DNA of 64,000 nucleotides from a virus. The position numbers and the translations under genes were made by a program. Each line of letters starts with the position of its first letter. Position 1 is the stretch's first letter. The stretch spans positions 1 through 64,000 of the IMG/VR virus record IMGVR_UViG_3300045996_001613; one strand, given 5' to 3'. The notes beneath the pieces are model-generated. The model saw only the letters and a list, made by a program, of their open reading frames with translations, made no database searches and had not been told where the DNA came from. This document shows, in pieces, positions 1 through 64,000 of this stretch.

Positions 1-53
1 AAAATGATGTCGCGGCGGAAATATTCGCCATCTTCTACGAAGAATCTACTCAA
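1..53 (-). CDS. 5' end of a gene running off the left edge (tail assembly chaperone position)
   Basis: On the minus strand a TTG at 53 opens a frame (MSRFFVEDGEYFRRDII) that continues past the window edge. A purine-rich ribosome site (AGGGAGAGAG) lies just upstream, and a strong promoter lies 40-70 bases upstream. In siphoviruses the gene after the tail tube is usually the tail assembly chaperone, but 17 residues cannot prove this. An alternative ATG at 32 in another frame is possible. Confidence 0.4.
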   Translation of the reverse strand, partial: MSRFFVEDGEYFRRDII

Positions 54-94
54 TGCTCTCTCCCTCCCCAGGAAGTAATCAGGTTACGAGAAGC

Positions 95-122
95 ATTGTA
101 CTCTCCTTGGTACTGTTGTCAA
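95..122 (-). promoter_or_regulatory. Sigma70-type promoter TTGACA-N16-TACAAT
   Basis: Read on the minus strand, TTGACA (122-117) and TACAAT (100-95) are separated by 16 bases, close to consensus. It lies downstream of the tail tube gene and would give the tail genes left of the window their own transcript. The bases after the -10 (TACAATGCTT) match those at the other late promoter near 10964. Confidence 0.75.
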
Positions 123-136
123 CTTTTGCATGGAGA

Positions 137-164
137 AGGGGGAGGCGCTAAAGCGACTCCCCCT
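137..164 (-). terminator. Hairpin after the tail tube gene
   Basis: AGGGGGAG (137-144) pairs perfectly with CTCCCCCT (157-164), and CGCT/AGCG can extend the stem inside. It sits between the tail tube stop and the next promoter. There is no U-run after it in the minus direction, so termination may be partial, or the stem may protect the tail tube mRNA. Confidence 0.55.
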
Positions 165-183
165 CTTCAAACGACTCCGCTAC

Positions 184-1203
184 TTAGGTAGTGGGTGCGC
201 GATACACGTCCCCATCGTTGTCGTTGGTGATCGAGATCTCCATGAAGCCCGTCCCCGACTCGGTAAGAACCGGAGCAGCCGTAACCTCGACGCCGTTCAG
301 CGTCTCGCCCGCGTCAATCTCGACGGGGGCCTCGGTGTACTGCAGCCTCTTTAGGTCCACTTCAAAGGTGAACTTGTGGATTCCGGAAATCACTCCACCC
401 TCAGCCTTCAGCCGCAGACGCACATCCTCCGGCGTGTCGAGCAGAGACCGGCGATAGTGGCCCACGATGTCAGCCGCGGGGGTGAACGTTACCTCAGGCT
501 CGATGTTGCCCTCCGGCAGGTTCTCGACCTCCTTGGAGCCCAACACGAACTGGTCGGTGACGATGTTGTTGGAGTAGTCCAACGAGTAGTCGAGCAGAGG
601 CACCGATACCTCCGACCCGGCACCCACCGTCATGAGAGCCGACACCTGATGGTAGACCCACTTCCGCGTCAGGTCCTGCGGGATACCCGCGGGCTCGGTG
701 GCGGTGGGATCGAGGAGATATCCTACACAGGCAATCGTTGCCATGAGGTAGGCGTTGGCCTCGACCGATAGGTTCATCTCGTTACCCTTGACGCCGACAA
801 ACTTGTCGATTATGTCCACGTCCGGGTCCTTGTTGATCGTCCAGATCGTAGCAGGCAGCGGCCCCGGATTACCCCCGGCAATCGGGTTCCACACGTGCTT
901 CCAGACCGTGTCCGCGAGGACTACCGTGGTCGTGGGAGGACCCAAGACCATGCTGAGGAACAGGCCGAAGCTGTCGGGCCTAGCCGCAAGCTCGATGTCA
1001 CCCTCATAGACGCGTCCACCATACTCCTGCGCCGTCGGAGCCCGAGACCCTACGGTCTCGTCCAACTCGACAGCCTCGCGACTCAGTGTCAGCCCCTCGG
1101 TCGCCACAGGCGGAGAGAGGATGTTGGTCGCGGTTCCAGCGCGAGGCGTCTTGAGAGCCCCGTCCTCCTGCAATGCCGCATATACCCTATCAGCTTTGCT
1201 CAT
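184..1203 (-). CDS. Major tail tube protein
   Basis: A 339-residue acidic protein that should polymerise into the tail tube. It lies directly after the head-tail connector genes and before a promoter and the tail chaperone position, which is where the tube gene sits in siphoviruses. The sequence is beta-rich with a C-terminal Ig-like stretch (GTGFMEISITNDNDG). It begins at ATG 1203, with GGAATAAGACATG upstream. A strong hairpin follows the stop, as expected for a very highly expressed gene. Assignment rests on position and length; no catalytic motif applies. Confidence 0.75.
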   Translation of the reverse strand: MSKADRVYAALQEDGALKTPRAGTATNILSPPVATEGLTLSREAVELDETVGSRAPTAQEYGGRVYEGDIELAARPDSFGLFLSMVLGPPTTTVVLADTVWKHVWNPIAGGNPGPLPATIWTINKDPDVDIIDKFVGVKGNEMNLSVEANAYLMATIACVGYLLDPTATEPAGIPQDLTRKWVYHQVSALMTVGAGSEVSVPLLDYSLDYSNNIVTDQFVLGSKEVENLPEGNIEPEVTFTPAADIVGHYRRSLLDTPEDVRLRLKAEGGVISGIHKFTFEVDLKRLQYTEAPVEIDAGETLNGVEVTAAPVLTESGTGFMEISITNDNDGDVYRAPTT

Positions 1204-1213
1204 GTCTTATTCC

Positions 1214-1534
1214 TTACTCTTCCTCAGAGCCCTGCTCTGACCCTCCAGAGACCACGGCACTCTCATTGAATGCCTCCATGGACCCCTTGTCACCACGCAC
1301 CGCAGCCTTCTCGTCGTCTTCCAACGCCTCGCGCTGCTCCGCGATCTTTTCCGAGATGGACTTGTCGCCCTCGCGGGACCATCCCTCAAAGATATCGAGA
1401 TAACGTGCTGTCTCCTCGTCTACCTCTATCTCCAACCCGTTCTGCGCGTAACGACTTCCGTCGTTGTACATCGCGATAGGGTCGAACGCGAGGTTGTCGG
1501 GACCGCTGTACTTCATGCTTACTGAGTCAGCCAT
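1214..1534 (-). CDS. Small acidic protein of the head-tail cassette
   Basis: 106 residues, very acidic at the C terminus (ends GSEQGSEEE). It sits between the tail terminator candidate and the tail tube, 10 bases upstream of the tube gene. The starting ATG at 1534 directly abuts the preceding stop, so it is translated as part of the same mRNA. Family not recognised. A charged linker or assembly factor is possible, but that is inference from position only. Confidence 0.6.
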   Translation of the reverse strand: MADSVSMKYSGPDNLAFDPIAMYNDGSRYAQNGLEIEVDEETARYLDIFEGWSREGDKSISEKIAEQREALEDDEKAAVRGDKGSMEAFNESAVVSGGSEQGSEEE

Positions 1535-1951
1535 TTAGATACCCTCCTCGGCTCTTACGCCGATCCTCGTACTCTTGACGAGGTTTGATTCCACAGGAAA
1601 CGGTCTCCCGCCGTTTTCCCAAAACATCCTCTCTACCAGCCCGTTAAGCCCTAGTAGATTGGCCTCAACTTCCTGCTCCAACTTACGCTTGCGTATGTCG
1701 AGCACTACGTCTTGGATCATCTTGTGCGCCCTGTACGAATTGTCGCTTGGCACATATATATCGAATGTGTAGAGGTACGTGACCTCCACTATACGGGTTG
1801 CGAACTCACTGTCCTGCGGCCAGTCGAAGGACAGAACCCCAACCGGGGAGTTCGTTGTGGGGTATACCCCAACCTCCACTTCATTCAGATGCGGAGCCTT
1901 CACGAGGAACTTCTGTAGAGCCGTCTCTATGACATCGAGGTTACCGGCCAT
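1535..1951 (-). CDS. Probable tail terminator / tail completion protein
   Basis: 138 residues with a compact alpha/beta pattern, in the slot between the HK97-gp10-like protein and the tail tube, where the tail terminator (lambda gpU/SPP1 gp17 role) normally lies. It starts at ATG 1951, overlapping the previous gene by 11 bases. Such proteins form a hexameric ring that caps the tail and joins it to the head. Function is inferred from gene order. Confidence 0.55.
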   Translation of the reverse strand: MAGNLDVIETALQKFLVKAPHLNEVEVGVYPTTNSPVGVLSFDWPQDSEFATRIVEVTYLYTFDIYVPSDNSYRAHKMIQDVVLDIRKRKLEQEVEANLLGLNGLVERMFWENGGRPFPVESNLVKSTRIGVRAEEGI

Positions 1952-2456
1952 TCAGCGCCCTCACGATCTCTTGGTTGATGTTCTCTCTCATCTCGTCACT
2001 CGCCTCACTTAATGAGTCTTGCATAACCGGATCAGGCTTCTGTCCCGGATGAGTAACGTATGGGAGTGTCATCCACCTACCCATTCTCTCCCAATAGAAC
2101 CGCATCGTGTACCCCCTGCGTGGCGCAATGACGCGCTCGGGTGGAGCCGTGTCCCATGCACCTGCCCCAAGTTGGGGAAGCACTCCGTGTTCTACCCGGC
2201 TGGCATTGGGCCTGCGGTTGAATACCGAGAAGGTTAGATCCCTATCCCGTACCCCCGAGGCCTCAAAGCCCTGCAAAGTGTGTCCGGTTCGATTGTGTCC
2301 TCGTCGGACCCAATTCTCCCTTACCCTACCTAGTAGGATAACACGATTTCGTTCCTGTGCGCGACGTATCGCGTCACGAAAGTCGGGAGTAGGTAGCTGC
2401 CTGCCGAATATGAATCGGGCCTCGGATTTCACCCGCGTTCTGCGTACAGTCGCCAT
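1941..2456 (-). CDS. HK97-gp10-like neck protein
   Basis: 171 residues. The stretch VTHPGQKPDPVM near the C terminus matches the THPG-x-KP signature of the HK97 gp10 family of head-tail joining proteins, followed by a predicted long helix with REN..QEI. The N terminus is Arg/Lys-rich. It starts one base after the previous stop (2457), so coupling is tight. It is likely a head-tail interface component. Confidence 0.7.
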   Translation of the reverse strand: MATVRRTRVKSEARFIFGRQLPTPDFRDAIRRAQERNRVILLGRVRENWVRRGHNRTGHTLQGFEASGVRDRDLTFSVFNRRPNASRVEHGVLPQLGAGAWDTAPPERVIAPRRGYTMRFYWERMGRWMTLPYVTHPGQKPDPVMQDSLSEASDEMRENINQEIVRALNGR

Positions 2457-3113
2457 CTATCGCCGTATCCCTCTAGGTGCCTTCCATGCCCGGAGCGCCG
2501 GCATTACCTCTGGCGGAAGTCTGTCGGGCATAAGCCCGATTACCGCGGGAGCGCCACCCTGCGCGAACGCTTGGGTGTACTGTGCTATGCCCCCCTTGTA
2601 CCACAGGCTCACAGCGCGAGCCGTCTGGAAATCAATCTCCTTCGGAACTTCCAGATATCCCCATGTACCCGTAACCTTGATGGTCATAGGGTACTGCTGG
2701 AAGTATGCACTCTTGTACGGACCTTTCAGGTTGACCGTGAAGAAGTCCGAGTGCTGCTCTGGCAGAGTCCGCGGATCTATCGGCTCAGATAGCCTCAAGT
2801 ATTGCCCCTTGCGGGGGTACCGCGACTCGGGTAGCAACCTATATTCGATTGTCAAGTCTTCCTCGTCTACTACCGAGGAAATTGTGACCGACTCGTCCAA
2901 GTAGACTATTCGGTCCTTCCACACGAGGAATTCTCGTGTCTCTGCGGGGAGTGGATCGGCTATGGTGAACAGACGCTTGGTTTCATGCCGGATCGCCTCA
3001 GAAGCCGCGGGAATCAAGATGTTCCCTATGAGTTCATCTCGGTCTTCCCTTTCCTCCTGTAGTAGAGCCTTAACATTATCAAGTGTCGTCAGGTTCTCTA
3101 ATTCCTCAGCCAC
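2457..3113 (-). CDS. Head-tail connector (gp6-like adaptor)
   Basis: 218 residues. The N-terminal helices (TLDNVKALL followed by ILIPAASEAIRHETKR) look like the opening of gp6/gp15-type adaptor proteins that dock under the portal as a dodecameric ring. The middle is beta-rich, with a WKDRIVYLDE segment. It follows the capsid-proximal genes and overlaps its neighbour at 3113 by one base. Connector role is inferred from order plus the N-terminal pattern. Confidence 0.6.
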   Translation of the reverse strand: MAEELENLTTLDNVKALLQEEREDRDELIGNILIPAASEAIRHETKRLFTIADPLPAETREFLVWKDRIVYLDESVTISSVVDEEDLTIEYRLLPESRYPRKGQYLRLSEPIDPRTLPEQHSDFFTVNLKGPYKSAYFQQYPMTIKVTGTWGYLEVPKEIDFQTARAVSLWYKGGIAQYTQAFAQGGAPAVIGLMPDRLPPEVMPALRAWKAPRGIRR

Positions 3114-3403
3114 TACCGTATCCCGTATCGGTCTTCGTATTCTGCTAGGGCGTCCGGATCAAGTGCTTCCGATAATCTGGACACCTTCTCCTGCTTAGGA
3201 GTTTGGTATCCGGTGCCCCGTACGCGCTGCTCGCGCATGATCTCCGCAAGTTGCTTGACCGTGAAGCGATTCAAGCGATCCTCCGGAGCCTCCGGCCTGT
3301 GCGCCGGGGTGCGAGCCTCTATGACCTTGGTGTCATAGAAGGCGGGTGTGACTGCATTGCAGCCACACTGCCCTCTCGGGCCTTGACAGTCGTGCCAAGA
3401 CAC
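3113..3403 (-). CDS. Small Cys-containing protein with SAP/HeH-like helix pair
   Basis: The start chosen is GTG 3403, four bases after the upstream stop, giving 96 residues. The frame stays open further upstream, but there it overlaps the previous gene out of frame. The N terminus carries a WHDC..CGCNAVTP cluster with three Cys. The second half (FTVKQLAEIMREQRV) resembles the start of SAP/HeH nucleic-acid-binding helical hairpins. Location between capsid and connectors suggests a minor head component. No firm family. Confidence 0.5.
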   Translation of the reverse strand: MSWHDCQGPRGQCGCNAVTPAFYDTKVIEARTPAHRPEAPEDRLNRFTVKQLAEIMREQRVRGTGYQTPKQEKVSRLSEALDPDALAEYEDRYGIR

Positions 3404-3407
3404 GAAA

Positions 3408-3896
3408 TTACCGGCTGGGAACTCGCTGTCCGGCCTTCGAGTCCTCCGAGGACTCTCCAGACTCGGACTCGTCCGCGTCGGTGCCCTCGTTGGTCGACTC
3501 CTGTGGAGCCTGCCTGAGAGTGTTCGCCTCTGCACCCAAACGGAACGCGGGGTTCACCGGCTCGGGCTGCACGCCCGACTCACCAGTGGGATCACTGATG
3601 TCCGTATCACCCGCGGGGGAGTTGTTGGACGCAAACGCGTCTCCGAACTTCTGCCCCTGAGAAGACGAGGCACGAAGCGACTCGTCCACGGCGCTCACAC
3701 GATCATTGGTGGCCTCCGAGACCTCCTGATCGTATGCCTCCTGATCTTCCTCGTTGGCGTACTCGGCCTTGCCCTCACTAACGAGCTTCTTGGCGCTGTC
3801 GTCCGACGCGTCCACGTACTCCAGACCGAAGGCGTAGCTCTTGGAGCCATCTTCCTTCTCGTACGGAGTGTCTACTTTTGCTAAAACTTTAGCCAT
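3408..3896 (-). CDS. Acidic capsid-proximal protein of unknown role
   Basis: 162 residues. The N terminus (MAKVLAKVDTPYE) and YAFGLEYVD segment look folded; residues 60-162 are rich in Asp, Glu, Ser and Asn and probably disordered. It lies immediately downstream of the major capsid gene beyond a perfect hairpin, with an excellent ribosome site (TAGGAGACAGCATG). Comparable acidic proteins next to capsid genes act as decoration or accessory head proteins, but this is not demonstrable here. Confidence 0.6.
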   Translation of the reverse strand: MAKVLAKVDTPYEKEDGSKSYAFGLEYVDASDDSAKKLVSEGKAEYANEEDQEAYDQEVSEATNDRVSAVDESLRASSSQGQKFGDAFASNNSPAGDTDISDPTGESGVQPEPVNPAFRLGAEANTLRQAPQESTNEGTDADESESGESSEDSKAGQRVPSR

Positions 3897-3913
3897 GCTG
3901 TCTCCTAGTGGTA

Positions 3914-3939
3914 TTGAGGGGGATGCCTCTCCCCCTCAA
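3914..3939 (-). terminator. Attenuating hairpin after the capsid gene
   Basis: TTGAGGGGGA (3914-3923) and TCCCCCTCAA (3930-3939) form a perfect 10-bp stem with a 6-base loop between the capsid stop and the next ribosome site. There is no U-run. It is likely a partial terminator or an mRNA 3'-end stabiliser that sets capsid levels above those of connector genes. Confidence 0.6.
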
Positions 3940-3951
3940 CTACTCCCCACC

Positions 3952-5445
3952 TTATACGGTGGTGAATGTGCCCTTGACGAATGCCTGCGGACGGATGGGA
4001 GCCATGCCCAACCTCTGCTCGGCCAGCACCGCGAGCATGTTGCTCGTGAAGAAGTCCTTGTGCTGGTCGGCAACCCTCACCGATGCATCCTCGCGGTCGA
4101 GCAGGTAGATACCCTGATCGAAGGCTCCGAGGAGGAAGGCGTTCTCCCTGATGCTCGTGGTCACGCGGACATTGAGCCTCCACAGACGCTCGATCCCACC
4201 GTCGACGACAGTCACCCACACATAGTGATTGTCGGTCCCCTTGGCAAGCTCGATATCCTCCCAATCGTTCGGGTGGATGAGCAGTGCGCTCGGGGGGAAC
4301 TGGCTGATCTGCGTCTTGGTGATGGCCCGACGGATGTGGTCGAGACGCCACACACCGTTCGCGTCAGCGGTTCCGGATGCTTGGTTGGCAAGCACCTGCA
4401 CGTTGGGGTTGTTCATAATCCCCTGCAAATTGGGGGAAACACCGTTTCCGTAGAGCAACTGCAACTCGACGCTAAGGTCGAGACCGGCAAGCAGCCTGTT
4501 GTTGATCAGTCCCTGCAACTGCGGTGCGTCAGAGAGAGTCTGGCGGTGCACTACCATGTAGTGCGCAACCGTCCCAATGGGGTACGACTTCTCCGTGAAC
4601 CCGAGCAGCGAGGCTTCGGGCTTCTGGGCACCGTGAGGCGTCATGCCTATCGCGTCCGCAACGACCGGATCGTTCGCGGCATAGGCAGCGCCCGTCGCGC
4701 TAGAGATGGTGACAACCCTCGTGGTCTCGTTGATCGCGGTAATGACCTTCGCGGCACTACGGGTCTGCGGAGCCGCAGCCGTAGCAAGGAAGATCTCCTG
4801 CCCCACGAAGAGACCGGACGTGGACTTAACCGTGATCGTGGTCGCGACGTTGGTCGCGGGCGCGTCCAACTCGGTATACACGTTCGCGTATCCCAACTCC
4901 TCGATGTAGGACACCGTGTCGGAGTTGGTCTGGATCACCGGAATCAACTGACGAATGTCGTTGACACGCTCCGGCTGGCTTATGATGCCTAGATCCTGCG
5001 GCTCGATGAGATGTCCCATCTGGCCGTATCCGGGACCATCTGTCGAGGTCAGAGCCTTGCGGCTCCTGTAGGGCTCAAAGCCCTGGAATCCCACGATGTC
5101 CGACTGCCCGCGGCCACCAGAAGCGATGAACTTCTTGAATGCCTCAGACCCGACGAACTCGGCCCCGATGTTCTTGCGCTCGACCCGGCCACCGAGGACG
5201 CGACCGTCCTCCGCGTTGATCTTGTTTACCTCTGCCTTTATCTCTTCCAGAGATCCAGTCAGATCCTCAAGACGGGAGTTGTACTCACCCATCTTGTTCA
5301 CTACGGCTTCGTCAACCGTAGTCCGAACGCCATCCTTGATTTCTTGGAACTGGCGCTCCTGCTCCTTGACGACGTCCTTCATCTCACCCGAGACGCGGTT
5401 GACCTCGCCAATTATCTGATCTCTAACAGTCTCAAGACCACTCAT
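3952..5445 (-). CDS. Major capsid protein, HK97 fold
   Basis: 497 residues. The first ~100 residues are a charged coiled coil (VKEQERQFQEIKDGV), typical of the delta/scaffold domain removed by the prohead protease. The shell domain follows (LIEPQDLGIISQPERVNDIR, then SYPIGTVAHYMVVHRQTLSDAPQL) and the protein ends with a typical capsid tail (RLGMAPIRPQAFVKG). A Ser/Thr-Ala-rich insertion around residues 195-270 (TITVKST..VVTISSATGAAY) reads like an added beta domain. It lies next to the prohead protease and is followed by a hairpin. Confidence 0.93.
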   Translation of the reverse strand: MSGLETVRDQIIGEVNRVSGEMKDVVKEQERQFQEIKDGVRTTVDEAVVNKMGEYNSRLEDLTGSLEEIKAEVNKINAEDGRVLGGRVERKNIGAEFVGSEAFKKFIASGGRGQSDIVGFQGFEPYRSRKALTSTDGPGYGQMGHLIEPQDLGIISQPERVNDIRQLIPVIQTNSDTVSYIEELGYANVYTELDAPATNVATTITVKSTSGLFVGQEIFLATAAAPQTRSAAKVITAINETTRVVTISSATGAAYAANDPVVADAIGMTPHGAQKPEASLLGFTEKSYPIGTVAHYMVVHRQTLSDAPQLQGLINNRLLAGLDLSVELQLLYGNGVSPNLQGIMNNPNVQVLANQASGTADANGVWRLDHIRRAITKTQISQFPPSALLIHPNDWEDIELAKGTDNHYVWVTVVDGGIERLWRLNVRVTTSIRENAFLLGAFDQGIYLLDREDASVRVADQHKDFFTSNMLAVLAEQRLGMAPIRPQAFVKGTFTTV

Positions 5446-5453
5446 ACTCTCTC

Positions 5454-6248
5454 CTACTTAATGCTCAGTCCGCTGAGTTCCTTACTCAGCAGTATTCCGT
5501 CGAGTGCCGACTGCAGGGCGTCTTCCTCTTGCTTGGTAAGTACCTGCGGGTCGTCCTCCACCACTGGCGTCTCTGGCGTCTCGGGAGTGCTCTTTACCTG
5601 CGGCTTCCGAGAGTGTGCCTTGAGTGCCCTGCGATCCTCTTCACTGCCATAGAGAAGGGTCTTGAAATCGGAGAGGATGCTAAGTGCTGCATCCAGATCT
5701 CGCTCATCAATATCCTCTAGCTCGTTGGCCCGTTCAAGAATCTGATCCTTGCCCATTGCCTTCACCGTGAGAGCCATATCGTGATACTTCGCGACCTGTG
5801 CAATTCTCGCGGCCTCGTTCGCGGGGAACATCACAGGGGAGAACTCGTAGAGCTTCACTTCCTGAATGTGCCGAGTCCACGTATCTTCCTCGTACCACGC
5901 TTTGCCCTTGGGTATCGTGAACCCTACTGAGAGGGACTTCACCACACCGTCGCGCATGTATACAAGGCGATCCTTGTTCTCCTGTGTGTCGCTGGCCTCG
6001 CCAACCACCCACAGCCCGGTCTCGTCTTCAAACATCTTGGTCGGCATCCCGAACGGATCACGATGCCCCCACAAAATGACTATTTCATTGGAGCCCGCGG
6101 GACCCCTCTCCAAGACGGTCTTGCGATAGCAGCCCTTCTCCATGATGTCGCCAACAAGATCTTCATTGCCAAACGTGCTGCAATATCCTTCAAATTGACG
6201 CTTCTGGAGATTGACCTTAACTTCCCAATCAATGTACTTTACGATCAT
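5454..6248 (-). CDS. HK97-family prohead protease (peptidase S78)
   Basis: About 264 residues from ATG 6248. The motif order fits the family: FEGYCSTFGNEDLVGDIMEKG, then ILWGHRDPFGMPT with the expected catalytic His, then KSLSVGFTIPKG with the catalytic Ser, and EVKLYEFSPVMFPANEAA. It should cleave the capsid delta domain and scaffold during prohead maturation. A GTG at 6296 extends the frame, but that region contains a perfect hairpin, so the inner ATG is preferred. The C-terminal 100 residues are acidic and may act as scaffold. Confidence 0.9.
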   Translation of the reverse strand: MIVKYIDWEVKVNLQKRQFEGYCSTFGNEDLVGDIMEKGCYRKTVLERGPAGSNEIVILWGHRDPFGMPTKMFEDETGLWVVGEASDTQENKDRLVYMRDGVVKSLSVGFTIPKGKAWYEEDTWTRHIQEVKLYEFSPVMFPANEAARIAQVAKYHDMALTVKAMGKDQILERANELEDIDERDLDAALSILSDFKTLLYGSEEDRRALKAHSRKPQVKSTPETPETPVVEDDPQVLTKQEEDALQSALDGILLSKELSGLSIK

Positions 6249-6292
6249 GCTTTCCAAGGCAGAACCACCTTGCTGAAATAATGCAAAGACCT

Positions 6293-6315
6293 GCACGTCT
6301 CATCCCGAGACGTGC
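6293..6315 (-). promoter_or_regulatory. 9-bp inverted repeat before the prohead protease
   Basis: GCACGTCTC (6293-6301) and GAGACGTGC (6307-6315) are exact inverted repeats with a 5-base spacer. In the minus direction the stem lies in the leader of the prohead protease gene, downstream of the 33-residue basic gene. It may be a transcript 3' end, an attenuator or a protein-binding palindrome; no U-run follows. Confidence 0.5.
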
Positions 6316-6407
6316 CGGGTCCATGCTCCCCATCCCCTTGTACCGTAGTACAAGACCAAGCATAGCATTCGACATATTTAGTGTCAACTGCTACGTAAGG
6401 TTTTAGT

Positions 6408-6509
6408 TTACTTCTTGCGCTTGCCACGCTTTGAACGCTTGCCACCGCGTCCGCCGCCACCACGCATGCGTGCGCGACCGTAGGCAGATATCTTGCGCTT
6501 GGTCTCCAT
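6408..6509 (-). CDS. 33-residue Arg/Lys/Gly-rich mini-protein
   Basis: METKRKISAYGRARMRGGGG continues as RGGKRSKRGKRKK. It is preceded by one of the best ribosome sites in the window (AGGGGGTGAAC-ATG), so translation is likely although the gene is tiny. About half of the residues are Arg or Lys, separated by a Gly run, like RGG boxes or protamine-like DNA-binding peptides. It lies between the HslV-like peptidase and the prohead protease. A nucleic-acid or scaffold interaction is plausible inference. Confidence 0.65.
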   Translation of the reverse strand: METKRKISAYGRARMRGGGGRGGKRSKRGKRKK

Positions 6510-6524
6510 GTTCACCCCCTAGAA

Positions 6525-6971
6525 TTAATACAGGGACTCTTCGTGAACCTCCCCACCGGAGTAGACGTCCACACTAATAGCCATCTCTACTGCCTCACGA
6601 GGACTCATTCCGTATCGCAGTGCAGCCAACGCGGGTGCGCTTCCGGTACCGATGGCATGAAACTCTTCCCTGACAGGCACCCCTATCCCCTGCCAATCAT
6701 ACAGGTACAGCCCCGACCTTGACAAGACCAAAGCCACCATTCCCTCGTCTTCGTACCTAGGGAGGCTGTCGCGGTCAGCCCCGTCCCTAAACCACTTTAC
6801 AAACGCGGCACAGTCAAAGATCCCGCCAGTCGCCCCGATTAACGCATTGTGATTTCTGTTGTCTACCCGGTGTATCTTCCTTAGTGGGTAGGGCAGTCCA
6901 TTACCCGCGGTCCCCTGAGAGTCCGCGGCCATCTTCACCAGTGGTCTCCTCTGTGCCACGATTGTTGTCAT
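6525..6971 (-). CDS. HslV/proteasome-like Ntn-hydrolase peptidase
   Basis: 148 residues from ATG 6971 (AGAGAGGATAGAGAG upstream), overlapping the portal 3' end by 71 bases. It begins MTTIVAQ, so Thr2 becomes the N-terminal nucleophile after Met removal. It then shows the family's AADSQ (catalytic Asp), LRKIHRV (catalytic Lys), NALIGATGG, and late AIGTGSAPALAALR plus SPREAVEMA, all aligning by eye with HslV. No HslU-type ATPase was seen nearby. Placement between portal and prohead protease suggests a role in head assembly or scaffold turnover. Confidence 0.88.
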   Translation of the reverse strand: MTTIVAQRRPLVKMAADSQGTAGNGLPYPLRKIHRVDNRNHNALIGATGGIFDCAAFVKWFRDGADRDSLPRYEDEGMVALVLSRSGLYLYDWQGIGVPVREEFHAIGTGSAPALAALRYGMSPREAVEMAISVDVYSGGEVHEESLY

Positions 6972-8535
6972 TCTCTCTATCCTCTCTCTTGATCTCCTCG
7001 CGTATCTTTCGCAAATACTCCTGCGCTTTCTTGCGCCGCTTCTCGGTCTCCTCATCCGTCTGCGACGTATCCGTGTTAGGCGATCCCGCGGGGTTGTCCT
7101 GATCGGGGTTGTCCGACTCCCCTCCGTCGGGTCCGCTGTTGGGATCTCCTGATCCCGCGGGCTTCGTCTCTTCCTTGATAACGTTCTCCACGCTTCGCGA
7201 AGACGCCGGCAGGAATCCAACGTCCAACCCCTCCAACTCAGCATCGTAGAACCCGAGGCGCAATCTGCGGTTGAGTGCCTTGAATGGCACACCCTGACGC
7301 CCAAGTAGCACAGTGGACTTGGCCTTCTCGTGGAAGTTCTCCTGCAGCGCGTCCACGTTCATTGTGTCGTACCACAGAAGTATGTCTCCACCGAACTCCG
7401 CGGCCAGAGAACGGTTCAAGGCAGATTGCACGCGGTCGAGAGCCGGTATCACCAGATCGGTCCAATGCACCCGGCGGATCTCCTTCATCTCGGCTCCACC
7501 GCCGGACTGAGCCCCGGCTATGCGGGGGTCGACGCCAAACAGAGCACAGATAGCCTCGCGGTTCATCTTACGGCTGTTGATGAAGTCCATCTCTACCGGG
7601 GTCAAGGACAACTGGTAGTACTTCGCATTGTTTCCGATTAGCATCGGAGTCCGGGCGTTGTCCCGACCGTAGTACTGGATACGCATCTGATCGCGCATCA
7701 TTTCAAACTCGGTCTCGTCAATCTCGTCTTGGATCGCGAACACGCCGTCGGGTGCTGCGCGATTCTCTAGCGATTGCTTCTGCCACTTCACCGCTTCCAC
7801 GTCCATGTCAATAGTCATGGCCGCGGCCTTCAATATAGAGGCACCCCAATACAGGCTCGCGGGGTCGGGCAGCATCAGGTGCACGAGGTCTTCGTTCGGT
7901 ATCTTGCGGGGCTCGCGCTCGTCGGGAACGGTCATTTCGTAGTGCTTGATGAATTTCTGCTTGTCTGGCACCGGATTGAAGATGTCAGGAGGCATCACCC
8001 ACAACTCTAGCGGTAGACCCTCGGTCCCTCCGGTGACTCTGTTGGGGGCTCTAACCTTGGTTATTATGGAGTTTCCGCCTAGAAGGACGTGCTGGAAAAT
8101 CCTCTCGATCATGGTCTGCCTGTCGAGGAACGGGTTGGGTTTTTCCACCAATAGCTCTAGCGGGTGATCCGGCTCAGGCTCTAGGAAGTCCGACTTGGTG
8201 ATTCCATGCACACTATGTATATACGCGGCACGCTCACTGTCCGTGATGCCTTTCAGTTCCCACTGGAATTTCTTCTTCGCCTCGCGGCTGGAAAATCTCG
8301 AGACTCGCCACGGAACACTCGACGCGGGAGTTGCAATGCGATCTACGCAGATCTTTACCCACTCACTACGGTTGAACCCCTCTTCGATCCCCTTCTCCGT
8401 GGTCCACTTGGTCCACTTGGGCATGCTCCATACTCGGGAGGGCACGAGGACCCCTGCCCCGACCGACTTTCGCACGAGGCTCGGGTCTCCCGCGAGTGCG
8501 CGAGTGATCAGATTGAGGAATGGATTACCGGCCAT
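6901..8535 (-). CDS. Portal protein, HK97-type
   Basis: 544 residues. Portal signatures include the clip/wing region HPLELLVEKPNPFLDR, a LLGGNSIITKVRAP strand, the LELWVMPPDIFNPVPD stretch, a PDPASLYWGASILKAA segment, and EAICALFGVDPRI with the stem helix after it. The last ~90 residues are a hydrophilic, probably disordered tail (GSGDPNSGPDGGESDNPDQD), into which the next gene overlaps. It forms the dodecameric DNA channel at the capsid vertex and docks the terminase. Confidence 0.92.
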   Translation of the reverse strand: MAGNPFLNLITRALAGDPSLVRKSVGAGVLVPSRVWSMPKWTKWTTEKGIEEGFNRSEWVKICVDRIATPASSVPWRVSRFSSREAKKKFQWELKGITDSERAAYIHSVHGITKSDFLEPEPDHPLELLVEKPNPFLDRQTMIERIFQHVLLGGNSIITKVRAPNRVTGGTEGLPLELWVMPPDIFNPVPDKQKFIKHYEMTVPDEREPRKIPNEDLVHLMLPDPASLYWGASILKAAAMTIDMDVEAVKWQKQSLENRAAPDGVFAIQDEIDETEFEMMRDQMRIQYYGRDNARTPMLIGNNAKYYQLSLTPVEMDFINSRKMNREAICALFGVDPRIAGAQSGGGAEMKEIRRVHWTDLVIPALDRVQSALNRSLAAEFGGDILLWYDTMNVDALQENFHEKAKSTVLLGRQGVPFKALNRRLRLGFYDAELEGLDVGFLPASSRSVENVIKEETKPAGSGDPNSGPDGGESDNPDQDNPAGSPNTDTSQTDEETEKRRKKAQEYLRKIREEIKREDRENDNNRGTEETTGEDGRGLSGDRG

Positions 8536-8791
8536 TTCTCCCCCTCATGACATCATACTGGTCTAGTGCGTCTCGCAGCATGCCCTTCGCGTCCCACGGA
8601 GATGCATATTTGTGACCACCATCCGTCGTGTAGATGTCTACCAGTGCACGCTCTCCGTCTACGTTAATCACGTCTATTACCATTCCAACCTTGACTACTA
8701 CAGCGCCGTCCTCGGCCATACTGGTACTTGCAGCCACTGCTTCTGCGGTGTCATGGATCAGTTCACCGATGCTTTGCGGACTCTCTTCCAT
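8525..8791 (-). CDS. Hypothetical 88-residue protein before the portal
   Basis: ATG 8791 is chosen because it overlaps the preceding stop (TAATG) and has GGAGGATGGAGGCAG upstream. The ORF can be opened further upstream, but that would overlap the zinc protein. The sequence has an Ala-rich helix and a beta-like second half (VGMVIDVINVDGERALVDIYTTD). It overlaps the portal start by 11 bases. Family not recognised. Confidence 0.6.
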   Translation of the reverse strand: MEESPQSIGELIHDTAEAVAASTSMAEDGAVVVKVGMVIDVINVDGERALVDIYTTDGGHKYASPWDAKGMLRDALDQYDVMRGRNGR

Positions 8792-9003
8792 TACACTGCC
8801 TCCATCCTCCTGTCGGGCATCTGATCCCAACAAATATCGCATAGCCAAATGGCTTTGCCTTCCTTATTCATCCCAACGGGTCCCCACCCGTACTTCTCTA
8901 TGCAATGCAATATTGCATATAATTCTGACTTGCCTTGGTGGGTCTCAGTGTGACCACACTTATTGCAACTCAGTGTAACAGTTGGTCTTGTTCTTTTCGC
9001 CAC
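8791..9003 (-). CDS. Small zinc-ribbon protein next to the terminase
   Basis: 70 residues from GTG 9003, one base after the large-terminase stop, with GCGAGG upstream. A TTG at 9018 is an alternative. CNKCGH near the N terminus and LCDICWDQMP near the C terminus give two CxxC pairs, enough for one zinc ribbon. HNH-type residues are absent. Role unknown; a nucleic-acid or terminase partner is possible. Confidence 0.65.
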   Translation of the reverse strand: MAKRTRPTVTLSCNKCGHTETHQGKSELYAILHCIEKYGWGPVGMNKEGKAIWLCDICWDQMPDRRMEAV

Positions 9004-9004
9004 G

Positions 9005-10423
9005 CTAGATCCTCGCAATCAGTAGCCTGCCACTCCGCTTGCTGTTAGCTTCTTCCGCGAGTGCTCCGGCAACTACGGAGTCTGGCGTATGGTCATTGCC
9101 GTACAACATGTCGACGGTCAGATATTTGTGCTCCTCGTACATGAATTTGATGTAGGGAAACTCGTACTCCAACGCCTGACACTTGCCGACATACCTGTTG
9201 AGTAGCTTGTCCCTCCTCTTCTTGTTGCGGAAGTCCACCGGCTCCGAGTCCGTAAGCATGTAATCCTCGACCACCGACCCTATTCCGGTAACGTCGTGTG
9301 CGCTCTTTCCTCCAAACCGTTCTACCCTCTCGTCATGTTTCGCCACCATGTCCGGCCACTTGCGGCGACCGAGACGCATCCACGCGACCAGACGGTCGGG
9401 GCCTCCGCGACGGCGCTTCATCGAATGGATAACCGTCCAGTCAGAAGACTTGGCCCAATCCGTTCCGTGATAGTAGTCGTGCCCGTCGCCCATCATGGTG
9501 CCGGGTACGATGATCTCCTCGCCCTCGGCTCCTTCAAAGACTCCGAGTTCCCGTAGGAATAGTCCGGACAGGGTCTCTTCATCAAAGATCCTGCCCTCGG
9601 GATTCGGCTCTTGACCCTCGTACTCTGAGAGCCACATCGCCGCGGGAATCTCAGACTTCTTGTCCTCAACCTCCTGATCGTCCAGCCATCCACCGTTAGA
9701 CTGAAGGTTCTCCCTGTAGCACCACTCGTAGTATCCCCAACCGTTCATCTGCGCACGGCTGATAGCCTCGGTCATGGTCCCGTCTATATGCTGGTGAGTG
9801 GACGAACACACCGTCTGCGCCGGAACGTCGTTCGCGGCCATTGTCTGACCCATCGCGGAGTCGAAGATACTTTGGTCCATCTCGTCAATCTCGTCGAGCC
9901 GTAGCCTCTGAGGGTGTGGCCCACGGACAGATGTAGCAGATGCCATCAGAGCCCGAATGTACGCACCGTTGTCCAAGCGGATCTCCCTCTTGAACGATCC
10001 GAGCACCATGCTCGTCGGGGCGAACTTCGCGTCGAAGAACTTACCCTTTACTCGGGTGGAGGTACCCTGCAGATACCCCTGCACGTTCTGCGACTGCTCG
10101 CCAGATCCTCCGAGAAGGTTGATCATCGCGCCCATCGTGATCGCCTCTGTCAGGGTGAGTAGCGCGAGTAGCACTGTCTTGCCACCGAATCCTCGGGACG
10201 CTTTCCATACCGCGATGCGGTCGCGGGCGAAGTATGCATTAGCAAACGCGGTAAAGGGGGCTACGTGATGGGAGCATATCTGTTTCCGGGGTATGTCGAA
10301 TCCCAGGTATATCTCAACCCAATCATGCAGCCAGTCGTCGGTTTGGGGGCGTACGGTACGATACCGCTTAATCGCTTTCTTGCGGTCGCTCTCGTTGAGA
10401 CCCCTTAAATAGTTCTTCAGCAA
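9005..10423 (-). CDS. Terminase large subunit
   Basis: 472 residues. The N-terminal ATPase has a Walker A-like ASRGFGGKT (residues 75-83) and Walker B LRLDEID (Asp177-Glu178). The C-terminal RNase H-like nuclease shows GTDWAKSSDWTVI, HDVTGIG and HTPDSVVAGALA, supplying the acidic residues. It packages DNA through the portal. The start at 10423 overlaps the small subunit by 56 bases; an internal start is possible but less well supported. Confidence 0.93.
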   Translation of the reverse strand: MLKNYLRGLNESDRKKAIKRYRTVRPQTDDWLHDWVEIYLGFDIPRKQICSHHVAPFTAFANAYFARDRIAVWKASRGFGGKTVLLALLTLTEAITMGAMINLLGGSGEQSQNVQGYLQGTSTRVKGKFFDAKFAPTSMVLGSFKREIRLDNGAYIRALMASATSVRGPHPQRLRLDEIDEMDQSIFDSAMGQTMAANDVPAQTVCSSTHQHIDGTMTEAISRAQMNGWGYYEWCYRENLQSNGGWLDDQEVEDKKSEIPAAMWLSEYEGQEPNPEGRIFDEETLSGLFLRELGVFEGAEGEEIIVPGTMMGDGHDYYHGTDWAKSSDWTVIHSMKRRRGGPDRLVAWMRLGRRKWPDMVAKHDERVERFGGKSAHDVTGIGSVVEDYMLTDSEPVDFRNKKRRDKLLNRYVGKCQALEYEFPYIKFMYEEHKYLTVDMLYGNDHTPDSVVAGALAEEANSKRSGRLLIARI

Positions 10424-10937
10424 GTTGATCCTCTGACATCCTGTCCAACTCTTCTTCCGGGGTCTGTCCCTGCGTGTCGTCGGACAGGTGTTTGGCTATG
10501 TCGAGTTGGATACGTAGGAGGTTCGATATTCCCGCGAGGGTGATCTTGTCCGGATCGACCTCTTGCACCTTGCTCATCAGCAAGTCTAGGGTGTTCTGCA
10601 CGGTGTCGAAGTTCTCGTATAGCTGAGTACGGAGTCGTTCGATACTCATGGCCTGCCGCTTGGCCTCCTGCTTGACACCCTGCTCTATCCCCTTGCGACG
10701 CTGCGCCGAGAGATGTGTGTCAAATGCGGTGGCACGATCTACCCAATCAAATCTGCGGCTCCACGCGAGGAAGGAACTGGACGGCTTGGGGCCGGAGGCA
10801 TTTTCGTGGTGCTCCTTGTACCTAGTCCACGCATTGTCCATATTCCGGACACGCGGGTCCAACAGCATGTAGCACTCAAACGCCTTATATTGGAGGGACG
10901 ATTCGTCCTCCCGTTTATCCCATGCCTCTTTAGCCAT
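10368..10937 (-). CDS. Terminase small subunit
   Basis: 189 residues. The N-terminal part (WDKREDESSLQYKAFECYM, then SFLAWSRRFDWVDRATAFD) matches the pattern of phage small terminases of Gram-positive hosts, in which a DNA-binding domain precedes a long helix for ring formation (SIERLRTQLYENFDTVQNTL). It is the first gene of the leftward late operon, behind a promoter at 10964-10992. It should recognise the packaging site. Confidence 0.8.
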   Translation of the reverse strand: MAKEAWDKREDESSLQYKAFECYMLLDPRVRNMDNAWTRYKEHHENASGPKPSSSFLAWSRRFDWVDRATAFDTHLSAQRRKGIEQGVKQEAKRQAMSIERLRTQLYENFDTVQNTLDLLMSKVQEVDPDKITLAGISNLLRIQLDIAKHLSDDTQGQTPEEELDRMSEDQLAEELFKGSQRERPQESD

Positions 10938-10963
10938 ACACCCTCCCCCGAGGTAACGAAAGC

Positions 10964-10992
10964 ATTGTACTTCTACCTAGGGTATTCCACAA
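10964..10992 (-). promoter_or_regulatory. Late leftward promoter TTGTGG-N17-TACAAT
   Basis: On the minus strand TTGTGG (10992-10987) and TACAAT (10969-10964) are 17 bases apart, 27 bases before the small terminase start. The bases from the -10 on (TACAATGCTT, then CGTTACCT) resemble those at the 95-122 promoter (TACAATGCTT, CGTAACCT), which suggests shared late regulation. Confidence 0.7.
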
Positions 10993-11022
10993 GTCGGGGG
11001 TAGGAAAGGAATGCTCATCGGT

Positions 11023-11028
11023 TATAAT
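11023..11028 (+). promoter_or_regulatory. -10 box TATAAT of the first rightward operon
   Basis: A perfect TATAAT ends 7 bases before ATG 11036, so the transcript would start at or next to the start codon (leaderless). No good -35 is visible. The rightward and leftward promoters diverge from this 100-bp gap. Confidence 0.65.
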
Positions 11029-11035
11029 GAGGATC

Positions 11036-11299
11036 ATGGACAAGCCATATGAAGAACTAGGTTGGGATAACTACAGCGGAGAGGCAAAGTGGTATACATT
11101 CAGGTCGAAGCCGATTGATTCGGGAGACTTCCTCGACGTTGAAGAACTTGCAGAGGCATTGTCAAACATCACCCTGAAGCGCTTGGTGGGTGAGCCCCTT
11201 AACACCTCAGAAGCCAACATCCTAGCCTTCACCCTAAACGCGGACTCATGCGCGATGGGGGCAAGATACGGACCCTACACACCGGAGGAAGAGGAATGA
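11036..11299 (+). CDS. Hypothetical protein, first gene of the rightward operon
   Basis: 87 residues from ATG 11036 (an in-frame ATG at 11027 overlaps the -10 box and is rejected). It is acidic, with a helical middle (DVEELAEALSNITLKRLVG), and ends YTPEEEE. It overlaps the next gene by 4 bases (ATGA). Family not recognised. As a probably leaderless first gene it may be expressed early. Confidence 0.6.
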   Translation: MDKPYEELGWDNYSGEAKWYTFRSKPIDSGDFLDVEELAEALSNITLKRLVGEPLNTSEANILAFTLNADSCAMGARYGPYTPEEEE

Positions 11300-11553
11300 A
11301 TCCTAAATACGTATTTACGCTGGGACAGGACACCGAGTCGGTGCAGTTCCGAATCAACGATGATGTCAACGACATAATCGTCAATAGCAACAGCCTGTCT
11401 GCTCAGAACATCAAGATGGGAGACCTAGCCGAGGTTCGGATGGACGGAGTGTCCGTATTCGGTATTTTGATCGGGGACAAGTCCAAAAAAGAAAACGGCA
11501 ACTGGTGGTTCCAACTGCTCCGAGTTAATCCCGGCGCAAATGCCGAGGAATAG
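11296..11553 (+). CDS. Hypothetical small beta-rich protein
   Basis: 85 residues, starting at ATG 11296 inside the previous stop, with GAAGAGGA upstream. The second half (GDLAEVRMDGVSVFGILIGDK..NGNWWFQLLRV) reads as a five-strand SH3-like barrel. The last 14 bases overlap the next gene. Function unknown. Confidence 0.6.
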   Translation: MNPKYVFTLGQDTESVQFRINDDVNDIIVNSNSLSAQNIKMGDLAEVRMDGVSVFGILIGDKSKKENGNWWFQLLRVNPGANAEE

Positions 11554-11899
11554 AATCACCGTAAAACGTGTCCGAGAGGCGTACGCCCGGAAGCCGTTTT
11601 ATCCGATCTCAGGAGTTTTCCGAGATGGTCAAGCAGGGCGTTGTCCAATATCAGCCGTTGCGTCTGCTGAACGTCGGTCTGTATCCTATTACGCCCTTTC
11701 CGGAGTCAAGGATGGCAGCGACTACCTACGTCGTCTATCCGAAAGACTCGGAATATCCGAACAGTACCTCAAGTCCTTCGTAGATGGATACGACGGCATC
11801 CACGACTTCGACCCCGGAAGGCATACCAAGACTGGTTACGGTGACGGGTCAAGAGTACGAGCCCACATACCTCCGGAGGTGGATTATGTCGAAGGCTGA
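11540..11899 (+). CDS. Hypothetical protein, paralogue of the gene at 34523
   Basis: 119 residues. By eye it aligns along its length with the protein at 34523-34933: ITVKRVREAYARKPFYPISG versus LTPARIVSTLNDHPHIYLSG at the N terminus, and RLGISEQYLKSFVDGYDG versus RLLGTPEDYLKGLLDGFVD later. So this phage carries a diverged duplicate family. No catalytic motif is visible. Overlaps its neighbours by 14 bases on each side. Confidence 0.65.
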   Translation: MPRNRITVKRVREAYARKPFYPISGVFRDGQAGRCPISAVASAERRSVSYYALSGVKDGSDYLRRLSERLGISEQYLKSFVDGYDGIHDFDPGRHTKTGYGDGSRVRAHIPPEVDYVEG

Positions 11900-12620
11900 C
11901 AATGTTACGCTCGGGATAAATAAATCTTGGAGGTCTCCTCCGATGCTAGAGTCTAGCCAGATCGACTTCTACCACCGATACTGCCGGGATTGCAAGCATC
12001 GCTTCGTGACCGACGATATAGAGAGGTTGGTCTGCGACCTCTGCCGAGAGAAGCGCATGGAGGCTCGGATAACGGATCTGTCCCTTCCGGGGGAATTGCA
12101 CGTCTATCACTGCGCCGAGTGCGACCTAGACTCTGTAGACTCTAGCTTCTGCCACCGCTGCGAGCCTGAGTGGTGTAACAAGGAGCGCGAGTATTCTCAG
12201 CAACAACACAACAAGCGAAGAATCCAAACCCTCAGCAAAGAGACGGTGTTCTGCTATCACTGCGGAGCCGGTCGAGACAAGCAGCATATGGATACCTTTG
12301 CCAAAGACGGGACGCTGCACTACCTGTGTAACCCCTCGACGTCGCAGGGGTGGAAGTGCATCGAAGCGGTGGTGCCTGAGCATATCCGCAGGGGCACCAG
12401 TGACATGCAGACCGAGATGGAGCGATACTTGGATCAGATCCAGAGTGAGATTGAGGATCAGATTGACAACTTGAACAAGGCGCAGTCGTCTATGGCGAGG
12501 GACATGTACGTCACCCCTATCGAAAGATCCTCGTCAATGGTAAAATTCACCGTATGTTGTATGGGATTCACGACGTGGGCCGTACTACTGGCGATAATAA
12601 TCCAGAGGTTCTTGATGTAG
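11886..12620 (+). CDS. Multi-zinc-ribbon protein with a C-terminal membrane anchor
   Basis: 244 residues from ATG 11886 (GGAGGTGGATT-ATG). It has five Cys pairs: YCRDCKHRF, VCDLCREKR, YHCAECDL, FCHRCEPEWC and FCYHCGAG, so probably two or three zinc ribbons. A helical coiled region follows (MQTEMERYLDQIQSEIEDQI) and then a terminal hydrophobic segment (CCMGFTTWAVLLAIIIQRFL) that would anchor it in the membrane, leaving the ribbons in the cytoplasm. No family is recognised. Confidence 0.7.
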   Translation: MSKADNVTLGINKSWRSPPMLESSQIDFYHRYCRDCKHRFVTDDIERLVCDLCREKRMEARITDLSLPGELHVYHCAECDLDSVDSSFCHRCEPEWCNKEREYSQQQHNKRRIQTLSKETVFCYHCGAGRDKQHMDTFAKDGTLHYLCNPSTSQGWKCIEAVVPEHIRRGTSDMQTEMERYLDQIQSEIEDQIDNLNKAQSSMARDMYVTPIERSSSMVKFTVCCMGFTTWAVLLAIIIQRFLM

Positions 12621-12655
12621 CCGAACTCGTGTACAGGATCGGAGAGCGTGCCCCC

Positions 12656-12886
12656 ATGGGAGTGTTAAAGAGAACGAGATTCAAAGAGGGATCGTATGTG
12701 CAAGTGCTTTTTGGCCGCAGCTACGGTGCACGCGGCACGGTGGAGATCCGTCCTCAGAACCTCTCCGAGAGGTCGACCATCGCGATCCGGATGGATGGGG
12801 ACGATGATCAGACCTTGAAATACTTCACCCCCGAGATGCTTATGGAGGTCGAGGAACTTGAGGGACACGAGGGAAGGGAGCTTTAG
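12656..12886 (+). CDS. Small KOW/SH3-like protein
   Basis: 76 residues from ATG 12656, with GGAGAG nine bases upstream; the frame extends upstream to 12554 inside the previous gene. RFKEGSYVQVLFGRSYGARG then TVEIRP resembles KOW/SH3-like barrels. A similar arrangement occurs in the protein at 30650 (RRGTVTNVKNHSQGQ), suggesting another duplicated family. Confidence 0.5.
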   Translation: MGVLKRTRFKEGSYVQVLFGRSYGARGTVEIRPQNLSERSTIAIRMDGDDDQTLKYFTPEMLMEVEELEGHEGREL

Positions 12887-12890
12887 GATA

Positions 12891-13412
12891 GTGGTGGTGC
12901 AGAAGCCGCAAGTCTACCTCGACGGGGCTATGATGCTGTACTGCAAGGGTGTAGCAATCAAGAGGAACGAGTATGAGGATGAACATGGACACATGGTCAA
13001 GAACCCCAATATTCAGGACGATCCTGACAAGAGCTATCATACTCATATGGTCGGGGCTATGGCGGAGGCTGCGGTGTCTCTTTACTACGGGATATCTCCA
13101 GATCTGACATACCGTACCGACGGCAAGGGGGGACGGGAAAAGGACCTTGTGATCAAGGATCGCACGGTCGAGGTCAAGGCGACAGAAAGGCCCGGACCCG
13201 CGAGGCTGATCGTGCCCAAGGGCAGGCTAAGAGAGTCTGATGTGTACTTCCTCGTGTATGTCAACATATCAGGACGGGTGTGCGTACTCAGAGGGTGGGC
13301 CGAGTGGCAGAGGGTCAGGGACTTCAATGAGCCCGAGGACAGGAAGCCGGGGGCTCTGAGGGGCAAGGGACTGTACACGGTACACGAAAGCAAACTACGG
13401 AGAGTCAAGTGA
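12891..13412 (+). CDS. PD-(D/E)XK-like nuclease or nuclease-fold protein
   Basis: About 173 residues. GTG 12891 follows the previous stop; an upstream TTG at 12858 is possible. The segment GAMAEAAVSLYYG (helix with Glu), then KDLVIKDRTVEVKATERPG (Asp, then E-V-K) matches the PD-(D/E)XK core order of restriction-like endonucleases. The rest is basic and beta-rich. It could act in DNA degradation, repair or host defence. No methyltransferase partner is adjacent. Confidence 0.6.
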   Translation: MVVQKPQVYLDGAMMLYCKGVAIKRNEYEDEHGHMVKNPNIQDDPDKSYHTHMVGAMAEAAVSLYYGISPDLTYRTDGKGGREKDLVIKDRTVEVKATERPGPARLIVPKGRLRESDVYFLVYVNISGRVCVLRGWAEWQRVRDFNEPEDRKPGALRGKGLYTVHESKLRRVK

Positions 13413-13618
13413 GCGTGAGGAAGGTTGGAGATTCCGTCTTGGAGATATTGGAGTCTGGGCCTGCAACGTGGCCGCAGATCAAGTCAAACATATGGTCAGA
13501 TGAGCGTTTGAAAGTAAAGATCGCAATGTTCAACTTAGTTGATAGCGGACAGGTAATCGTAGACCGTAATTCGACGGTAGGGGAAACATACTACCTATTA
13601 CGAAGGGACATGATGTAG
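13409..13618 (+). CDS. Small winged-helix protein
   Basis: 69 residues from GTG 13409, which overlaps the previous stop and has CGGAGAG upstream. The helix-turn-helix pattern (VLEILESGPATWPQIKSNIW), then LKVKIAMFNLVDSGQVIVDR and a wing (TVGETYYLL) fit a minimal winged-helix DNA-binding domain. It may be a transcription regulator of this operon. Confidence 0.6.
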   Translation: MSVRKVGDSVLEILESGPATWPQIKSNIWSDERLKVKIAMFNLVDSGQVIVDRNSTVGETYYLLRRDMM

Positions 13619-13619
13619 C

Positions 13620-13910
13620 ATGGCAAACATCGAAGTAACCGAGATGAAGCAGGTCCAAGTGACGTCCAAGAATCTCACGGACATCCTAAAGTCGTCCACA
13701 CAGGTCGCGGACGTGGAGGAGAGTATGGGATTCCAGATGGTAGACATGGTCTTCCCGCCACCGCAAAGGGGAGGCGGCTTGATCATGTACTTTCAGCGCA
13801 GCAAGGGTGGCGGCGGTGGAGGCGGAAACGATGGTGGACAGGACCCCACTCCCGAGTATCCCGACGCGATGCCATACCCACACCCCTTCGCGGGAATGTT
13901 TGGAGGGTAG
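13620..13910 (+). CDS. Hypothetical protein with Gly-rich tail
   Basis: 96 residues. The N-terminal 60 residues look folded (NIEVTEMKQVQVTSKNLTDI). Then come a run of seven Gly and a Pro-rich terminus (PYPHPFAGMFGG). It starts one base after the previous stop. Family not recognised; the low-complexity tail suggests a flexible linker or an interaction peptide. Confidence 0.6.
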   Translation: MANIEVTEMKQVQVTSKNLTDILKSSTQVADVEESMGFQMVDMVFPPPQRGGGLIMYFQRSKGGGGGGGNDGGQDPTPEYPDAMPYPHPFAGMFGG

Positions 13911-13913
13911 CGC

Positions 13914-14192
13914 GTGTACTTTGAGTTCGGGGCAAAGATAGTCCGGGTTATCGACGGGGATTCCGCGATAGTGGACTCCTACGTCACCAAGCAGGATGAA
14001 GTGACGCGTATCCGTTTCAAGGATCGCTTCTCCGCGGAACTGGATGATCCGGACGCTACGCAGCGGGATATTGCCGCGGCGGAAAAGAAGGCCGCGGAAG
14101 AGATGTTCCCGGTCGGGTGTGAAGTGAAGCTGACCAACACGCGAGCACACTGGACATATGACCGGCTGGAAGCGAGGGTGGATCGCACATGA
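13914..14192 (+). CDS. Miniature staphylococcal-nuclease-like protein
   Basis: 92 residues from GTG 13914. AKIVRVIDGDSAIVD corresponds to the SNase strand with the metal-binding Asp (VIDGD), TRIRFKDRFSAEL to the Arg/Asp/Glu catalytic strand (R..D..E), and TYDRLEARV to the second catalytic Arg region (YGR in the family). It is much shorter than usual (about 140 residues), lacking most of the C-terminal helices. It could be a functional DNase/RNase or a degenerate OB domain. Confidence 0.6.
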   Translation: MYFEFGAKIVRVIDGDSAIVDSYVTKQDEVTRIRFKDRFSAELDDPDATQRDIAAAEKKAAEEMFPVGCEVKLTNTRAHWTYDRLEARVDRT

Positions 14193-14299
14193 GTGGGTCC
14201 GAGCAGGTCCCCTCGGAGACGCTGATCACTGGACATCACGTAGCGGTGAGACGCTACACTGAGAACGAGGAGCCGATATTATGGAACGAGAGAGCGTAG
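14189..14299 (+). CDS. 36-residue hydrophilic peptide
   Basis: MSGSEQVPSETLITGHHVAV is its first part. It starts in an ATGA overlap with the preceding stop and its end overlaps the next gene by 19 bases. No family. The coupling on both sides is the main reason to call it. Confidence 0.45.
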   Translation: MSGSEQVPSETLITGHHVAVRRYTENEEPILWNERA

Positions 14300-14418
14300 T
14301 GGAGAAGTTCATGATGGTCGTGTTGGGTTTTGTCGCGGCCCTGTTTGTGTTGGGGCTCGGGGCCTTGGCTATGGAGATGCTGACGAACCCGGCCTGTGTG
14401 TTGGCGGTCTGCTCGTGA
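14281..14418 (+). CDS. 45-residue single-pass membrane protein
   Basis: A charged N terminus (MERESVVEKF) is followed by a long hydrophobic segment (MMVVLGFVAALFVLGLGALA) and a short tail with two Cys. GAGGAG lies nine bases upstream of ATG 14281. It overlaps the next gene by GTGA. Likely a small inner-membrane protein; role unknown. Confidence 0.55.
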   Translation: MERESVVEKFMMVVLGFVAALFVLGLGALAMEMLTNPACVLAVCS

Positions 14419-14522
14419 GGACCTTTCACGCGGTGTGTGTATTGCTTGCGATTGCCTCGTTTGTGATCGCGATGCTATACGCATATGGCCTCATGTTTCA
14501 CGGCATGGGACCTCTGCCTTGA
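14415..14522 (+). CDS. 35-residue membrane peptide
   Basis: GTG 14415 overlaps the previous stop. The sequence MRTFHAVCVLLAIASFVIAM continues into YAYGLMFHG, a signal-anchor-like hydrophobic stretch with a basic start. Last gene of this run; about 130 bases of non-coding DNA follow. Confidence 0.5.
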   Translation: MRTFHAVCVLLAIASFVIAMLYAYGLMFHGMGPLP

Positions 14523-14654
14523 CTTACACTGTAACGGTGTACCAGAGCTAGATCTTGACAAAAGATTTCCTGGGCCGGAAAATGGAGTCCCAAGGAGGGA
14601 GGGGTTTGGGACATTCTCCGAGTCAGGACTGACTAAGAGATTGGTTGTTATTGA
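14523..14654 (+). other. Non-coding gap with two inverted repeats
   Basis: No gene seen. GTCCCAA (14587-14593) and TTGGGAC (14606-14612) form a 7-bp stem whose loop is the purine run GGAGGGAGGGGT. AGTCA/TGACT forms a second small hairpin near 14621-14634. A TTGACA at 14553-14558 could be a -35, but its -10 is poor. Could be a transcript end plus a new leader. Confidence 0.35.
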
Positions 14655-14936
14655 ATGGCTGTAACAGAAAGAGATCTCCCCGCGAACGAAGTGAGCACTC
14701 CCGGTAGGGGCAAAGTGCTGCCCTTTTTTAAGTCTATGATTGACGCTATTCTTGAGCCCTCAAGGAGGGCTCGGTATGTCCAAGACAGAAGAGGGTTCAT
14801 ATGGAGGAGAACAGCGCACTTGGCCCACCTCGGCAAGATAGCTAGCAAGGAAGACCCGATCCGGTTAGAGGTGATCGGGTGGACCACCCGAGAGATCCAG
14901 AGATACATGGCAGAACTCAAGACACTTGGTAAATAG
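14655..14936 (+). CDS. Hypothetical basic protein
   Basis: 93 residues from ATG 14655. Basic and helical, with aromatic residues (RYVQDRRGFIWRRTAHLAHL), ending GWTTREIQRYMAELKTLGK. No strong ribosome site. No family recognised. Located just before the surface-protein gene but probably separate from it, since that gene has its own promoter. Confidence 0.55.
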   Translation: MAVTERDLPANEVSTPGRGKVLPFFKSMIDAILEPSRRARYVQDRRGFIWRRTAHLAHLGKIASKEDPIRLEVIGWTTREIQRYMAELKTLGK

Positions 14937-14938
14937 CA

Positions 14939-14967
14939 TTGGCACCGACCACTATATGTGGTAGGGT
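14939..14967 (+). promoter_or_regulatory. Promoter TTGGCA-N17-TAGGGT for the LPxTG gene
   Basis: TTGGCA (14939-14944) and TAGGGT (14962-14967) are 17 bases apart. The resulting leader of about 40 bases ends in ACAGGAGGTAAC before ATG 15015. The -10 is imperfect. Confidence 0.4.
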
Positions 14968-15014
14968 GAGAGTGTGAAGAAAGTCGTCCATATAAGAAAA
15001 CAGGAGGTAACTTT

Positions 15015-15302
15015 ATGAAGAAACTGTTTGTAGTTCTAGCAATGATGGCAATGCTGTTGGCCGTCGCGGTGCCAGTGGTGGCACAGTCTGGCTCTCCCGA
15101 GCCTACGTCGCAGTACCAGTACAGCGCAAGCGCCTCGGCAAGCTCTGCACCCTCGGCGCAGTACAGCCAGTATCCCAACGAAGCACAGTATGGTGACGCT
15201 AGCGCCGGGTTCCTCCCGGATACGGGTGGGATACCACTCGCTGCGGTTGCCGGTGCTTTGCTGGTTGCAGGTGGTCTGATCGCACGGAAGATCGTTAGGT
15301 AG
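15015..15302 (+). CDS. LPxTG surface protein with signal peptide
   Basis: 95 residues. The N-terminal signal peptide (MKKLFVVLAMMAMLLAVAVP, cleavage after VVAQ) leads to a Gln/Tyr/Ser/Ala-rich low-complexity region with SASAS and QYSQY repeats. The end is a full sortase sorting signal: LPDTG (residues 67-71), a hydrophobic stretch (IPLAAVAGALLVAGGLIA) and the basic tail RKIVR. A host sortase would link it to the cell wall. It has its own promoter and an intrinsic terminator, like a moron gene. It could mask receptors or alter the host surface. Confidence 0.85.
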   Translation: MKKLFVVLAMMAMLLAVAVPVVAQSGSPEPTSQYQYSASASASSAPSAQYSQYPNEAQYGDASAGFLPDTGGIPLAAVAGALLVAGGLIARKIVR

Positions 15303-15324
15303 CACCAACCAAAGGACGGCTTTG

Positions 15325-15354
15325 AAGGGACCCCTTCGGGGGTCCTTTTCTTTA
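15325..15354 (+). terminator. Intrinsic terminator after the LPxTG gene
   Basis: AAGGGACCCC-TTC-GGGGGTCCTT followed by TTCTTT is a textbook rho-independent terminator rightward. The A-rich flank means it can also act on the convergent HNH gene, which stops at 15352. Confidence 0.85.
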
Positions 15355-15681
15355 CCCGTTTTCGTAGTGGAATCGTCGGTGGCAGTTGGCGCAGAGGACG
15401 TCGCACTTTGCGATCTCGGCTAGGATCTTGGCTAGGGTGAATCCCCTGTGTACCATGTCGCAGATCTTGTGTTCCTTGAAGTCCTCGTCCCTATGGTGAA
15501 AGTCCAGCACCGCGGGATGGTTCTCTCCACAGTTCTCGCAGCCGCGTTTGACCTTGATATCCAAGACCTGAGCGTGACGTTCTCTACGCCTCGCCTTGAC
15601 TCTATTGTGGTAATCGTTCGTGTGGTCGCGGTAGTGTTGTCGCTGCGCCTCTAGTTGCCGTGCCCGATCCTTGTATGGCAT
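15352..15681 (-). CDS. HNH endonuclease
   Basis: 109 residues from ATG 15681. The N terminus is basic. The core shows CENCG, AVLDFHHRDE (the H-H of the HNH motif), and LCANCHRRFHYENG with the second Cys pair and final catalytic His. It is a free-standing homing-type HNH next to tRNA genes. A TATACT box (15688-15683) lies two bases before the ATG, too close for normal initiation at it, so transcription may come from the tRNA promoter upstream. Confidence 0.85.
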   Translation of the reverse strand: MPYKDRARQLEAQRQHYRDHTNDYHNRVKARRRERHAQVLDIKVKRGCENCGENHPAVLDFHHRDEDFKEHKICDMVHRGFTLAKILAEIAKCDVLCANCHRRFHYENG

Positions 15682-15704
15682 GTCAATAGTATACACGAAA
15701 ATAG

Positions 15705-15778
15705 TCAGGAGGGGGGAGGCTCGAACTCCCTCATTGTGGGCCACAACCACAAGCTCTAACCCGGTAAGCTACCTCCTG
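15705..15778 (-). tRNA. tRNA-His (GTG)
   Basis: The minus strand folds with D-stem GCTT/GAGC, anticodon stem TGTGG/CCACA around loop TTGTGGC (anticodon GT G at 34-36), and T-arm GGGAG-TTCGAGC-CTCCC. The acceptor CAGGAGG/CCTCCTG pairs only if one extra C is left between T-stem and acceptor (a run of six C), and the usual extra 5' G of tRNA-His is not evident. It may be slightly degenerate. Confidence 0.75.
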
Positions 15779-15782
15779 AAAG

Positions 15783-15854
15783 TGGTCGGAGGTAGGTTTG
15801 AACTACCGTCTCCGGGATTTCACTCCGGCGCTATACCTCCTCAGCTACCCGACC
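15783..15854 (-). tRNA. tRNA-Phe (GAA)
   Basis: Acceptor GGTCGGG/TCCGACC with A73, D-arm GCTG/TAGC, anticodon loop GTGAAAT (GAA at 34-36), T-arm GGTAG-TTCAAAC-CTACC. One A-C mismatch closes the anticodon stem. No encoded CCA. Confidence 0.85.
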
Positions 15855-16010
15855 GCGTAGGTGTTACTACGGATGTCGGGGGCTAAATCGGTAGTTCAGG
15901 TTGAATGTTTTAAGAAGGAACGAGAGCCAGACAGATGTCAACGGTAAGCAGACGGCGAGCAAAGGAGGAAACGAAAAAATCTCGCCAGACGTCCGACTCT
16001 CATTCATGGC

Positions 16011-16040
16011 TGTATAGTACCACATACGCGGTTCTGTCAA
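16011..16040 (-). promoter_or_regulatory. Promoter of the tRNA-HNH unit
   Basis: On the minus strand TTGACA (16040-16035) precedes TGGTACTAT and TATACA; the spacing is 15 to TACTAT or 18 to TATACA. It is 155 bases upstream of tRNA-Phe. The interval 15855-16010 holds no gene. Confidence 0.6.
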
Positions 16041-16056
16041 CCATAGTTTTCGGCAA

Positions 16057-16089
16057 TAAAAATATCCGGGGCTTAATACAACCCCGGAT
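16057..16089 (-). terminator. Intrinsic terminator, leftward
   Basis: ATCCGGGG (16089-16082 read on minus) pairs with CCCCGGAT (16071-16064), followed by ATTTTTATT. It ends the transcript of the NlpC/P60 gene and the 30-residue ORF after it. Confidence 0.8.
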
Positions 16090-16115
16090 ACCCGATTCCT
16101 ATGATGCTTAGTATG

Positions 16116-16208
16116 CTACCGGCCCCTGGACCTATACTTCACGTTGAACCCCATCATGCGTAGCCAGTAGTTCCTCCACTGCACGTATGCCGCGAGTGCG
16201 CTTACCAT
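16116..16208 (-). CDS. 30-residue basic aromatic peptide
   Basis: MVSALAAYVQWRNYWLRMMG then FNVKYRSRGR. GAAGAGGAC lies directly upstream of ATG 16208. It follows the NlpC/P60 gene and precedes a terminator, so it is the last gene of that unit. An amphipathic, membrane-active peptide is possible. Confidence 0.4.
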   Translation of the reverse strand: MVSALAAYVQWRNYWLRMMGFNVKYRSRGR

Positions 16209-16231
16209 GTCCTCTTCACCATCATGACCTC

Positions 16232-16711
16232 CTATGGACGAACTCTACGGGCTCCATCATACCCTATAAGGTAGCGTCTTTCACTCTCGACCACGGCCCC
16301 AAAGTAGTTGCTTGCGTGGACAATTTTGCCCCGGCCTGTGGCTATTCCCACATGCGTCGGGGGACCCGCGGGACCATTCTCATCGTAGAACAGTACGTCT
16401 CCGGGACGGACCCTGCGGGGTTGCCATCCGTAGTACTTTTGCCCGAGGGGGGAGTATCCGATGGACACTCCCGTCGCGGCCCTGACCGCGTAGCCGGTCA
16501 ACTCACTACAGGTCCACGCGCCTCCGCTGTACCCGTAGGGGTCTCCGATCTGAGAACGGGCCTTCGCGACAATTGCCTTGCCGTACTTGTACCCCCCGCC
16601 TCGTGCGTCTGCCTCCTTCGGCTGAACGTCTGCAAGCATCACGCTGGCAATGCATATTATCGCAATGCACAGTGCTATGAATACAAACTTGAACACCTTG
16701 CTCGCCAACAT
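16232..16711 (-). CDS. Exported NlpC/P60 cell-wall peptidase
   Basis: 159 residues from ATG 16711 (GGAGG eleven bases upstream; ATG 16729 is an alternative). An N-terminal membrane/signal segment (FVFIALCIAIICIASVMLA) precedes the catalytic domain: AWTCSELTGYAVRAATG with Cys68, then RVRPGDVLFYD, THVGIATG with His120 and KIVHASN. The domain cleaves peptidoglycan stem peptides. It lies far from the lysis genes in the exported-protein island, so it may remodel the wall during infection rather than lyse the cell. Confidence 0.85.
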   Translation of the reverse strand: MLASKVFKFVFIALCIAIICIASVMLADVQPKEADARGGGYKYGKAIVAKARSQIGDPYGYSGGAWTCSELTGYAVRAATGVSIGYSPLGQKYYGWQPRRVRPGDVLFYDENGPAGPPTHVGIATGRGKIVHASNYFGAVVESERRYLIGYDGARRVRP

Positions 16712-16825
16712 GATGCTGCTTACCTCCATCTGTCCGCTTCTTTATAACAAAATGATAACAACGAACTAGCGGGGCGAAAAGGGGTGTAACGGAAACTTAA
16801 TAATCAACACATAGAAGTCAATAGA

Positions 16826-16850
16826 AGGGGGAGAGCCGGAGCCCTCCCCT
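16826..16850 (-). terminator. Hairpin after the 61-residue secreted protein
   Basis: AGGGG (16826-16830) and CCCCT (16846-16850) close a GC-rich stem. The minus-strand bases after it (TCTATTGACTTCTATG) are T-rich but not a clean run. The same bases supply a possible TTGACT -35 for the next leftward gene. Confidence 0.45.
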
Positions 16851-16866
16851 ATAACGGAAGTGCATG

Positions 16867-17052
16867 TTAGTCACACTTCTTGAGACCGCCAACAGACGTG
16901 TCAGCGTTCTGACCCGGCGGACACTTGCCCGTGGGATTCAGGTCGGGGTTACCTCGACCCGGACCCTCGTCTATCGCGCCCATGGCGGACGGAACAAACG
17001 AGGCCATTGCGAACAGAGTCGCGCCCATCAGAGTTGCTATCCTACGCTTCAT
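16867..17052 (-). CDS. Small secreted protein
   Basis: 61 residues from ATG 17052, with GGGAGG at the right distance (GTG 17058 would leave no spacing). A signal peptide (MKRRIATLMGATLFAMASFV, cleavage after AMG) leads to a short Gly/Pro-rich mature part with two Cys (GKCPPGQ..GLKKCD). One disulfide is possible. Family not recognised. Own promoter upstream and hairpin downstream. Confidence 0.65.
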   Translation of the reverse strand: MKRRIATLMGATLFAMASFVPSAMGAIDEGPGRGNPDLNPTGKCPPGQNADTSVGGLKKCD

Positions 17053-17069
17053 ATACACCTCCCAACACA

Positions 17070-17113
17070 GAGCCTACGCGATCATTGTACTACTTTGCGC
17101 GTAGGCTCCTCAA
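17070..17113 (-). promoter_or_regulatory. Promoter inside an 11-bp inverted repeat
   Basis: GAGCCTACGCG (17070-17080) and CGCGTAGGCTC (17098-17108) are perfect inverted repeats flanking a minus-strand TACAAT (17089-17084). TTGAGG (17113-17108) is 18 bases upstream. The palindrome could be an operator or the terminator of the RlpA-like gene, with the promoter of the next gene in its loop. Confidence 0.55.
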
Positions 17114-17127
17114 CTGACAGTGTATGT

Positions 17128-17559
17128 CTACTTGTTTGCGTAGTAGGGATCGTATCCCTGATTGATGCGGTACCGTACCTCGCCGTGCCCCGCGTAGGTC
17201 AGACCGATCTTGTCTGAGACGATCTGGTTCATGTCGAGCACTCGTCCCGTCCACACCGCGGGGCCGTAGTCGGTCACGGTGACGCCGTGTGCGCAGACCT
17301 GATAGCAGATGGTCAGCTTGGTGCCGGGGGGCAGTGTACGGCTCGCTACGGTCCAATCTTCCCACGTCAGTACATCTCCGTAGGCTGTGGTGTTCCCGTG
17401 TAGCGCGTAATACGATGCCTGTCCGTAGTACCACTCACCGTACGCTTGGGCTGGTGAGGGGTTGAGTCCCGCGGCCACTACCACTAGCGATAGCATGCCT
17501 CCTATGATGCGGTCTCGCCACCGCTTGCGCTTGCGTGCGAAGTCTCCAAACTTGTGCAT
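17128..17559 (-). CDS. Exported RlpA-like double-psi beta-barrel protein
   Basis: 143 residues with AAGGAGGGAACT before ATG 17559. A basic N terminus and signal segment (IIGGMLSLVVVAAGLNPSPA) precede a DPBB domain: YYGQASYYALHGNTTAYGD, SRTLPPGTKLTICY, VTVTDYGPAVWTGRVLDM. These resemble RlpA/resuscitation-factor-like wall-active domains. Two Cys (CYQVC) may form a disulfide. Likely acts on or binds peptidoglycan. Confidence 0.75.
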   Translation of the reverse strand: MHKFGDFARKRKRWRDRIIGGMLSLVVVAAGLNPSPAQAYGEWYYGQASYYALHGNTTAYGDVLTWEDWTVASRTLPPGTKLTICYQVCAHGVTVTDYGPAVWTGRVLDMNQIVSDKIGLTYAGHGEVRYRINQGYDPYYANK

Positions 17560-17595
17560 AGTTCCCTCCTTGGGATTGCTTACGCTGTCAGTATA

Positions 17596-17970
17596 TCAGG
17601 CTCCGCGACCGATGCGACCCCTTGGAAATCTACTAGGGTCTTTCCACGGAGCTAGGTCGTAGCCGAAGTAGTTCGGCGGCGGCGGCAAGGTGGTCGTGGG
17701 GCTTCTCGCTCCTTCAACAACGAACCCACTCTCAATCTCCACCGCGTCACGTAGGAAGAATGATCCCTCCTCTCCGGGCTGATCCTCGTACGAAAGCTCC
17801 AGCCCCTCTTGCTCACACACTCTCATCAGCATCTTGAAGTCCCAATGGGTGAGCGCCGTCGACCATATCTCGATCTTCCACTCCCCGTTAGCAAGGGGTA
17901 GGGTGCAGGTGGACGCGACGTGAGCCTCTGACAACTGTTCCGCGATCCTCATTGCCTTCTCTTTATTCAT
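17596..17970 (-). CDS. Hypothetical protein with Pro-rich tail
   Basis: 124 residues. The N terminal two thirds (EKAMRIAEQLSEAHV..KMLMRVCEQEGLELSYED) look like a small alpha/beta domain; the tail is Pro-rich (TTTLPPPPNYFG). The ATG lies six bases after the -10, with no ribosome site, so the mRNA is probably leaderless. Family not recognised; no signal peptide. Confidence 0.6.
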   Translation of the reverse strand: MNKEKAMRIAEQLSEAHVASTCTLPLANGEWKIEIWSTALTHWDFKMLMRVCEQEGLELSYEDQPGEEGSFFLRDAVEIESGFVVEGARSPTTTLPPPPNYFGYDLAPWKDPSRFPRGRIGRGA

Positions 17971-17976
17971 GCAACC

Positions 17977-18004
17977 ATCATACCACGACGGAAACTTCGG
18001 TCAA
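17977..18004 (-). promoter_or_regulatory. Promoter TTGACC-N16-TGGTATGAT
   Basis: TTGACC (18004-17999) and TATGAT (17982-17977) with an extended TGG before the -10. The predicted start falls at ATG 17970. The -35 is part of a GTCAATAGT element (plus strand 18000-18008). Confidence 0.7.
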
Positions 18005-18021
18005 TAGTATCGGGAAAAGAG

Positions 18022-18045
18022 GAGACCCGAGGGGCCTCGGGTCTC
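18022..18045 (-). terminator. Intrinsic terminator, leftward
   Basis: GAGACCCGAGG (18022-18032) and CCTCGGGTCTC (18035-18045) form an 11-bp stem with a tiny loop, followed on minus by CTCTTTTCCC. It ends the 18063-18566 unit. Confidence 0.8.
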
Positions 18046-18062
18046 AGTTTAGGTCCTACGAC

Positions 18063-18272
18063 CTAGTGTATGTCGCCGTGTGCGCTGTTCTCTGACACCT
18101 TCTCCGGTAGGCACAGGGGATGCGGCTGCTTGGCCGACTGCCCATGGTTGTGCTCATACCGCGTGACGCCGTTGCCCTTCGTGTTACACTCGTTATGCGC
18201 GAGTGCTGGCATCGCAAACATCGGCACCATGAAGGCCGCGGTCACTATTAGCGTGGCTATTTTCCTCGTCAT
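18063..18272 (-). CDS. Small secreted protein with His/Cys-rich mature part
   Basis: 69 residues with GAGGAGGTGAGTA before ATG 18272. A signal peptide (MTRKIATLIVTAAFMVPMFA, cleavage after ALA) leads to HNECNTKGNGVTRYEHNHG and LCLPEK. The two Cys and several His suggest a metal site or disulfide. Reminiscent of short secreted excalibur/YHYH-type proteins, but not firmly assignable. Confidence 0.65.
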   Translation of the reverse strand: MTRKIATLIVTAAFMVPMFAMPALAHNECNTKGNGVTRYEHNHGQSAKQPHPLCLPEKVSENSAHGDIH

Positions 18273-18313
18273 TACTCACCTCCTCGTTGGTCGAATTGGA
18301 AAATCCTCCAGTT

Positions 18314-18379
18314 TTAGAGGAGGATAATCAACAGTATTACGATCAAAAGTAGTACTACAACTCCGCCTATGGGATACAT
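18314..18379 (-). CDS. 21-residue transmembrane peptide
   Basis: MYPIGGVVVLLLIVILLIIL plus a final Leu: essentially one membrane helix. It has GGCGGTGAGTAGGGC before ATG 18379 and lies between two genes of the same unit. Similar tiny hydrophobic peptides exist in bacterial genomes (short YPIGG-LLLL proteins). A membrane or toxin-like role is possible. Confidence 0.5.
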   Translation of the reverse strand: MYPIGGVVVLLLIVILLIILL

Positions 18380-18386
18380 GCCCTAC

Positions 18387-18566
18387 TCACCGCCTTTGGG
18401 ATTCAGATAGCTCGTCTTTTACCGCGTCCTTTACCCCGCCGGAGCCCGATTCGGACTCCTCCTCGGGCGTTGGCTTAGGGGACGGAGACCTTACCGCTTG
18501 CTCCAACTCGTCCCTTACGTTATCCCTTACTCCGCCTGACCCTGTTTTGCTTCTGTCTTTATCCAT
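18387..18566 (-). CDS. 59-residue hydrophilic protein with internal repeat
   Basis: From ATG 18566, six bases after a TACGAT box, so leaderless. Two related units, GSGGVRDNVRDELEQ and GSGGVKDAVKDELSES, are joined by a Pro/Glu/Ser linker. Probably helical and soluble. No family recognised. Confidence 0.55.
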   Translation of the reverse strand: MDKDRSKTGSGGVRDNVRDELEQAVRSPSPKPTPEEESESGSGGVKDAVKDELSESQRR

Positions 18567-18572
18567 GGATAC

Positions 18573-18578
18573 ATCGTA
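18573..18578 (-). promoter_or_regulatory. Extended -10 TGGTACGAT
   Basis: TACGAT (18578-18573 on minus) with TGG upstream. A GTCAATAGT element (18596-18588) lies 9 bases upstream, inside the -35 to -10 spacer. Predicted start falls at ATG 18566. Confidence 0.6.
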
Positions 18579-18748
18579 CCACATCTTACTATTGACCTGA
18601 ACGTGGATTTTTGGGGAATAAATTTGAAGGGTAGAGAGGGGATTTTCCGACCTTGCAACTTTTGCTACCCCACCCATACCCAGGCTCATGTAACCGCCGG
18701 CACATTCTCGAGATGTAACACGCGTATCAATTCCGTATATTGCGAATT

Positions 18749-18764
18749 TGTGAACGGATTCACA
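18749..18764 (+). promoter_or_regulatory. Crp-like palindrome TGTGA-N6-TCACA, copy 1
   Basis: TGTGAACGGATTCACA. Its centre (18756.5) is 41.5 bases before ATG 18798, where a start of transcription is predicted from the weak extended -10 TGCGAGTCT (18783-18791). Spacing is that of class II activation by Crp-family proteins. Confidence 0.65.
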
Positions 18765-18797
18765 ACGGGCACCCTTGAAATGTGCGAGTCTCACGGT

Positions 18798-19607
18798 ATG
18801 AACGAAATCAGCCAACAGAAAGGCACAGAAATTGCAAGCAAGCTCGCGGCGCACAATACCGCGGGTATATCGCCGCGTATCGCGGATTTCTCAGGATCTG
18901 GCAGGACTAACCATGTACGTACTACGTACGCGGGAGAAGGGAATATAGACGTGTCTCAGGCAAGGCTTACTTTGGAGCTTGACTCCAAGGGTATCGCGAA
19001 AACTCCTGTTAAGTCTATTGATATAGAAGCATTTAAGTCTAACCTCATGAGCACATTCCGCAGTGCTACTAAGCAAGATGTATTGGATGGTCTTGCATGG
19101 TATGACACGGCTCTTGATTTCGTTAAGGCTCTTGCTGCTGGTAGCTCATATAGCATAGAGCAATGTGCTGCTGTAGTAGCAGCATGCAGCATGGGTACCA
19201 AGTGGGACGCTAATAAGACTATCGCAATTAAGGCTTTAGCAGAGCATAAAGCTAATAAGCCTATAACCGCGGGATGGGCGCACAAGAACAATATGTGTCA
19301 AGACATATTGGATGGTAAGCCTTGGGACGATACCCTTAAGGGTAAGACCGTGGACAAGGGTCACGGCAACAAGATCTATAACTTCTGCCTGAACATCTTG
19401 GGCGATGATAAGGCTTTCACTGCTGATATGTGGATGGCAAGGGCTGCATACGCAGACTGCATCAATGCTGATAAGGCAAGCGCCCCAAGCGGTAAGGTAC
19501 ATGATGCCATCTGTGAGGCAGGCAAGGAATGCGCCGATATCGTGGGTCTCGCACCCCGCAAATTTCAGGCCGCGGTGTGGGTAAGGGTAAGGGGTGAGGC
19601 TTATTAA
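18798..19607 (+). CDS. DUF7178-like phage protein (possible HhH nucleic-acid enzyme fold)
   Basis: 269 residues from ATG 18798. The C-terminal 190 residues carry a recognisable phage-protein pattern: QCAAVVAACSMGTKWDANKT, then MCQDILDG and KIYNFCLNILGDDKAFTADMWMARAA. The order (AAV-A-S..W..N, K...IL, F..NI.GD...D.W..RA) is seen in a widespread actinophage family of unknown function whose helices resemble HhH DNA glycosylases; that link is tentative. The gene is AT-richer than its neighbours with atypical codons (many GCT, AAG, TAT), suggesting recent acquisition. Confidence 0.65.
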   Translation: MNEISQQKGTEIASKLAAHNTAGISPRIADFSGSGRTNHVRTTYAGEGNIDVSQARLTLELDSKGIAKTPVKSIDIEAFKSNLMSTFRSATKQDVLDGLAWYDTALDFVKALAAGSSYSIEQCAAVVAACSMGTKWDANKTIAIKALAEHKANKPITAGWAHKNNMCQDILDGKPWDDTLKGKTVDKGHGNKIYNFCLNILGDDKAFTADMWMARAAYADCINADKASAPSGKVHDAICEAGKECADIVGLAPRKFQAAVWVRVRGEAY

Positions 19608-19680
19608 GATAAGGGTATCAAGGGTATGAGGGTCATACCCTTATTGCACACAAGACTAGTGAACAAAGGAGATAAGGGTT

Positions 19681-19956
19681 ATGGTTATTGAGTTCTTTAT
19701 AACGGATGATACAGAAGGGATCGAGTACGGTCCGTTCGGCACCCCGCAAGAGGCTTATGATATAGATGTATCAATGGATATGTATAAGCCTGCAGTAGTA
19801 CGCCGGATAGATTGTGACTATCGTTCCGATGTTGAGGTAGACCGGGATGGGAATGATAAGCCTAGCTTAGACGCCCACTACGATAGGCTTAACGCTCGCG
19901 ATAGGGCTACGTACGGTATGAGCCCGCAGCAGATAGAGCGACACGACAGTATGTAA
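19681..19956 (+). CDS. Hypothetical 91-residue protein
   Basis: The start follows AAAGGAGATAAGGGTT. The N terminus (MVIEFFITDDTEGIEYGPFG, then TPQEAYD) looks like a small alpha/beta domain; the C terminus (DRLNARDRATYGMSPQQIER) is helical and polar. Same AT-rich style as the previous gene. Family not recognised. Confidence 0.6.
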   Translation: MVIEFFITDDTEGIEYGPFGTPQEAYDIDVSMDMYKPAVVRRIDCDYRSDVEVDRDGNDKPSLDAHYDRLNARDRATYGMSPQQIERHDSM

Positions 19957-20050
19957 CAAATGTATCCAGGGTGTAGCGTGCACCACGGCGTACGGGGCGA
20001 ACCCACTACACCCACTAGTAATAAGGGCTACGAGGTCAGGAGATAAGGGT

Positions 20051-20125
20051 ATGTCCGCCACAACAGTCGAGGTCAAGAAGTACGGTGCATGCACCATCCG
20101 TATCAAGGTTACAGTGGTACGATGA
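20051..20125 (+). CDS. 24-residue leader peptide coupled to the next gene
   Basis: MSATTVEVKKYGACTIRIKV then TVVR. The ribosome site and leader (AGGAGATAAGGGT-ATG) match that of the gene at 19681. The stop TGA overlaps the start of the next gene (ATGA), so it probably serves translational coupling. Confidence 0.5.
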   Translation: MSATTVEVKKYGACTIRIKVTVVR

Positions 20126-20505
20126 TAGCCTACAGGATCTATGAAGAAAGGGACGGGCAACTGTACCCACTGCAGCACAAGACACGCACCCCGGTACCCT
20201 TGAACGAATGGATGCAAGCAGACGTAAAGATGGCGCGTGATGGGTCAGGCAACAGATGGTACAAGGCGGGCTTCCACTCTGTACCTCGTATCGAAGATGC
20301 CGAGGCTTATATGCAGCATTTCAGGTCAGCCCGTCGCGAGAGGTTAAGGGTCGTCGAGGTCGAGGTTAGCAACACATGGAGCAAGGACCACTCGCCTGCC
20401 CCTGTGATCCTGTCGGAGTACATGTTGGTTAAGGGTATCGTAACTACGCAAAACACAGATTTCAATCCGAGGTCTCAGAGCTGTGATCTCGGGGAGGAGG
20501 CATAG
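20122..20505 (+). CDS. Hypothetical 127-residue protein
   Basis: ATG 20122 overlaps the leader peptide stop; an upstream ATG at 20089 is out of context. MIAYRIYEERDGQLYPLQHK and NRWYKAGFHSVPRIEDAEAY give a beta-alpha pattern, and ERLRVVEVEVSN looks like a core strand. Several actinophage genomes carry proteins of this style, but no function is known to me. Confidence 0.6.
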   Translation: MIAYRIYEERDGQLYPLQHKTRTPVPLNEWMQADVKMARDGSGNRWYKAGFHSVPRIEDAEAYMQHFRSARRERLRVVEVEVSNTWSKDHSPAPVILSEYMLVKGIVTTQNTDFNPRSQSCDLGEEA

Positions 20506-20506
20506 C

Positions 20507-20692
20507 ATGCTAGCGCAGGACGTAAAGCCTTTGGAGCGTGAGCTTCTGGACCACCTGTATCAGGTGTTGCTTGAAGCAGAGAACGATGAGCTACCGAACC
20601 CAGACCGGATACGCAAGGCACGCGCCGACTATGCCGCATGCGAGGAATGGTATGCAAGGAAGTACAGCGTAGACATGGAGGTTGCATCGTAA
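20507..20692 (+). CDS. Hypothetical helical protein
   Basis: 61 residues from ATG 20507, preceded by GGGGAGGAGG. Acidic and helical (LERELLDHLYQVLLEAENDE, then DRIRKARADYAACEEWYARK). Its stop overlaps the next start (TAATG). Not recognised. Confidence 0.6.
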   Translation: MLAQDVKPLERELLDHLYQVLLEAENDELPNPDRIRKARADYAACEEWYARKYSVDMEVAS

Positions 20693-20829
20693 TGCATGTT
20701 GCGAAGTACGAGATCAAGGCAGACGGGCGCAGGGTCGGCGTCGCGGATAAGCCTGATCAGGCCAGCGACGCGAGGAAGAAGTATCGCAACTATGGCTACA
20801 AGGTGGAGGTCAAGAAGTTCAGAGTGTGA
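20692..20829 (+). CDS. 45-residue basic protein
   Basis: MHVAKYEIKADGRRVGVADK, then a Lys/Arg-rich end (RKKYRNYGYKVEVKKFRV). It starts in a TAATG overlap. A beta-hairpin plus helix layout is possible. Its 3' end overlaps the Crp-like palindrome at 20825 by five bases. Confidence 0.55.
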   Translation: MHVAKYEIKADGRRVGVADKPDQASDARKKYRNYGYKVEVKKFRV

Positions 20830-20840
20830 ACGAATTCACA
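20825..20840 (+). promoter_or_regulatory. Crp-like palindrome, copy 2, with downstream promoter
   Basis: TGTGAACGAATTCACA, centre 20832.5. A -10 TAGACT lies at 20862-20867, predicting a start near 20874, so the site centres at about -41.5. GTCAACGGTAACGG follows at the start site. Confidence 0.7.
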
Positions 20841-20901
20841 GCGGGGGATAAGGGTAGGGCTTAGACTAGTGTCAACGGTAACGGAACGAACGGAGGACAG
20901 G

Positions 20902-21138
20902 ATGCAGTACCTAGACCGGAACTACAGCAGCAAGGCCGCAGTCAAGAGGGCTCTGGCCGAGGGTGCCGAGATCAGGGTCAACGTGGTTGAGCCGCAGATC
21001 TCGGGCCGCAGCGTCAAGAGCAAGAAGTTCGGCACCGTGACCGAGCACACCGTCGCGGGTCCATGGTTTCCCCAGCCGCATAGCTGGTACGGCAACGTCC
21101 GCGTCAACGACGCGGGCCTCGTGGTCGAGGTCAAGTAA
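20902..21138 (+). CDS. Hypothetical beta-rich protein
   Basis: 78 residues from ATG 20902 (AACGGAGGACAGG upstream); GTG 20869 is rejected because it lies upstream of the predicted transcript start. NYSSKAAVKRALAEGAEIRV resembles a short helix-strand unit, then repeated strands (GTVTEHTVAGPW, GNVRVNDAGLVVEVK). First gene of a Crp-site-controlled unit. Function unknown. Confidence 0.6.
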   Translation: MQYLDRNYSSKAAVKRALAEGAEIRVNVVEPQISGRSVKSKKFGTVTEHTVAGPWFPQPHSWYGNVRVNDAGLVVEVK

Positions 21139-21380
21139 TGGCGCAGACCGACGAGACCAAGGCGATCAAGGCAAAGGTACGGGCCGCGAAGCAGAATCTG
21201 CAGAAGGCAGAGAGGCTGATCCTCGACGCGGAAAAGGGCGAGGTCAGCGTGCACATCGGTAGCCTACTGGCCGCGGGATACGCGATGATGGCAACACACG
21301 ACGCGCAGGACGCGGAGCGCAACGCTCGCGGACTGCACGCGGCGACGGAGGACAGCTACCACGAGGAGGTCTCGGCGTAA
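21138..21380 (+). CDS. Hypothetical helical protein
   Basis: 80 residues, coupled through TAATG. Long Ala/Lys-rich helices (AIKAKVRAAKQNLQKAERLI, then HDAQDAERNARGLHAATEDS) suggest a helical hairpin or coiled coil. Not recognised. Confidence 0.6.
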   Translation: MAQTDETKAIKAKVRAAKQNLQKAERLILDAEKGEVSVHIGSLLAAGYAMMATHDAQDAERNARGLHAATEDSYHEEVSA

Positions 21381-21412
21381 CGCCGGGACCTCTCTACCCG
21401 AAGGGAGCAGCA

Positions 21413-21865
21413 ATGCCAGCCATCACCCCGGAGCAGATAGACCAGAAGTTCGGCGGACAGTACTCCGAGAACTACACCTTAGGCGTACGCCATGGGGTCA
21501 AGGCCGAGACCAGCGTAGTGCACGCGACCATCGGTCGCGCAGAGGACAACCTGTTCGCCACGACCGAGGCGCAGTGGGACTACCTCGACGGTTGGGTTCA
21601 GGGGCGCGTCGAGTGGGACGCGGCGGTTGAGGGCGATCAGGTCTACGAGCAGTATGCTCGGATGTTCACGGACGGCAAGTTCGACGTGACAGACATGGTG
21701 CGATTCTTCCTCGCGGACCTCGCGACGGAGGACGTGTACATCGCGATACCCGCGGCAGGCGACCCGTTCGCGGCTGCTCTGCGCGAGGCCGAGTGCGATA
21801 TGCTGGCTCTGTACCTCGACGACAAAATCACTGCCGACCAGTACCTCTATGCGAGGGGAGCGTAA
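21413..21865 (+). CDS. Hypothetical acidic helical protein
   Basis: 150 residues, with GAAGGGAGCAGC before ATG 21413. Rich in Asp, Glu and Ala with aromatic residues (AQWDYLDGWVQGRVEWDAAV). No motif or membrane segment. Family not recognised. Confidence 0.6.
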   Translation: MPAITPEQIDQKFGGQYSENYTLGVRHGVKAETSVVHATIGRAEDNLFATTEAQWDYLDGWVQGRVEWDAAVEGDQVYEQYARMFTDGKFDVTDMVRFFLADLATEDVYIAIPAAGDPFAAALREAECDMLALYLDDKITADQYLYARGA

Positions 21866-21866
21866 G

Positions 21867-22106
21867 ATGGAGCAGAAGTACGTCGTAGCCGAGCAAGACC
21901 CGAGCCTCAGCCCGAGCCGTGAACTCGGGCTGTCCTCCTCCGGTGTACGGATGGACCTGTACTCAGCCCTGTCGACGGCTGCGGAAGCAGCCCGCAGGTA
22001 CGGCACAGCACATGAGGTCCGCGTCGTGACCCGCGAGTATGACTCCGGCACGTTCGCGGTCGGGGCCAGCCGGTACACCGTCGACCCCTCGGAGGTCAGC
22101 GCATGA
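21867..22106 (+). CDS. Hypothetical 79-residue protein
   Basis: ATG 21867 follows GAGGGGAGCG; the previous stop is two bases away. MEQKYVVAEQDPSLSPSREL, then a helix (LYSALSTAAEAARRYG) and two strands (EVRVVTREYDSGTFAVGASR). Overlaps the next gene by 4 bases. Confidence 0.6.
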   Translation: MEQKYVVAEQDPSLSPSRELGLSSSGVRMDLYSALSTAAEAARRYGTAHEVRVVTREYDSGTFAVGASRYTVDPSEVSA

Positions 22107-22324
22107 GCATGACTCTGACGGACGTACGCAACGCGGTACCAGCCATGACCGACGGCATGCTGGTGGAGCTATACTGCCAGTACAGCACCTTTGCCGACCG
22201 TAACCCTGACTCCGACGAGGGGCGATACAAGGCGAAAATGGAGATCGTAGACGCGGAGTCTAAGAAGAGGCACCGTCCACACGTGGACGCGAAGAAGGCG
22301 ACGAAGTGGGGGTATTGGAAGTGA
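22103..22324 (+). CDS. Hypothetical 73-residue protein
   Basis: MSMTLTDVRNAVPAMTDGML, then LYCQYSTFADRNPDSDEG and a basic end (KKRHRPHVDAKKATKWGYWK). The layout (MTDxxLxxLYxxY..) resembles short phage proteins of unknown role, also seen in the 27429 gene (YELCSLYCDYHEW). Coupled on both sides. Confidence 0.6.
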   Translation: MSMTLTDVRNAVPAMTDGMLVELYCQYSTFADRNPDSDEGRYKAKMEIVDAESKKRHRPHVDAKKATKWGYWK

Positions 22325-23049
22325 ACATCGCAGTGCTATTCGACGGCGCAGGGCTCGCACGACTCGGGCTAGAGCAGGCGGGGCATACGTGCACCGGATA
22401 CGAGCTAGATCCGTGGAAGCACTACCTCTCGCAGTTCGTGGGCTCGGGGAATTCCGTGCTCGCGGACGTACGCGACGTGGACCTGTCCCCCTACGATGCA
22501 GTGTGGGCATCGCCCCCGTGCCAGTGGCACAGCAGCGCACGCACGCAAGGGGACCCGGTCTCGGGCTTCGCGACCGATCTCCTAGAGTGGTCTCTGAACC
22601 TCGACGTGGGTGTCCTGTGGGTGGAGAACATCATGAGCCAGACTGCCAGCCTCAATACGTGGGGCACCAAGTACAACGCGGCTCAGTTCCTATCCGTCCC
22701 CATCCAGAATCGCAACCGCATCGTCGGCGGTCACTATCGCGAGCCGTTTGTGTACGCGAGCTACCGGCGTACGTTCGCGGGGATCTGCCCCTGCATCACG
22801 GCCAGCGAGTACAAGGGCTGCGCCTCCGACACGCGCAGGGCGTCGCGCTACTACGGGCGTCGCCTGACTGTCGGGGAGTGTGCCGACCATCAGGGGCTCA
22901 CCATTCCCCCCGAGTGGCACACCGTACCCGAGGGATTCACGCCGGGACGTTGGAGGCAGAATCTCTACGAGGCGATTGGTAACGGGGTCCCCGTCTACAT
23001 GGCGCGTGGCTTCGGTGAGATGTACCCGGCGAAATCCAGGGGATTGTAA
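22321..23049 (+). CDS. DNA (cytosine-5) methyltransferase-like protein, compact form
   Basis: 242 residues from GTG 22321, overlapping the previous stop. Motif I is FDGAGLARLGLEQAG, motif IV ASPPCQWHS with Cys67 of the PCQ loop, motif VI WVENI, and motif X is EAIGNGVPVYMARGF. The region between VI and X is short and carries CPCITASEY. It is smaller than the second methyltransferase at 40744, so the target domain may be reduced. Probable role is protection from host restriction. Confidence 0.85.
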   Translation: MNIAVLFDGAGLARLGLEQAGHTCTGYELDPWKHYLSQFVGSGNSVLADVRDVDLSPYDAVWASPPCQWHSSARTQGDPVSGFATDLLEWSLNLDVGVLWVENIMSQTASLNTWGTKYNAAQFLSVPIQNRNRIVGGHYREPFVYASYRRTFAGICPCITASEYKGCASDTRRASRYYGRRLTVGECADHQGLTIPPEWHTVPEGFTPGRWRQNLYEAIGNGVPVYMARGFGEMYPAKSRGL

Positions 23050-23070
23050 CTGCCGGCACAAGCTCGAGAT

Positions 23071-23086
23071 TGTGAACGAATTCACA
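23071..23086 (+). promoter_or_regulatory. Crp-like palindrome, copy 3, with downstream promoter
   Basis: TGTGAACGAATTCACA, centre 23078.5. A -10 GATAAT at 23108-23113 predicts a start near 23120, again about -41.5. Directly upstream lies TGCCGGCACAAGCTCGAGAT, a variant of the segment at 18696. Confidence 0.7.
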
Positions 23087-23119
23087 GACAACGGTAGCCG
23101 AGTAGGAGATAATGCGGGA

Positions 23120-23486
23120 GCAATGAGAAGGACAACGACAAGGGGAGAGACATGTGAACTCAGAGGGGCGAGCCTGACGGTCCTGACCCCAACAGGCGAG
23201 ACGGTCGGAGTACCAGACCGGCGGGGATGTGGGCGCGAGCCCGTGCATGAAAGAGAGCACACCCAGCGAGGGCCGCTGGTAAGGAGGCTCACATCCCCTG
23301 ATGGCGAGGCAGATACGGGCGCAGTGGTGCGAACGGCTCATGGGGCTGATCACCCCGGCAAGCCTAGTAGCACGGTGAAAATCCCACGGCTAACTGCCGT
23401 GCCGATGGCGACAATGGGGCTGATCACCCCGGAGTCGACCGGGAAAGCTGCGCCGGTATCTGCCCCGACCACGAATGGAGGAGCAC
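23120..23486 (+). ncRNA. Structured non-coding leader or RNA gene
   Basis: About 370 bases with no supported gene (a long open frame here lacks a ribosome site and codon bias). It contains a four-way junction: GGGGATGT (23223-23230) pairs with ACATCCCC (23291-23298), enclosing GGGC-GCGA-GCCC with a GNRA loop (23231-23242), GTGC/GCAC (23243-23260) and CCAGCG/CGCTGG (23263-23279). Further hairpins are GCACGG/CCGTGC (23370-23402) and two copies of a GGGG..CCCC element. It begins at the predicted start of the Crp-site promoter and leads into the 60-residue gene. Confidence 0.6.
23340..23432 (+). repeat. 19-bp direct repeat, each copy a small hairpin
   Basis: ATGGGGCTGATCACCCCGG occurs exactly at 23340-23358 and 23414-23432, 74 bases apart. 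GGGG and CCCC can pair around CTGATCA. The GCACGG/CCGTGC hairpin lies between the two copies. Confidence 0.8.
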
Positions 23487-23669
23487 ATGAGACCGCCAGC
23501 ACGACATACGGTGGACGGGGTGCACAAGCGCACCGGGATGATAGTCACGGTGAAGCTGGGCTTCGCCTCTCACCGGGATGCGCACAACTACATAACCAAG
23601 CACCTGACCGAACTGCACGTCAGGGGAATAGACCCGGTGCACGTCGGGACGGACAGGACGGGCGCGTAA
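23487..23669 (+). CDS. Hypothetical 60-residue protein in the RNA locus
   Basis: AATGGAGGAGCAC precedes ATG 23487. KRTGMIVTVKLGFASHRDAH, then NYITKHLTELHVRGIDPVHV looks like a small beta-alpha-beta fold. Its last ten bases overlap the 5' end of the tmRNA-like element, so the RNA 5' end must be processed or the gene is dispensable. Function unknown. Confidence 0.55.
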   Translation: MRPPARHTVDGVHKRTGMIVTVKLGFASHRDAHNYITKHLTELHVRGIDPVHVGTDRTGA

Positions 23670-23738
23670 TGGGTTCGACGGGTGCAACGGGCGCGAGCGC
23701 CCAACACCCGGAGGAGAGTTCGATTCTCTCCGCGTCCA
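23660..23738 (+). ncRNA. tmRNA-like RNA lacking the mRNA domain
   Basis: Acceptor GGGCGCG (23660-23666) pairs with CGCGTCC (23731-23737) in 7 bp with a G3:U70 wobble, followed by A73 and CTA in place of CCA. The 5' side then reads GGGTTCGACGGG, the conserved D-region sequence of tmRNAs. The T-arm is GAGAG-TTCGATT-CTCTC. Where tmRNA has a long mRNA domain, there is only GGGTG/CACCC closing a GGGCG-CGAG-CGCCC hairpin; no tag frame fits. G3:U70 is the identity element for alanyl-tRNA synthetase. No SmpB gene was seen. Confidence 0.75.
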
Positions 23739-23746
23739 CTACGAGT

Positions 23747-23867
23747 CCCGGCATGGTACGGGAGAGACACGCTGAAACACCACGCACGGCCACTGCGGTA
23801 GTCATGACCCGCATGCTTTCAAAGTGTCTCTGGTTGAATATACGCGACTCTCCCACACCATGCCGGG
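23747..23867 (+). ncRNA. Long imperfect hairpin after the tmRNA-like RNA
   Basis: CCCGGCATGGT (23747-23757) pairs with ACCATGCCGGG (23857-23867), then a 2x2 internal loop, then GGGAGAG (23760-23766) with CTCTCCC (23848-23854). Inside, AGAGACAC and GTGTCTCT offer a competing pairing. It may be a processing signal, a terminator or part of the same RNA. It overlaps no supported gene. Confidence 0.6.
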
Positions 23868-23904
23868 GCTCGGCTGTAGTCAACACCGACCGGGAGGTCT
23901 GACC

Positions 23905-24039
23905 GTGGACACTATGGACCTGCACAACTGGCGTGAATGGAGCGCAGAGCAGTTCGCCCTCGACGCGGAGGCCGAGGTCTCCGAGGACGAGATAGCCGCG
24001 AGCTACGCGGCCACGAACCCCCACGAGGAGGTAGAGTAA
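23905..24039 (+). CDS. 44-residue acidic protein
   Basis: GTG 23905 has GGGAGG seven bases upstream; ATG 23914 is an alternative. The sequence (DLHNWREWSAEQFALDAEAE, ending NPHEEVE) is helical and strongly acidic. Coupled to the next gene by TAATGA. Function unknown; small acidic phage proteins sometimes mimic DNA. Confidence 0.5.
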   Translation: MDTMDLHNWREWSAEQFALDAEAEVSEDEIAASYAATNPHEEVE

Positions 24040-24236
24040 TGACCGGAGTACACGGCCCACTGGTCGTCCGCGAGGTCTGGATCGTCGGGCCAGTGATGTC
24101 GGAGTTCGTCGGCTTCATGAACCGCGTAAATTCCCGCATCAAGGTCGGCAGGATAGCCGAGCTAAATGGGTGGGAGGTATGGGATCGCGAGATAAACGAG
24201 ACACACGACACCTTTTGGCTGAGGGAGGCATCATGA
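24039..24236 (+). CDS. Hypothetical 65-residue protein
   Basis: MTGVHGPLVVREVWIVGPVM, then NRVNSRIKVGRIAELNGWEV and a polar end. It begins in TAATGA and ends in an ATGA overlap. Alpha/beta, no motif recognised. Confidence 0.55.
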   Translation: MTGVHGPLVVREVWIVGPVMSEFVGFMNRVNSRIKVGRIAELNGWEVWDREINETHDTFWLREAS

Positions 24237-24400
24237 CCACCACGAGCATCGCGAAGGCCCGCCAACAACTCAAGCGGCAGTACCGGAAGATATCGACCGG
24301 CGTGCTCTATGGATGGATGGCCGTCTACCTCGTCGAGGACAACGAGTACATGTGCACCACAATCCGCGAGGTACTGCGGGAGAGGGGCGAGCAGATATGA
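24233..24400 (+). CDS. Hypothetical 55-residue basic protein
   Basis: MTTTSIAKARQQLKRQYRKI, then LYGWMAVYLVEDNEYMCTTI. Basic N-terminal helix followed by strands. Overlaps neighbours on both sides by 4 bases. Not recognised. Confidence 0.55.
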   Translation: MTTTSIAKARQQLKRQYRKISTGVLYGWMAVYLVEDNEYMCTTIREVLRERGEQI

Positions 24401-24750
24401 TGCACCTAGAGTGGCATCTGGACAAGCTGAACGACGCGGCTAACGAACTAGCCCACAACGCCAAGCACCGCGAACTGACCGAGGAGGAGATCGTCGAGTT
24501 CAAGCAGGAGTTCACCGACCAGATCCGCAACCTGCAGGACGAGGTATCGTCCCTCGGAGGACACCTGACCGACGCGGTAAACGAACTGTACGAAATGCTG
24601 CCGAAGTGCGAACAGTGCGACGAGATCCTGACCGAGGACAACATCGCGGACACGGCAGACCTACGAGACGCGAAGGTCTGCGCCGACTGCCAGTACGACA
24701 TGGACCCCATGAACGACGTGAACTACGTCGGTCACCCGATGCACTACTAA
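24397..24750 (+). CDS. Coiled-coil protein with zinc ribbon
   Basis: 117 residues. A long helix (HLDKLNDAANELAHNAKHRE, then EFKQEFTDQIRNLQDEV) precedes KCEQCDEIL and VCADCQYDM, two CxxC pairs. The layout (dimerising coil plus ribbon) resembles DksA/TraR-type proteins in outline only. A nucleic-acid or RNA polymerase partner is conceivable. Confidence 0.65.
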   Translation: MMHLEWHLDKLNDAANELAHNAKHRELTEEEIVEFKQEFTDQIRNLQDEVSSLGGHLTDAVNELYEMLPKCEQCDEILTEDNIADTADLRDAKVCADCQYDMDPMNDVNYVGHPMHY

Positions 24751-24751
24751 T

Positions 24752-24767
24752 TGTGAATTCGTTCACA
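24752..24767 (+). promoter_or_regulatory. Crp-like palindrome, copy 4, with downstream promoter
   Basis: TGTGAATTCGTTCACA, the reverse complement of copies 2 and 3, centre 24759.5. An extended -10 TGTTACACT ends at 24793, predicting a start near 24800, so the site centres at about -40.5. GTCAACGGTAAGG again covers the start. Confidence 0.7.
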
Positions 24768-24830
24768 GATATCACGGCACAATTTGTTACACTTGAGGTC
24801 AACGGTAAGGACGATCAGGAGGTAGGCAAG

Positions 24831-25451
24831 ATGCAGTACAAGGTGGACCCGAAGATCCAAAAGCTCTGCGACGAGGGCGTGAAGTACATCGCGGAGTTCT
24901 TGGATCTAGTCGACACCCGCAAGCTGTACGAGTTCAAGATCCGGCAGTCTGATAGCGCACGCGCCATCCCCTGCGCGTATGGCAACTGCAAGTCTCCGCG
25001 TCGCTCGTCGATTCTCGGTGGCGGCAGCGGCCAGACCGCGGGATTCCGCATCTCAGTCTCCCTCAAGGGCAGCGACGACGATTTCCCGTGGGCTCCGGGC
25101 TCGTGGGGTCGACGGGGCTATCTCCGGCACGCGGGTGAAATCCACCACGGACATGTAGGCACTACGCTAGCCGAGCAGATGGTCTTCGTGTCCGGTCACG
25201 AGTTCCTGCACTACGCGGCCCTGTCGGGGCTGTGTCCGGTGCGATACAGCCAAGAGTACAACGCGGATCGGTTCGGATACGATATGATGCATTCCTTCCG
25301 AGAAGGCGTCGATCCGGTCTTCCTCGCGGAACACTTCGATACCAACATCTGCCACGACCCCGGACACTACGCGCATCAGGTGCCTACGCGAATCGCGCAT
25401 CAGCGAGCACCGTACGCGGCACTGCCCCCGACCATACGGAAGGGGATCTAG
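24831..25451 (+). CDS. Zinc metallopeptidase-like protein (HExxH..NAD)
   Basis: 206 residues with AGGAGGTAGGCAAG before ATG 24831. QMVFVSGHEFLHYAALSG contains HEFLH (residues 123-127), and EYNADRFGY (142-150) gives the third ligand Glu and the NAD pattern of M48/M56-like gluzincins. The N-terminal half has several Cys (PCAYGNCKS). It lacks membrane helices. First gene of a Crp-site-controlled unit. Target unknown. Confidence 0.7.
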   Translation: MQYKVDPKIQKLCDEGVKYIAEFLDLVDTRKLYEFKIRQSDSARAIPCAYGNCKSPRRSSILGGGSGQTAGFRISVSLKGSDDDFPWAPGSWGRRGYLRHAGEIHHGHVGTTLAEQMVFVSGHEFLHYAALSGLCPVRYSQEYNADRFGYDMMHSFREGVDPVFLAEHFDTNICHDPGHYAHQVPTRIAHQRAPYAALPPTIRKGI

Positions 25452-25561
25452 TGGCCGTCACGCTGATCGCGATGCTGTTCATCGCGGTGTTCATCGGGCT
25501 ACTGACCAAGCTGCCGGTAAGGTTCACCAACGAGTTCACAGGGGAGGACACCGATGATTGA
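25451..25561 (+). CDS. 36-residue membrane protein
   Basis: GTG 25451 follows the previous stop, with GGAAGGGG upstream. MAVTLIAMLFIAVFIGLLTK is one membrane helix; the tail (RFTNEFTGEDTDD) is acidic. Overlaps the next gene by 8 bases. Confidence 0.5.
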   Translation: MAVTLIAMLFIAVFIGLLTKLPVRFTNEFTGEDTDD

Positions 25562-26132
25562 TCCGATGAACGTCACCGACTTCGACCGCAGCGATGCAGA
25601 GCTAGAGGAGTTCTTTCTCTTCGCTGTGCTGGTCGCGAACAAGAACTCCGATAGGATGGCTCGGGCTCTGGATTTTCTGCTCCGGCAGGGTGAGCCGGGA
25701 GACTCCCCCTTTGACACGATCAGGCGCATGGTACTCGACGGCTCGATGCCCCTCCGCCTGATTCAGGCGAAGACCGGAGAGTATGGTCGACGCCTCAAGA
25801 CCCTGACCGAGGTCGCGACCGGCATGGTGCCAAACCTCCGCAATGCGGAGCCGGAGGACCTAGAGCAGATCCACGGCGTCGGGCTCAAGACGGCACGATT
25901 CTTCCTCATGCACAGCAGGCGCAACAGCCAGTACGCCGCGATAGACACTCACATCCTCAAGTACATGAGGGAGTTCTATGGGCACAAAGTTCCCAACCGT
26001 ACGCCCACCAACCGGGAGGAGTACCGGGAGCTAGAGGAATGGTTTGTCTTGCAGTGCGCCATCGAGGGCGTCACCCCCGCGGCGAAGGACCTAGAGGTAT
26101 GGAAGCTATACAGTGGGAGAGTAAGCGCATGA
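25554..26132 (+). CDS. HhH-GPD DNA glycosylase/lyase (EndoIII-like)
   Basis: 192 residues. The helix-hairpin-helix EQIHGVGLKTARFFLMHSR carries Lys112 in the EndoIII catalytic-Lys position, and AAIDTHILKYMRE carries the catalytic Asp131. The C-terminal FeS cluster of EndoIII is absent (no Cys quartet). It should excise damaged or modified bases and cut the strand. In a phage with two cytosine methyltransferases it may repair DNA or act on host DNA. Confidence 0.85.
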   Translation: MIDPMNVTDFDRSDAELEEFFLFAVLVANKNSDRMARALDFLLRQGEPGDSPFDTIRRMVLDGSMPLRLIQAKTGEYGRRLKTLTEVATGMVPNLRNAEPEDLEQIHGVGLKTARFFLMHSRRNSQYAAIDTHILKYMREFYGHKVPNRTPTNREEYRELEEWFVLQCAIEGVTPAAKDLEVWKLYSGRVSA

Positions 26133-26437
26133 GCACCACGATAGACGGACAGAAGACTCGCGTCTCCATGGATGGCACGCTGCCCTCGGAGATAGAGGGT
26201 GCCGAGCACATCAGCACCCTGCGAGCCGGAGGACGTGGCCGCAGAACATGGTACCGGGCTCTGTACTACGTAGAGCAGGGGTACGTGGTCTACGACTACG
26301 CCTACCATGACCGGATGCCAGACGCGACAGTCGGCTGGCTCAAGGGATACATGGACCGGGAGACTGTGGGCCGCGAGCACGCGGAGTTCTCGGAGGCACT
26401 GACCGCGAGGGACGATGCGAAAGGGGGTGAAGAGTGA
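26129..26437 (+). CDS. Hypothetical 102-residue protein
   Basis: Starts in an ATGA overlap. EHISTLRAGGRGRRTWYRAL, then YYVEQGYVVYDYAYHDRM: a strand-rich core with many Tyr. The tail is acidic. No motif identified. Confidence 0.6.
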   Translation: MSTTIDGQKTRVSMDGTLPSEIEGAEHISTLRAGGRGRRTWYRALYYVEQGYVVYDYAYHDRMPDATVGWLKGYMDRETVGREHAEFSEALTARDDAKGGEE

Positions 26438-26526
26438 GCAGGATCACCGACCTCGTACTGACCGTAGTCCTCGGGCCACTGATTATCTACGGGATAGCCA
26501 CAACTGTAATCGAAATTCTTCTCTAG
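26434..26526 (+). CDS. 30-residue membrane peptide
   Basis: GTG 26434 overlaps the previous stop. MSRITDLVLTVVLGPLIIYG continues to IATTVIEILL; similar in pattern (xxD-V-V..G-P-I-I) to the membrane part of the 29167 gene. Likely a single-pass membrane peptide. Confidence 0.5.
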   Translation: MSRITDLVLTVVLGPLIIYGIATTVIEILL

Positions 26527-26536
26527 GAGGCTAGTG

Positions 26537-27169
26537 ATGCAGGATACACAACCGTACCTCGCGACCGAGTGGGGAGGCCAGCAGTGGATTATCTTTGCGA
26601 AGGCGTACCCCCACGCGATGAATAAGGCGAACAAGGTAGGCATAGACCACAAGTATCTCCGGGAGATAGAGGAAGATGAGTATCCGGTCTCGTGGGACAA
26701 GGTCGGAGAGTACAGCTACCTCTCGTCGGGAAGTGCCGAGGTATGGCGCGTGTTCGACTACTGCCCCTTTGCTTCGACCCTCGACGGGTCACACCTGCCC
26801 GACGAGGAGCCGGGAGAGGTTGAGGGTGAGGACCTGACCCCTCCGTACATCAGCATGGGCTTGCCGGTCTTCCGCGTACGTGTGGAGCCCTTCGCAACCG
26901 GCGACGGATGGTCTGCCACTGTGCTGCTGTGGAAGAGAGAGGACGGCACGGGTCCGCAGGGCATGGACCCCGACGCGATACTCACGTCTCTCTCCAGTGA
27001 AGCGTTCTTCGCCTACCTCAACATCAAGCAGACCCTCGACAGCATGGGCGTGGCCGGGTTCATCGAGCCCGAGTTCGCACCACATGGATCACGCAAGGGG
27101 TTCTACAACATGGACTCCACGCAAGAGAGAATGCCACTCCAGGCACAAACCAATCAAGGAGGCAAGTAA
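26537..27169 (+). CDS. Hypothetical 210-residue protein
   Basis: CTAGGAGGCTAGTG precedes ATG 26537. Features include YLATEWGGQQWIIFAKAYPH, a long acidic loop (DEEPGEVEGEDLTPP) and YLNIKQTLDSMGVAGFIEPE. Alpha/beta without membrane segments. Family not recognised. One of the longer genes of this small-gene block. Confidence 0.6.
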   Translation: MQDTQPYLATEWGGQQWIIFAKAYPHAMNKANKVGIDHKYLREIEEDEYPVSWDKVGEYSYLSSGSAEVWRVFDYCPFASTLDGSHLPDEEPGEVEGEDLTPPYISMGLPVFRVRVEPFATGDGWSATVLLWKREDGTGPQGMDPDAILTSLSSEAFFAYLNIKQTLDSMGVAGFIEPEFAPHGSRKGFYNMDSTQERMPLQAQTNQGGK

Positions 27170-27429
27170 TGGCAAGACGAGAACTCGCGACCGCGATTGT
27201 GTCCGACACGATCCTGACCGTAGTCCGCAGGGACGTGGGCGACTACGCGCTAGAGATCGAGTACCCGAACGGGGATACCCTCAAGTACGGGTCCCTCGAC
27301 GTGCGTGATGTGTTCACCAGCATGGGCGACGAAGTGCGCCTGCTACTCCACAAGGAGGGGACGTTCAGCGAGGAAGAGAAGCACTTCCTCAAGATTATGG
27401 ACCGGCTTCCCGAGTCGGAGGAGGCGTGA
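27169..27429 (+). CDS. Hypothetical 86-residue protein
   Basis: Coupled via TAATG with GGAGGCAAG upstream. LATAIVSDTILTVVRRDVGD, then YALEIEYPNGDTLKYGSLDV: beta-rich start and helical, acidic end. Not recognised. Confidence 0.6.
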   Translation: MARRELATAIVSDTILTVVRRDVGDYALEIEYPNGDTLKYGSLDVRDVFTSMGDEVRLLLHKEGTFSEEEKHFLKIMDRLPESEEA

Positions 27430-27620
27430 TGTACGAGGACCGTAGCGACTACGAGTTGTGCTCACTCTACTGCGACTACCACGAGTGGTTGGAAACAGGT
27501 AGCGATATAAAGCCCAACGTAAGGGAGAAATACGAAAACCACTTGGCCGAGATTATGCGAGAGATCGCACGTCGTTACAAGTGGGCGACGCAGACGGCAC
27601 ACTACAAGAAGGGGCAGTGA
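27429..27620 (+). CDS. Hypothetical 63-residue protein
   Basis: ATG 27429 lies in TGATG. SDYELCSLYCDYHEWLETGS, then VREKYENHLAEIMREIARRY: similar in style to the 22103 protein (short acidic helix, YC-Y core, basic helix). Perhaps a duplicated small helical family. Confidence 0.55.
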   Translation: MYEDRSDYELCSLYCDYHEWLETGSDIKPNVREKYENHLAEIMREIARRYKWATQTAHYKKGQ

Positions 27621-27856
27621 TGGATTGCAAGCACCCCAAGGTGGCGCAGAGGTACGGCGTTACCGAACAGCCGCGGCACATCCCCGACGTGTTCACCGGA
27701 CTATGGCCGCAGTGGTACCAGTTCTGTACCCACTGCGGTGATCTGGTCGATGAACGGTGGGTACATCCCGACAAACTGACCGACGGGCAGTTATTCACCC
27801 TACTGATGAGCAATGCGGAGTGCGACGCTGTAGTACAACAATACGAGAGTCAATAG
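27620..27856 (+). CDS. Small CxxxH/CxxC zinc-binding protein
   Basis: 78 residues, TGATG start. DCKHPK near the N terminus and FCTHCGDLVDER supply Cys/His ligands for one zinc. The end (VVQQYESQ) is nearly the same as that of the next gene (VVQYESQ) because a 45-bp DNA segment is duplicated over both gene ends. Confidence 0.6.
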   Translation: MDCKHPKVAQRYGVTEQPRHIPDVFTGLWPQWYQFCTHCGDLVDERWVHPDKLTDGQLFTLLMSNAECDAVVQQYESQ

Positions 27857-28265
27857 TGGGAGGTAGCATGAACACCGTCGAGCAGGCGATACGTGCCAGC
27901 CTGACCCCCGAGCTATTAAAGCCGGAGTACCGGGGGTCAGACCGGCCATACGCGGGCCACTGCTACGTCGCGAGTGAGGCGTACTGGCATCTCCGTGGTC
28001 GCAGCCACGGCTACATCCCCCACCGGATCAAGCACGAGGGGTCGACGCACTGGTACCTCATGCGCCGCAACACCGGAGAGGTCATAGACCTGACCGCGGA
28101 GCAGTTCGAGACATCTGTTCCATACTCCGAGGGTGTGGGCTGCGGCTTCCTAACAAGCAAGCCGAGCAAGAGGGCACAGACCGTGATAGACCGGGTGCTA
28201 CTTCGCTTACTGATGCCCACTGTAGTACAATACGAGAGTCAATAGTAGGAGGTAACGTGAACACC
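27828..28265 (+). repeat. Duplicated gene-junction promoter segment
   Basis: 27828-27876 and 28220-28265 are near-identical: CTGTAGTACAA(CAA)TACGAG, AGTCAATAGT, then a GGAGGTA ribosome site and RTGAACACC start. The second copy has a clean TACAAT (28226-28231). The start predicted from each -10 falls on GTCAATAGT. Confidence 0.75.
27868..28245 (+). CDS. YunG-like protein
   Basis: 125 residues from ATG 27868 (GGGAGGTAGC). GHCYVASEAYWHLRGRSHGY, then THWYLMRR and GEVIDLTAEQF match the YunG-family pattern (Cys-Ala-Ser in a helix, H-W-x-L strand, D-T-x-x-Q-F). The Cys and His could form a papain-like dyad, but the biochemical role of the family is unknown to me. Confidence 0.65.
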   Translation: MNTVEQAIRASLTPELLKPEYRGSDRPYAGHCYVASEAYWHLRGRSHGYIPHRIKHEGSTHWYLMRRNTGEVIDLTAEQFETSVPYSEGVGCGFLTSKPSKRAQTVIDRVLLRLLMPTVVQYESQ

Positions 28266-28835
28266 ATCGAGCGCAAGCAGAAGATAGAGGAACTGGTTGG
28301 AGAGGTCCTGATGCACGTGCGTGCCGACCTCACCCACGCGGAGAGCAATCTGCGCCTTCTCCGCCGCCAGTCGTCCGACAACAACGTGGACTGGTTTCTC
28401 GGAAACATCACGAAGCAGGCCACCCTAGCTGCGGCATCGCTGCAGGTCATGCTCAAACAACTAGACGAGAAGGGACTGACCACCGCGGAACTTGCGGCTG
28501 CGGTCGAGGAGAGGGAGTCCTTTCAGGAGGCATTGGAGTCCAGCCCTCAGGTCACGCCCGCGATGCTGCAGGACTGGTTCGGGGACAACCCCTCTGACGG
28601 GATGGCGAAGTACGGGGATGGTGGGATCGAAATCAACCCCGATCTCGGGGCCGAGTACAAGAGTGCATTGGGGGAGCACCAAAAGGCACAGGAGGAGATC
28701 GCGAAAGCCCGGCGGTTCCTCGACGTGGAGTCCGTAGTCGGGTATTCCAACGTCAGCCAGTGCGAGGAGACGGACGAGCCCCACGAGATCGAGGCGTTGG
28801 GTGACCCGTCCAACCCGGAGGAGGTCTCCCACTAG
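28257..28835 (+). CDS. Hypothetical helical protein
   Basis: 192 residues, GTG start after GGAGGTAAC and its own promoter. Mostly helical (IERKQKIEELVGEVLMHVRA; HQKAQEEIAKARRFL), with an acidic C terminus. No motif. Its first residues (MNTIE) mirror those of the preceding gene (MNTVE) because of the duplicated DNA. Confidence 0.6.
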   Translation: MNTIERKQKIEELVGEVLMHVRADLTHAESNLRLLRRQSSDNNVDWFLGNITKQATLAAASLQVMLKQLDEKGLTTAELAAAVEERESFQEALESSPQVTPAMLQDWFGDNPSDGMAKYGDGGIEINPDLGAEYKSALGEHQKAQEEIAKARRFLDVESVVGYSNVSQCEETDEPHEIEALGDPSNPEEVSH

Positions 28836-29170
28836 TGGGAGACCTGATCTACTTCCCCGGCTCTGATCCGGAGGAAAGGGAGAAGCGTGCTCGCAAGCTA
28901 GAGCGTGCGCGTAACAACCTCTTGGATATCTTCGACCATCTTGGCCTCGACGAGGCGAGGGTAGAGTACCTAGAGCTACTAGAAGAGGCGAAGAAACAGC
29001 GTCTCACGATTGAGTTCTTGGAGCGCAAGCATAGGATGGTCTCCAAGAACATACACGCCTACGAGCAGGAAGAGAGAATCGTTCTCAAGTTCGACAAGAC
29101 GGGGAGGTACGTAGGGTACGTGGATAGGGACACCGGGGAATTGAAGAAACATGTACGGGAGGAGACGTGA
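28835..29170 (+). CDS. Coiled-coil protein
   Basis: 111 residues from GTG 28835 in a TAGTG overlap. Highly charged helices (EREKRARKLERARNNLLDIF; YLELLEEAKKQRLTIEFLER), then a small beta end (RIVLKFDKTGRYVGYVDRDT). Not recognised. Confidence 0.6.
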   Translation: MGDLIYFPGSDPEEREKRARKLERARNNLLDIFDHLGLDEARVEYLELLEEAKKQRLTIEFLERKHRMVSKNIHAYEQEERIVLKFDKTGRYVGYVDRDTGELKKHVREET

Positions 29171-29298
29171 GGCACTGCTACTGCATCGGTCGCTGCCGGT
29201 GTCGAGCAGGATGCCTCGACGTAGTGATCAGCGTAATCTTTGGACCCATCATCATCCTGTGCATTGTGCTCGGGCTGATCGAGTGGCTGTTCGGATAG
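29167..29298 (+). CDS. 43-residue Cys-rich membrane protein
   Basis: GTG 29167 overlaps the previous stop. MRHCYCIGRCRCRAGCL packs five Cys in 16 residues before a membrane helix (VVISVIFGPIIILCIVLGLI). The Cys cluster could bind a metal at the membrane surface. No family known to me. Confidence 0.55.
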   Translation: MRHCYCIGRCRCRAGCLDVVISVIFGPIIILCIVLGLIEWLFG

Positions 29299-29305
29299 GA
29301 GATTA

Positions 29306-29476
29306 ATGGTAGATACAGTTGAGTCCACGCCGCTGACCAAGATGCTCGACGAGGGTATCACGGCGCTGACGAAGGAAGAACTGATCGGACTGTGGGGGTA
29401 CTGCCGGAAGCACGGATACACCGCGACCGCGGAGTTAGCGGTCGAGGAGATGGGGGATAGGGGGATGGAACTGTGA
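29306..29476 (+). CDS. Hypothetical 56-residue protein
   Basis: TAGGAGATTA precedes ATG 29306. TKMLDEGITALTKEELIGLW, then YCRKHGYTATAELAVEEMGD: helical, acidic. Overlaps the next gene by GTGA. Confidence 0.5.
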   Translation: MVDTVESTPLTKMLDEGITALTKEELIGLWGYCRKHGYTATAELAVEEMGDRGMEL

Positions 29477-29577
29477 CGAAGAAGCAGTTTTTGCTGGTGC
29501 TCTTGGTCGGCGCGATAAATGGAATGCTGCTCGGTCTGATCCTGGGCATGCTGTACACGTGGAATATCTACAACTAG
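29473..29577 (+). CDS. 34-residue membrane peptide
   Basis: GTG 29473 overlaps the previous stop. MTKKQFLLVLLVGAINGMLL continues GLILGMLYTWNIYN: one hydrophobic helix with a basic start. Likely membrane-inserted. Confidence 0.5.
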   Translation: MTKKQFLLVLLVGAINGMLLGLILGMLYTWNIYN

Positions 29578-29585
29578 GAGAGCAT

Positions 29586-29960
29586 ATGACTGAAACGAGG
29601 AAGTCGCCAAAGACGAAGTGCGACGCGACCGGATACGTGCTCGGACAGCCGATTCGCGAGACCTTTGAGCACGACACGGACACCGGGCTCAGTGCCAACA
29701 GGCAGGCAGTGCTGTGGGCTCAGGAGAAGGGCGTCTCCGTACTAGAGACCGCGAAGCCCCCGTACCGCAACAAGGACAGGAACTACTACGCGACCAACCC
29801 CTCGACAGGGAAGATGAATCGGATCTCGTTCAACAAGGCGAAGATCATTACGGCTATGATCCCAGCCATGTTCGCGGAAGAGGGTGCCGAGTCGGAGGAG
29901 GACAAGCGCCAGATCGTCGAGAGAGTGATCCGACGGGAGATCTCGGGGGTACCCGAGTAA
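29586..29960 (+). CDS. Hypothetical 124-residue protein
   Basis: ATG 29586 follows AGGAGAGCAT. Basic and polar (TRKSPKTKCDATGYVLGQPI; PPYRNKDRNYYATNPSTGKM), with an acidic C-terminal helix (EEGAESEEDKRQIVERVIRR). Not recognised. TAATGA couples it to the next gene. Confidence 0.6.
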   Translation: MTETRKSPKTKCDATGYVLGQPIRETFEHDTDTGLSANRQAVLWAQEKGVSVLETAKPPYRNKDRNYYATNPSTGKMNRISFNKAKIITAMIPAMFAEEGAESEEDKRQIVERVIRREISGVPE

Positions 29961-30169
29961 TGACGCTCCTGTTTGCGTTTATCCTTTGGTTTGCCCTGAT
30001 GTGCTGCATGGCGGGTCCGTACCTCATGCTTCTGGTATGGGCATGCAACACCGCATGGGGGAAGAGATCTCCGCAATGGGTGTGGGGTGGCTCAATAGTC
30101 GTGGGGTATCCCCTACTGATGTGCGTTGCCGCGTACGTAGCAGGCTACTGGTACGTGATGCACTCATGA
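29960..30169 (+). CDS. Two-helix membrane protein
   Basis: 69 residues. MTLLFAFILWFALMCCMAGP continues hydrophobic to LVWACN; after a short polar loop (WGKRSPQWVW) comes GGSIVVGYPLLMCVAAYVAG. Part of a run of small membrane proteins (29167, 29473, 29960, 30166). It is far from the lysis genes, so a holin role is uncertain. Confidence 0.6.
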   Translation: MTLLFAFILWFALMCCMAGPYLMLLVWACNTAWGKRSPQWVWGGSIVVGYPLLMCVAAYVAGYWYVMHS

Positions 30170-30378
30170 CCACCTTTGAGAAGCTGTACGAGATCTATGG
30201 TATCTGGCTGGCTCTGCTGTTTACGCTGTTACTCGCGGGCGCGTGGGCCATGATCGAGATGTCCAAGTGGGCCGACCGAGAGGGGAGCATCAACGCGGTG
30301 GTCGTGGTGATTGCGTACGTGGTGCTCTGCATCGCGTGCACGTACGTGATAGTGACGTTGTGGGGGTTACCTGTATGA
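30166..30378 (+). CDS. Two-helix membrane protein
   Basis: 70 residues, ATGA overlap. YGIWLALLFTLLLAGAWAMI and AVVVVIAYVVLCIACTYVIV are membrane helices, with a charged loop between (EMSKWADREGS). Coupled with its neighbours; may form a complex with the preceding protein. Confidence 0.6.
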   Translation: MTTFEKLYEIYGIWLALLFTLLLAGAWAMIEMSKWADREGSINAVVVVIAYVVLCIACTYVIVTLWGLPV

Positions 30379-30659
30379 AGCTGGTCTACTGCCGAGAGTG
30401 CCAAGACGTATTCAAGCTCACTACCAAGGAACTCCGGTTCTGCGAATGCGGAGAAAGTGCCGGCAGTTACAAGCCGGATGGACTGCATGCGCTGATCTAC
30501 GGTGCCGCGATACCCCTCGGCTTTGACAACGGATCGCTCCTACGTGCCTTGCAACAAAGAGCACCAGGGGATTTCAAGCGCCCGAGGTATGGCACGAGGT
30601 TTGAGGCGTTCGTGATCCCCCACCAGACCCCGACCGTGAATGGAGGCAGATGGACGTAA
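30375..30659 (+). CDS. Zinc-ribbon protein with conserved phage pattern
   Basis: 94 residues. VYCRECQDVFKLTTKELRFC, then ECGESAGSYKPDGLHALIYG: the CRECQ..RFCECG..SGSY pattern with a following hydrophobic strand recurs in many phage and environmental proteins of unknown function. One zinc is likely. Confidence 0.65.
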   Translation: MKLVYCRECQDVFKLTTKELRFCECGESAGSYKPDGLHALIYGAAIPLGFDNGSLLRALQQRAPGDFKRPRYGTRFEAFVIPHQTPTVNGGRWT

Positions 30660-30889
30660 TGAAGACGCCGCGGTTCCGTAAAGAAATGGAGGTCGAGATC
30701 TGCCCCTTCCAACATGGCCGAATCTGTGCCGACGAGGACATTCTGCGTCTGGATGGACGACGGGGCACGGTAACCAATGTCAAGAATCACTCCCAAGGAC
30801 AGATCGTGTATGTACACGTCGAAATGGAGAGGGCCGCGATAGCCTACCTCACCGAGATACTGAAACCCATGGTTGAAAGTCAACGGTAG
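30650..30889 (+). CDS. Small KOW/SH3-like protein
   Basis: 79 residues, GGAGGCAG before ATG 30650, overlapping the previous gene by 10 bases. Core EMEVEICPF, RLDGRRGTVTNVKNHSQGQI then VYVHVEM. Resembles the 12656 protein. A KOW-type RNA or ribosome contact is possible but unproven. Confidence 0.5.
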   Translation: MDVMKTPRFRKEMEVEICPFQHGRICADEDILRLDGRRGTVTNVKNHSQGQIVYVHVEMERAAIAYLTEILKPMVESQR

Positions 30890-30900
30890 TCGAGTACAAT
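30873..30900 (+). promoter_or_regulatory. Promoter TTGAAA-N16-TACAAT
   Basis: TTGAAA (30873-30878) and TACAAT (30895-30900). GTCAATAGT follows at 30911-30919, just after the predicted start. The leader holds a small TGTCG/CGACA hairpin (30933-30948). Confidence 0.65.
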
Positions 30901-30961
30901 AGGTACAAGCGTCAATAGTGGCGCAGTAGCCATGTCGTGCAAGCGACACAAGGAGGCGAAC

Positions 30962-31252
30962 ATGGCGGAAAAGGTAGCGAGCACGCGACACTTCGTGTGC
31001 TCACCGGCAGTGGCGATGGGCCTCGCGAGGACCCTAGTCACCGGACTGCGGGACGAGGTTGCGGTCAAGTGCTTCAACCGTGAGCCGCAGAAAATGGCGG
31101 AAGCCCTGATGGAGTGGGCTGAGGAGAAGCGCATCCTCAAGGGCGAAGACCCCAACGACAACCTGCTTGCGTGGGCCATGCGTGAGGGACGGGGCAAGTG
31201 GAACCCCGACCCTGATCGGTACCAGCGCAACGCGGATCTGGTGGCGGCGTGA
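30962..31252 (+). CDS. Hypothetical 96-residue protein
   Basis: CAAGGAGGCGAAC precedes ATG 30962. HFVCSPAVAMGLARTLVTGL, then QKMAEALMEWAEEKRILKGE: helical. First gene after its own promoter. Not recognised. Confidence 0.6.
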   Translation: MAEKVASTRHFVCSPAVAMGLARTLVTGLRDEVAVKCFNREPQKMAEALMEWAEEKRILKGEDPNDNLLAWAMREGRGKWNPDPDRYQRNADLVAA

Positions 31253-31560
31253 GCCTATATCAGGCTCTCATGCAGGAGGCGGAGGCACAACTGGCCTCTG
31301 CCTCCTCTTCTATGGACAAGCTGGATACAGTGATGTTCTGCCTCGGTCTCGACGACGAGGACTTTGAGGAAGAGGGGTATGAGGGTCGAGGCGAAGCCGA
31401 GGATATAGCCTTGGTTCACATACGCGGGGTTCAGGGGTCTTGGGGCCGCATGCTGGATCTCTTTGAGGCCGCGGTGATGCGAAGGATAGGAGACGCCCGT
31501 GAAGAAGGCGATACACGTATCCAAGGAGAGGATCAAGGCAAACCGGAAAGCGGGGAATAA
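31249..31560 (+). CDS. Hypothetical acidic protein
   Basis: 103 residues, GTGA overlap. SLYQALMQEAEAQLASASSS, an acidic middle (LDDEDFEEEGYEGRGEAED) and a helix (GRMLDLFEAAVMRRIGDA). The tail overlaps the next gene by 62 bases. Confidence 0.55.
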   Translation: MSLYQALMQEAEAQLASASSSMDKLDTVMFCLGLDDEDFEEEGYEGRGEAEDIALVHIRGVQGSWGRMLDLFEAAVMRRIGDAREEGDTRIQGEDQGKPESGE

Positions 31561-31750
31561 CTTCCCCTTCATTCGCGTGATCGCGGCGTCCGGTCGGGAC
31601 GGCTTCGGGCACAAGGCGTACTGGAACGGGCCGACCCTGTTGAGGAACTTCGCGAACCTCCCGGATGGGGAGCAGCATGTCCACGTCGAGACGGACGCAC
31701 TGGTCTTACTCACGAACGAAATATCCGGGGAAGAGCAGGTGTTTGAGTGA
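31499..31750 (+). CDS. Hypothetical 83-residue protein
   Basis: GTG 31499 with GGATAGGAGACGCC upstream. Basic start (KKAIHVSKERIKANRKAGNN) and a strand-rich end (GEQHVHVETDALVLLTNEIS). Large overlap with the preceding gene, but the ribosome site supports it. Confidence 0.55.
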   Translation: MKKAIHVSKERIKANRKAGNNFPFIRVIAASGRDGFGHKAYWNGPTLLRNFANLPDGEQHVHVETDALVLLTNEISGEEQVFE

Positions 31751-32115
31751 TCACCGAGGAGCAGTTCGGCAAGCTGCCACGCTATGTGCAGCACGAACTT
31801 GAGAAGCTACGTGCCGACGTAGCGTGGTATAAGCATAAGTACGAGGCGATCAGCGGAAAGACCTCTCGCGTGTTTGTCAACCGTCGCCTCGGCTCTGAGA
31901 ACCCCGGCAACCTACACCTGCCGGAGGACGAGAGCATCACCTTCAAGGTGGAGGACGATACACATTACGTCGGGGATGGCGCGTACATCGAGGTTGAGCT
32001 ATCGAGTAGCCGGGACCACATCGAGGTTCGTGGACGAGACGGATTGCTCACGGCCCTCGACAGCAGCAACCGCATGCGGATCTACCACGGTAGGTCCCTG
32101 ACACCACTACGCTAG
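31747..32115 (+). CDS. Hypothetical protein of a common actinophage type (DUF7239-like)
   Basis: 122 residues, GTGA overlap. KLPRYVQHELEKLRADVAWY, then KHKYE is the characteristic N-terminal helix of a family common in actinophages (L-P-x-x-V-Q-x-E-I-x-x-L-R). A beta-rich C-terminal half follows (ESITFKVEDDTHYVGDGAYI). The family's function is unknown to me. Confidence 0.6.
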   Translation: MITEEQFGKLPRYVQHELEKLRADVAWYKHKYEAISGKTSRVFVNRRLGSENPGNLHLPEDESITFKVEDDTHYVGDGAYIEVELSSSRDHIEVRGRDGLLTALDSSNRMRIYHGRSLTPLR

Positions 32116-32123
32116 GAGGCAAC

Positions 32124-33347
32124 ATGACTGACACACTCATGGCACCCGAAGACTTCCTTACTGCAGCACTATCGGAGCAGGAGAGGGAAGAGAAGAAGGA
32201 ATTGGAACTACGCCACGAGAAGCGGTTACAGAACGGGTCCGCGATCAAGAACACCCTCCCCTACAAGGCGTTCGCGGCCCTCGGCGTGGACCCCGAAGAG
32301 GTTGTGACGACCGAGGGGACCTCAGAGGTATACACCACCGGATCATTCGTGATCGAGGGCGAGCGCATGGAGGTACAGTTCAACTGCTCGTCCGGCTCCG
32401 CCATGCGCCCTTCCGTGACCTTTACCATCCTCGACGTGCGATCTGACATCAACCTCACATCAGGCGTCGAGTACTTCGAGACAAATGTTACGAGGGTGGG
32501 TCGGGCCATTGCTCGGGCTCTGGTCAACATACGCACTATCCGGGACGCGGAACGTCGGCGCAAGGTGGACGTGATCAAGAACTACATACCTCAGCGGTTG
32601 GAGAAGGACCGCAATGCGGCCCGACAGAGGTTACATGACCTGAATCAGAGGGTCGCGGACGACACGGTGGAACTGGAAGAAGATGTCAAGACGGCCCTGT
32701 TCGCCGCGATCAAGGACGAGTTTGAGACGGTGGACAACCTGTACACGCAACGGGCCAAGGCCGCGGCTCAGGTCATGCAGCTTGCCCGAGCATACGCACA
32801 GGATCTCAACCGTTACGAGGGAGAGGTATTCGCGTGGGCGTCCAACAATACGGAGAAGCTGTGGTCTCCGTGGTCGGCACTCAAGATCGAGTACACCAAG
32901 GTCGCGGCCAACCTTGCATTCCCGGAGTTCTACAACGAGTACGAGGAGTTTCCCAACCTTGAACTAACCGACGAGATAGTGGTCCTGCCCGAGAAGGCGA
33001 ACGGCTGGTATCAGGAGATCAACTCCTACGGAGAGGTCAAGCTGATAGACGTACACGGGATCGTCAAGACCGAGCCTCTGAAATTCTCTGCCCCGTCCAC
33101 AGACCGGAAGCTGAGGTTCCACCAGACGTACAAGTGCTCGACTCCGGGTCGGACCTACTACGTGAACGTTCCACCCCTCGTCGAGGAAGAACCGACCGAG
33201 GTCCCCGTTGCTCCGGTCAACTGGCGGGAGAGGGTAGACATTGTAGACCTGTCGTCCATGCCCGACGAGACGATAGACTCGATCTACTCCGCGGGTGGCA
33301 ATAGGATCATAGAGGTTCTACGCAACGCTCTGGTCTACTGGCTGTAA
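32124..33347 (+). CDS. Large hypothetical coiled-coil protein
   Basis: 407 residues with CTAGGAGGCAAC before ATG 32124. A charged N-terminal helix (SEQEREEKKELELRHEKRLQ), a beta domain (EVYTTGSFVIEGERMEVQFN), a long coiled coil (AERRRKVDVIKNYIPQRLEK; LHDLNQRVADDTVELEEDV) and a beta-rich C terminus. No enzyme motif. The largest gene of the middle block; role unknown. Confidence 0.6.
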   Translation: MTDTLMAPEDFLTAALSEQEREEKKELELRHEKRLQNGSAIKNTLPYKAFAALGVDPEEVVTTEGTSEVYTTGSFVIEGERMEVQFNCSSGSAMRPSVTFTILDVRSDINLTSGVEYFETNVTRVGRAIARALVNIRTIRDAERRRKVDVIKNYIPQRLEKDRNAARQRLHDLNQRVADDTVELEEDVKTALFAAIKDEFETVDNLYTQRAKAAAQVMQLARAYAQDLNRYEGEVFAWASNNTEKLWSPWSALKIEYTKVAANLAFPEFYNEYEEFPNLELTDEIVVLPEKANGWYQEINSYGEVKLIDVHGIVKTEPLKFSAPSTDRKLRFHQTYKCSTPGRTYYVNVPPLVEEEPTEVPVAPVNWRERVDIVDLSSMPDETIDSIYSAGGNRIIEVLRNALVYWL

Positions 33348-33352
33348 ACAAA

Positions 33353-33371
33353 GTAGCGTTTACGCTACAAT
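33353..33371 (+). promoter_or_regulatory. Palindrome over the -10 of the HTH gene
   Basis: GTAGCG-TTTA-CGCTAC (33353-33368) overlaps TACAAT (33366-33371). GTCAATAG lies at the predicted start (33379). A repressor bound here would block the promoter of the DNA-binding protein gene that follows, so autoregulation is likely. Confidence 0.6.
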
Positions 33372-33398
33372 GGTAGCAGTCAATAGACAGGAGACAGT

Positions 33399-33641
33399 AT
33401 GCACAAGAGAACGCTACCCTCTCTGGCCGAATTTATAGGGGTTACGAAGCAGAGGGTGCACAAGCTGAAGGACGAAGGGCGTATACCTAGCGCCGTGCAG
33501 GGAGTTGGCGGCAGATATACGGTAGATTGGGACCCACAGATTTTGCGTGGAAATCGCGAGCGTCCGGGTCCTGTGACCGAGTTCATCAAAGATTGGGAGA
33601 TGCGTAATAGCGTATCCCCGGAGGACAACACACTCACATGA
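33399..33641 (+). CDS. Helix-turn-helix protein (AlpA/excisionase-like)
   Basis: 80 residues, ACAGGAGACAGT before ATG 33399. PSLAEFIGVTKQRVHKLKDE, then GRIPSAVQGVGGRYTVDWDP is the MerR/HTH_17-type fold in which the wing follows at once, as in AlpA and excisionases. With no integrase present, a transcription role is more likely. Confidence 0.75.
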   Translation: MHKRTLPSLAEFIGVTKQRVHKLKDEGRIPSAVQGVGGRYTVDWDPQILRGNRERPGPVTEFIKDWEMRNSVSPEDNTLT

Positions 33642-34048
33642 GCGTCGCACATATGATCATCGCCTCGGCGGGGTTAGGAATAACATTCGCATTCCTAACC
33701 CTGATCTCTTGGTACGTGATCACCACGGAGAGGTTCCGCCTCGACTTACGGTACAGACTCACCAAGTTCAAGCTCAAGTTGAAGTTTAAGAGGGATGAAG
33801 TCACCTGCGTTATATGCGGAGGCAAGGGTACATATCCCGCGGACGGGGCGTTCGGTAAGATCCAAGTCGAGTGCACCCGATGCGATGGCGATGGGTTCGC
33901 ATACGTCTACACCTACCGCTTCAAGTGGTGGACACCGTCCGACTCTGAGGGATTCCACGCGGACCAGGATCTCGTCGAAGCCGTGCTCGGGAAGTCCTCG
34001 GAGCACGTCATGACTAAAGAGATGGCTGAAGCAACGAGGGAGAGGTAG
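33638..34048 (+). CDS. Membrane-anchored DnaJ-type zinc-finger protein
   Basis: 136 residues. An N-terminal membrane helix (IIASAGLGITFAFLTLISWY) and a basic stretch lead to CVICGGKG and CTRCDGDG, two CxxCxGxG motifs as in the DnaJ cysteine-rich domain. A J domain is absent. It may bind unfolded protein or zinc at the membrane. Confidence 0.7.
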   Translation: MSVAHMIIASAGLGITFAFLTLISWYVITTERFRLDLRYRLTKFKLKLKFKRDEVTCVICGGKGTYPADGAFGKIQVECTRCDGDGFAYVYTYRFKWWTPSDSEGFHADQDLVEAVLGKSSEHVMTKEMAEATRER

Positions 34049-34050
34049 CG

Positions 34051-34263
34051 ATGCAACAGACGCAGATGCTTCGACTCTACATGAAGTCAGGGAACATCGT
34101 CGAGATACCCGCGGCAGACTGGCACCTAGAGGGGAGCGTGGAGGGCTTGTTTAGGCTCAGGTGGGAGGTCTCGGACGATTCCGCTGAGAACCCCCTGCTG
34201 ACCAAGCTGATATGGGTGTCCCTGCCAGATATCGAAGCCGTAGTGGTACAGGATGTATCGTGA
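34051..34263 (+). CDS. Hypothetical 70-residue beta-rich protein
   Basis: GAGGGAGAGGTAGCG precedes ATG 34051. QMLRLYMKSGNIVEIPAADW and LTKLIWVSLPDIEAVVVQDV: probably a small beta barrel with a central loop. Not recognised. Confidence 0.55.
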   Translation: MQQTQMLRLYMKSGNIVEIPAADWHLEGSVEGLFRLRWEVSDDSAENPLLTKLIWVSLPDIEAVVVQDVS

Positions 34264-34529
34264 CCTCCATGACACTGCGCCGTAACGGTAAGTGGCTCAC
34301 CCTACAGGCTCCCATCCCCTTCCACACACCCCACTTTACCGTTGACTGGTGCAAGAAGATCGCGTATACTATGCGTCAACGGAAGGCGTCCAGAGAAAGG
34401 ATAGAAGAGGCATTGCGGAAGTACGAGGTAGAGGACCCCGATACGCAATGGGGCGTCGGGGAAGACACTATCCAGCGCATACTTGAAGAGGTATGCCCCA
34501 CCCCGAAGGAGGAGCAGACTCTATGGTAG
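34260..34529 (+). CDS. Hypothetical 89-residue protein
   Basis: GTG 34260 overlaps the previous stop. MTLRRNGKWLTLQAPIPFHT, then CKKIAYTMRQRKASRERIEE: basic, with a helical end. Overlaps the next gene by 7 bases. Confidence 0.55.
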   Translation: MTSMTLRRNGKWLTLQAPIPFHTPHFTVDWCKKIAYTMRQRKASRERIEEALRKYEVEDPDTQWGVGEDTIQRILEEVCPTPKEEQTLW

Positions 34530-34933
34530 AAGACTACCCACGTCTGACCCCGGCACGCATCGTTTCGACGCTGAACGATCACCCCCACATCTACCTTTCA
34601 GGCAGTGTGTGGCACGAGAGGTATAAGGGGGACGGCGACCGCAAGGACGATATCCGGCTTGGCCCGGTTAGCTTCCTTCTCGCCTCGGAGAAGGGGTTGA
34701 CCAGCGTGGTCGAGGTATACGCGGGCTCCGCAGGGGTTCCCGCGTATGTAAGAGAGAGGGTGTCCCGTCTTTTAGGCACCCCAGAGGACTACCTAAAGGG
34801 ACTCCTTGATGGGTTCGTTGATCCAGACGGACAGTTCGATCTAATGTGGGGAGACTATGCGATAGGGTTTATCGACGGCAATGTGGCCGCGGACCTGATC
34901 GAAGGCATAGACCCCGAACGGGAGGCAAGTTAA
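34523..34933 (+). CDS. Paralogue of the 11540 protein
   Basis: 136 residues, GGAGGAGCAGACTCT before ATG 34523. IRLGPVSFLLASEKG, then RLLGTPEDYLKGLLDGFVDP and WGDYAIGFIDGNV; see the 11540 entry for the alignment. The C-terminal FDLMWGDYAIGFIDG part is longer here. Function unknown. Confidence 0.65.
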   Translation: MVEDYPRLTPARIVSTLNDHPHIYLSGSVWHERYKGDGDRKDDIRLGPVSFLLASEKGLTSVVEVYAGSAGVPAYVRERVSRLLGTPEDYLKGLLDGFVDPDGQFDLMWGDYAIGFIDGNVAADLIEGIDPEREAS

Positions 34934-35412
34934 TGGAATACGTCACGAGTGTGGTGCTCGGAGAAGAGTACGAGTACAAACCGCTGAACATCAAGGGTAT
35001 CGCGAACGGCGTCAGCTTCTTCCAGCACGGCTGCGACCGCGTAGGGTTGGAGTACAACAACAGCGGTAGCATCGAGTTCATCGGCGTGGACGCTCTGTCC
35101 CTTGAGCCGAAGGACAACTCGACCTACGTCTCGGATGTAGTGGTCGGCAAGGAGTACAAGGACAAGCAGACCTCGATCAAGGGCATCGTTACAGCCCTCA
35201 CCTTCTACCAGCACGGGCAGGAGAGGGCTGAGTTGGAGTGGACCCACAAGGGAGAGGTCAAGACCGCGACGTTCGACGTCGAGCGTTTAGAGGGCAAGCC
35301 CGAGCAGTCTTCCATCTTCGGGCCGCGAAGTGAGCCGGTCTCTTCTCCGAAGTCAGGTGGTCCCGGACGCGGCGTGTCCAATGTCCGCCGCGGCGCAATC
35401 ACAAGGAGGTAG
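34933..35412 (+). CDS. Protein with two repeated SH3-like domains
   Basis: 159 residues. Residues 1-60 (YVTSVVLGEEYEYKPLNIKG..FFQHGCDRVGLEY) are repeated at 66-123 (YVSDVVVGKEYKDKQTSIKG..FYQHGQERAELEW), a clear internal duplication. The Gly/Arg/Ser-rich tail (GGPGRGVSNVRRGAITRR) may bind nucleic acid. Coupled via TAATG. Confidence 0.65.
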   Translation: MEYVTSVVLGEEYEYKPLNIKGIANGVSFFQHGCDRVGLEYNNSGSIEFIGVDALSLEPKDNSTYVSDVVVGKEYKDKQTSIKGIVTALTFYQHGQERAELEWTHKGEVKTATFDVERLEGKPEQSSIFGPRSEPVSSPKSGGPGRGVSNVRRGAITRR

Positions 35413-35414
35413 CA

Positions 35415-36086
35415 GTGCGCTACGCATTCTTCGGAAAGATGGGAAGCGGTAAGACTACCGCTGCTCAGTACCTCGTAGAGGAGCACGGCTTCAAACGCGT
35501 ATCCTTTGCGTCTCCTCTCAAGAAGATAGGAGAGCTAAAGGACATTCTCGTCCCCGACATGTACTACGATTGGCTGTACAAGTGGGCGATGGACCTTCTG
35601 CCCGACCGGGTATACGGCATGCATTTTACCGGATGGATGGAGGGTAAAAGCACGCGGGAGTGGCTAGTGGATAGGTGGATCGAGGACTTCCAAGAGTCCA
35701 AGGACACACGTGAACTACTCCAACGCATCGGCACCGACTCCGGTCGGAAGGCCAACCCGGAGATCTGGATCAACTACTTCGCGAGACACCTGCCTGATGG
35801 CAACCTCGTGGTAGATGATCTCAGGTTCCTCAACGAGGCGCAGGCACTCCGGGACCTGTCGTTCAAGCTGATCAAGCTAGAGCAGCCCGAAGAGGATCGC
35901 GTCGTACGCCTCGCGACGAGGGACGGGTTCTTCGACCCGGCTACGCAGGGCCACGCCAGCGAGACAGAGTTGTCCAACATCGAGGCCGACGCAGCCATCT
36001 TCAATGACAGGTACCTCGACCTCGACCAGTTCCATGCCGTGCTGGACGAGTTGGTACGGACCCGTCACGTACACGTTGGGGCCTAA
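35415..36086 (+). CDS. Deoxynucleoside monophosphate kinase
   Basis: 223 residues from GTG 35415 (AGGAGGTAGCA). The P-loop GKMGSGKT (residues 7-14) opens the protein; KRVSFASPLK and ELLQRIGTDSGRKANPEIWI match the dNMP kinase substrate and lid region seen in T4 gp1-like and phage kinases, and VVDDLRFLNEAQAL carries the Walker B-like acidic residues. It would phosphorylate dNMPs for phage DNA synthesis, next to a nucleotidase and the replication genes. Confidence 0.85.
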   Translation: MRYAFFGKMGSGKTTAAQYLVEEHGFKRVSFASPLKKIGELKDILVPDMYYDWLYKWAMDLLPDRVYGMHFTGWMEGKSTREWLVDRWIEDFQESKDTRELLQRIGTDSGRKANPEIWINYFARHLPDGNLVVDDLRFLNEAQALRDLSFKLIKLEQPEEDRVVRLATRDGFFDPATQGHASETELSNIEADAAIFNDRYLDLDQFHAVLDELVRTRHVHVGA

Positions 36087-36087
36087 C

Positions 36088-36711
36088 ATGCACATCCTAG
36101 GGATGGACATAGACAGCACAATCTGGGACTCCACCCTGTTCTATCACGACGCTCTTGAGGACATGGGTTATCCGAGGCTGTCACACGAGGACTTCATCTC
36201 ATGGGACTACCACTTCGACCGCTTTCCTCGCGAGGTAGTGTTGGAGATGTTTCGCCGTGCTCTCGATCCGAGCCGTCTGGACGAACGCCCCCTCTATCCC
36301 CATGTAGTAGAGGCGATACGTACGCTACGTGAAGACGTAGGGGTACAGATACACTTCATCACCCACAACGCGGAGCCTGACGCTCTGCGTACGCCGCTAA
36401 AGAAATGGCTCGCGGGGCGATTTGGGGGAGACGTGGGCCTCAGTACGTTCCACTTAAAGACGCCCAAGCTGCGTAAGCTGAACCAACTTGGGGCATTTGG
36501 CATGGTAGACGACAAGCCCGCATTCGCGGTCGAGGTCGCGGACGCGGGTCTCTGGTCCGCGTCCAAGGTACATCCGTACAACAAAGACGTTGTGCTGAAG
36601 GACGACAGGATCTTCGCCTTTAACGATTGGAGGGAGGTACCGTATGCGGTAGCACTCGCGATTGAGGGACGTGCGATACAGCAACTACAGACCATAGGAG
36701 GTCGAACATGA
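36088..36711 (+). CDS. HAD-family 5'-nucleotidase
   Basis: 207 residues from ATG 36088. Motif I GMDIDSTIWDST (nucleophile Asp7, acid Asp9), motif II-like IHFITHNAEP, and motif IV-like GMVDDKPAF fit deoxyribonucleotidases of the HAD superfamily. With the adjacent dNMP kinase it could tune nucleotide pools. It overlaps the next gene by 4 bases. Confidence 0.75.
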   Translation: MHILGMDIDSTIWDSTLFYHDALEDMGYPRLSHEDFISWDYHFDRFPREVVLEMFRRALDPSRLDERPLYPHVVEAIRTLREDVGVQIHFITHNAEPDALRTPLKKWLAGRFGGDVGLSTFHLKTPKLRKLNQLGAFGMVDDKPAFAVEVADAGLWSASKVHPYNKDVVLKDDRIFAFNDWREVPYAVALAIEGRAIQQLQTIGGRT

Positions 36712-37079
36712 GCACGACATTGACGACAGAGATAGAGGCGCAGGGGCTCGTCGCGGATACCGCGAGGGTCCTGGACTCGGTGAACGACGGATGGTGGAGG
36801 CGCATGAAGGACACGGGTCCGGGGTTCTCCGTCTTCTCCGCGGATAACTGCCCCTTACAGCAGATCTACGGAAGCTACATAGTAGGCCGCGAGGTACTGG
36901 AGGAGCAGCACGGCGTAGATCCGTCCCTGCTGCAGGGCACCGTATGTGCGCATTATGAAGATCCGTGGTTCGTCGAAGCGTGGCGCGAGGAGATCGCCAA
37001 GCGCAACAAAGAAGACGAGGTTCACGCGCTTACCACCGAGGAGGCGGAGGAACGCGAACTAGTCCTCGCGACTAGATAA
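36708..37079 (+). CDS. Hypothetical 123-residue protein
   Basis: GGAGGTCGAAC precedes ATG 36708. VLDSVNDGWWRRMKDTGPGF, SADNCPLQQIYGSYIVGREV and CAHYEDPWFVEAWREEIAKR. Aromatic and acidic. This pattern (G-W..R.N....SGY.CVL.Q) is seen in small phage proteins of unknown role. Last gene before a strong hairpin. Confidence 0.6.
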   Translation: MSTTLTTEIEAQGLVADTARVLDSVNDGWWRRMKDTGPGFSVFSADNCPLQQIYGSYIVGREVLEEQHGVDPSLLQGTVCAHYEDPWFVEAWREEIAKRNKEDEVHALTTEEAEERELVLATR

Positions 37080-37096
37080 TACGATAGCCGATAGTT

Positions 37097-37140
37097 AGTG
37101 GGGTCGGGGGCTTGGTCGCCCCGCAACAGCCGACCCCACT
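37097..37140 (+). terminator. Strong hairpin before the replication genes
   Basis: AGTGGGGTCGG (37097-37107) and CCGACCCCACT (37130-37140) pair perfectly; GGGC/GCCC pair inside. GCTTTAG follows, so a rho-independent terminator is possible though the U-run is weak. Alternatively it is a structured leader. Confidence 0.65.
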
Positions 37141-37166
37141 GCTTTAGCGATCCATAAAGGAGGACC

Positions 37167-37844
37167 GTGGCTTCTGAGGGGTACTACACCAAATTCTCGA
37201 ACTACGTCTTCGATCACATCATGCCCGAGTTGAGCCCCGCGGCTTTCAAGGTACTGATGTTCATCATACGCAGGACCCTCGGCTGGAGAAAGGAGTGCGA
37301 CGAGATCTCCTATTCTCAGTTCATGGAGGGCACCGGCATCGGATCGGAGCACACCATCAAGAAGGCTATAGACGAACTAGATAGCAAGGGCTACATCAAG
37401 GTAGACCGCGACCGGGGTGTGAGTAATTTCTACTCAATTAATACTCAAGTTTTGAGTGTCACGACCACTGTAGAAAGTGCAGAGGATACCACTGCACAAA
37501 GTGCAGAGGATGGCGGGGGGACCTCTGCAGAAAGTGCAGACACAAAAGAAAGTGGTAGGAAACCTTCGGTTTCCAACGATGAAGACATAGCTGTGACCGA
37601 GTTGCAGCGATGCGATAAGTTCCCCGATGAATACAAACCCAACATCCAGATGATCAGGCGCATTGCAAAGGATTACCCAAAGGTGAACGTAATCATGGCC
37701 GTGTCCTCCGCGGTCAACGCGATAGACGAGGGGGAAAAAGTACGTAGTCCCTACGGATTCCTGCGGTATTATTTCAAGAGAGAAGATGCGCTAAGAAAGA
37801 AATCATGGGAGGAACAGTACGCTGATGCAAACATCGTCAACTAA
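37167..37844 (+). CDS. Replication initiator (phage O / DnaD-like)
   Basis: 225 residues from GTG 37167 (AAAGGAGGACC). The N-terminal winged helix (YYTKFSNYVFDHIMPELSPA; LMFIIRRTLGWRKECDEISY; HTIKKAIDELDSKGYIKVDR) matches lambda O-type initiators. A flexible repetitive linker (residues ~98-130, with SAED/SAES units) precedes a C-terminal domain (MIRRIAKDYPKVNVIMAVSS). It is followed at once by the helicase gene, the O-P-like layout. Confidence 0.85.
   Translation: MASEGYYTKFSNYVFDHIMPELSPAAFKVLMFIIRRTLGWRKECDEISYSQFMEGTGIGSEHTIKKAIDELDSKGYIKVDRDRGVSNFYSINTQVLSVTTTVESAEDTTAQSAEDGGGTSAESADTKESGRKPSVSNDEDIAVTELQRCDKFPDEYKPNIQMIRRIAKDYPKVNVIMAVSSAVNAIDEGEKVRSPYGFLRYYFKREDALRKKSWEEQYADANIVN
37420..37560 (+). 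other. Probable replication origin inside the initiator gene
   Basis: Three exact AAAGTGCAGA iterons (37474-37483, 37498-37507, 37531-37540) lie in the linker of the initiator gene, each part of a CTGCA-AAA-GTGCAG-like palindrome. An AT-rich stretch with repeated ACTCAA/TTGAGT (37421-37458) precedes them. Lambda ori has the same arrangement within gene O. Confidence 0.65.
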
Positions 37845-37849
37845 CTGCT

Positions 37850-39166
37850 ATGCCTGATCGACCCTCGTTCCGCCACAACCTAGACGCCGAAGACTACATC
37901 CTCGGAGCCATGATCACCAATCAGGGTATCCGCAAGCAGGCACTATCGGAGATGACACCCAAGGACTTCTACTCCGAGCAGAACCGCAACATCTTCATCG
38001 CCCTCACCGGACTGCATCAGTCCTCTCCGACCGTATCCGGTTGGGTAAACCCGAGAGATCTGGCCCTCGACAGCGTAGACGCGAGGAAGGTTGCGAACCT
38101 CATGGCCGCAGAGCCCTCGACGATCCGGTGGCGCGACTCCATGCAAGAGGTACGGCGACTCTCACAGATCCGGGATCTGGCTACCAATATGGCCGGTCTC
38201 AGCAAGGCGCTGATGGAGGAGGAGGACCCCGAGGCCATCGCGTCACGCTTCATGGGTACCCTAGAGGGACTGTTGTCCGGATCGCTGGCGCAGGGTGCCG
38301 AACACATATCAACGAAAACGCCGGCCTTTCTTGAGATTGCCAAGGAGGTACGAGAGAAGAAGGGACTCGTCGGCATACCCTCTCGTTTGCCTATACTCGA
38401 TAGGCATCTTCGGGGCTTCCGTCAAGGACACAACGTAGTGGTAGGAGCCCGCAGCGGACACGGCAAGACCACGCTCGCGACCACCATCGTCAAGAACGTC
38501 GCCTTACAGGGATACCGAGTGCTCGTGCAGTCTACGGAAATGACCCACGAGCAGTACATCGAACTCTTGGCCTGCGCCCATGCCAACGTATCCGAGCAGC
38601 AGTGGCAAGATGGCGAGATCAATGACGCCAAGTGGCGGCAGATCGAGAAGGCCACCGAGAAGCTAAATGACCTAGCCATCTATACCGACGACTACGCAGG
38701 AGCCACGCCCGACATGCTACGTCGCAACATCGTACGTGTGCAGCCTGACCTCGTGGTCATAGACTACCTACAGCGCATGAAGCTACCCCATACCCTCCGC
38801 GGACGGAGTGAGTACGAGGATGTCAGTACCCTGTCACTGGAAGTGGATCGGCTGAAGGGGATCTACAATGTGCCGCTGATCACCGTAGTGCAGTTGAGCC
38901 GCAAGTCGGAGGACCGCGATGATCACAGGCCCAGGATTTCCGATATCCGTTCCTCGGGACAGATCGAGCAGGATGCGAACACCATCCTACTGCTACATCG
39001 TCCGTCCAAGTATGACGAGGATGCGCCCTCTGATATGTCCATGCTGGAATGTGTGAAGAATCGCAGAGGTGCAGAGGACTGGACGATAAAGTTATACAAG
39101 CCCGGAGGCGTGCCGTTCTTGACCGACGATAAGGGAAGGGGTGTAGGGTATGGCGCTGAGTATTAA
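37850..39166 (+). CDS. dnaB: Replicative DNA helicase, DnaB family
   Basis: 438 residues. The N-terminal domain (DAEDYILGAMITNQGIRKQA) is typical of DnaB. Walker A GARSGHGKT (199-207), the TEMTHEQYIELL segment, Walker B VVIDYLQRMK, and the later VVQLSRKSEDRDDHRP and RSSGQIEQDANTILLLHR follow in the family order. It unwinds DNA at the fork, loaded by the initiator next door. Confidence 0.93.
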   Translation: MPDRPSFRHNLDAEDYILGAMITNQGIRKQALSEMTPKDFYSEQNRNIFIALTGLHQSSPTVSGWVNPRDLALDSVDARKVANLMAAEPSTIRWRDSMQEVRRLSQIRDLATNMAGLSKALMEEEDPEAIASRFMGTLEGLLSGSLAQGAEHISTKTPAFLEIAKEVREKKGLVGIPSRLPILDRHLRGFRQGHNVVVGARSGHGKTTLATTIVKNVALQGYRVLVQSTEMTHEQYIELLACAHANVSEQQWQDGEINDAKWRQIEKATEKLNDLAIYTDDYAGATPDMLRRNIVRVQPDLVVIDYLQRMKLPHTLRGRSEYEDVSTLSLEVDRLKGIYNVPLITVVQLSRKSEDRDDHRPRISDIRSSGQIEQDANTILLLHRPSKYDEDAPSDMSMLECVKNRRGAEDWTIKLYKPGGVPFLTDDKGRGVGYGAEY

Positions 39167-39413
39167 GATAGACCCACAGGAGGTATGGAGTAGGATCTAT
39201 GAGGAGTACTGGCGCAAGTTCTCCGAGATATCCGACGTCTCCCTTGTAGAAGACGAGGACCTACAAGGGGCAATGAGGGACGCGATGATGTCCATGACAC
39301 CCGAGTGGAAGGGAATAGAGACGCACGAGGATCTGGCCTCGACGATCTTCGACACGAGAGAAGTGATGGAGTTGACACTGAAGACGCAAAGGAGTAAGCG
39401 GCATGCGAGTTAA
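39150..39413 (+). CDS. Hypothetical 87-residue protein
   Basis: Overlaps the helicase by 17 bases. Helical and acidic (EVWSRIYEEYWRKFSEISDV; MRDAMMSMTPEWKGIETHED). Possibly a helicase partner by position only. Overlaps the next gene by 11 bases. Confidence 0.55.
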   Translation: MALSIKIDPQEVWSRIYEEYWRKFSEISDVSLVEDEDLQGAMRDAMMSMTPEWKGIETHEDLASTIFDTREVMELTLKTQRSKRHAS

Positions 39414-39783
39414 GCCACACCTGAAGTACAACGACACGCAGGCAAGGTGCTCGTCCTGCAAACAGTGGAAGGATCACGACTGCTTCTACCAGCGACACAT
39501 AGGCGACACCGGACCTCCCGTATGGCCGCGGTGCAAGAAGTGCCGGGGCGTCGAGGAGGGCAAGTACCGTCCTAGCAAGAAGGATGCACAGAAGCCTAGT
39601 CCGGGTCTATGCGCGAATGGGACAGACTGCGTATGGTTTGAGCAGTTGGAGCAGCCAGCCCCCCTGCGTAAAACGGGTCGAGTGCACAACGTATGCGAGT
39701 CCTGCAACAGCCGCCGCATAGAAGGAGATGTCGCGAAGGCGCAGGAGAAAGCAGAGAAGGCTAAAAGGGCACAAAGGTATTGA
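39403..39783 (+). CDS. Cys-rich zinc-finger protein
   Basis: 126 residues. ARCSSCKQWKDHDCFYQRHI, then RCKKCRG gives the CxxCKxxK...F...CKxC pattern of phage zinc modules; CANGTDC and NVCESCNSRRIEG add a second set. The tail is a basic/Ala helix (AKAQEKAEKAKRAQRY). The first module is common ahead of endonuclease VII-type domains, but the nuclease part is missing here. Confidence 0.65.
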   Translation: MRVKPHLKYNDTQARCSSCKQWKDHDCFYQRHIGDTGPPVWPRCKKCRGVEEGKYRPSKKDAQKPSPGLCANGTDCVWFEQLEQPAPLRKTGRVHNVCESCNSRRIEGDVAKAQEKAEKAKRAQRY

Positions 39784-39808
39784 GTAAAGGCGGAGTCAAT
39801 GGTATAAT
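39780..39808 (+). promoter_or_regulatory. SSB promoter TTGAGT-N17-TGGTATAAT
   Basis: TTGAGT (39780-39785) and a perfect TATAAT (39803-39808) with TGG extension; a GTCAATGG element fills the spacer. The predicted start is at or next to ATG 39816. Confidence 0.75.
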
Positions 39809-39815
39809 GCTCTGC

Positions 39816-39854
39816 ATGGTACGAAGCGACAGAAAGGATTACGCACTATGGTGA
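39816..39854 (+). CDS. 12-residue leader peptide upstream of ssb
   Basis: MVRSDRKDYALW. Its ATG is at the predicted transcript start and its stop overlaps the ssb start by 7 bases, so it could couple ssb translation to a leaderless initiation event. Very short, so called with caution. Confidence 0.35.
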   Translation: MVRSDRKDYALW

Positions 39855-40234
39855 GTTTCAACCGTACCGTTCTCGCCGGGAACTTGACTCGTGACCCCGA
39901 GTTAAGGCACACCAAGGACGGCGTCGCCGTCGTCAACTTGGGACTGGCAGTCAACAGGGTCCGGTCGAAGAATGAGGAAGTGGACTTCTTCGACGTGACG
40001 GCTTGGAGAGAGTTGGCCGAGACAATCGCCAACTACAAGAAGAAGGGTGATCCCATCCTCCTTGAGGGCCGTCTGCAGTACCGTACGTGGGAGGACAAGG
40101 ACACCGGGGCCAAGCGGTCCAAGGTGGACGTTGTTGCCGACTCCGTACAGTTCCTCGGTCGAGGCGGAGCCGCGGAGGATAGCGGCAACGACACGACGGT
40201 GGATGAATCCGACTTTGAGGACATTCCCTTCTAG
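39848..40234 (+). CDS. ssb: Single-stranded DNA-binding protein
   Basis: 128 residues. OB fold: FNRTVLAGNLTRDPELRHTK, then VDFFDVTAWRELAETIANYK and ILLEGRLQYRTWEDKDTGAK. The acidic tip DFEDIPF is the classical C-terminal protein-interaction motif. AAAGGA lies nine bases before ATG 39848. Followed by an intrinsic terminator. Confidence 0.93.
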   Translation: MVSFNRTVLAGNLTRDPELRHTKDGVAVVNLGLAVNRVRSKNEEVDFFDVTAWRELAETIANYKKKGDPILLEGRLQYRTWEDKDTGAKRSKVDVVADSVQFLGRGGAAEDSGNDTTVDESDFEDIPF

Positions 40235-40272
40235 GCGGACAGGGACCGTGGACCTCACACGTAGGTTGGATT

Positions 40273-40303
40273 GGGCGACGCTACTTCCTTGCGTCGCCCC
40301 TTT
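40273..40303 (+). terminator. Terminator after ssb
   Basis: GGGCGACGC (40273-40281) and GCGTCGCCC (40291-40299) followed by CTTTGC. The stem is strong, the U-run short. Confidence 0.65.
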
Positions 40304-40318
40304 GCTATTGGAGGACAG

Positions 40319-40498
40319 TTGAGTAAGAAGCGCAACGGAATCAGGATCTTGCCTATCGGGTTGAAATGGCAGAGCATCATCGCGACGGACGCAGTAATGA
40401 CCCTGCGGGGCAAGAAGGGCTACGCGATTCCTCTCATCACGTTGGGAGACTATGGGATAGTCCTTATGAGCCAGAAGAAGAAACATCGCAATGCATAG
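40319..40498 (+). CDS. Hypothetical 59-residue basic protein
   Basis: TTG 40319 is preceded by ATTGGAGGACAG, the best ribosome site in the frame. KKRNGIRILPIGLKWQSIIA, then YAIPLITLGDYGIVLMSQKK: basic ends and a beta core. Not recognised. Confidence 0.55.
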   Translation: MSKKRNGIRILPIGLKWQSIIATDAVMTLRGKKGYAIPLITLGDYGIVLMSQKKKHRNA

Positions 40499-40751
40499 GC
40501 CACTGCCGATTACGCCCCTTGGGGCCGTGTGGATCGGACTGTACAACGCTACCATTTGCTCCGACCTCCGTTCCGCGGGGGCCTCGGACGTTGTAGAGGT
40601 TCTACCTCCGGGCCACGAACTGTCTATAGGGGAAGTGCAGGAGATTCTTGTCTCGCTGTGGGAAGATGGTTGGTTGCGGCTATATCAGATAGACCACTCG
40701 GGGGAACTTATGTTCTGTTTTCTTAGCACCCCCGATCCTGTTCATGTCTAA
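40491..40751 (+). CDS. Hypothetical 86-residue protein
   Basis: ITPLGAVWIGLYNATICSDL, then GHELSIGEVQEILVSLWEDG and YQIDHSGELMFCF: a possible small winged helix. Overlaps both neighbours by 8 bases. Confidence 0.55.
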   Translation: MHRPLPITPLGAVWIGLYNATICSDLRSAGASDVVEVLPPGHELSIGEVQEILVSLWEDGWLRLYQIDHSGELMFCFLSTPDPVHV

Positions 40752-41727
40752 ACTCACACACCTAGACCTCTTCGCGGGTATCGCGGGGTTTACATATGGG
40801 TTTGAACGTGCTGGATTAGAGACCGTCGGGTTCTCCGAGATTGACAATTTGCCCAACAGGGTACTAGCTCGTCGATATCCGGGGATTCGCAACGAAGGAG
40901 ACATACATGGAATGGACGGCAGAGACTACCGAGGGGTCGACATCGTCACCTTCGGATCGCCGTGCCAAGACTTCTCACTGGCAGGAGAGCGCCGTGGACT
41001 TGACGGAGGTAAAAGCGGCATCCTACGCGAAGCCCTCCGAATCGTTCGCGACGCCCGACCACGACTCGCTATTTGGGAGAACGTCCCCGGTGCCCTTACC
41101 TCTAACAAGCGATGGGACTTTGCTGCCGTACTCGACGCGCTGGCTGAACTCGGGGCGATGGACATCGCGTGGCGAGTCTTGGACGCGCAATTCTTCGGAG
41201 TCCCCCAGCGTCGTAAGAGAGTCTTCCTTGTCGCGGATTTTGCAGGATTCCGTGCCGAGAAAATACTTTTTGACTCCAGTCGGAGCCCGCGGCCTACTCG
41301 CACGGTCCGAGCGCAGGGGCAAGAAATTGCCGGTACTCTTGGTGGAGGCTCTGGAGATCGCGGCTGGGCACCGGACACCGACCGAATGACGTTTATACCC
41401 GTGGGCACGCGCAACGGGGAGCAGAAGTTCATCGTGGAGGACGAGTCCCTACCCATCGCGATACACCTGACGCAGGACCCCATACATGGATACATTGCGC
41501 CGTGCATGTCCGCGGGAAATAAGCAGGGCTGCGCTACCATCGGGGTCTTCGACGGTGTAGGAGTGCGTCGACTCACGCCTCTGGAATGCGAGAGGCTGCA
41601 GGGCTTCCCGGATGGGTGGACCGATGTGGACGGGGCCAAGGACAATAAGAGATACAAAGCCCTCGGAAATGCTGTGTCTCCGGCGCAAACGACGTGGCTA
41701 GGGGAGCAGGTGGCACATGCCCTATAG
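40744..41727 (+). CDS. DNA (cytosine-5) methyltransferase
   Basis: 327 residues with the complete motif set: I (HLDLFAGIAGFTYGFERAGL), IV with catalytic Cys74 (TFGSPCQDFSLAG), VI (IWENVPG), VIII (VPQRRKRVFLVADF), a target domain, and IX-X (LTPLECERLQGFPDGWT; YKALGNAVSP). Full-length orphan enzyme with no restriction endonuclease adjacent; probably protects phage DNA from host restriction. Confidence 0.93.
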   Translation: MSKLTHLDLFAGIAGFTYGFERAGLETVGFSEIDNLPNRVLARRYPGIRNEGDIHGMDGRDYRGVDIVTFGSPCQDFSLAGERRGLDGGKSGILREALRIVRDARPRLAIWENVPGALTSNKRWDFAAVLDALAELGAMDIAWRVLDAQFFGVPQRRKRVFLVADFAGFRAEKILFDSSRSPRPTRTVRAQGQEIAGTLGGGSGDRGWAPDTDRMTFIPVGTRNGEQKFIVEDESLPIAIHLTQDPIHGYIAPCMSAGNKQGCATIGVFDGVGVRRLTPLECERLQGFPDGWTDVDGAKDNKRYKALGNAVSPAQTTWLGEQVAHAL

Positions 41728-42484
41728 TCGCGGTAAGCCCCTGATACAGATGTGGACCGACGGGTCGGTGCAGAAGCAGCACGGCCCCGGCGGGTACGGG
41801 GTGGTGATCCGATCCGGGTCCTACTACAACGAGACCTCAGGGGGTATGGGTTCCGCAACGAGTCAGCGTATGGAGCTAGTCGCGGCGTACGAGGGCATCA
41901 GGTTTGTCGAGTCCCTGTCTAGGTCAGGCGGCGTGCAGCAGATCGAGGTGCGCTCGGACAGCAAGTACCTCGTCGAGCAGATCTACTCGCCCAAGGTATT
42001 GAGACTCTACCAAGATGGCAGCTTGCATACTATTGCTAACGGGGACATGTGGGACAAGCTGTTGCAGCTACGCCAGTTCCACAACATCGAGTGGATCAAG
42101 GTCCCCGGACACGCGGGCATCGAGGAAAACGAGAGAGCACACGAACTGGCAAGAGAAGCGGTAGAATCAATAGTAGAGAAGACGAGGCTAGAGAAAGAGA
42201 AGGAGCAGAAGGATGTTGACCACGGTCGCAGCCTATATCGCTACATTGTGGAGAAGGGGATTGAAGATCCCGCGAAGGTCACAGCGACAAATCCTCGCAA
42301 CAAGAGAAGAGAAGAGGCGAAACTTCTCAATGTTCTTGGACCCGATGCTCATGTCCTTTTCTCCACCACCATCACAAAGAAGGCACTATGGCAGGGATAC
42401 GGGAAGCAGGGGAATCAGAGCAAGTATCCGCCGATGGATGTCGTAAGTATATGGGATGTACAACCGATCAAGGAGTGGGAGTGA
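41717..42484 (+). CDS. Ribonuclease HI with C-terminal extension
   Basis: 255 residues. MWTDGSVQKQHGPGGYGVVI (first Asp), SQRMELVAAYEG (Glu), EVRSDSKYLVEQI (second Asp) and WIKVPGHAGIEENERAHELA fit RNase HI. The fourth catalytic position, Asp in ERCDELA of E. coli, is His here. A charged linker and an extra domain of about 90 residues follow (PPMDVVSIWDVQPIKEWE at the end). Likely removes RNA primers. Confidence 0.85.
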   Translation: MPYSRGKPLIQMWTDGSVQKQHGPGGYGVVIRSGSYYNETSGGMGSATSQRMELVAAYEGIRFVESLSRSGGVQQIEVRSDSKYLVEQIYSPKVLRLYQDGSLHTIANGDMWDKLLQLRQFHNIEWIKVPGHAGIEENERAHELAREAVESIVEKTRLEKEKEQKDVDHGRSLYRYIVEKGIEDPAKVTATNPRNKRREEAKLLNVLGPDAHVLFSTTITKKALWQGYGKQGNQSKYPPMDVVSIWDVQPIKEWE

Positions 42485-42735
42485 CAGACAAACAGGATAA
42501 GGCGAGAGTCAGGGCAGAGGAAGAGGCTGAGATCCTAGCAGCCCAAGCCGAGCAGGAGAGGGAGCAGATCGAGCAAGAGTATCGAGACCTCGCAAGGTAC
42601 ACCATGGTGTACTTCAACGCTCTGCTAACCTTTGGAGCCAAGCGTAGGGATATCATGATTTGTATGCTTGGCTTCCTTAACGAGGAGATCAAGCAGGTGC
42701 ATGACCGACGTCGCGAGCGTCTGGAGGACGAGTGA
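42481..42735 (+). CDS. Coiled-coil protein
   Basis: 84 residues, GTGA overlap. ARVRAEEEAEILAAQAEQER is a strong coiled coil; then a hydrophobic helix (YTMVYFNALLTFGAKRRDIM). Not recognised. Confidence 0.55.
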   Translation: MTDKQDKARVRAEEEAEILAAQAEQEREQIEQEYRDLARYTMVYFNALLTFGAKRRDIMICMLGFLNEEIKQVHDRRRERLEDE

Positions 42736-42977
42736 TCGAGACACAAGATGTGTACAACGCGGGCGTGCCGGAAGGAGGGGCGACAGATCTGGCTATGAAT
42801 CTGGCGAAGGAGATGTCCGAACGTGGCGTAAGCGACGGGGCTGTGGTAAAGAGGATCATGGAGATCTTAGAGAACCCCTCTGAGGGATTCCTGAGTGGAC
42901 CGTGGGAAGCGCAAATGTTTGCGCGTGAGATATGGGACTTGAAGCGTACAGGGCGCTTCACAACAGAAGGGACGTAG
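42732..42977 (+). CDS. Hypothetical 81-residue protein
   Basis: GTG 42732, overlap with previous stop. DLAMNLAKEMSERGVSDGAV, then VVKRIMEILENPSEGFLSGP: helical. Not recognised. Confidence 0.55.
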   Translation: MIETQDVYNAGVPEGGATDLAMNLAKEMSERGVSDGAVVKRIMEILENPSEGFLSGPWEAQMFAREIWDLKRTGRFTTEGT

Positions 42978-42978
42978 C

Positions 42979-43446
42979 ATGAGGGTTAGCAAGGAAAAAC
43001 TCGAGAATCAGGGCGTGTGGGCTGAGGGGCTAGGCCCGGAGTATGACGACTACAAGGAGATGTTCGCGCTGGACAACCTCGTGGACGTGTTCACCGGGGA
43101 GCAGTTGAAGGGCAGGCTGCACCAGAAGGTCGAGGAGGGAAAGAAGGGATGGGACGATCCGGAAACGGACTACGACTTTGAGGCTCTGATATCTCAAGCC
43201 GCGGGAGCCGGTAAGTGGGTAGACGTAGCGGTGTACGCCATGCTCGCATGGAATGACGAGCAGCCCGACGAGGATATATCGCCGCAAGACCTACCGGCGC
43301 AGCCTGATGGACCCGAGACCTTCGCGGGAGCGTCCCCGCCGGTTAGCTTTGACGGCGACGGCACCGCGATACGGGGGCTTGAAGCTCGTCCTGAGGGGAT
43401 AGAGAACGAGGCGGAGGGTCCTGGGGGCAGGTCTCGGGGTCACTAG
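42979..43446 (+). CDS. Hypothetical acidic protein
   Basis: 155 residues. A folded N-terminal part (EMFALDNLVDVFTGEQLKGR; ALISQAAGAGKWVDVAVYAM) and a disordered acidic, Pro/Gly-rich tail. Precedes the RNA ligase gene by two bases. Not recognised. Confidence 0.55.
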   Translation: MRVSKEKLENQGVWAEGLGPEYDDYKEMFALDNLVDVFTGEQLKGRLHQKVEEGKKGWDDPETDYDFEALISQAAGAGKWVDVAVYAMLAWNDEQPDEDISPQDLPAQPDGPETFAGASPPVSFDGDGTAIRGLEARPEGIENEAEGPGGRSRGH

Positions 43447-43448
43447 TC

Positions 43449-44855
43449 TTGGCGTATAAGGCGATCATAGCGCGAGTCTACACCCGTCCACACCCCAACG
43501 CGGATCGCATCCAGCTTGGGGAGTGCCGCGGCTATCAGGTAATCGTGGGCAAGGATGTAGAGGACGGGACCCTCGGAGTCCTGTTCCCTCCGGACGGTCA
43601 GTTGTCCCACGAGTTCTGCCTTGCGAATGAATTGTATGCAAGGCACCCCGAGACCGGGGAGAAGATGAAGGGGTTCTTTGACAAGAACCGTAGGGTCAGG
43701 GCTCAGAAGTTTCGCGGAGAGAAGTCAGAGGCGTTCTGGACGGGTCTGGAGAGCATTTACAAGATGGCGGGACTGCGGGACTGGCGGAAGGATCTACCCG
43801 AGGGCAAGGAACTCGACGAGTACCTTGGCATGTCCCTATGTCAGAAGTACGTCACCCCCGCGACGCGCAGGGCTCAGGCCAACAAACAGCAGGCGGCTCG
43901 ACGTGAGCTACCGAATTTCCACAAGCACTTCGACACGGATCAGTTGAAGAGGGAGATAGACTACATACCCGAGGGGGCGTTGCTGTACTTCACGGAGAAG
44001 TTACATGGCACGTCTCAGCGCAGCGCATACCTCACGGTCGAGTCTGACCACAAGCTGCCGTGGTTGCAGAGGCTCGGGTTGTGGTTGAGCCGCATTCCTT
44101 TTGCACCCCCAACGCAAGACGAACACCTGCTAGGCACGCGCAACGTAGTCCTCGGTCGGTACGAGGGCAAGAGCTACTACGGATCTGAGGGGTTTCGGTA
44201 TCGGCACCATGACCGCATTAAGGACAAGCTGCACCTTGGAGAGACGGTGTACTACGAGGTTGTCGGGTTTACCGGGCCTATCTCAGGAGTGCCCGAAGAC
44301 CCCTTCCGGGCGTGGGACGCGAACGTCGCGCCGATCATGCCCGCGGTCAGCACCAAGGCGCTAAGAGACCATTGGGTGTCTTCTCCTGATCAGAAGGTTG
44401 CCGAAAGCGTCAAGGGCCGGTTTCCCGAGATGTACGGCGACACTATGTGGTACACGTACGGCAATTGGGAAGCGGACAGTCCTGCAGCCCCTCGTGCGAT
44501 GGGTGGATCGGAGATCTACGTCTACCGCATCACGCAGCAGAATGCGCAGGGCATCGTGCTCGACCTATCGTGGGAACAGGTGAAGGGACGGTGCGAGGAG
44601 TTGGGCGTCCCGCATGTGCCAGAACTGGCGGCACACAAGCACCACTGGAGAACGGAAGCCCTTATGGAACATGCGGAACAACTGGCCGAGGGACCCTCGA
44701 CACTCGACAGGACTCACATACGCGAAGGCGTATGTGTCCGTTGGGAGAAGGGAAAGAAGATAGGTATACTAAAGCACAAGTCATTCGAGTTTCTAGTGCT
44801 GGAGGGCGTGGTGAAGACCGACGAGAACTATGTAGACTTGGAGGAATCCTCGTGA
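43449..44855 (+). CDS. RNA ligase with N-terminal tRNA-binding-like OB domain
   Basis: 468 residues from TTG 43449. Residues 1-60 (KAIIARVYTRPHPNADRIQL; YQVIVGKDVEDGTLGVLFPP) resemble the EMAP/tRNA-binding OB fold. The nucleotidyltransferase core has motif I FTEKLHGTSQRS with Lys184, then VLGRYEGKSY, TVYYEVVGFTG and EGVCVRWEKGKKIGILKHKS (motif V). This layout matches Deinococcus DraRnl/Rnl5-type ligases. It may reseal tRNAs cut by host anticodon nucleases; the phage also carries its own tRNAs. No polynucleotide kinase was found. The start codon and weak ribosome site suggest low expression. Confidence 0.85.
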   Translation: MAYKAIIARVYTRPHPNADRIQLGECRGYQVIVGKDVEDGTLGVLFPPDGQLSHEFCLANELYARHPETGEKMKGFFDKNRRVRAQKFRGEKSEAFWTGLESIYKMAGLRDWRKDLPEGKELDEYLGMSLCQKYVTPATRRAQANKQQAARRELPNFHKHFDTDQLKREIDYIPEGALLYFTEKLHGTSQRSAYLTVESDHKLPWLQRLGLWLSRIPFAPPTQDEHLLGTRNVVLGRYEGKSYYGSEGFRYRHHDRIKDKLHLGETVYYEVVGFTGPISGVPEDPFRAWDANVAPIMPAVSTKALRDHWVSSPDQKVAESVKGRFPEMYGDTMWYTYGNWEADSPAAPRAMGGSEIYVYRITQQNAQGIVLDLSWEQVKGRCEELGVPHVPELAAHKHHWRTEALMEHAEQLAEGPSTLDRTHIREGVCVRWEKGKKIGILKHKSFEFLVLEGVVKTDENYVDLEESS

Positions 44856-45070
44856 GGGTGCGTGCGAAGAATAAAGAGGGAGTGACCATGGTGGTGCAGG
44901 AGGCCACGAATGCCACGATATACTCCTCTCGTATCCACCCCTCGGGCAGGGCGCTCCACGTCGAAGACGATCCGTTCCTCGACAAGCTGGTGTTGACGTT
45001 CCACGCGGAAGAGATACGGCAGCGCGTGAACTCCGCGGGGGAGATCGAGATCACCGTAGGCGGCAACTAG
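44852..45070 (+). CDS. Hypothetical 72-residue protein
   Basis: GTG 44852, GTGA overlap with the ligase. NKEGVTMVVQEATNATIYSS, then LHVEDDPFLDKLVLTFHAEE: small beta-alpha fold. Not recognised. Confidence 0.55.
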   Translation: MRVRAKNKEGVTMVVQEATNATIYSSRIHPSGRALHVEDDPFLDKLVLTFHAEEIRQRVNSAGEIEITVGGN

Positions 45071-45363
45071 TGGAGAGCTACGTACAGGTCCTCTTCTATC
45101 ACTCCAACTCGTTTCTACACGGCGGCGGCGGTTCAATCTTGGCTGAAGCTAACATGGTGGTGCTGCCCCGTGAGGGAGAGTACGTAATTGTGAATGGCTG
45201 GGGGCGCGAGGGATTTGGAATCAGTCCGTATCTAAGAGCTAGGGTAACTGCGGTGGAACACCGGGTATTTGACCATACGGCGCGACAGCCGAGTGGCACC
45301 GCGTATGTGTACATCACACCAGTTGGAGGAGAAGAGAATGACGGGGAGAGTTCGGAAGATTGA
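45070..45363 (+). CDS. Hypothetical 97-residue protein
   Basis: GTG in TAGTG. SYVQVLFYHSNSFLHGGGGS, then GEYVIVNGWGREGFGISPYL: beta-rich, followed by an acidic tail. Overlaps the next gene by 26 bases. Confidence 0.55.
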   Translation: MESYVQVLFYHSNSFLHGGGGSILAEANMVVLPREGEYVIVNGWGREGFGISPYLRARVTAVEHRVFDHTARQPSGTAYVYITPVGGEENDGESSED

Positions 45364-45559
45364 GTGCAATCGCGACCGAGCAGCAACGCCGGAGGTCAGG
45401 AGGAAGATCAGCGGAGGCGGTGAGCACGAGGTCCTGATCATCCATGCGGACGTAGCGTACGCGGAGCATGAAAATGGGCGCGAAGGATTCTTCTGCATAG
45501 TATGCGGGGACGGCCCACTTACTCGTGTGCGTTCAGATAACAAATACACATCGAGGTAG
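45338..45559 (+). CDS. Hypothetical 73-residue protein
   Basis: GGAGGAGAAGAGA precedes ATG 45338. RKIECNRDRAATPEVRRKIS, then HEVLIIHADVAYAEHENGRE and CIVCGDG: one CxxC. Not recognised. Confidence 0.55.
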   Translation: MTGRVRKIECNRDRAATPEVRRKISGGGEHEVLIIHADVAYAEHENGREGFFCIVCGDGPLTRVRSDNKYTSR

Positions 45560-45562
45560 ACA

Positions 45563-45862
45563 ATGGAGTTACTGATTCCCGGATGGATGGTTCTGTCCGC
45601 AGCGGCTCTCGGGGGTGCTGCGGGTGGGTTCGTTGTGGTGGGCCTGGTATGGCGCGAATACACGCGCATGGACATGGCTCGGCACAACTACATGGCCCGC
45701 ATGCTCACGGAACTGCGTAGCAAGCATAATGACTGGTCGGATCTCAGTGGAGAGGACATCTTCCGAGACGGCAAATACAGCCTATCTGAAAGAATTATGC
45801 ACCACCTGTTAGATCGACTATACGCGAGGGGTCGACCGTCAAAACCCACAAACAAGCCATAA
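45563..45862 (+). CDS. Single-pass membrane protein
   Basis: 99 residues. An N-terminal membrane helix (MVLSAAALGGAAGGFVVVGL) and a soluble basic C terminus (MARMLTELRSKHNDWSDLSG). Not recognised; may recruit a partner to the membrane. Confidence 0.6.
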   Translation: MELLIPGWMVLSAAALGGAAGGFVVVGLVWREYTRMDMARHNYMARMLTELRSKHNDWSDLSGEDIFRDGKYSLSERIMHHLLDRLYARGRPSKPTNKP

Positions 45863-45880
45863 TAGGTGTAGAATGCATAT

Positions 45881-46240
45881 GTGAGTCGTCAGATCACATT
45901 CTGGTACGTTGGGGATATAGCTTCCAAATCAAACTACCGATTCGGGTACTCCAAGAAGGCGAAGGATGCGTGGGCGAAGATCAAGACCTACGAGACCAAG
46001 ATCGGGGAACTTGCGAACGAGGCCATGGTCCAGAAGGGATTTGTCTCTCGTAGGGGAGATGTAAAAGTGTCAATAGTAGCGTATAATCAGAAGGTTGACA
46101 TAGACAACGTGTTCAAGGCAACACTCGATGGCATGGAGGGTATATGCTACCTAAAGGATTCTCAGGTCTCTTCGGTCGCAGCAAGAAAGGCGAAGGACAA
46201 GAAGGGGAAGCGGGCGAGGATAACAGTGACTTGGCTCTAG
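45881..46240 (+). CDS. RusA-like Holliday junction resolvase
   Basis: 119 residues from GTG 45881. The family motif KVDIDNVFKATLDGMEG then ICYLKDSQVSSV supplies the conserved D-x-D-N..K...D..... and D-x-x-V residues. C-terminal basic patch KAKDKKGKRARITV. It resolves branched DNA in recombination or before packaging. The 3' end overlaps the next gene by 97 bases. Confidence 0.85.
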   Translation: MSRQITFWYVGDIASKSNYRFGYSKKAKDAWAKIKTYETKIGELANEAMVQKGFVSRRGDVKVSIVAYNQKVDIDNVFKATLDGMEGICYLKDSQVSSVAARKAKDKKGKRARITVTWL

Positions 46241-46470
46241 CCTCTCCGGGCAACGCACTCAAGTCCGTGGCTCATGCCTTCCGCGTAGTATTCTATGTGT
46301 TAGTAGTGATAATCTTCACTCTTTCCATAATGGGCGCTGGCATACACCTTGCCTTTCATGGGGTTGAAGTATCCTCAGACGCCTCGACGTGGTGGGGTGT
46401 GTGGTGGGGCGTCTTGTATACAGGGGCAGGGCTAGCACTGGTGGTCAGCATAGTGAAGTTGGGAGACTAA
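46144..46470 (+). CDS. Membrane protein overlapping the resolvase gene
   Basis: 108 residues. ATG 46144 has GGAGGGTAT just upstream, so the large overlap is probably real. Hydrophilic N terminus, then membrane helices VFYVLVVIIFTLSIMGAGIH and WGVLYTGAGLALVVSIVKL. A TATAAT at 46082-46087 with an upstream GTCAATAGT could drive it separately. Confidence 0.6.
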   Translation: MLPKGFSGLFGRSKKGEGQEGEAGEDNSDLALASPGNALKSVAHAFRVVFYVLVVIIFTLSIMGAGIHLAFHGVEVSSDASTWWGVWWGVLYTGAGLALVVSIVKLGD

Positions 46471-46471
46471 C

Positions 46472-46981
46472 ATGGCAGGTTTTAACCTAGAGAACTACAC
46501 AGGGTACGAGGCGGCACTAGATCAGGTACATAAGCTGGGGATCTCAAAGACTGACAGCAATGTGGTGCAGTTTCCCAATGAGGACAATGGGTGGACCGCG
46601 GTGGTGAAGGCCACTATCGTGCTGTCCGATGGCAGAGAGTTTAATGCCCTCGGAGACGCGAACTCAGACAGCATCAAGAGTGGGAGCATCAAGCCACACT
46701 ATATCCGCATGGCGGAGACTAGGGCTAAGGGGCGCGTGTACCGGGAGGCGATCAACGACGGTGGCGACCCGGATCTAGGGTCTGGAAAGATAAGCGGACA
46801 GCAGGCTGAGGATCTGATACTCAAGTCTCTCGACGTTCTCGGACAGGGTGGCCCCACTAGGGTCGCGCAGAGATACGGCAAGGACTACGTCGCGGATCTT
46901 ACTATGAAGGAAGCCGTACACGCGGGCAACATGCTCGACCGGCAGGTCGAAGAAGCCGCGGCAAAGGACGGTGAGGCATAG
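46472..46981 (+). CDS. Possible recombination / single-strand annealing-type protein
   Basis: 169 residues. ATIVLSDGREFNALGDANSD, then IRMAETRAKGRVYREAIN resembles a stretch (h-I-R-M-A-E-T-R-A-K-x-R-x-L-R) common in phage recombination proteins of the Rad52/ERF-like group, but the match is partial. A helical C-terminal half follows. Position after RusA fits recombination. Last gene of the rightward block. Confidence 0.5.
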   Translation: MAGFNLENYTGYEAALDQVHKLGISKTDSNVVQFPNEDNGWTAVVKATIVLSDGREFNALGDANSDSIKSGSIKPHYIRMAETRAKGRVYREAINDGGDPDLGSGKISGQQAEDLILKSLDVLGQGGPTRVAQRYGKDYVADLTMKEAVHAGNMLDRQVEEAAAKDGEA

Positions 46982-47108
46982 CACCGCTTGTAGGTGCTAT
47001 CGAAGGTTGAGGGGCGCGAGAGAGCCCGAGAGAGATCGGGTGCGCCGTAGCAGGACGCTACGGCAACCGGACAGATGTCCGGAAAGCGAGGAGACGACAC
47101 CCCTCCTT
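46980..47108 (+). ncRNA. Branched structured RNA at the end of the rightward block
   Basis: Five stems can form: AGCACC/GGTGCT (46980-46998), an outer GAGG(GG)/(CC)CCTC (47009-47014 with 47100-47105), GGCGC/GCGCC (47013-47017 with 47042-47046) capped by CCCGA/TCGGG, CCGTAGC/GCTACGG (47045-47063) and CCGGAC/GTCCGG (47067-47082). Unpaired joins are rich in GAGAGA and GGAGACGACA. No coding frame. CTTTCCCTTCC follows the outer stem, so it may also end transcription. Confidence 0.65.
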
Positions 47109-47154
47109 TCCCTTCCGCCTTGCATTCTATGCTAAGTCAATGGAATACGTCAAG

Positions 47155-47216
47155 GAATAGGAAAGGCCCCCGGTGGAAGGGGCCTACCCGGTTACTTGGC
47201 TGATCACATTATACCA
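47155..47216 (-). ncRNA. Leftward mini-transcription unit 3
   Basis: Extended -10 TGGTATAAT (47216-47208), predicted start near 47201, and terminator AGGCCCC/GGGGCCT (47085+100 to 47165, i.e. 47185-47165) with TTTCC after it. The RNA would be about 45 nt and has no ORF. Confidence 0.5.
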
Positions 47217-47217
47217 C

Positions 47218-47291
47218 AAGAAAAGCCCCCGGCCTCACTCGGGGGCTTATGCAGGAGAAGAACTCCTACGCTGAACGATAGTATTATACCA
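47218..47291 (-). ncRNA. Leftward mini-transcription unit 2
   Basis: Extended -10 TGGTATAAT (47291-47283), predicted start near 47276, an AGGAG/CTCCT hairpin (47267-47253), and terminator GCCCCCG/CGGGGGC (47246-47225) with TTTTCTT. RNA of about 58 nt without an ORF. Confidence 0.55.
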
Positions 47292-47299
47292 TAGGATAG

Positions 47300-47378
47300 C
47301 CAAAAGCCCCTCAACCAGAGGGGCCTCAGCCGTGGGACTGATTATGTGTCCTCACCTTTGCGCATACAGAGTATATCA
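47300..47378 (-). ncRNA. Leftward mini-transcription unit 1
   Basis: Extended -10 TGATATACT (47378-47370) just after the palindrome CACACTC-TA-GAGTGTG (47378-47395), predicted start near 47363, and terminator GCCCCTC/GAGGGGC (47324-47306) with TTTT. It also terminates the beta-helix gene. RNA of about 60 nt without an ORF. Confidence 0.5.
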
Positions 47379-47429
47379 CACTCTAGAGTGTGGTGTCCTC
47401 CGGTCGAATTATCGGACCCATTACACCCC

Positions 47430-48428
47430 TTACTGGTTATTAGCGCAGCGCACTATGTTATCGGGCAGTTCGCAGCCCTTGAACGTCTCCCCGTTGAAGT
47501 CATTGTTCACCACGTCTATGTTAGACAGGTTTACGCGATCCGACCGGCCCGAGTCTGACGCAATCCCCGCGAGGTTCTTGGCGTTGTTGTCAAACACGTT
47601 GCCCTGCACCAGCGCGTTCTGAGAGTCGCGTATACTGACGCCTCCGCGGGTAGCCTCGGTCGAGTTGCCATGTATGTAGTTATCCTCGATCAGAGCCCCG
47701 CCGCTGCAGTTCTCATAGCGCACACCGCCGCGTGTGTTGCCTTCTACGTCGACGTTATGAATCCAGAACCCGTTAGGATGGGTGGAACTTGGTGTGCAGC
47801 GCACGTCTCCCCATATGCCGTTGCCCTCATTGTCGTGCGCCCATCCACCGGACACCTCGATCACATTGATCGACTTGATACCCGAGGACGTGAAGCCGAG
47901 GGCCGCGGCGGAACCGTTGTTGTCGAACTCGACGTCAAAGAACTTGCCATTGGCGTTACTTACGCCCATAGCTTCATTGTTCGTGAACCGAGAGTTACGG
48001 ACCACGGTGTTCTGTCCCGCGGAGCCTAGAGCTAATCCTGCACCACTGCCCGCGGACCCATCAAAGTTAGCCCCCTGTACTTGCACCCAATTTTGCGCAT
48101 AGGGACCCTCCTTTGGCTTGATCACCTGATCGACGTTGTTAGTGCCGTTGACGATGCTAGTGATGTTCTCCGGATTGGTGCCGGCGACCGGACGGTTAGA
48201 CACGGTGCCGGGTACCCCCACGAGTTCGTCTCCCTTGCGGGGCGCGATGGTCGCGGAAGTATTGTACGTACAGGACCCGAGCTTGAATGTGGTGCCGATG
48301 TCCTTGGCGTCGTTATTCACCACATTCGCGAGGTTCGACCCGCAGGGCACGTTGACCGTACGCGAAGCGCCCATCGAGAAGACCGCGACCACCGCGATCA
48401 TCAGGGCTATTAGCATTACTTTCCTCAT
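47430..48428 (-). CDS. Secreted right-handed beta-helix protein
   Basis: 332 residues, AAGGGAGGAATGA before ATG 48428. A signal peptide (MRKVMLIALMIAVVAVFSMG) leads to a domain full of pectate-lyase-like turns (NTVVRNSRFTNNEAMGVSNA; IWIHNVDVEGNTRGG pattern; ALIEDNYIHGNSTEATRGGV). Such folds bind or cleave polysaccharides. It is exported by the infected cell, not obviously a tail part: it lies beside tRNAs with its own terminator. May alter the host envelope or exclude other phages. Confidence 0.75.
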   Translation of the reverse strand: MRKVMLIALMIAVVAVFSMGASRTVNVPCGSNLANVVNNDAKDIGTTFKLGSCTYNTSATIAPRKGDELVGVPGTVSNRPVAGTNPENITSIVNGTNNVDQVIKPKEGPYAQNWVQVQGANFDGSAGSGAGLALGSAGQNTVVRNSRFTNNEAMGVSNANGKFFDVEFDNNGSAAALGFTSSGIKSINVIEVSGGWAHDNEGNGIWGDVRCTPSSTHPNGFWIHNVDVEGNTRGGVRYENCSGGALIEDNYIHGNSTEATRGGVSIRDSQNALVQGNVFDNNAKNLAGIASDSGRSDRVNLSNIDVVNNDFNGETFKGCELPDNIVRCANNQ

Positions 48429-48580
48429 TCATTCCTCCCTTGTTCGGACAGTTGCTTTTCATTCATTTTACGCTGCTTGCGTGACTCTTTCCACGTCTTG
48501 TGTCTTTGGCGCATGGCAAACAGGGTACCCAGCGCAGTGATAGTACCCGTTATGCACAGATAGAATTCTACAGAAGTCAT
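48425..48580 (-). CDS. 51-residue single-pass membrane protein
   Basis: ATG 48580 follows AGGAATCTA; the longer frame would run into tRNA-Pro. A membrane helix (VEFYLCITGTITALGTLFAM) and a highly basic tail (RQRHKTWKESRKQRK). It overlaps the beta-helix gene by ATGA, so the two are co-translated. Confidence 0.6.
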   Translation of the reverse strand: MTSVEFYLCITGTITALGTLFAMRQRHKTWKESRKQRKMNEKQLSEQGRNE

Positions 48581-48591
48581 TAGATTCCTAG

Positions 48592-48663
48592 TTGGGTATG
48601 TGGGGGTCGAACCCACCATTTCCGAGTTCCGAACCCGGAGTCACACCCCGCGACTTATACCCA
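48592..48663 (-). tRNA. tRNA-Pro (CGG)
   Basis: Acceptor TGGGTAT/ATACCCA with A73, anticodon arm CCGGG-TTCGGAA-CTCGG (anticodon CGG), T-arm GTGGG-TTCGACC-CCCAC. The D-stem is short. It reads the CCG codon, frequent in high-GC genomes. Confidence 0.85.
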
Positions 48664-48843
48664 GCGATTACTCTGAACGTATATCGCTAGGTCGTGGTCG
48701 ATGTGAGTTTCCTGTGGTGATGTCCATAGGCCCATGATAACACATGATACGGCGCAGGCTCCCTCGTAACACACCTACGCCCTGAAGAGGACTCCATACG
48801 GGGAGTCGAACCCCACGCCTCTCCACCCGGTCCACACCCTACG
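48664..48843 (-). other. tRNA spacer with an isolated T-arm
   Basis: No gene. GTGGGG-TTCGACT-CCCCGT (48816-48798 on minus) looks like a tRNA T-arm, but the 5' acceptor strand that would match TATGGAG is absent and the space to tRNA-Met is too short. Probably a decayed tRNA. Confidence 0.45.
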
Positions 48844-48915
48844 TCGCGGGCTTGGGAATCGAACCCAATATCTCCGGCGTATGAAACCGGCGAGTTACCA
48901 TTTCTCCTGCCCGCA
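48844..48915 (-). tRNA. tRNA-Met (CAT)
   Basis: Acceptor TGCGGGC/GCCCGCG (U1-G72 wobble), D-stem GAG/CTC, anticodon arm CCGGT-TTCATAC-GCCGG, T-arm TTGGG-TTCGATT-CCCAA, A73. CAT could also be a lysidine-modified Ile tRNA. Confidence 0.85.
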
Positions 48916-49156
48916 ATGTGCCGGACGCGCCCTCGCTTCCCGGCGTGGGTACCCCGCTATGTCCACCCTTCCGTTTTACGGCCAAGGGCACGGCACCCGT
49001 CCCAATTTAGGCCGGACTCACCCCTCTGCTATCCGACTTGGGCCACTCCTCTTCACCTCGCGTGACCTCGCCCAACCGCGGCCTCCCACCATACGTACCG
49101 CGTATTTACAGGAACCGTCGGATGTCCCGCAACCCGTCCCACAGTGGAGACTCGTG
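48916..49156. other. 240-bp gap without a recognised gene
   Basis: GC-rich, between tRNA-Met and tRNA-Asn. No tRNA T-loop, ribosome site or convincing frame was found on either strand. It may be transcribed spacer or hold a degenerate tRNA. Confidence 0.4.
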
Positions 49157-49229
49157 CTGCGACGGTAGGAATCGAACCTACAACCTTCGCCTTAACAGGG
49201 CGCTGCTCTGCCTGTTGAGCTACACCGCA
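49157..49229 (-). tRNA. tRNA-Asn (GTT)
   Basis: Acceptor TGCGGTG/CGTCGCA with G73 (typical for Asn), D-arm GCTC..GAGC, anticodon arm GCGCC-CTGTTAA-GGCGA, T-arm GTAGG-TTCGATT-CCTAC. Confidence 0.9.
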
Positions 49230-49295
49230 ATATTTCATTGTGGAGGGATCGCCCGCAACACGCCTCCAATGCGCCCCTACCCTAAAGCAAACCGA

Positions 49296-49715
49296 TCATG
49301 ACGCACCCGCCGCAAAGTTTCTGCCAAGGTATTCTATAGCCCTCGCGAGGTTTTGTCTATTATCCTTCATGAGCCCTATGCCGGTGTTGCAACTGTTGCA
49401 GAGAACCCCTCTCACAATATCCGTATCGTGGCAGTGGTCCACACGCATATTATTATTGTCGAGTTCTACGCTACAGATCGGGCATATGCTGCCTTGGTTT
49501 GCCACGATCTCGTCGCGTTCTTCTAAGGTCATGTTGTACTTATGTTTGAGATTAGCACGAAGCCGATACTCCCCCGAGTTCCAGTGCTTGATGCACTTGG
49601 AGCACTTCCAACGTGGATTGGCGAGAGCCGGTGTGCGCTGATAGGTAGTGAGTCCGTGGTGCTTACAGACCCTGTACGTGTATTCAAGAATGGGGGCGTT
49701 ACGCCTCTTTCTCAT
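49296..49715 (-). CDS. Endonuclease VII-type HNH nuclease
   Basis: 139 residues. N-terminal zinc module (KCSKCIKHW), then the family core LKHKYNMTLEERDEIVANQG, CPICSVELD, MRVDHCHDTDIVRGVLCNSC and NTGIGLMKDN. Cuts branched or mismatched DNA, or acts as a homing nuclease. Coupled by ATGA to the preceding gene and adjacent to tRNA-Asn, a usual position for mobile nucleases. Confidence 0.85.
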   Translation of the reverse strand: MRKRRNAPILEYTYRVCKHHGLTTYQRTPALANPRWKCSKCIKHWNSGEYRLRANLKHKYNMTLEERDEIVANQGSICPICSVELDNNNMRVDHCHDTDIVRGVLCNSCNTGIGLMKDNRQNLARAIEYLGRNFAAGAS

Positions 49716-49966
49716 GCGCCACGCCCCCCTAGATTAATGCCGGTCCCTCGGGCACAACCGCGAATGATCGCGGCCCCTACGTCCGCTGACTCATGACCGG
49801 CCCTACCAACGTATTGCGGCGGCAACATTGAGATGGAGCCGCCGATAATATCAAGTTCAAGCCGGAGAGCCACTGTCGGTATCGGGAAGATCAGGCGACA
49901 GGAAACCCAGGATTTTTTTTCTCGCGGATTTTTCAACTCCTGCCGTTGACTCTCCGGCCCACCCAT
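49712..49966 (-). CDS. Hypothetical 84-residue protein
   Basis: ATG 49966 has the strong ribosome site AAGGAGGGGGAGAGTAGT; the stop overlaps the nuclease start. QRQELKNPREKKSWVSCRLI, then ELDIIGGSISMLPPQYVGRA. A run of eight A within the gene (minus strand) is a slippage risk. Not recognised; could be part of the nuclease mobile unit. Confidence 0.5.
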   Translation of the reverse strand: MGGPESQRQELKNPREKKSWVSCRLIFPIPTVALRLELDIIGGSISMLPPQYVGRAGHESADVGAAIIRGCARGTGINLGGRGA

Positions 49967-49989
49967 ACTACTCTCCCCCTCCTTAGATT

Positions 49990-51015
49990 TCAAGACCCAC
50001 TTTTGAACCGTACATTGTGCTGGTCCTCTATGTACCCGTCCTCGTCCAGCCGGTACGCGACCGACCCGACGCGGCTGGCAACCCGTAGTTCCTCCTCGTA
50101 GTCGTCGCCCTCCGCGATGGCTGGGAGCCGTATTAATTCCATCTCCGCGGCCTCGGAGACCTCGCGGTGGTGAAGATGCCCGATGTAGTAGTAGTAGTGC
50201 TCGACGAAGGCGCGATCCTCCACGCTGGCAACCATACTGACAGCCGTACGACTCTTCTCATGGGCCGAGGGGCTGCTTAGGGAGTTGATTCCCTTGCCGT
50301 GGTCAAAGAAGTGCATGCACTTCCCCTCCTTGAACCACACTTTCTGATCGTTGCGGACGTTGACAGTGACGCCGGGAACGTTTCTATACCATGCGTCTAC
50401 TTCTCTATAAGTCAGGTGGAGAAAGATGTGATCGTGGTTGCCCTCGGTGAACTCTATCTCCACCTCGTCACAGACCTCCCGGAGCCTGTCTATGCGATAC
50501 TTCTCCGCCGCGGAACCCTCCTCTATGACCTTCTTGGCCCGCGTATCTTGGTGAAGTTGCGTGCCCGACTGCGTCTGCCCGTCAATCGCGTGCCAGAAGT
50601 CCCCGATATTTGTAGCGTAGATCTTCCGGCAGTGTCCGGGCTGGCGCAAGATCCACGCGGCTACATCGTCCGCGGTCTCACGTATGCGCTGACACGCGAT
50701 GTGGGTGTCGTAGTCCTCTCCCCACCCCTCCTTGCCCCACACGTACTTGCCTATGTGGGGATCGGCTATAGGTGCATGACACACCCAATCGGGACCCTCG
50801 TCTTTGACGTACTTGACCTTGCGTGGGCGCTTCTCCTCCTCACGCACAAAGCCCTCGTGAATGGCTTCTGCTGCCACGATGGACAGTTCCCGCCAGTCAT
50901 AGAGGGCTGCTTGTATTTTCTGTAGTTCGGTGTTTGCGCTAGTGAGTCTACTTTGGAATCGCTTTAGATCCCTCCGGTGTGCATCGTGGCTATACCACCA
51001 CTGTGCGCTTGCCAC
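49990..51015 (-). CDS. Calcineurin-type metallophosphoesterase
   Basis: 341 residues from GTG 51015 (GGGAGGTCCGA). An N-terminal coiled region precedes the fold: APIADPHIGKYVWG (motif D-x-H), NIGDFWHA (GD), TEGNHDHIF (GNHD), then DHGKG and YIGHLHHREV (GH-x-H). It may be a nuclease or phosphodiesterase; similar proteins in actinophages and Bacillus phages lack a known substrate. Own promoter upstream. Confidence 0.85.
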   Translation of the reverse strand: MASAQWWYSHDAHRRDLKRFQSRLTSANTELQKIQAALYDWRELSIVAAEAIHEGFVREEEKRPRKVKYVKDEGPDWVCHAPIADPHIGKYVWGKEGWGEDYDTHIACQRIRETADDVAAWILRQPGHCRKIYATNIGDFWHAIDGQTQSGTQLHQDTRAKKVIEEGSAAEKYRIDRLREVCDEVEIEFTEGNHDHIFLHLTYREVDAWYRNVPGVTVNVRNDQKVWFKEGKCMHFFDHGKGINSLSSPSAHEKSRTAVSMVASVEDRAFVEHYYYYIGHLHHREVSEAAEMELIRLPAIAEGDDYEEELRVASRVGSVAYRLDEDGYIEDQHNVRFKSGS

Positions 51016-51050
51016 TCGGACCTCCCGTATACCGCTTACACGTCGGGAGT

Positions 51051-51070
51051 ATTATACCTCAACTATTGAC
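51051..51070 (-). promoter_or_regulatory. TATAAT with upstream GTCAATAGT
   Basis: On minus, GTCAATAGT (51070-51062) lies five bases before TATAAT (51056-51051). The leader of about 30 bases ends at the GTG 51015. No clear -35. Confidence 0.65.
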
Positions 51071-51076
51071 GATTCT

Positions 51077-51481
51077 CTAGTTGAAATTTCCTTTAACGAT
51101 AGACTGTGGATTGTAGATCAGCGTGTCCAGCATGTCCCTTAGCTCTCGGCGCTGCTCTCTGTAGGACGGAACACGAGGATCGGATAGCCGGAAGGTGTTG
51201 GGTGCCATAGAGTAGTCTATGACTACCGGGATGTCCATGAACGAAGTGCTCTTTTCGCGCTCCAGACCACGAAGGAACGCACGAGCCATCGCCCCTTCGA
51301 GGTTTTTAAGCATGATACGATTAATCTCTTTTTCCAGCGCATCGCGGTCCTCTTCGTCCATGTTCTCTAGCATCTTACTCAGCTTGGGGGCGTCCGCATC
51401 TTGCACGGTCTTGAGGAAAGGGGCGAAGTCTCCGCCACCCTTCCCTCTCCTGAGACCGGGGTCTCCCGCATTAGGCATCAA
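51077..51481 (-). CDS. Hypothetical 134-residue protein
   Basis: Gly/Arg-rich N terminus, then helices (LSKMLENMDEEDRDALEKEI; MLKNLEGAMARAFLRGLERE) and an Arg-rich end (YREQRRELRDMLDTLI). Overlaps the holin candidate by 11 bases. Not recognised. Confidence 0.55.
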   Translation of the reverse strand: MMPNAGDPGLRRGKGGGDFAPFLKTVQDADAPKLSKMLENMDEEDRDALEKEINRIMLKNLEGAMARAFLRGLEREKSTSFMDIPVVIDYSMAPNTFRLSDPRVPSYREQRRELRDMLDTLIYNPQSIVKGNFN

Positions 51482-51719
51482 AACGATCCCCCTTGCGTCC
51501 GGGCTTTATCCCGAGGGATGCCTTGGAGCGCGTGTAACGCTGTGCCGTTAGCCCCGCGAGCACCTGCACGACCACTACTAGGGTCGCAAGTTGCTCCTCG
51601 GTGAGTGCGTTGTCCACGCCCGTCAGCGCGATTACCCCCGCGTTGATCGCCGCGGCAATAGCCTGACTAACCGGAATAGGATACTGCTTGAGCAGTTTCT
51701 TGATCTTCCTCATATTCAT
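51471..51719 (-). CDS. Holin candidate
   Basis: 82 residues. A basic start (MNMRKIKKLLKQYP), two hydrophobic segments (VSQAIAAAINAGVIALTGVD and LATLVVVVQVLAGLTAQRYT) around a short polar turn, then a basic tail: class II holin topology. It directly follows the transglycosylase gene (ATGA overlap), the usual lysis arrangement. Dual start MNM is notable, as dual-start holins exist. Confidence 0.6.
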   Translation of the reverse strand: MNMRKIKKLLKQYPIPVSQAIAAAINAGVIALTGVDNALTEEQLATLVVVVQVLAGLTAQRYTRSKASLGIKPGRKGDRFDA

Positions 51720-52366
51720 TGCTTACCTCCTCTCTGCTGACCTATCACGGCCATTACATCTTTAGTTGGTGCGTCGGGAGCCGTGACCCGACTAAGACGG
51801 TTTTTCCAATGTCGCTCTAGCCGAGCGAAGTCTACATCATAGGGGTTGTCCGGGTTGTTCGACCGTCCATTGCCATCGTTGTACGCCTCGATAGCGTTTA
51901 GGTAGTCATACCGCGACAAGAGGCTGTCGAGGAATCTGATCGCGACGCGCAGTTGGTAACGAACAACGTGTGCCCCACCTTCACGGTTCGCCTCGATTAC
52001 GAAGTCCTTCATCGTAAGCTGTGGGACTCCGACGCCGTTCTGTCCCCCACCTTCCTCGATATTAAGAAGCAGAGCAACCACCCGGTCCTGGGTCACCGGC
52101 ACGCGGCAATACGGGGGCTCCTCGGTCCACGAGGGTCCCCAATCGCATCCAAAGATGTTCCTAGCCCCACTCTCCTTTTCCGCGAGGGCCGCGATCCGGG
52201 CTACATTGATACGCTTGCTATTAAACTGCCGTACCTCGCTGACTAGGATGCTGCCGATAGGCTCATATGGACCTAGCCAGTCGTAGTGATTGGCAAAGTA
52301 GCGGTCAATTATCTGCACCTTGGCAGAATCCCTTACGCCGAACTCTAGTCTCGATCCGCCTCGCAT
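51716..52366 (-). CDS. Endolysin: lytic transglycosylase/lysozyme fold
   Basis: 216 residues from ATG 52366 (GAGGGAGTGGTA, TAATG overlap). ARIAALAEKESGARNIFGCD holds the likely catalytic Glu (E63 or E65); GVGVPQLTMKDF is the G-x-x-QLT motif of SLT domains; AIEAYNDGNGR follows as in goose-type lysozymes. No signal peptide, so it should need a holin. Cleaves the peptidoglycan sugar backbone. Confidence 0.75.
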   Translation of the reverse strand: MRGGSRLEFGVRDSAKVQIIDRYFANHYDWLGPYEPIGSILVSEVRQFNSKRINVARIAALAEKESGARNIFGCDWGPSWTEEPPYCRVPVTQDRVVALLLNIEEGGGQNGVGVPQLTMKDFVIEANREGGAHVVRYQLRVAIRFLDSLLSRYDYLNAIEAYNDGNGRSNNPDNPYDVDFARLERHWKNRLSRVTAPDAPTKDVMAVIGQQRGGKQ

Positions 52367-52959
52367 TACCACTCCCTCAGCCTGACCTGTGCAGCCCAAT
52401 CGAGCACAGTGATGTGTATATGGTAGTCATGCCTCGCGTCAGACCCCGCGGGTCCCGGCGGCGAGCCCTCCCACCACGTCTGGAACGTCACCGGGTTACG
52501 CACCCACATGCGACCCCGGTATATCGCCCACCAGATGTCCGGGGGGCTCTCATCGTTGAAGATATGCGACCACACCGCGGCACCTACATCTAGGGGCAGT
52601 GGATCTCCACGCCCCCCAAACCCCCATATGTCGTAGGAGGTCATATCCCTGTTCCACTCCGGCGGGTGTTGGAAGTACGTGTTTGCCCATATCTTGCCCT
52701 TGAATTGAGGCAGGTTCACCAGTTGGTGCAGATAGCTCTCGACGTCCGGGGGTCGCCAGTTGTAGTTCGTGGGGTGCGCCTTTACATACGGACCCGCGGT
52801 CGACCCGTCCTTACCCACACCGGGCTGCAAGATCACGGCCCGACGCCGCAGCGCCGCGTGCGTGTCTTCCTGCTGCTTGCGCTGTCTATTTCTGCGCTGT
52901 TTCAGGTTGCGCTTGCGCTGCTGGCGACGTAGTACGCGCTTCTGGCGCTTGGTAACCAC
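52366..52959 (-). CDS. Protein with polybasic N terminus
   Basis: About 197 residues; GTG 52959 follows the previous stop by two bases. KRQKRVLRRQQRKRNLKQRR opens the protein, then a domain rich in Trp/Tyr/His (IWWAIYRGRMWVRN; HDYHIHITVLDW). Not recognised. Being between two hydrolase genes, it may take part in lysis or wall binding; the basic part could also bind nucleic acid. Confidence 0.5.
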   Translation of the reverse strand: MVTKRQKRVLRRQQRKRNLKQRRNRQRKQQEDTHAALRRRAVILQPGVGKDGSTAGPYVKAHPTNYNWRPPDVESYLHQLVNLPQFKGKIWANTYFQHPPEWNRDMTSYDIWGFGGRGDPLPLDVGAAVWSHIFNDESPPDIWWAIYRGRMWVRNPVTFQTWWEGSPPGPAGSDARHDYHIHITVLDWAAQVRLREW

Positions 52960-52961
52960 TG

Positions 52962-53648
52962 CTACGCAGCCTTGGGCTCCGTTGAGGAGCAGCCTGTCCA
53001 TCCAGAGAGATAGGAGAGTTCCCGCATGGTGCGATCATGCATGTACACGATGCCGCCGTCCCCGTAGTCCGTTCCCCACGAGTTCTGGAATATCCAGATA
53101 GTGTTTCCGTCATGGAGTACGTAGAATCCTATGCAAAGTATCGCATGTCCTCCAACGAGAGGTCCGGTGGGGTAAATGAAGTTGTACCGATCCGGCTCGT
53201 ACATCCCGTCGAACCAGCGCATCGTCATGACCACTGGCCCCTTGTTCATTCTCATCCAGAGCTTTACGTCGTCGAGTGTTCTTGCCCACACGAATCTCTC
53301 GATGTATCCATAGCCGCGATAGATCTTCGCGCCCGCCTGATTACTGGTCCCCTCTTCTGGGGGCGTGTCGGCAAACTCGTCTATCGCTTGCGCCTCGGGA
53401 TAGAAGCGGAAGGCGTCCTCGTCGGTCAGGAGCGTCGCGGGCACGCGAGGCCCCGCGTTGATCTTGTGCGCCCATGCAAAGAGCACACAGGCCCCCTCCT
53501 GACCCTGATTCAGAGTGGGTCCGGGATCGTAGAATGGTGACGTCTGTATAGTGGCGGTCGCGGGGAACTCCGCGGCCATGAGATAGTTTAGAGCACGCTC
53601 ATCTACAACGTACTTCGCTCCCAATCCTTTACGTCCACGTTTACTCAT
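52962..53648 (-). CDS. Papain-like (C1A) cysteine peptidase
   Basis: 228 residues. Gln48 in LNQGQEGACVLFAWA with Cys54, His168 in GGHAILCIGF and Asn189 in FQNSWGTDYGDGG form the complete papain set with correct spacing. No propeptide or signal peptide is evident. The -10 lies six bases before ATG 53648, so the mRNA is leaderless. May digest a host or virion protein at lysis or act on peptide cross-bridges. Confidence 0.88.
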   Translation of the reverse strand: MSKRGRKGLGAKYVVDERALNYLMAAEFPATATIQTSPFYDPGPTLNQGQEGACVLFAWAHKINAGPRVPATLLTDEDAFRFYPEAQAIDEFADTPPEEGTSNQAGAKIYRGYGYIERFVWARTLDDVKLWMRMNKGPVVMTMRWFDGMYEPDRYNFIYPTGPLVGGHAILCIGFYVLHDGNTIWIFQNSWGTDYGDGGIVYMHDRTMRELSYLSGWTGCSSTEPKAA

Positions 53649-53654
53649 AATGGT

Positions 53655-53682
53655 ATTGTACCAACCTTTGCTTTTATTGTAA
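53655..53682 (-). promoter_or_regulatory. Promoter TTACAA-N16-TGGTACAAT
   Basis: TTACAA (53682-53677) and TACAAT (53660-53655) with TGG extension; initiation predicted at or next to the peptidase ATG. Confidence 0.7.
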
Positions 53683-54135
53683 CTAAGAGCCGTTCCTTCG
53701 TTCTCTTTGCCTCGCTATGTACATGTACCACCGTCGACGATAGTTTCGTATCCCCAAAAGTATCACGAACAGTAGAATCTGGATCGCGCCCATAAGCATC
53801 TCGGTACTTATGAGTAGAGAAGATATAAATATGGCACGGTCCTCTCCCGACTCGGTAGTGGGAGGGATCATAATCGCGATCAGTCCCGCGGAGGTAATAA
53901 CCAGATCCATAGGAACAAAGACCACGGACATAATGAACAAGCGAAAGGACAGGAATATAGAGCTATCACTTAGTATTTTCTCGGACTCCGTGGGCATGTC
54001 CGCTAATAGTCCAGCCCTCTCAGCAAGGTTTACTTGCCACTCTTCCCATGCTAGCAAGGGGATTATGACAGAAAGTATCAGGAGTAGGAATCCTATGCCT
54101 GTCCATGTATACGCGAGATAATCTGTTGCAGTCAC
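53683..54135 (-). CDS. Membrane protein with three hydrophobic segments
   Basis: 150 residues, GTG start in TAGTG. Helices WTGIGFLLLILSVIIPLLAW, FLSFRLFIMSVVFVPMDLVI (with following SAGLIAIMIPP) and LMGAIQILLFVILLGIRNY; basic C terminus (RRRWYMYIARQRERRNGS). Part of a three-gene membrane cluster between fibres and lysins; holin or antiholin role possible. Confidence 0.65.
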   Translation of the reverse strand: MTATDYLAYTWTGIGFLLLILSVIIPLLAWEEWQVNLAERAGLLADMPTESEKILSDSSIFLSFRLFIMSVVFVPMDLVITSAGLIAIMIPPTTESGEDRAIFISSLLISTEMLMGAIQILLFVILLGIRNYRRRWYMYIARQRERRNGS

Positions 54136-54401
54136 TACGATCCCTTCTTATCTTTAATTGACGCCTCCTTCGCCAAGGCTATTTCCCTTATGCGGAGGAC
54201 GTGCTGCTCAATCCTCTCGGCGCTGGTTTTTACGTTGTTAGTCTCTTTGCGTATTGCTTCTAGGTCTCTCTCGCTTAGATCGCCCTCTACCTCAAAGGTC
54301 TCGAATGCACGGTCTTCTTTGCAGAACAGATACCATACCCCCCCTCCTATAGACATTCCGAAGACCAAAATCGCAATGATTTGAAATATAACTATCGTCA
54401 C
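54135..54401 (-). CDS. Membrane-anchored coiled-coil protein
   Basis: 88 residues. N-terminal helix (IVIFQIIAILVFGMSIGGGV) then an acidic coiled coil (SERDLEAIRKETNNVKTSAE; RIEQHVLRIREIALAKEA). Resembles holin-associated or spanin-like proteins in topology only. Confidence 0.6.
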   Translation of the reverse strand: MTIVIFQIIAILVFGMSIGGGVWYLFCKEDRAFETFEVEGDLSERDLEAIRKETNNVKTSAERIEQHVLRIREIALAKEASIKDKKGS

Positions 54402-54739
54402 TCTGGGCCTCCCTTGCTCAGTCTTCTGACATAAAGATCGGCCAACTCCACTGTAGCCCTCTGTCCCGCTTGGATAGCGGGTATGATCGAGTCACGATAC
54501 TGCGCCACCGTCGTTTCCAAGCTGGAAATGCGACTATTCTGGCTATCTATCGTCTTGTCGCGATCTTCTATGCGCTTGTCCTTCTCTTTATTGAGCAGCC
54601 AGAACAAAGCGGCGATGGCCGACAGTATAGGCAAAACCAGCGTGGTAATCAACCACTGCGGAGGGATTGTAAAGCCTCCGGATGATACTTGGATTAGAAG
54701 TCCCACTTGCGCCCCCTCGGTTATCAGGCAGTCTACCAT
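54398..54739 (-). CDS. Membrane-anchored coiled-coil protein (holin-like)
   Basis: 113 residues. One membrane helix (LITTLVLPILSAIAALFWLL) with a charged coiled coil after it (DKRIEDRDKTIDSQNSRISS). Similar membrane-plus-coil proteins are encoded next to holins in actinophages. Overlaps the next gene by ATGA. Confidence 0.6.
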   Translation of the reverse strand: MVDCLITEGAQVGLLIQVSSGGFTIPPQWLITTLVLPILSAIAALFWLLNKEKDKRIEDRDKTIDSQNSRISSLETTVAQYRDSIIPAIQAGQRATVELADLYVRRLSKGGPE

Positions 54740-54755
54740 TTAATAAAACTTAAAA

Positions 54756-56039
54756 CTACGCCTCGCCGCGAATACCAACCATTCCCACCAGATCGATGCC
54801 TTCCGCGGCAGGAGGAGTGCCTGAGGCGATTGGGGGTAGGGTCAGAGACGTAGTGCTGGTACGCATATTGGTGTTGTGGCCGGTTGCTGTTCCCGCGGTG
54901 ACCGTTTGCCAAATAATCTGTATTAACAGATATTCGTTGGCAAATACGACGTCACTAGCAGGCGTGAGTATTGCCGAGAGGTGAGTGTCCCCGTTCGTCT
55001 GTGCAGCGGGCCACGTTACTTGGTCGCTGACCACGTCGGACCCTATCTGTGTGGGGCTGGACCCGGTTGCGCTTGCACTTCTGAAAAAGCGCACTCTGAT
55101 CGAGTGGGCTCCGGCTGACGCGGCGGTCCCCTTGCCGTGCCATAGGAAGTGCCAAGGCTTACCCGCGGGCAACGTCTTACTCAGTGGACCCACCACGATG
55201 CAGTCTCCACGAGCCGCGTCAGGCAAGGATGAGGGTATCGTAGTTACGAAGGAGGCACGAGGGATGATGAAGTTAGAGTCCATTAGAGCGTATCTGGGAA
55301 CCGGCGTGCTGTTGCCGTAGTTAAATCCGGTCCCTCCTCCCGCCGAGTCTATCGGACTGTCGTCAGACGTCGAATGGTGGTTGTTTACTCCCGACTCTAC
55401 TAATGGGGTAGCCAACCACTTGCGATCTATTGTCTCGGCTTCGGTGTCGGGATGCAGTATGACCGTAAACGCGGACCATGCAGATGAAGTGATGGTTATA
55501 CTGGAGTCTCCACACAGCCCCTCGGAGGCTAGGTTCTCAGAAGCTATCTGGCAGGACCTCACGGCACCATTCTGCTCCTGATGCACCGTGCCCGTCGCGG
55601 GGTCGCCCATAGCGTTAACTGAGTTGCACGCCCATCCCCGTACGAGAAGCGAATTTGCCGCGTAGCTGTACGTGCCGGGTGCTGTGGCCGTTGTGCTGTT
55701 TGCATTTCCCGTTTTGGGCCTAAAGTTTGCAATGGCTCGTGTCACGTGGCAGTTTTGAAAGGCCCCCGCGACCCAATTACCTACAGTGGCAGCGCTAATG
55801 GTAAAGCTCCAACTGGTCTCTCCGGCCCCAGCTTTACCCCACAGTGCGTAAAAGTTGTTGTTGCCGACGTTCTGCGCTCGTACTGAGGCCCATCCCGTCG
55901 GTTGCACTGTGACAAGAGCAGCGCTGTCCAGTATCAGGAAGGCGACAATCCAGTCCCCCTCTTGTGCACCCGGTACGCTGACAGCTTGGGTAGTAGAGGA
56001 GGCGTTAGACCCCTTGTTGGATGTCCGGAGGGACGGCAT
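54756..56039 (-). CDS. Tail fibre / surface adhesion protein with jelly-roll-like repeats
   Basis: 427 residues from ATG 56039 (TAATG with the sulfatase stop). Beta-rich Ala/Ser/Thr-rich sequence (WIVAFLILDSAALVTVQPTG; SWSFTISAATVGNWVAGAFQ), no catalytic motif. Position between the sulfatase and the lysis cluster fits an accessory adsorption protein. Confidence 0.6.
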   Translation of the reverse strand: MPSLRTSNKGSNASSTTQAVSVPGAQEGDWIVAFLILDSAALVTVQPTGWASVRAQNVGNNNFYALWGKAGAGETSWSFTISAATVGNWVAGAFQNCHVTRAIANFRPKTGNANSTTATAPGTYSYAANSLLVRGWACNSVNAMGDPATGTVHQEQNGAVRSCQIASENLASEGLCGDSSITITSSAWSAFTVILHPDTEAETIDRKWLATPLVESGVNNHHSTSDDSPIDSAGGGTGFNYGNSTPVPRYALMDSNFIIPRASFVTTIPSSLPDAARGDCIVVGPLSKTLPAGKPWHFLWHGKGTAASAGAHSIRVRFFRSASATGSSPTQIGSDVVSDQVTWPAAQTNGDTHLSAILTPASDVVFANEYLLIQIIWQTVTAGTATGHNTNMRTSTTSLTLPPIASGTPPAAEGIDLVGMVGIRGEA

Positions 56040-57337
56040 TACGCCTCTGTGACGCGGCAGGTGTTTCCGCGGCATGTAACCATCGAGTTCAGTATGGGCT
56101 GGAGCCAGGACTTAACCTGCTGGCCCTCTGCAGTATTGACAATGTTGGTCAACTCGTAGGGGTCCGCGTCGTCCCCGCCTATATCAAAGATCAGAATGGG
56201 CTCAGTTTTATTGGAGCGCTGAATGTAGGCGTACGCTTCGTTGGTTTGGTAGTCCATTGTACGGAGCATTTTCCAGCCTGATCCCGTAGATTCAATTAAC
56301 ACCTTGGTGCGCCAATCAGTAGGTACAACACCCGAGAAGGTGGGCACTAGGCTGCGCCCGTCCCAATCGGACCACGAGGCCCCTGCGAGGTCTGCAATGG
56401 TCGTAGGTATGTCTATGTGGGAGACTAGGGCAGGGCTCTTGACTCCCGCGGGAATCGTGGGACCCGTCGCGGTAAACGGAATCTTTACGGTTTCGTTCCA
56501 CCACTTATCTTTCTGGTACTGGTCGTGCTCGCCTAGCAGATAGCCGTTGTCGGCAACGTGTATTACGTAGGTGTTCTCCAGTTGTCCATTAGCCGCCAGA
56601 CTGGTGTAGATGCGGTCGATAGCCTCATCCAACTCCTGCACCTCCTCCAGCTTCCCTTCTTGTACCTGCTGCTGGGCCTCCCTCTCCGCGGGGCTCATCC
56701 CCGTCATGTTGGGGGTGATGGCTAAGGGAGTATCATCATGCAGGTGTTCGTACTCGGGCTCCGGCTTGTACGGGCTGTGAGGGCTTAGGTACGAAGCCGT
56801 GATAAAGAAGGGCTCGGGCCGGGTTGACTGCTGATTAAGAAACGACTCCACCCTGCTAGTGATAAGCTCAGAGCTATAGTGAGGCGGCTGGGCGAAGGTC
56901 CTAACTGTGCCAAACTCATTAAAGGTGTGAGACGGCTCGGTGTCGACAATCTTGTTTGCATGCACGAACCATGCACTCTGATCGTAGCCGGGGGGCAGGT
57001 CCAAGGGCATGTTGAAGTAACCGTTTTGGATCTTGCCAAAGTATCCCACTCGATACCCCATCGACTGCAACCGAGTGGCGGGAGTGTCGAGCAGTAGCCC
57101 CTTACTCTTTCCTGCAGAGTATCCGGTGTCCGTGTTGACTGTAACCCGGTGGGTGTGCTGGTGTTTGCCACAGATCATCGTCCATCGCGTCGGTGTGCAC
57201 AGAGGGGTCGAGCAAAACCCGTTATCGTAGTCTATGCCGCCGTCCACCATGTGATGAAACTTCTTGGGCATGACGTCGCGATGGTGGGTGTACTTCTTGG
57301 GATCATCGTCGGAAATCAACAGTACTATGTTGAACAT
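56039..57337 (-). CDS. Sulfatase in the tail-fibre cassette
   Basis: 432 residues, AAAGGTGCAAC before ATG 57337. The N-terminal metal site is LLISDDDPKK (D10-D12); the modification motif is PLCTPTR, i.e. C47-x-P-x-R51, which hosts convert to formylglycine; YVIHVADNGYLLGEHDQYQK is the typical C-terminal metal/active-site block (DNG..GEH). It would remove sulfate esters from a polysaccharide. No signal peptide, and it lies among fibre genes, so it is probably a virion-borne or lysate enzyme. Confidence 0.85.
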   Translation of the reverse strand: MFNIVLLISDDDPKKYTHHRDVMPKKFHHMVDGGIDYDNGFCSTPLCTPTRWTMICGKHQHTHRVTVNTDTGYSAGKSKGLLLDTPATRLQSMGYRVGYFGKIQNGYFNMPLDLPPGYDQSAWFVHANKIVDTEPSHTFNEFGTVRTFAQPPHYSSELITSRVESFLNQQSTRPEPFFITASYLSPHSPYKPEPEYEHLHDDTPLAITPNMTGMSPAEREAQQQVQEGKLEEVQELDEAIDRIYTSLAANGQLENTYVIHVADNGYLLGEHDQYQKDKWWNETVKIPFTATGPTIPAGVKSPALVSHIDIPTTIADLAGASWSDWDGRSLVPTFSGVVPTDWRTKVLIESTGSGWKMLRTMDYQTNEAYAYIQRSNKTEPILIFDIGGDDADPYELTNIVNTAEGQQVKSWLQPILNSMVTCRGNTCRVTEA

Positions 57338-57368
57338 GTTGCACCTTTCTTTGGTATATGTGTTTGGT

Positions 57369-58421
57369 TTAGTAGGTTCCCCTCACCTTCACGGTGAGAT
57401 TGGCACCCGTCGTGCCGGTCCCTACTTGGTCTATGTCACAGGTGATTATCGACCCTACCCCCGGCTGCGTAATGTCCGGCAGGGCAGCGTTCACGCGATA
57501 GTTTCCCGCGGGAGTTATAGCCGGTCGATTGCCCTGCGTAGTGTACAGAGTAGTCTTTGCCCCCGTGCTCAGGTTGACCGAGTTTATATCCACAATCACA
57601 TTTTGAGTGGTCGGCTTGGTATCACAGTAGATAGACACCTCTGTGATAGTGGGCGTACCGCTGTTGGGCAGGTGCTCCCCACCCACTCCGACTTGCGTTG
57701 CGAGGTTGCCTCCATAGAAAAACGTTGCATTCCACTCTCGGGTAGTGGGTGCCCTCGCGTCTGATAGCCTAGAATCGTTTCCTGCCGCGGCCTGCTGCGC
57801 CCCGGTGCCGAGGGTACGGAACGAGGGTATTGCTGCCGCCGCGTCAGAGGGGAGGCGTACCCATCTGCCGACTCCTGCCCCGCCATAGTTCGCGTCCCAC
57901 ACTAGAAGGGCTCGGCTGTTGGGGGAGAACTGCCCTCCGCCAACTACTCGACTGGTAGCCTCGGTTGCGTTCAGGGAAAGGGTGAAGGCAGAACGGTTGA
58001 CCACGTGTATGAATTGACCGTCAAATCCCCCCGCGTCAACTGTTACGCCGGTCCTGTCTGCGGTGGCTGTGACAAGTATTACGCCGTCGGTTCCTACCGC
58101 TATGGCTCCCGAGGCCGCAATGGTCTGCAGGGCTCGTACCGAGGGGCGTACCGGATCTGCGCCTCCCCATCCGTGGCTAGATCCGTGGCTAGTGGGCGTT
58201 CTCGCGTCTGACAGCCTAGAATCGTTCCCCGCCGCGGCCTGTTGAGCACCAGTACCGAGAGTGCGAAGGGAGCCGGTGGCTGCAGCCGCGTCCACGGCCA
58301 TTGCGTCTCCCCCTCCCGGCTGGTGCGACGAAGCGTGGGAAGCGGGTGCTTCGCCAGCCTTACTTAGGTTGACCCCGTTGTGCGTAGGACGATCTGGACC
58401 AAAGAAGTCGTGATCACCCAT
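57369..58421 (-). CDS. Tail fibre protein with duplicated GTGAQQAAAGNDSRLSD unit
   Basis: 350 residues. LGTGAQQAAAGNDSRLSDAR appears twice (near residues 54 and 204), a motif common in phage fibres. Between them lie PVRPSVRALQTIAASGAIAV and a beta domain; the C terminus (GEHLPNSGTPTITEVSIYCD) is a head domain that may bind the receptor. Confidence 0.8.
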   Translation of the reverse strand: MGDHDFFGPDRPTHNGVNLSKAGEAPASHASSHQPGGGDAMAVDAAAATGSLRTLGTGAQQAAAGNDSRLSDARTPTSHGSSHGWGGADPVRPSVRALQTIAASGAIAVGTDGVILVTATADRTGVTVDAGGFDGQFIHVVNRSAFTLSLNATEATSRVVGGGQFSPNSRALLVWDANYGGAGVGRWVRLPSDAAAAIPSFRTLGTGAQQAAAGNDSRLSDARAPTTREWNATFFYGGNLATQVGVGGEHLPNSGTPTITEVSIYCDTKPTTQNVIVDINSVNLSTGAKTTLYTTQGNRPAITPAGNYRVNAALPDITQPGVGSIITCDIDQVGTGTTGANLTVKVRGTY

Positions 58422-59219
58422 TTATCCGCCTAGTATTACAACGCGAAACTGGTCCGTAGTGGGAGCCGTGCCATACATCAGGCGCACTGTGTTCGTGTCC
58501 GGTCGACGGACTCCCGGCTGGGCCGAGGCCCACGGGGTAGAGTTGTAGTACACCTCTACCCCGACATCCCTAGATCCGAAGTTGTGGGTGATGTCTATCT
58601 GGGTCGCGGACCCGTTGCCCACATTTGAGGCAAACTTCTTGGCCCTCGCGTTTATCAGGTTCGTGATGGTGGTGGAGAAGTTGGCATCGTCCCCTAGGGC
58701 CGCGGCTAACTCGTTTAGTGTATCGAGGGTGCCGGGAGACGAATCCACGAGGTTCGATATCGCGGTGTCTACATAGCTTTCCGAGGCCAAGTTCGCGACG
58801 GCTGTAGCAATCTGTCCGAACGCCGCGGCGTCCGTATTTGCCGTGCCGTTTGCGAGGTTGACAATCTTCTGTGAGTTAAGGTCAACACTAGCCGTGGGGT
58901 CAGCCATGTCCGACCATTTCTGCGCTAGTACTGCCGTCGCGAAGTCCGAGATGGTCGCGGCAAGCTGTGATCCCGTATGGTTGGCTCGCGCCAGATAGTA
59001 CGTGCCGTCCTGACCGTCCAAGGTCTCCGCATCCCCGCCGCCTCCCGCGGTGCCAAGTGTTATAACGGTGCTCCCGTCATACACCTTGACCGCGTTGGCC
59101 GAGGAGTCCCACCAGATCGACCCCTCCGTAGGCGTGCCGTGGTTTCCCGCGATAAGCTGGAGAACCAAGTTTAGCGCCTGATGCTTGTTGAACTCTACAT
59201 TATAAAGAAACTCTGTCAT
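58422..59219 (-). CDS. Tail fibre protein
   Basis: 265 residues, one base after the previous gene. Collagen-free fibre repeats (LDGQDGTYYLARANHTGSQL, then ISDFATAVLAQ), ESYVDTAISNLVDSSPGTLD, and a C-terminal domain (DITHNFGSRDVGVEVYYNST) also found in other phage fibres. Confidence 0.8.
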   Translation of the reverse strand: MTEFLYNVEFNKHQALNLVLQLIAGNHGTPTEGSIWWDSSANAVKVYDGSTVITLGTAGGGGDAETLDGQDGTYYLARANHTGSQLAATISDFATAVLAQKWSDMADPTASVDLNSQKIVNLANGTANTDAAAFGQIATAVANLASESYVDTAISNLVDSSPGTLDTLNELAAALGDDANFSTTITNLINARAKKFASNVGNGSATQIDITHNFGSRDVGVEVYYNSTPWASAQPGVRRPDTNTVRLMYGTAPTTDQFRVVILGG

Positions 59220-59231
59220 GATCCCTTTCCC

Positions 59232-59645
59232 CTAGTTACAGGACGCGGTACCGCTAAATGGTGCGCTAAAGTACAACGTCAATTGGTTGGAACTGTTGAA
59301 TACAACCCGTCCCTCCACCTTTTTCCCCGACGAATCCATTACAGTTACCGCGGGATATTTACCTAGATTGTGATTGACGGTCCATGTGGCAGATGCAGCA
59401 CCCTGCTCGTGCAGGTATTCCGCGTCTCCTCCGCCTCCGCCTTCCCCCTCGGCTACCGCTTCCCATGCGGAGCCCGTCCACACCTTGAGGGTAAGGCCCA
59501 CCCCATCGTCAATCCAGAAGTTTACTTGCGAGGGGTCGGGCGCAACGTTACCCTGATACAGTTTACCACGAGTTCCGTCTGCCAATGCATAGATAGGCAT
59601 GTCGTCGAAGTTGCCGGCACGCGCTATTACCTTCCCCTCGGTCAT
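59232..59645 (-). CDS. Short tail fibre / tip protein
   Basis: 137 residues. GTRGKLYQGNVAPDPSQVNF, then a Gly hinge and a C-terminal domain WTVNHNLGKYPAVTVMDSSG, a variant of the tip domain at the end of the previous fibre (NFGSRDVGVEVYY). Likely another copy of a modular receptor-binding unit. Confidence 0.7.
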   Translation of the reverse strand: MTEGKVIARAGNFDDMPIYALADGTRGKLYQGNVAPDPSQVNFWIDDGVGLTLKVWTGSAWEAVAEGEGGGGGDAEYLHEQGAASATWTVNHNLGKYPAVTVMDSSGKKVEGRVVFNSSNQLTLYFSAPFSGTASCN

Positions 59646-59995
59646 TACGCCTTCCTTGCTTCCGCGGTTATGAGCACGAGGTCCACTGGACGGTAGTCGT
59701 CGGACGTTCTACCCTCAATATCTATGAGGTACTTGCCCTTGCCCTTGTCGAGCAAAATGCGGAATCTCCACTCTCCGGGCCGGTCGGTGGGCTCTACGTC
59801 CCCATCCGTCAGGGTAAATACCTCCTGCGTCTTGTCCGGGTAAGTGACGGTGACGATGATCTCAGATACCTGAGCACCCGACAGCCACGCGGGATCGTTG
59901 GGACTCTCCTCCCGGTCGGGCTTCTCCGGGCTAATGCGCCTATCCCACATCTCCCATCGTACAGTTTGCGTCTCGTTTACGTATTGCTTTGCCAT
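59645..59995 (-). CDS. Minor tail protein
   Basis: 116 residues. QTVRWEMWDRRISPEKPDRE, then EIIVTVTYPDKTQEVFTLTD and GKGKYLIDIEG: an Ig-like beta sandwich. Overlaps the fibre gene by one base. Structural role inferred from position. Confidence 0.6.
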   Translation of the reverse strand: MAKQYVNETQTVRWEMWDRRISPEKPDREESPNDPAWLSGAQVSEIIVTVTYPDKTQEVFTLTDGDVEPTDRPGEWRFRILLDKGKGKYLIDIEGRTSDDYRPVDLVLITAEARKA

Positions 59996-60337
59996 CTATT
60001 CCCCCGGCTCCAGTGTGGCCTCGCCGCTGATCTCCTGAAATATCTCTATATCAGACCCAATCTCATTGTCATGAGTCGCGGTTGCTGCTATCTCCTGATC
60101 CACCACGGCACTACCCTCCAATTCCCCGAACATCTCCGCGGACATCGCGGGCTGCTCCGGCGTATCTATCTCGACGGGAACCCACACTACCGGCTGGTCG
60201 TCCTCGTTGTACTCCACCAGCCCAACCGCGGGCCGGACCACCACCTGCCCGTCTTCATTCTCGTAGGCCGCGTACGAGTCCTCTGTGCGTATTACTACCT
60301 GACCCTGCGCGTTTAGCCACGTATACGGATCGGGCAT
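59996..60337 (-). CDS. Acidic tail-associated protein
   Basis: 113 residues. PYTWLNAQGQVVIRTEDSYA, then repeated short beta units (EDGQVVVRPAVG) and a very acidic C terminus. One base from each neighbour. Not recognised. Confidence 0.55.
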   Translation of the reverse strand: MPDPYTWLNAQGQVVIRTEDSYAAYENEDGQVVVRPAVGLVEYNEDDQPVVWVPVEIDTPEQPAMSAEMFGELEGSAVVDQEIAATATHDNEIGSDIEIFQEISGEATLEPGE

Positions 60338-60987
60338 TACAGCCTCACAATACGGTTTGGCCCCTCGTCAAATATGTACACCTTGTCCGTGCCATTGAGG
60401 GTCATGGGGAATCCGGAGTTGACGACACGAGGCATCGCGACCGAATTGACCGCGACCGGGGCCGGGAGCGCGTCCACGGACACACTGCGAGACCCGACCG
60501 TCGCGGCGGCGGAGAGTGTCGCAGTCACTCCCCCTCCGAAGTCTAACACGGTCCCATCGGCAAGGGAACCGGAGAGCCGGTCTACCTTCAGCGTAGTATC
60601 CCCGGCACTCGCGGCCTCCGCGACGATCACCGGGTATTTACCGTCGAGGTACATCAGTATCGGGCTAGTGCTGTCGATGGGCGCACCCGTCCCGATCCTG
60701 CGAAAGATCACGATGCCCTCCGCGGGAGTGGCGCTAGTCGGTACGCTAGGAAAGAGCAGGTCATTCGCGTCCAAGGCACCGTTGACCACACTGCGCCCTG
60801 ACATGAGGATCTTGTCGTTCGTTACTGCACTGGAGGTAAAGTGTGGAGACACCGAACTGACAAATTCATGGTTCGCGTAGTCTGGTACATAGGTACCCCG
60901 TACCAATGCAGCCCAAATAGTAGAGGTCACCCAATTCGTGTCACCATTCAGTAGTTTGCTCGCGCCTTTACGGTATAGACCACTCAC
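60337..60987 (-). CDS. Tail structural protein
   Basis: 216 residues from GTG 60987 (GGAGGTACCGTA; TAGTG overlap). SKLLNGDTNWVTSTIWAALV, then VIVAEAASAGDTTLKVDRLS and VGSRSVSVDALPAPV: two beta domains of the type in phage tail decorations. The start of the family (L-N...W.. TI..LV) resembles minor tail proteins. Confidence 0.6.
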   Translation of the reverse strand: MSGLYRKGASKLLNGDTNWVTSTIWAALVRGTYVPDYANHEFVSSVSPHFTSSAVTNDKILMSGRSVVNGALDANDLLFPSVPTSATPAEGIVIFRRIGTGAPIDSTSPILMYLDGKYPVIVAEAASAGDTTLKVDRLSGSLADGTVLDFGGGVTATLSAAATVGSRSVSVDALPAPVAVNSVAMPRVVNSGFPMTLNGTDKVYIFDEGPNRIVRL

Positions 60988-61541
60988 TACGGTACCTCCA
61001 ATATCGCGGTAACCCAGCACCACACGCCGGGGTCGGTGTCCTCTTCGATATCGCCCGGAGAAGGACCCGAACCCTGGATCTCTTGTCCCGCGTGTAGAAT
61101 CTTTCGCGTCGGTTGCAATACGGCTCCTCGTGAGGGTATCTCGGTAGTATGGATGGGATACTGCCCAAAATATAGCTTGGGGGTCGCGGCAGCGGGCGTA
61201 TCGTTGAACAACTCGTACTCAATGATGAATAAACGACATCCCGCGGGCACGACATACAATACCTCGGCGTATGGCTCGGTCTGTTCCGTGTTTTCAACCG
61301 GCAGCACGCCCTTAAACGCGGCTATTCCGTGGTCTCCCGAGCCATTGCTCGGCGGCGGTGCGTCTGTATAGAGGGTGCGATCAATATATATGGGTGCGTT
61401 ACCCGAGCCCCCGCCTATCGTGCGCATAGCAAATGTGCCTAGGTGGTAGTCGGGCAGAGGATCGTAGGTGAATTGAAGGGGGCTTCCACGCACTATGGCG
61501 GAGGAAACTGACCTCGTGGGTTTCGTCCCAAAATCTGTCAT
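60987..61541 (-). CDS. Tail structural protein
   Basis: 184 residues. RTIGGGSGNAPIYIDRTLYT, then YVVPAGCRLFIIEYELFNDT and PAAATPKLYFGQYPI: a beta sandwich with the VPAG-x-x-L-x-I-x pattern common in phage tail and head-fibre domains. Structural role by context. Confidence 0.6.
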   Translation of the reverse strand: MTDFGTKPTRSVSSAIVRGSPLQFTYDPLPDYHLGTFAMRTIGGGSGNAPIYIDRTLYTDAPPPSNGSGDHGIAAFKGVLPVENTEQTEPYAEVLYVVPAGCRLFIIEYELFNDTPAAATPKLYFGQYPIHTTEIPSRGAVLQPTRKILHAGQEIQGSGPSPGDIEEDTDPGVWCWVTAILEVP

Positions 61542-61544
61542 GCG

Positions 61545-62489
61545 TTACGTAGCGTCTCTCTTCATCCACATATTACTTGCGCTGCTTGGCCCTGTTCCCG
61601 TAGCCCTTACATAGACATCAGCGCCGAGGGTCACGGTGTCTCCATTACGCGCTGTACTGCTCTGAGCTAGGATGTACCAGTCATACGCTTGCCCGCGATA
61701 TTGACCGTATAGGGTGGCTCCGCCACCGTGCTCTATCCTCGGTCTTCCCACCAAGATGCTGTCGCCGTGCAGACGGTCAACGTCGGTGTTATTTATGCCG
61801 CCAAGGGTAGGCTGCAAGGGGGTCGTAGTGGATGTTAGTTGAAAGTTGCTTGACTGCGACAGGGTTACGGTAGGCATCCTTGATATACCGCCGGACACAC
61901 CCGAGGTAGCCATACCAGTATCGTTCCCTCGCCACGCATAGAGGGGGAAGGGTTCCGACGGACTACTCGTCATGAGGCTCTCAAACAGACCCAGAGACGC
62001 CCCATCGTCCGTAGTTCCAAACTTGACATACACGTTAAGCTGGTCCTTGGTGGCTCTGATGTAGTACTCTAGTCCGGTAGTGGACAAGGCTCCGTTAGGG
62101 CCGAAATAGGTAACGCTGGTAGAGTCTATCGTGTACCCGTTGACCTCGTCGCCCCAACTCCCGTTCGCGTTGGGAGCCCCCGCAGATGAGCTTCCCTTGA
62201 CCGGGCGTATGGCCTTCTTGTTGGTCGCGTCCCATACCTCAAAACACTTCATGCGTACAAATTGCGCACCCCCACGATAGATTGCGCAGTAGAAGTCGGA
62301 CCCAAACGAGTTTGGATTAGTGACCCCCGATCCGCGATTGCGCCATATTCGATACGGGATGGTAGCAACCGTCACCTCTTCGACGAACTCCCACTGTCCG
62401 GTGTGATCGTTTAGTGTCCCCTCTATCTGTGCTAACAGTGCCGCCGCGGGGTCCGCGGTTGGTGCTATGCTTCCTTCACGAAATGCCAT
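61545..62489 (-). CDS. Tail structural / receptor-binding protein
   Basis: 314 residues. VATIPYRIWRNRGSGVTNPN, FYCAIYRGGAQFVRMKCFEV, then a long beta-rich C terminus (VDRLHGDSILVGRPRIEHGG; QYRGQAYDWYILAQSST). Probably a lectin-like surface module. No enzyme motif. Confidence 0.6.
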   Translation of the reverse strand: MAFREGSIAPTADPAAALLAQIEGTLNDHTGQWEFVEEVTVATIPYRIWRNRGSGVTNPNSFGSDFYCAIYRGGAQFVRMKCFEVWDATNKKAIRPVKGSSSAGAPNANGSWGDEVNGYTIDSTSVTYFGPNGALSTTGLEYYIRATKDQLNVYVKFGTTDDGASLGLFESLMTSSPSEPFPLYAWRGNDTGMATSGVSGGISRMPTVTLSQSSNFQLTSTTTPLQPTLGGINNTDVDRLHGDSILVGRPRIEHGGGATLYGQYRGQAYDWYILAQSSTARNGDTVTLGADVYVRATGTGPSSASNMWMKRDAT

Positions 62490-62504
62490 TGAAATCTCTC
62501 TCCC

Positions 62505-63329
62505 CTAATGTAATATGCCCCATTTTAGCTTACTTGCATACCTTGCACCACCGTCACCACCGCCGCCGGTAATGTCTATAACCGTCTGGTTACTGGAGTT
62601 GTCGTCCCACGCATTTACGCCGGGACCCCTGAAGTCCATGTTGGGACGCTGTGTCAATGGTACGCCCTCGTTTTCTATGATGTGCCCGCCGCTTTGCTGG
62701 ATTGCTTCGACGATAGTTACATCGCCCACGGCACTGTCGGTCAGGTTGAAGTGGTCGTCCCTAAACCTCAACCTCGACCTCTGGCTCATAGAGGTTCCGC
62801 CGTCTTGGATGATGTGGCCTGCGAGCTTCGCTTCCAAGGGGTCGAGCATCGCGTCCGTCTCCGCCTCGGTGTAGTAGCGCGTGTCGTGGTTGTGCGTGGT
62901 GCTCGACTTAGTCGCGAGTAGTGCGTCTATCTCGGCATCGGAGTAGGTCTCGGCCTTGGTGTAGTAGTTGTCCAGAGCAGCGCCGACTTGCTCCCCGCCG
63001 AAGTCCTCGTGGAAGTACAGGACCTCCAACGTCGTGCCTGCAGGGATATTGGTGTTGGTTACCGTACCCGCGGCGTAGTTGATGGTGTAATTAGTCCCCT
63101 TGGTGTATACCAAACCATCCGACTGCCGGCGGACCTTCTCAGAATTCTTCACTAGGGTGGTGAATTCCAAGTCTATTAGTCCCGCGGCAGATGGAGCCGT
63201 CTTAACCTCGCTGTAATACTTCTCGGTCTCAGTCGAGCCCCCGAGCTTGATCATAGTCGAGTTGGCTTCGGGGTCCTGTCTCCGGCTCTTGCCGGTCTTC
63301 ATTCGTGCTAGTGAGTGTGGTACGGGCAC
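62505..63329 (-). CDS. Tail fibre protein with YYTKAET repeats
   Basis: 274 residues. NYYTKAETYSDAEIDALLAT and RYYTEAETDAMLDPL are the classic fibre-shaft repeats; the two GGHII-type units (KLAGHIIQDGGTSMSQRSRL; SGGHIIENEGVPLTQRPNMD) form a second duplicated module. It is the attachment-proximal fibre. Confidence 0.8.
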   Translation of the reverse strand: MPVPHSLARMKTGKSRRQDPEANSTMIKLGGSTETEKYYSEVKTAPSAAGLIDLEFTTLVKNSEKVRRQSDGLVYTKGTNYTINYAAGTVTNTNIPAGTTLEVLYFHEDFGGEQVGAALDNYYTKAETYSDAEIDALLATKSSTTHNHDTRYYTEAETDAMLDPLEAKLAGHIIQDGGTSMSQRSRLRFRDDHFNLTDSAVGDVTIVEAIQQSGGHIIENEGVPLTQRPNMDFRGPGVNAWDDNSSNQTVIDITGGGGDGGARYASKLKWGILH

Positions 63330-64000
63330 TAGACTCCCCCTATCCCCATCGCGCTAATTGTTGGCGGCGACACCGCCACGGCCCTGCCGAGGAAGTAGTC
63401 CGCGTACCCGGAGTCCCGGTTGGCTAGACCCTGCTGGTGCGCCACTGCGCCATCCACGACTCCCTTGAATACACATTCGTGTATGCTGAGGTTTCCGTTA
63501 CTACTAAGGGAGTGGACGGTCTTCATTATCATGAACCTCATGTAGAAGTTTCTCGACGGCTTTGCGACGATTATCTGGTGTCTAAACCTCGCACGCATGT
63601 TTAGGGGCGTGGCTATGGTGACATTAAGCCCGGTCTTCATCATCGCGGCCTGCTGCTTCGCGTGATCTATGCATTGCTGGTCGGTCCACTCCGGGAGTGC
63701 CTGAATACGCAGAATGCTCGTCGGATCTACCGAGAACATTGTATCAACCGGCTCCAGCCACGAAAAGGAGGGGATCGCGACTACGCCACCCCGTACGCTC
63801 TCGGGCCTATAGACCTCGACGCCGAAGTGCACCTCCATCGCGTCGTAGTTGCGGGTAAACTCGATCAGGTCTATGTACTCATTATGCACCCAAAAGATGT
63901 CTAGTGGCTCGGGAGGCACGATCTCAATGTTGTAGTCACCGGGGTCGAAGACCACGTAACCGAGATAATCCGCCAGCCACCAGATCGCATCCCATATCCT
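63329..64000 (-). CDS. Minor tail / baseplate protein, 5' end beyond the window
   Basis: The frame is open to the right edge (upstream residues IWDAIWWLADYLGYVVFDPG), so the true start lies outside. The visible 223 residues include NYDAMEVHFGVEVYRPESVR and RHQIIVAKPSRNFYMRFMIM. Just before the fibre genes, so probably a distal-tail or baseplate protein. The next gene to the right should be the remaining tail genes. Confidence 0.65.
   Translation of the reverse strand, partial: RIWDAIWWLADYLGYVVFDPGDYNIEIVPPEPLDIFWVHNEYIDLIEFTRNYDAMEVHFGVEVYRPESVRGGVVAIPSFSWLEPVDTMFSVDPTSILRIQALPEWTDQQCIDHAKQQAAMMKTGLNVTIATPLNMRARFRHQIIVAKPSRNFYMRFMIMKTVHSLSSNGNLSIHECVFKGVVDGAVAHQQGLANRDSGYADYFLGRAVAVSPPTISAMGIGGV

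Follow-up and report, generated by a model that had tools for sequence, protein, structure and literature searches.

A tandem array of three predicted promoter–terminator units between convergent transcription blocks of an uncultured siphovirus-like phage

The two main blocks of transcription in an uncultured phage converge on a short stretch of intergenic DNA in which promoters and intrinsic terminators alternate three times with no gene between them. This arrangement raises the question of what such a locus produces: short RNAs in their own right, a barrier between two transcription programmes, or nothing of consequence beyond the termination of one of them. We have analysed the locus in the first 64 kb (the window) of an IMG/VR record of 83,577 bases, together with the remainder of that record, starting from an earlier note that had been made from the nucleotide letters alone.

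The phage and its convergent junction

The ends of the record share an exact 127-base repeat, indicating that the genome is circularly complete at ~83.45 kb. Portal, major head and tail proteins are encoded on the minus strand along with a weak terminase match, and the plus strand codes for a DnaB helicase, a replication initiator, an RNA ligase, RusA, a methylase and RNase H; we refer to the phage as siphovirus-like. DNA searches against phages, near and distant, and against plasmids returned no match to it, and none of the named phages is close: among the best hits listed, portal identity stays under 35%, and the terminase has no tblastn match.

Judging from a small LPDTG-type surface protein encoded at 15016–15303, the host is probably Gram-positive and perhaps actinobacterial. 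This plus-strand ORF of 95 aa has a good Shine–Dalgarno (SD) sequence, a signal-peptide-like start and a C-terminal LPDTG with a hydrophobic stretch and RKIVR; a strong terminator (15325–15348) lies downstream, and the product resembles a surface protein of the sortase type encoded by the phage. Lytic enzymes of the NlpC/P60 and DPBB kinds that appear to be secreted, and a protease of the papain family, are encoded at 16235–16729, 17131–17559 and 52965–53648 (minus strand).

The genes of the rightward (replication) block extend from ~18.6 to 46.98 kb. The leftward (late/tRNA) block runs from ~10.9 kb through the record origin, resumes at 83 kb and ends at 47.43 kb; it holds a beta-helix gene and a cluster of tRNA genes (Asn, Met and Pro), with small ORFs and tRNA genes just upstream of the array. 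The array occupies the intergenic gap where both blocks end, so that its placement between convergent blocks, as put forward in the earlier note, is borne out. The product of the adjoining beta-helix gene has a 44% homologue in a relative, G003, in which the gene has another place and orientation (L014 4752–5819) and adjoins a tRNA-His; it reads as a moving gene beside tRNAs.

Promoters and terminators of the array

Within 215 bp of the minus strand (47164–47378), three extended -10 promoters (P1–P3) alternate with three intrinsic terminators (T1–T3), and a candidate fourth promoter, P4, comes after T3. In minus-strand order, the features of the junction are:

47430–48428, minus strand: gene for a 332-aa beta-helix protein with a signal peptide-like start; last in the leftward block and immediately upstream of P1
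47377–47392: 16-bp perfect palindrome CACACTCTAGAGTGTG, overlapping the TG of P1; candidate operator
47370–47378, minus strand: P1, extended -10 TGATATACT, weak -35 (AGGACA) at 18 nt
47305–47325, minus strand: T1 stem, -15.8 kcal/mol, tail TTTTGG
47283–47291, minus strand: P2, extended -10 TGGTATAAT, 13 nt past the T1 stem
47223–47248, minus strand: T2 stem, -17.5 kcal/mol, tail TTCTTG
47208–47216, minus strand: P3, extended -10 TGGTATAAT, 6 nt past the T2 stem
47164–47185, minus strand: T3 stem, -15.0 kcal/mol, tail TTCCTATT, the weakest of the tails
47124–47153, minus strand: candidate P4, TTGACG-N18-TAGAAT, not above chance
46978–47125, either strand: strongly foldable multi-stem (branched) region, beginning at the stop codon of the final rightward gene
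46472–46981, plus strand: gene for a 169-aa protein, function unassigned; last in the rightward block

The three extended -10 boxes, each followed by a hairpin with a T-rich tail, were the core of the earlier note, and all of them are found at their places on the minus strand. Its further claim that the units contain no ORF also holds, as no ORF with a usable start was found downstream of P1, P2 or P3; the first predicted RNA (RNA1) contains a very short GTG frame without a spaced SD. Searched with equal thresholds, the real segment (47110–47420) yielded three promoter–terminator units and 3000 dinucleotide shuffles yielded none, under a shuffle model that ignores the intergenic clustering of promoters and terminators, and no unit reached these thresholds elsewhere in the genome. 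The array is real, well beyond chance and sensible in its context; its function is a proposal. The units resemble one another only in stretches of 13–15 nt within the -10 and the GC-rich stem parts, and descent from a common duplicated unit was dropped for this reason.

A whole-genome terminator scan, scored by hairpin energy and tail, ranked T2 fourth, T1 sixth and T3 seventh, and the three account for three of the seven terminators in the genome at about -15 kcal/mol or below. Their tails are moderately U-rich. T1–T3 are intrinsic terminators that would each define a short 3' end, as in phage small-RNA genes, and they also constitute a tandem terminator block, lying downstream of the leftward beta-helix gene that ends at 47430 and pointing in the same direction. 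Read rightward, the array hairpins have no U-tract, and a search from 44.1 to 54.9 kb for rightward terminator-like sites of -8 kcal/mol or lower found none.

The exact TGnTATAAT element occurs three times in the whole genome (83 kb), and two of these occurrences are P2 and P3, which carry exact TGGTATAAT twice within 84 bp. Neither has a recognisable -35. P1 is weaker and less certain, with a non-consensus hexamer (TATACT) and a poor -35. The palindrome that overlaps it, one of four perfect 16-bp palindromes in the genome (~1.3 expected), may be an operator of P1; it is single-copy, as no second copy of its 12-bp core was found at up to two mismatches.

Nine copies of TGGTANNAT are present in the genome, and six of them have an ATG exactly 6–7 nt downstream, compared with ~0.3 expected and none for the reversed control pattern:

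12538 (+), 39800 (+), 53663 (-), 18581 (-), 17985 (-) and 16022 (-): TGGTANNAT-N6/7-ATG sites, candidate leaderless-gene promoters

Three of these sites open ORFs of 110–228 aa, and the other three open frames of 12, 46 and 59 codons. Leaderless genes are common in actinobacteria, and the six sites look like leaderless-gene promoters. Six of nine copies at this fixed distance mark the motif as a class of promoter that works in the phage, and the spacing of the leaderless layout would place +1 at 7–8 nt past the -10. Among the three remaining copies, one is intragenic and the other two are P2 and P3, the sole intergenic members without a start codon, suggesting that the phage uses its own promoter class here for noncoding output. 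A promoter of the phage's own class, as looked for in a phage small-RNA gene, is thus present at P2 and P3 and only approximately at P1. The TGGTANNAT-N6/7-ATG layout also occurs in G003, at 24224 (minus strand).

Predicted RNAs and occurrence elsewhere

With starts placed at +1 = 7–8 nt past each -10, the position taken from the leaderless genes elsewhere in the genome, the array is predicted to give three RNAs. Their recomputed lengths of ~62, 58–60 and 42–44 nt uphold the 60, 58 and 45 nt of the earlier note:

47302–47363, minus strand: predicted RNA1, ~62 nt, 3' end in T1; fold z -2.4
47217–47276, minus strand: predicted RNA2, ~60 nt, a 7-bp 5' hairpin (GUAGGAG/CUCCUGC) and T2; fold z -3.7
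47158–47201, minus strand: predicted RNA3, ~44 nt, a short 5' single strand and T3; fold z -1.7

None of 200 shuffles was as stable as RNA2. RNA3 barely exceeds a terminator, and the three RNAs have little sequence in common, both of which count against a small-RNA role. Rfam covariance models matched neither the array RNAs nor the branched region, and in pairing of RNA1–RNA3 with the translation-start regions of the phage's own genes, the best duplexes were no better than those of shuffled RNAs. For the array RNAs these two results, like the weaker P1, also count against such a role.

Protein-guided scans of IMG/VR with the genes flanking the array gave no relative. Portal scans recovered three contigs of a single relative, G003 (66% in the portal and 71% in the head protein), which is syntenic over the head/tail and early region and stops short of the junction; a portal scan of genome contigs gave only a 25% match. 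No relative covering the junction was found in the phage and plasmid DNA searches or in the protein-guided IMG/VR scans. Three long contigs from a methylase scan were dropped as relatives, since only the methylase gene is in common. G003 contains a single exact TGGTATAAT. It too lacks an ATG at +1, and transcription from it would pass a hairpin leader on the way to tRNA-His, so that its output is likewise predicted to be noncoding. At this site (L014 5822–6112; G003 ~25822–26112, minus strand), TGGTATAAT precedes a strong 13-bp hairpin leader and then a 12-codon ORF (MTKKYWNIKHHW) with an SD, directly before the tRNA-His.

A strict tandem-module pattern had two matches in IMG/VR, and both were rejected, one being a promoter-attenuator before a gene and the other not a terminator. 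A looser pattern, a terminator followed by TGGTATAAT, had more than 119 matches in IMG/VR viral contigs. Among the matches listed, an ORF of at least 40 aa starts within 150 nt at 52 of 66 distinct sites, and a second terminator follows within 75 nt at 7 of the 66, compared with 41 of 1980 random positions (2%), a comparison that still includes intergenic bias. Single short promoter–terminator units therefore recur occasionally elsewhere; a tandem array of three was not seen among the matches listed, which were searched with exact motifs.

Possible roles of the array and its neighbourhood

We favour a small-RNA role over a pure barrier, and consider it an even call that the array consists of three minimal, independent noncoding units with the RNAs as their likeliest main output. 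Each unit would combine a strong extended -10 promoter, of the class native to this phage, with its own intrinsic terminator 40–60 nt on, and would release a short terminator-capped RNA (~62, 60 and 44 nt). As a by-product or second job, T1–T3 would end the leftward late, tRNA and beta-helix transcription before it reaches the replication block. The RNAs would be abundant and act in trans; as no target within the phage stands out, the host is where they would most probably act. The analysis establishes the elements and their positions, their non-randomness, the promoter class and the genome context. Promoter activity, RNA ends and RNA abundance are what we infer from these elements, and the role of the RNAs is speculative.

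Several known systems resemble the array in part. The phage lambda OOP RNA is a single small antisense RNA with its own promoter and terminator and a known target; it has the same minimal layout of promoter, short RNA and intrinsic terminator, but here there are three in tandem and they are not antisense to a gene. In T4-type phages, as Arbiol et al. reportedly described in 2010, promoter/stem-loop cassettes flank genes, and their copies share sequence. The array is similar in having repeated terminator–promoter modules in intergenic DNA, yet no genes lie between its units and no common sequence extends beyond the -10 and the GC-rich stems. It also resembles the tandem intrinsic terminators found at operon ends, in that three strong terminators close the leftward block, but differs from plain tandem terminators in having consensus promoters interposed, at 13 nt (P2) and 6 nt (P3) past the preceding stem. 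A further parallel is with mycobacteriophages D29 and L5, whose Pleft transcripts are abundant, short, stable noncoding RNAs (PMC5712189): in both cases highly promoted short transcripts without an ORF are encoded by a phage at a transcription boundary, here as a prediction. In D29/L5, one early promoter serves ~500 bp and a stem-loop terminator is not evident (PMC5712189), whereas the three promoters here lie where two blocks converge and each has a hairpin terminator no more than 60 nt away; as to sequence relation, the phage DNA searches gave no match.

The small-RNA reading draws on this precedent and on the layout itself, as a consensus promoter with an immediate terminator is the most economical way to make short RNAs. 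It is further supported by the three units against none in the shuffles, by the gathering at one locus of the genome-wide extremes of both terminators and TGnTATAAT, by the inclusion of P2 and P3 in the promoter class defined by TGGTANNAT, by the noncoding TGGTATAAT of G003 and by the second hairpin of RNA2.

The earlier note had offered a small-RNA array or an insulating barrier, and the geometry, the site at the junction and the promoter class of P2 and P3 do back noncoding units. As a barrier, the terminators would halt leftward late transcription, and polymerases held on the template by continual firing of P1–P3 would block rightward ones, the RNAs being by-products. The leftward half of this proposal stands, and the position at the junction of the two main blocks, the three stacked leftward terminators and the lack of an intrinsic rightward terminator for the replication block all fit it; yet promoters between the terminators are needless for halting leftward traffic alone, and a rightward barrier can only be surmised, since a U-tract is missing when the hairpins are read that way. 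Antisense promoters past a gene's 3' end can repress by collision, but the polymerase from the antisense promoter falls off more often (43–54% against 7–15%) and interference rises with inter-promoter distance (PMC4731013), which would make units of 45–60 nt poor roadblocks. With Rho- or structure-dependent rightward termination as a possible alternative, we regard the barrier as unlikely to be the main role.

We think it distinctly unlikely that the units are emptied cassettes, each made of one gene's terminator and the next gene's promoter, having lost small genes or tRNAs or serving as landing sites for gene exchange in the manner of the T4-type cassettes, with functionless RNAs. The abundance of terminator-TGGTATAAT sites in viral contigs, most of them followed by an ORF, and the tRNA genes and small ORFs just upstream would suit such an origin, but decay should have blurred the two exact TGGTATAAT copies and the three strong hairpins, all of which are intact, and units alike only in the -10 and the GC-rich stems bear no sign of cassette duplication. 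That T1–T3 are real terminators and the -10-like elements have little or no activity in the actual host is more doubtful still: the lack of a recognisable -35 at P2 and P3 and the non-consensus P1 speak for it, and against it are the constant spacing between TGGTANNAT and start codons and the proximity of two of the three exact TGGTATAAT copies in the genome, which is unexpected by chance.

Another possibility is that polymerases coming off the late operon, or off the unit before, are recycled in place at T1 or T2 onto P2 or P3. The promoters, 13 nt (P2) and 6 nt (P3) beyond the stems, would receive the terminating polymerase and start the following short RNA, so that small-RNA levels would be coupled to late transcription. 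Such a relay is a long shot, and we know of no description of a natural tandem array that works by polymerase recycling. In vitro, E. coli polymerase reinitiated after termination in 37% of cases, and in 55% with added sigma (PMC6978380).

If expressed, the locus would be a natural array that packs three noncoding genes of the smallest possible size into the place where the two transcription programmes of the phage collide. It would offer a clean natural system for phage behaviour at convergent junctions and for polymerase reuse at terminator-adjacent promoters, and a model for how lineages with leaderless promoters switch one promoter class between coding and noncoding output.

Downstream of T3, the earlier note had P4 firing into the complement of a branched RNA (46980–47108). 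The P4 element is present as written, but matches of its quality number 17 against 11.2 ± 3.0 in shuffles, and with no clear enrichment P4 is unproven. An antisense ORF that would follow from it (46885–47100) was dropped, its start codon lying 1 nt from the SD and the frame lying opposite a likely gene. The branched region does fold strongly; as it does so on both strands (z -5.0 on the plus and -4.7 on the minus strand, against shuffles), the strand that the earlier note had assumed is left undecided. An 11-nt perfect inverted repeat, GGTTGAGGGGC, has one arm in this region (47005–47015, plus strand) and the other in T1/RNA1 (47306–47316), both in GC-rich stems.

Follow-up and report, generated by a model that had tools for sequence, protein, structure and literature searches.

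A Predicted Formylglycine-Dependent Sulfatase Encoded in the Tail-to-Lysis Gene Run of a Siphovirus

A stretch of 64,000 nucleotides from a virus (the window: positions 1 to 64,000 of IMG/VR record IMGVR_UViG_3300045996_001613) contains an open reading frame whose sequence, predicted fold, and active-site residues place it in the formylglycine-dependent sulfatase family (S1). This gene is located in a siphovirus tail-to-lysis gene run. With modest confidence, we favor the interpretation that it encodes an active carbohydrate-type sulfatase that would be matured by a formylglycine-generating enzyme (FGE) of the host, would leave the cell in the virion tail or upon lysis, and would desulfate a glycan on the host surface.

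Sequence and Predicted Fold

The reading frame at 56039–57337 (minus strand) is intact and codes for 432 amino acids. The translation matches the Pfam Sulfatase profile PF00884 (E 5.4e-35, 121.6 bits vs a cutoff of 25), with residues 3–320 covering profile positions 2–301 of 301, and residues 269–417 match the Pfam family SGSH_C. Most of the 59 distinct PDB sequences that match at E 0.001 or better are sulfatases. An AlphaFold model built with 26 relatives (pLDDT 88, pTM 0.92) predicts an alkaline-phosphatase/sulfatase fold of the carbohydrate-sulfatase type. Structure comparison indicates that this fold fills residues 1–427 of 432, and the model contains no fused virion-attachment domain. The best structural match is the S1_25 module 6hr5 (Z 45.1, 361 residues at 2.0 Å); others are BT4656 (5g2v, Z 40.7), whose structure was solved with glucosamine-2-N,6-O-disulfate, and BuS1_11 (7lha, Z 38.6). 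These carbohydrate sulfatases share the fold with phage residues 1–427, but sequence identity is just 21–26%, and most of them are longer than the phage protein. By structure comparison of the model, the S1_11/GlcNAc-6-sulfatase type is a close match at 24–26% identity.

Gene Order around the Sulfatase

The IMG/VR record measures 83.6 kb and contains portal, capsid, head protease, and replication genes. A profile search also located a tail-tube gene, and a 3523-residue tape-measure-like reading frame with many degenerate short repeats is found at L006:8153–18724 (minus strand) of the record. Between the tape measure and the fiber genes lie two tandem genes for very large proteins (window 63329–64000 continued by L006:1–3579, and L006:3579–7760, all minus strand). 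These proteins contain RCC1-type repeats (Pfam-tested for one of them), glycine-/proline-rich linkers, and similar C-terminal parts. The following features surround the sulfatase gene, listed in the order of transcription, and further late genes follow.

58422..59219, minus strand: tail-fiber/decoration-like protein, 265 aa (PHROG 2647, 3.7e-37, and many tail fiber families)
57369..58421, minus strand: tail-like protein upstream of the sulfatase, 350 aa (PHROG tail protein matches in a short repeat region, 8.4e-13 and 3.2e-8)
57338..57352, minus strand: Shine-Dalgarno-like stretch AAAGAAAGGTGCAAC, immediately 5' of the sulfatase ATG (sequence)
56039..57337, minus strand: type I (formylglycine-dependent) sulfatase, 432 aa, without signal peptide (Pfam PF00884 and SGSH_C, AlphaFold model, PDB sulfatase matches)
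56037..56041, minus strand: TAATG stop/start overlap of the sulfatase and the next gene, with GAGG before the overlap (sequence)
54756..56075, minus strand: reading frame downstream of the sulfatase, 439 aa as called, or 427 aa if translation begins at the coupled start, tail-like by position only (no Pfam or PHROG match)
53683..54739, minus strand: three small reading frames (150, 88, and 113 aa) with hydrophobic segments, putatively holin-like by position (translations)
52962..53648, minus strand: papain-family (C1) peptidase resembling Gordonia and Streptomyces phage peptidases (Pfam C1, 4.9e-7; PHROG 16701, 6.5e-35)

The first-pass annotation had placed the sulfatase between fiber genes. 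PHROG matches to tail-like and fiber-like proteins bear this out on the 5' side, but the 3' neighbor can be called a fiber by position and composition only; it also has no phage relative detectable by tblastn. The three small reading frames together gave a single Pfam match, which is below cutoff. The sulfatase starts with ATG and has its own ribosome-binding site in the form of a Shine-Dalgarno-like stretch (AAAGAAAGGTGCAACATG). Because its stop codon shares one base with the next ATG, the downstream protein probably starts at 56039 (427 aa) and not at 56075. This junction suggests translational coupling of the two genes. Scans for promoters and terminators gave results no better than chance. 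In this arrangement, the sulfatase would be expressed late, along with the tail and lysis proteins. A 332-residue β-helix protein with a signal-like N-terminus is encoded elsewhere in the window (47430–48428, minus strand), adjoining tRNA genes and distant from the tail genes.

A second IMG/VR virus (L017, IMGVR_UViG_3300045141_000108) encodes a signal-less 429-residue sulfatase three bases after a fiber-like gene, which itself has a weak, sub-cutoff lectin-domain match. The sulfatase is directly 3' of this gene and is followed by an endolysin gene, a design like that seen in the window. This enzyme differs from the one in the window by its core, CQPNR, and by its position on another branch of the family, which points to a separate acquisition.

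The proximity to lysis genes, the endolysin neighbor in L017, and the lack of both a tail-attachment domain and a signal peptide would also fit a soluble enzyme that is not part of the virion. Such a protein would build up in the cytoplasm, escape together with the endolysin when the cell lyses, and strip sulfate from extracellular polymer or debris to help progeny spread. That the gene adjoins the lysis genes on the side facing the tail module, with a tail-like gene before it and the coupled reading frame after it, speaks against this role, but is compatible with both models. We consider soluble release unlikely, yet the most serious of the competing explanations.

Descent from Exported Sulfatases

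In a tree of 37 rows, the window sulfatase forms a long terminal branch that groups with sulfatases from three actinobacterial genomes (support 100/95) and is nested among exported actinobacterial sulfatases (100/95 and 99/98). This group sits inside a wider clade of actinobacterial and cyanobacterial proteins. The nearest relatives are exported actinobacterial sulfatases with approximately 34–38% identity, and all eight carry export-like N-termini (Sec, Tat, or lipobox-like). Three of these same-family enzymes (L107, L108, and L109 from genomes G264, G243, and G296) have an active site conserved as in the phage enzyme, and L107 and L109 also share with it a C-terminal C-x4-CR motif. They differ in having Sec, Tat, or lipobox-like N-termini and residing in bacterial genomes, whereas the phage protein, encoded in a tail-lysis gene run, starts at β-strand 1, only two residues ahead of the strand. 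A test for N-terminal hydrophobicity, which is a heuristic rather than a signal-peptide predictor, was passed by 35 of 41 rows from the wider clade. The six that failed are phage L017; L047 and L054, which are truncated at contig edges; L039, whose start is doubtful; and L021 and L050, in which a signal-like segment is located further upstream than the tested region. On the evidence of this phylogeny, the phage enzyme descends from exported actinobacterial sulfatases. Since it has no signal peptide, it could leave the cell only as part of the virion tail or through lysis.

A protein without signal peptide might also serve inside the cell, where it would hydrolyze a cytoplasmic sulfate ester resembling choline sulfate or a sulfated sugar and so provide the infection with sulfate or carbon. 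The enzyme does show likeness to the choline-sulfatase model, but at 87 bits vs a cutoff of 433. Descent from exported enzymes and placement in a tail/lysis run also disfavor such a metabolic function, which we judge to be improbable.

Active-Site Residues

Residue conservation was assessed in an alignment of 27 sequences (the window sulfatase and 26 others). Two motifs belong to the active site (coordinates computed from the start of the reading frame):

57185..57199, minus strand: catalytic core C47-T-P-T-R51 (C47 and R51 in 27/27 sequences)
56525..56551, minus strand: metal-binding block D263-N264-G-x-x-x-G-E-H271 (D263 in 27/27, N264 in 21/27 sequences)

The first-pass description of a full-length type I sulfatase with C-T-P-T-R and DNG-x-x-x-GEH motifs is confirmed by both motifs, the match to the whole of PF00884, and the model. 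The core fits the family pattern C/S-x-P/A-x-R, in which the nucleophile is Cys or Ser. Residues C47, R51, K102, H187, D263, G265, and K276 are invariant in the alignment. The metal ligands D10, D11, D263, and N264 and the catalytic residues K102, H187, and K276 are all kept in the phage protein. Unusual positions are C56 (mostly Ser, Thr, or Arg in the others), V97 (Thr in 26/26 others), and Q104 (mostly Leu). After K102, the phage enzyme has Q104-N105 where most aligned relatives have Leu-Asn; some sulfatases contain a histidine shortly after the catalytic lysine. The longer PROSITE sulfatase strings (quoted in PMC5066984) do not occur letter for letter in the phage protein, with deviations at C56, V97, F100, I103, and Q104.

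The odd residues C56, V97, and Q104 together with the long terminal branch could mark a catalytically weak or dead sulfatase that is kept as a tail protein for binding sulfated glycans. Given that every residue expected in catalysis and metal binding is retained, we find this quite improbable. Slightly less credible still is another member of this superfamily, whose enzymes are promiscuous: a phosphonate monoester hydrolase (PMH, S1_0) or a phosphodiester hydrolase. The model does match phosphonate monoester hydrolases (Z 36.7), but carbohydrate sulfatases match better (Z 45 to 38). In addition, the metal pair here is D263-N264, as opposed to Asp-His in choline sulfatase, which shares 9 of 11 active-site residues with Rhizobium PMH (PMC5870055); the Asp-His pair is ascribed to PMH only through this agreement.

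Bacterial DNA does occur in public phage records, but an assembly chimera or contamination is hardly believable here, because same-strand phage genes flank the sulfatase on both sides, one junction is a one-base overlap, the GC3 of the gene (0.69) falls inside the range of seven neighboring genes (0.61–0.71), and the independent phage L017 has the same arrangement.

Probable Maturation by the Host

It is established that type I sulfatases require formylglycine (PMC5066984). The record, which is possibly incomplete, contains neither an FGE (PF03781) nor an anaerobic sulfatase maturase, whereas FGE is encoded in all 17 tested genomes of sulfatase relatives. Host FGE is therefore the likely route of maturation, converting C47 to formylglycine in the cytoplasm. 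These observations support the earlier idea that activity would depend on an enzyme from outside the virus.

Phage sulfatases should not be confused with phage proteins containing a so-called FGE-sulfatase domain, which are tail proteins targeted by DGRs (PMC12724379). Despite the similar name and the common association with tail genes, these proteins have the PF03781 fold, not a sulfatase fold, and none is present in the record.

Probable Host and Possible Sulfated Target

The virus is a long-tailed phage, probably of an actinobacterium. Its capsid protein and C1 peptidase resemble actinophage proteins at only about 27–36% identity, and the capsid match ranked first comes from a Stenotrophomonas phage. 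Searches with portal, helicase, capsid, and terminase did not point to a particular host.

Sulfotransferases are widespread. Each of five genomes with close sulfatase relatives contains 4 to 27 sulfotransferase matches. Among 296 actinobacteria, sulfotransferases occur in 14 of 15 genomes with strong sulfatase relatives vs 96 of 281 others (Fisher p 6e-6, in a test that ignores genome relatedness). In genome G200 (L118:222–4393), two sulfotransferase genes adjoin a sulfatase related to the phage enzyme. The sulfotransferase counts in the relatives' genomes suggest that the target of the window sulfatase is sulfated.

Proposed Role in Infection

Descent from secreted sulfatases, loss of the export signal, and placement among tail genes together raise the possibility that the virus desulfates sugars on the host surface. 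The enzyme would hydrolyze sulfate esters on a sulfated glycan at the surface of its host (probably an actinobacterium) and thereby open the way to the receptor or make it recognizable, much as deacetylase tailspikes do with acetyl groups. These tailspikes, the closest analogy (G7C gp63.1, PP99 gp55, and Klebsiella SGNH-domain receptor-binding proteins), strip a glycan decoration without cutting the chain (PMC6989608, PMC13123978). By analogy, the window sulfatase may work like a decoration-removing tail enzyme. The deacetylases, however, have other folds, are built into the tail spike or fiber, and need no formylglycine. Lacking a fused attachment domain, the phage sulfatase does not qualify as a tailspike or depolymerase. 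The first-pass annotation had suggested adsorption through a sulfated capsule or glycolipid. Action on a sulfated surface glycan has circumstantial support from the carbohydrate-sulfatase fold and from relatives in sulfotransferase-rich actinobacteria; the role in adsorption is plausible only.

More tentatively, we propose that such proteins are separate, non-fused tail enzymes that desulfate the host surface glycan at adsorption, are activated by host FGE before assembly, and evolved from exported bacterial sulfatases on more than one occasion, each time losing the signal peptide. We know of no phage that uses desulfation as entry chemistry. If desulfation of the host surface is borne out, phages can target sulfate decorations in addition to acetyl groups and chain bonds. 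A late phage protein would then depend on a post-translational enzyme of the host, and FGE would count among the host factors for infection. There would also be a hint that some actinobacteria carry sulfated surface glycans of importance to phage entry or release.

Sulfatases in Other Viral Records

Our search of the open-access literature found no report of a phage-encoded sulfatase in a tail module. A tblastn search of 50,697 phage records, which has limited reach at 20–25% identity, returned 14 matches at E 1e-5 and 33 at E 1. Four matching records were examined and rejected as relatives, because their DNA is bacterial: one is a chromosomal segment resembling E. coli, one a polysaccharide locus of the Bacteroides type, one an SMC/FtsY region, and one a transporter operon. 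The other matching records are apparently mostly unannotated fecal scaffolds or bacterial contigs. Two Klebsiella prophage records contain a gene annotated as "phosphatase" that matches weakly, over 26% of the query (E 2e-3). Record L002 (MG065691.1, "Campylobacter phage A11a"), flagged UNVERIFIED, contains bacterial chromosomal genes for acetolactate synthase, a PTS transporter, and a sulfatase, and seems to be contaminated. Peptide patterns from the window sulfatase, its C1 peptidase, and a distal tail protein revealed no close relatives in IMG/VR, and a viral structure library returned only giant-virus proteins at E 0.001 or better. The search for related phages proposed at the outset thus yielded L017 from IMG/VR, with its like arrangement, but no confirmed relative among the 50,697 phage records.

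The IMG/VR viral sulfatases L013, L015, L016, and L017 occupy separate positions in the trees, which require at least three origins. Among the other viral sulfatases found, only L017 resembles the window enzyme in both gene placement and missing signal; the N-termini of L013 and L016 are of the export type. The L013 sulfatase (L013:7926–9197, plus strand) has a Tat-like N-terminus and is encoded on the opposite strand between portal and tail-fiber-like genes, on a contig with portal/capsid-type genes. On the viral contig L015 (IMGVR_UViG_3300008262_000188, L015:7986–10584), a Cys-type sulfatase gene is convergent with a gene for a radical-SAM anaerobic sulfatase maturase (TIGR03942, 470 bits vs a cutoff of 349). 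As read from these genes, this virus may carry its own sulfatase activator.
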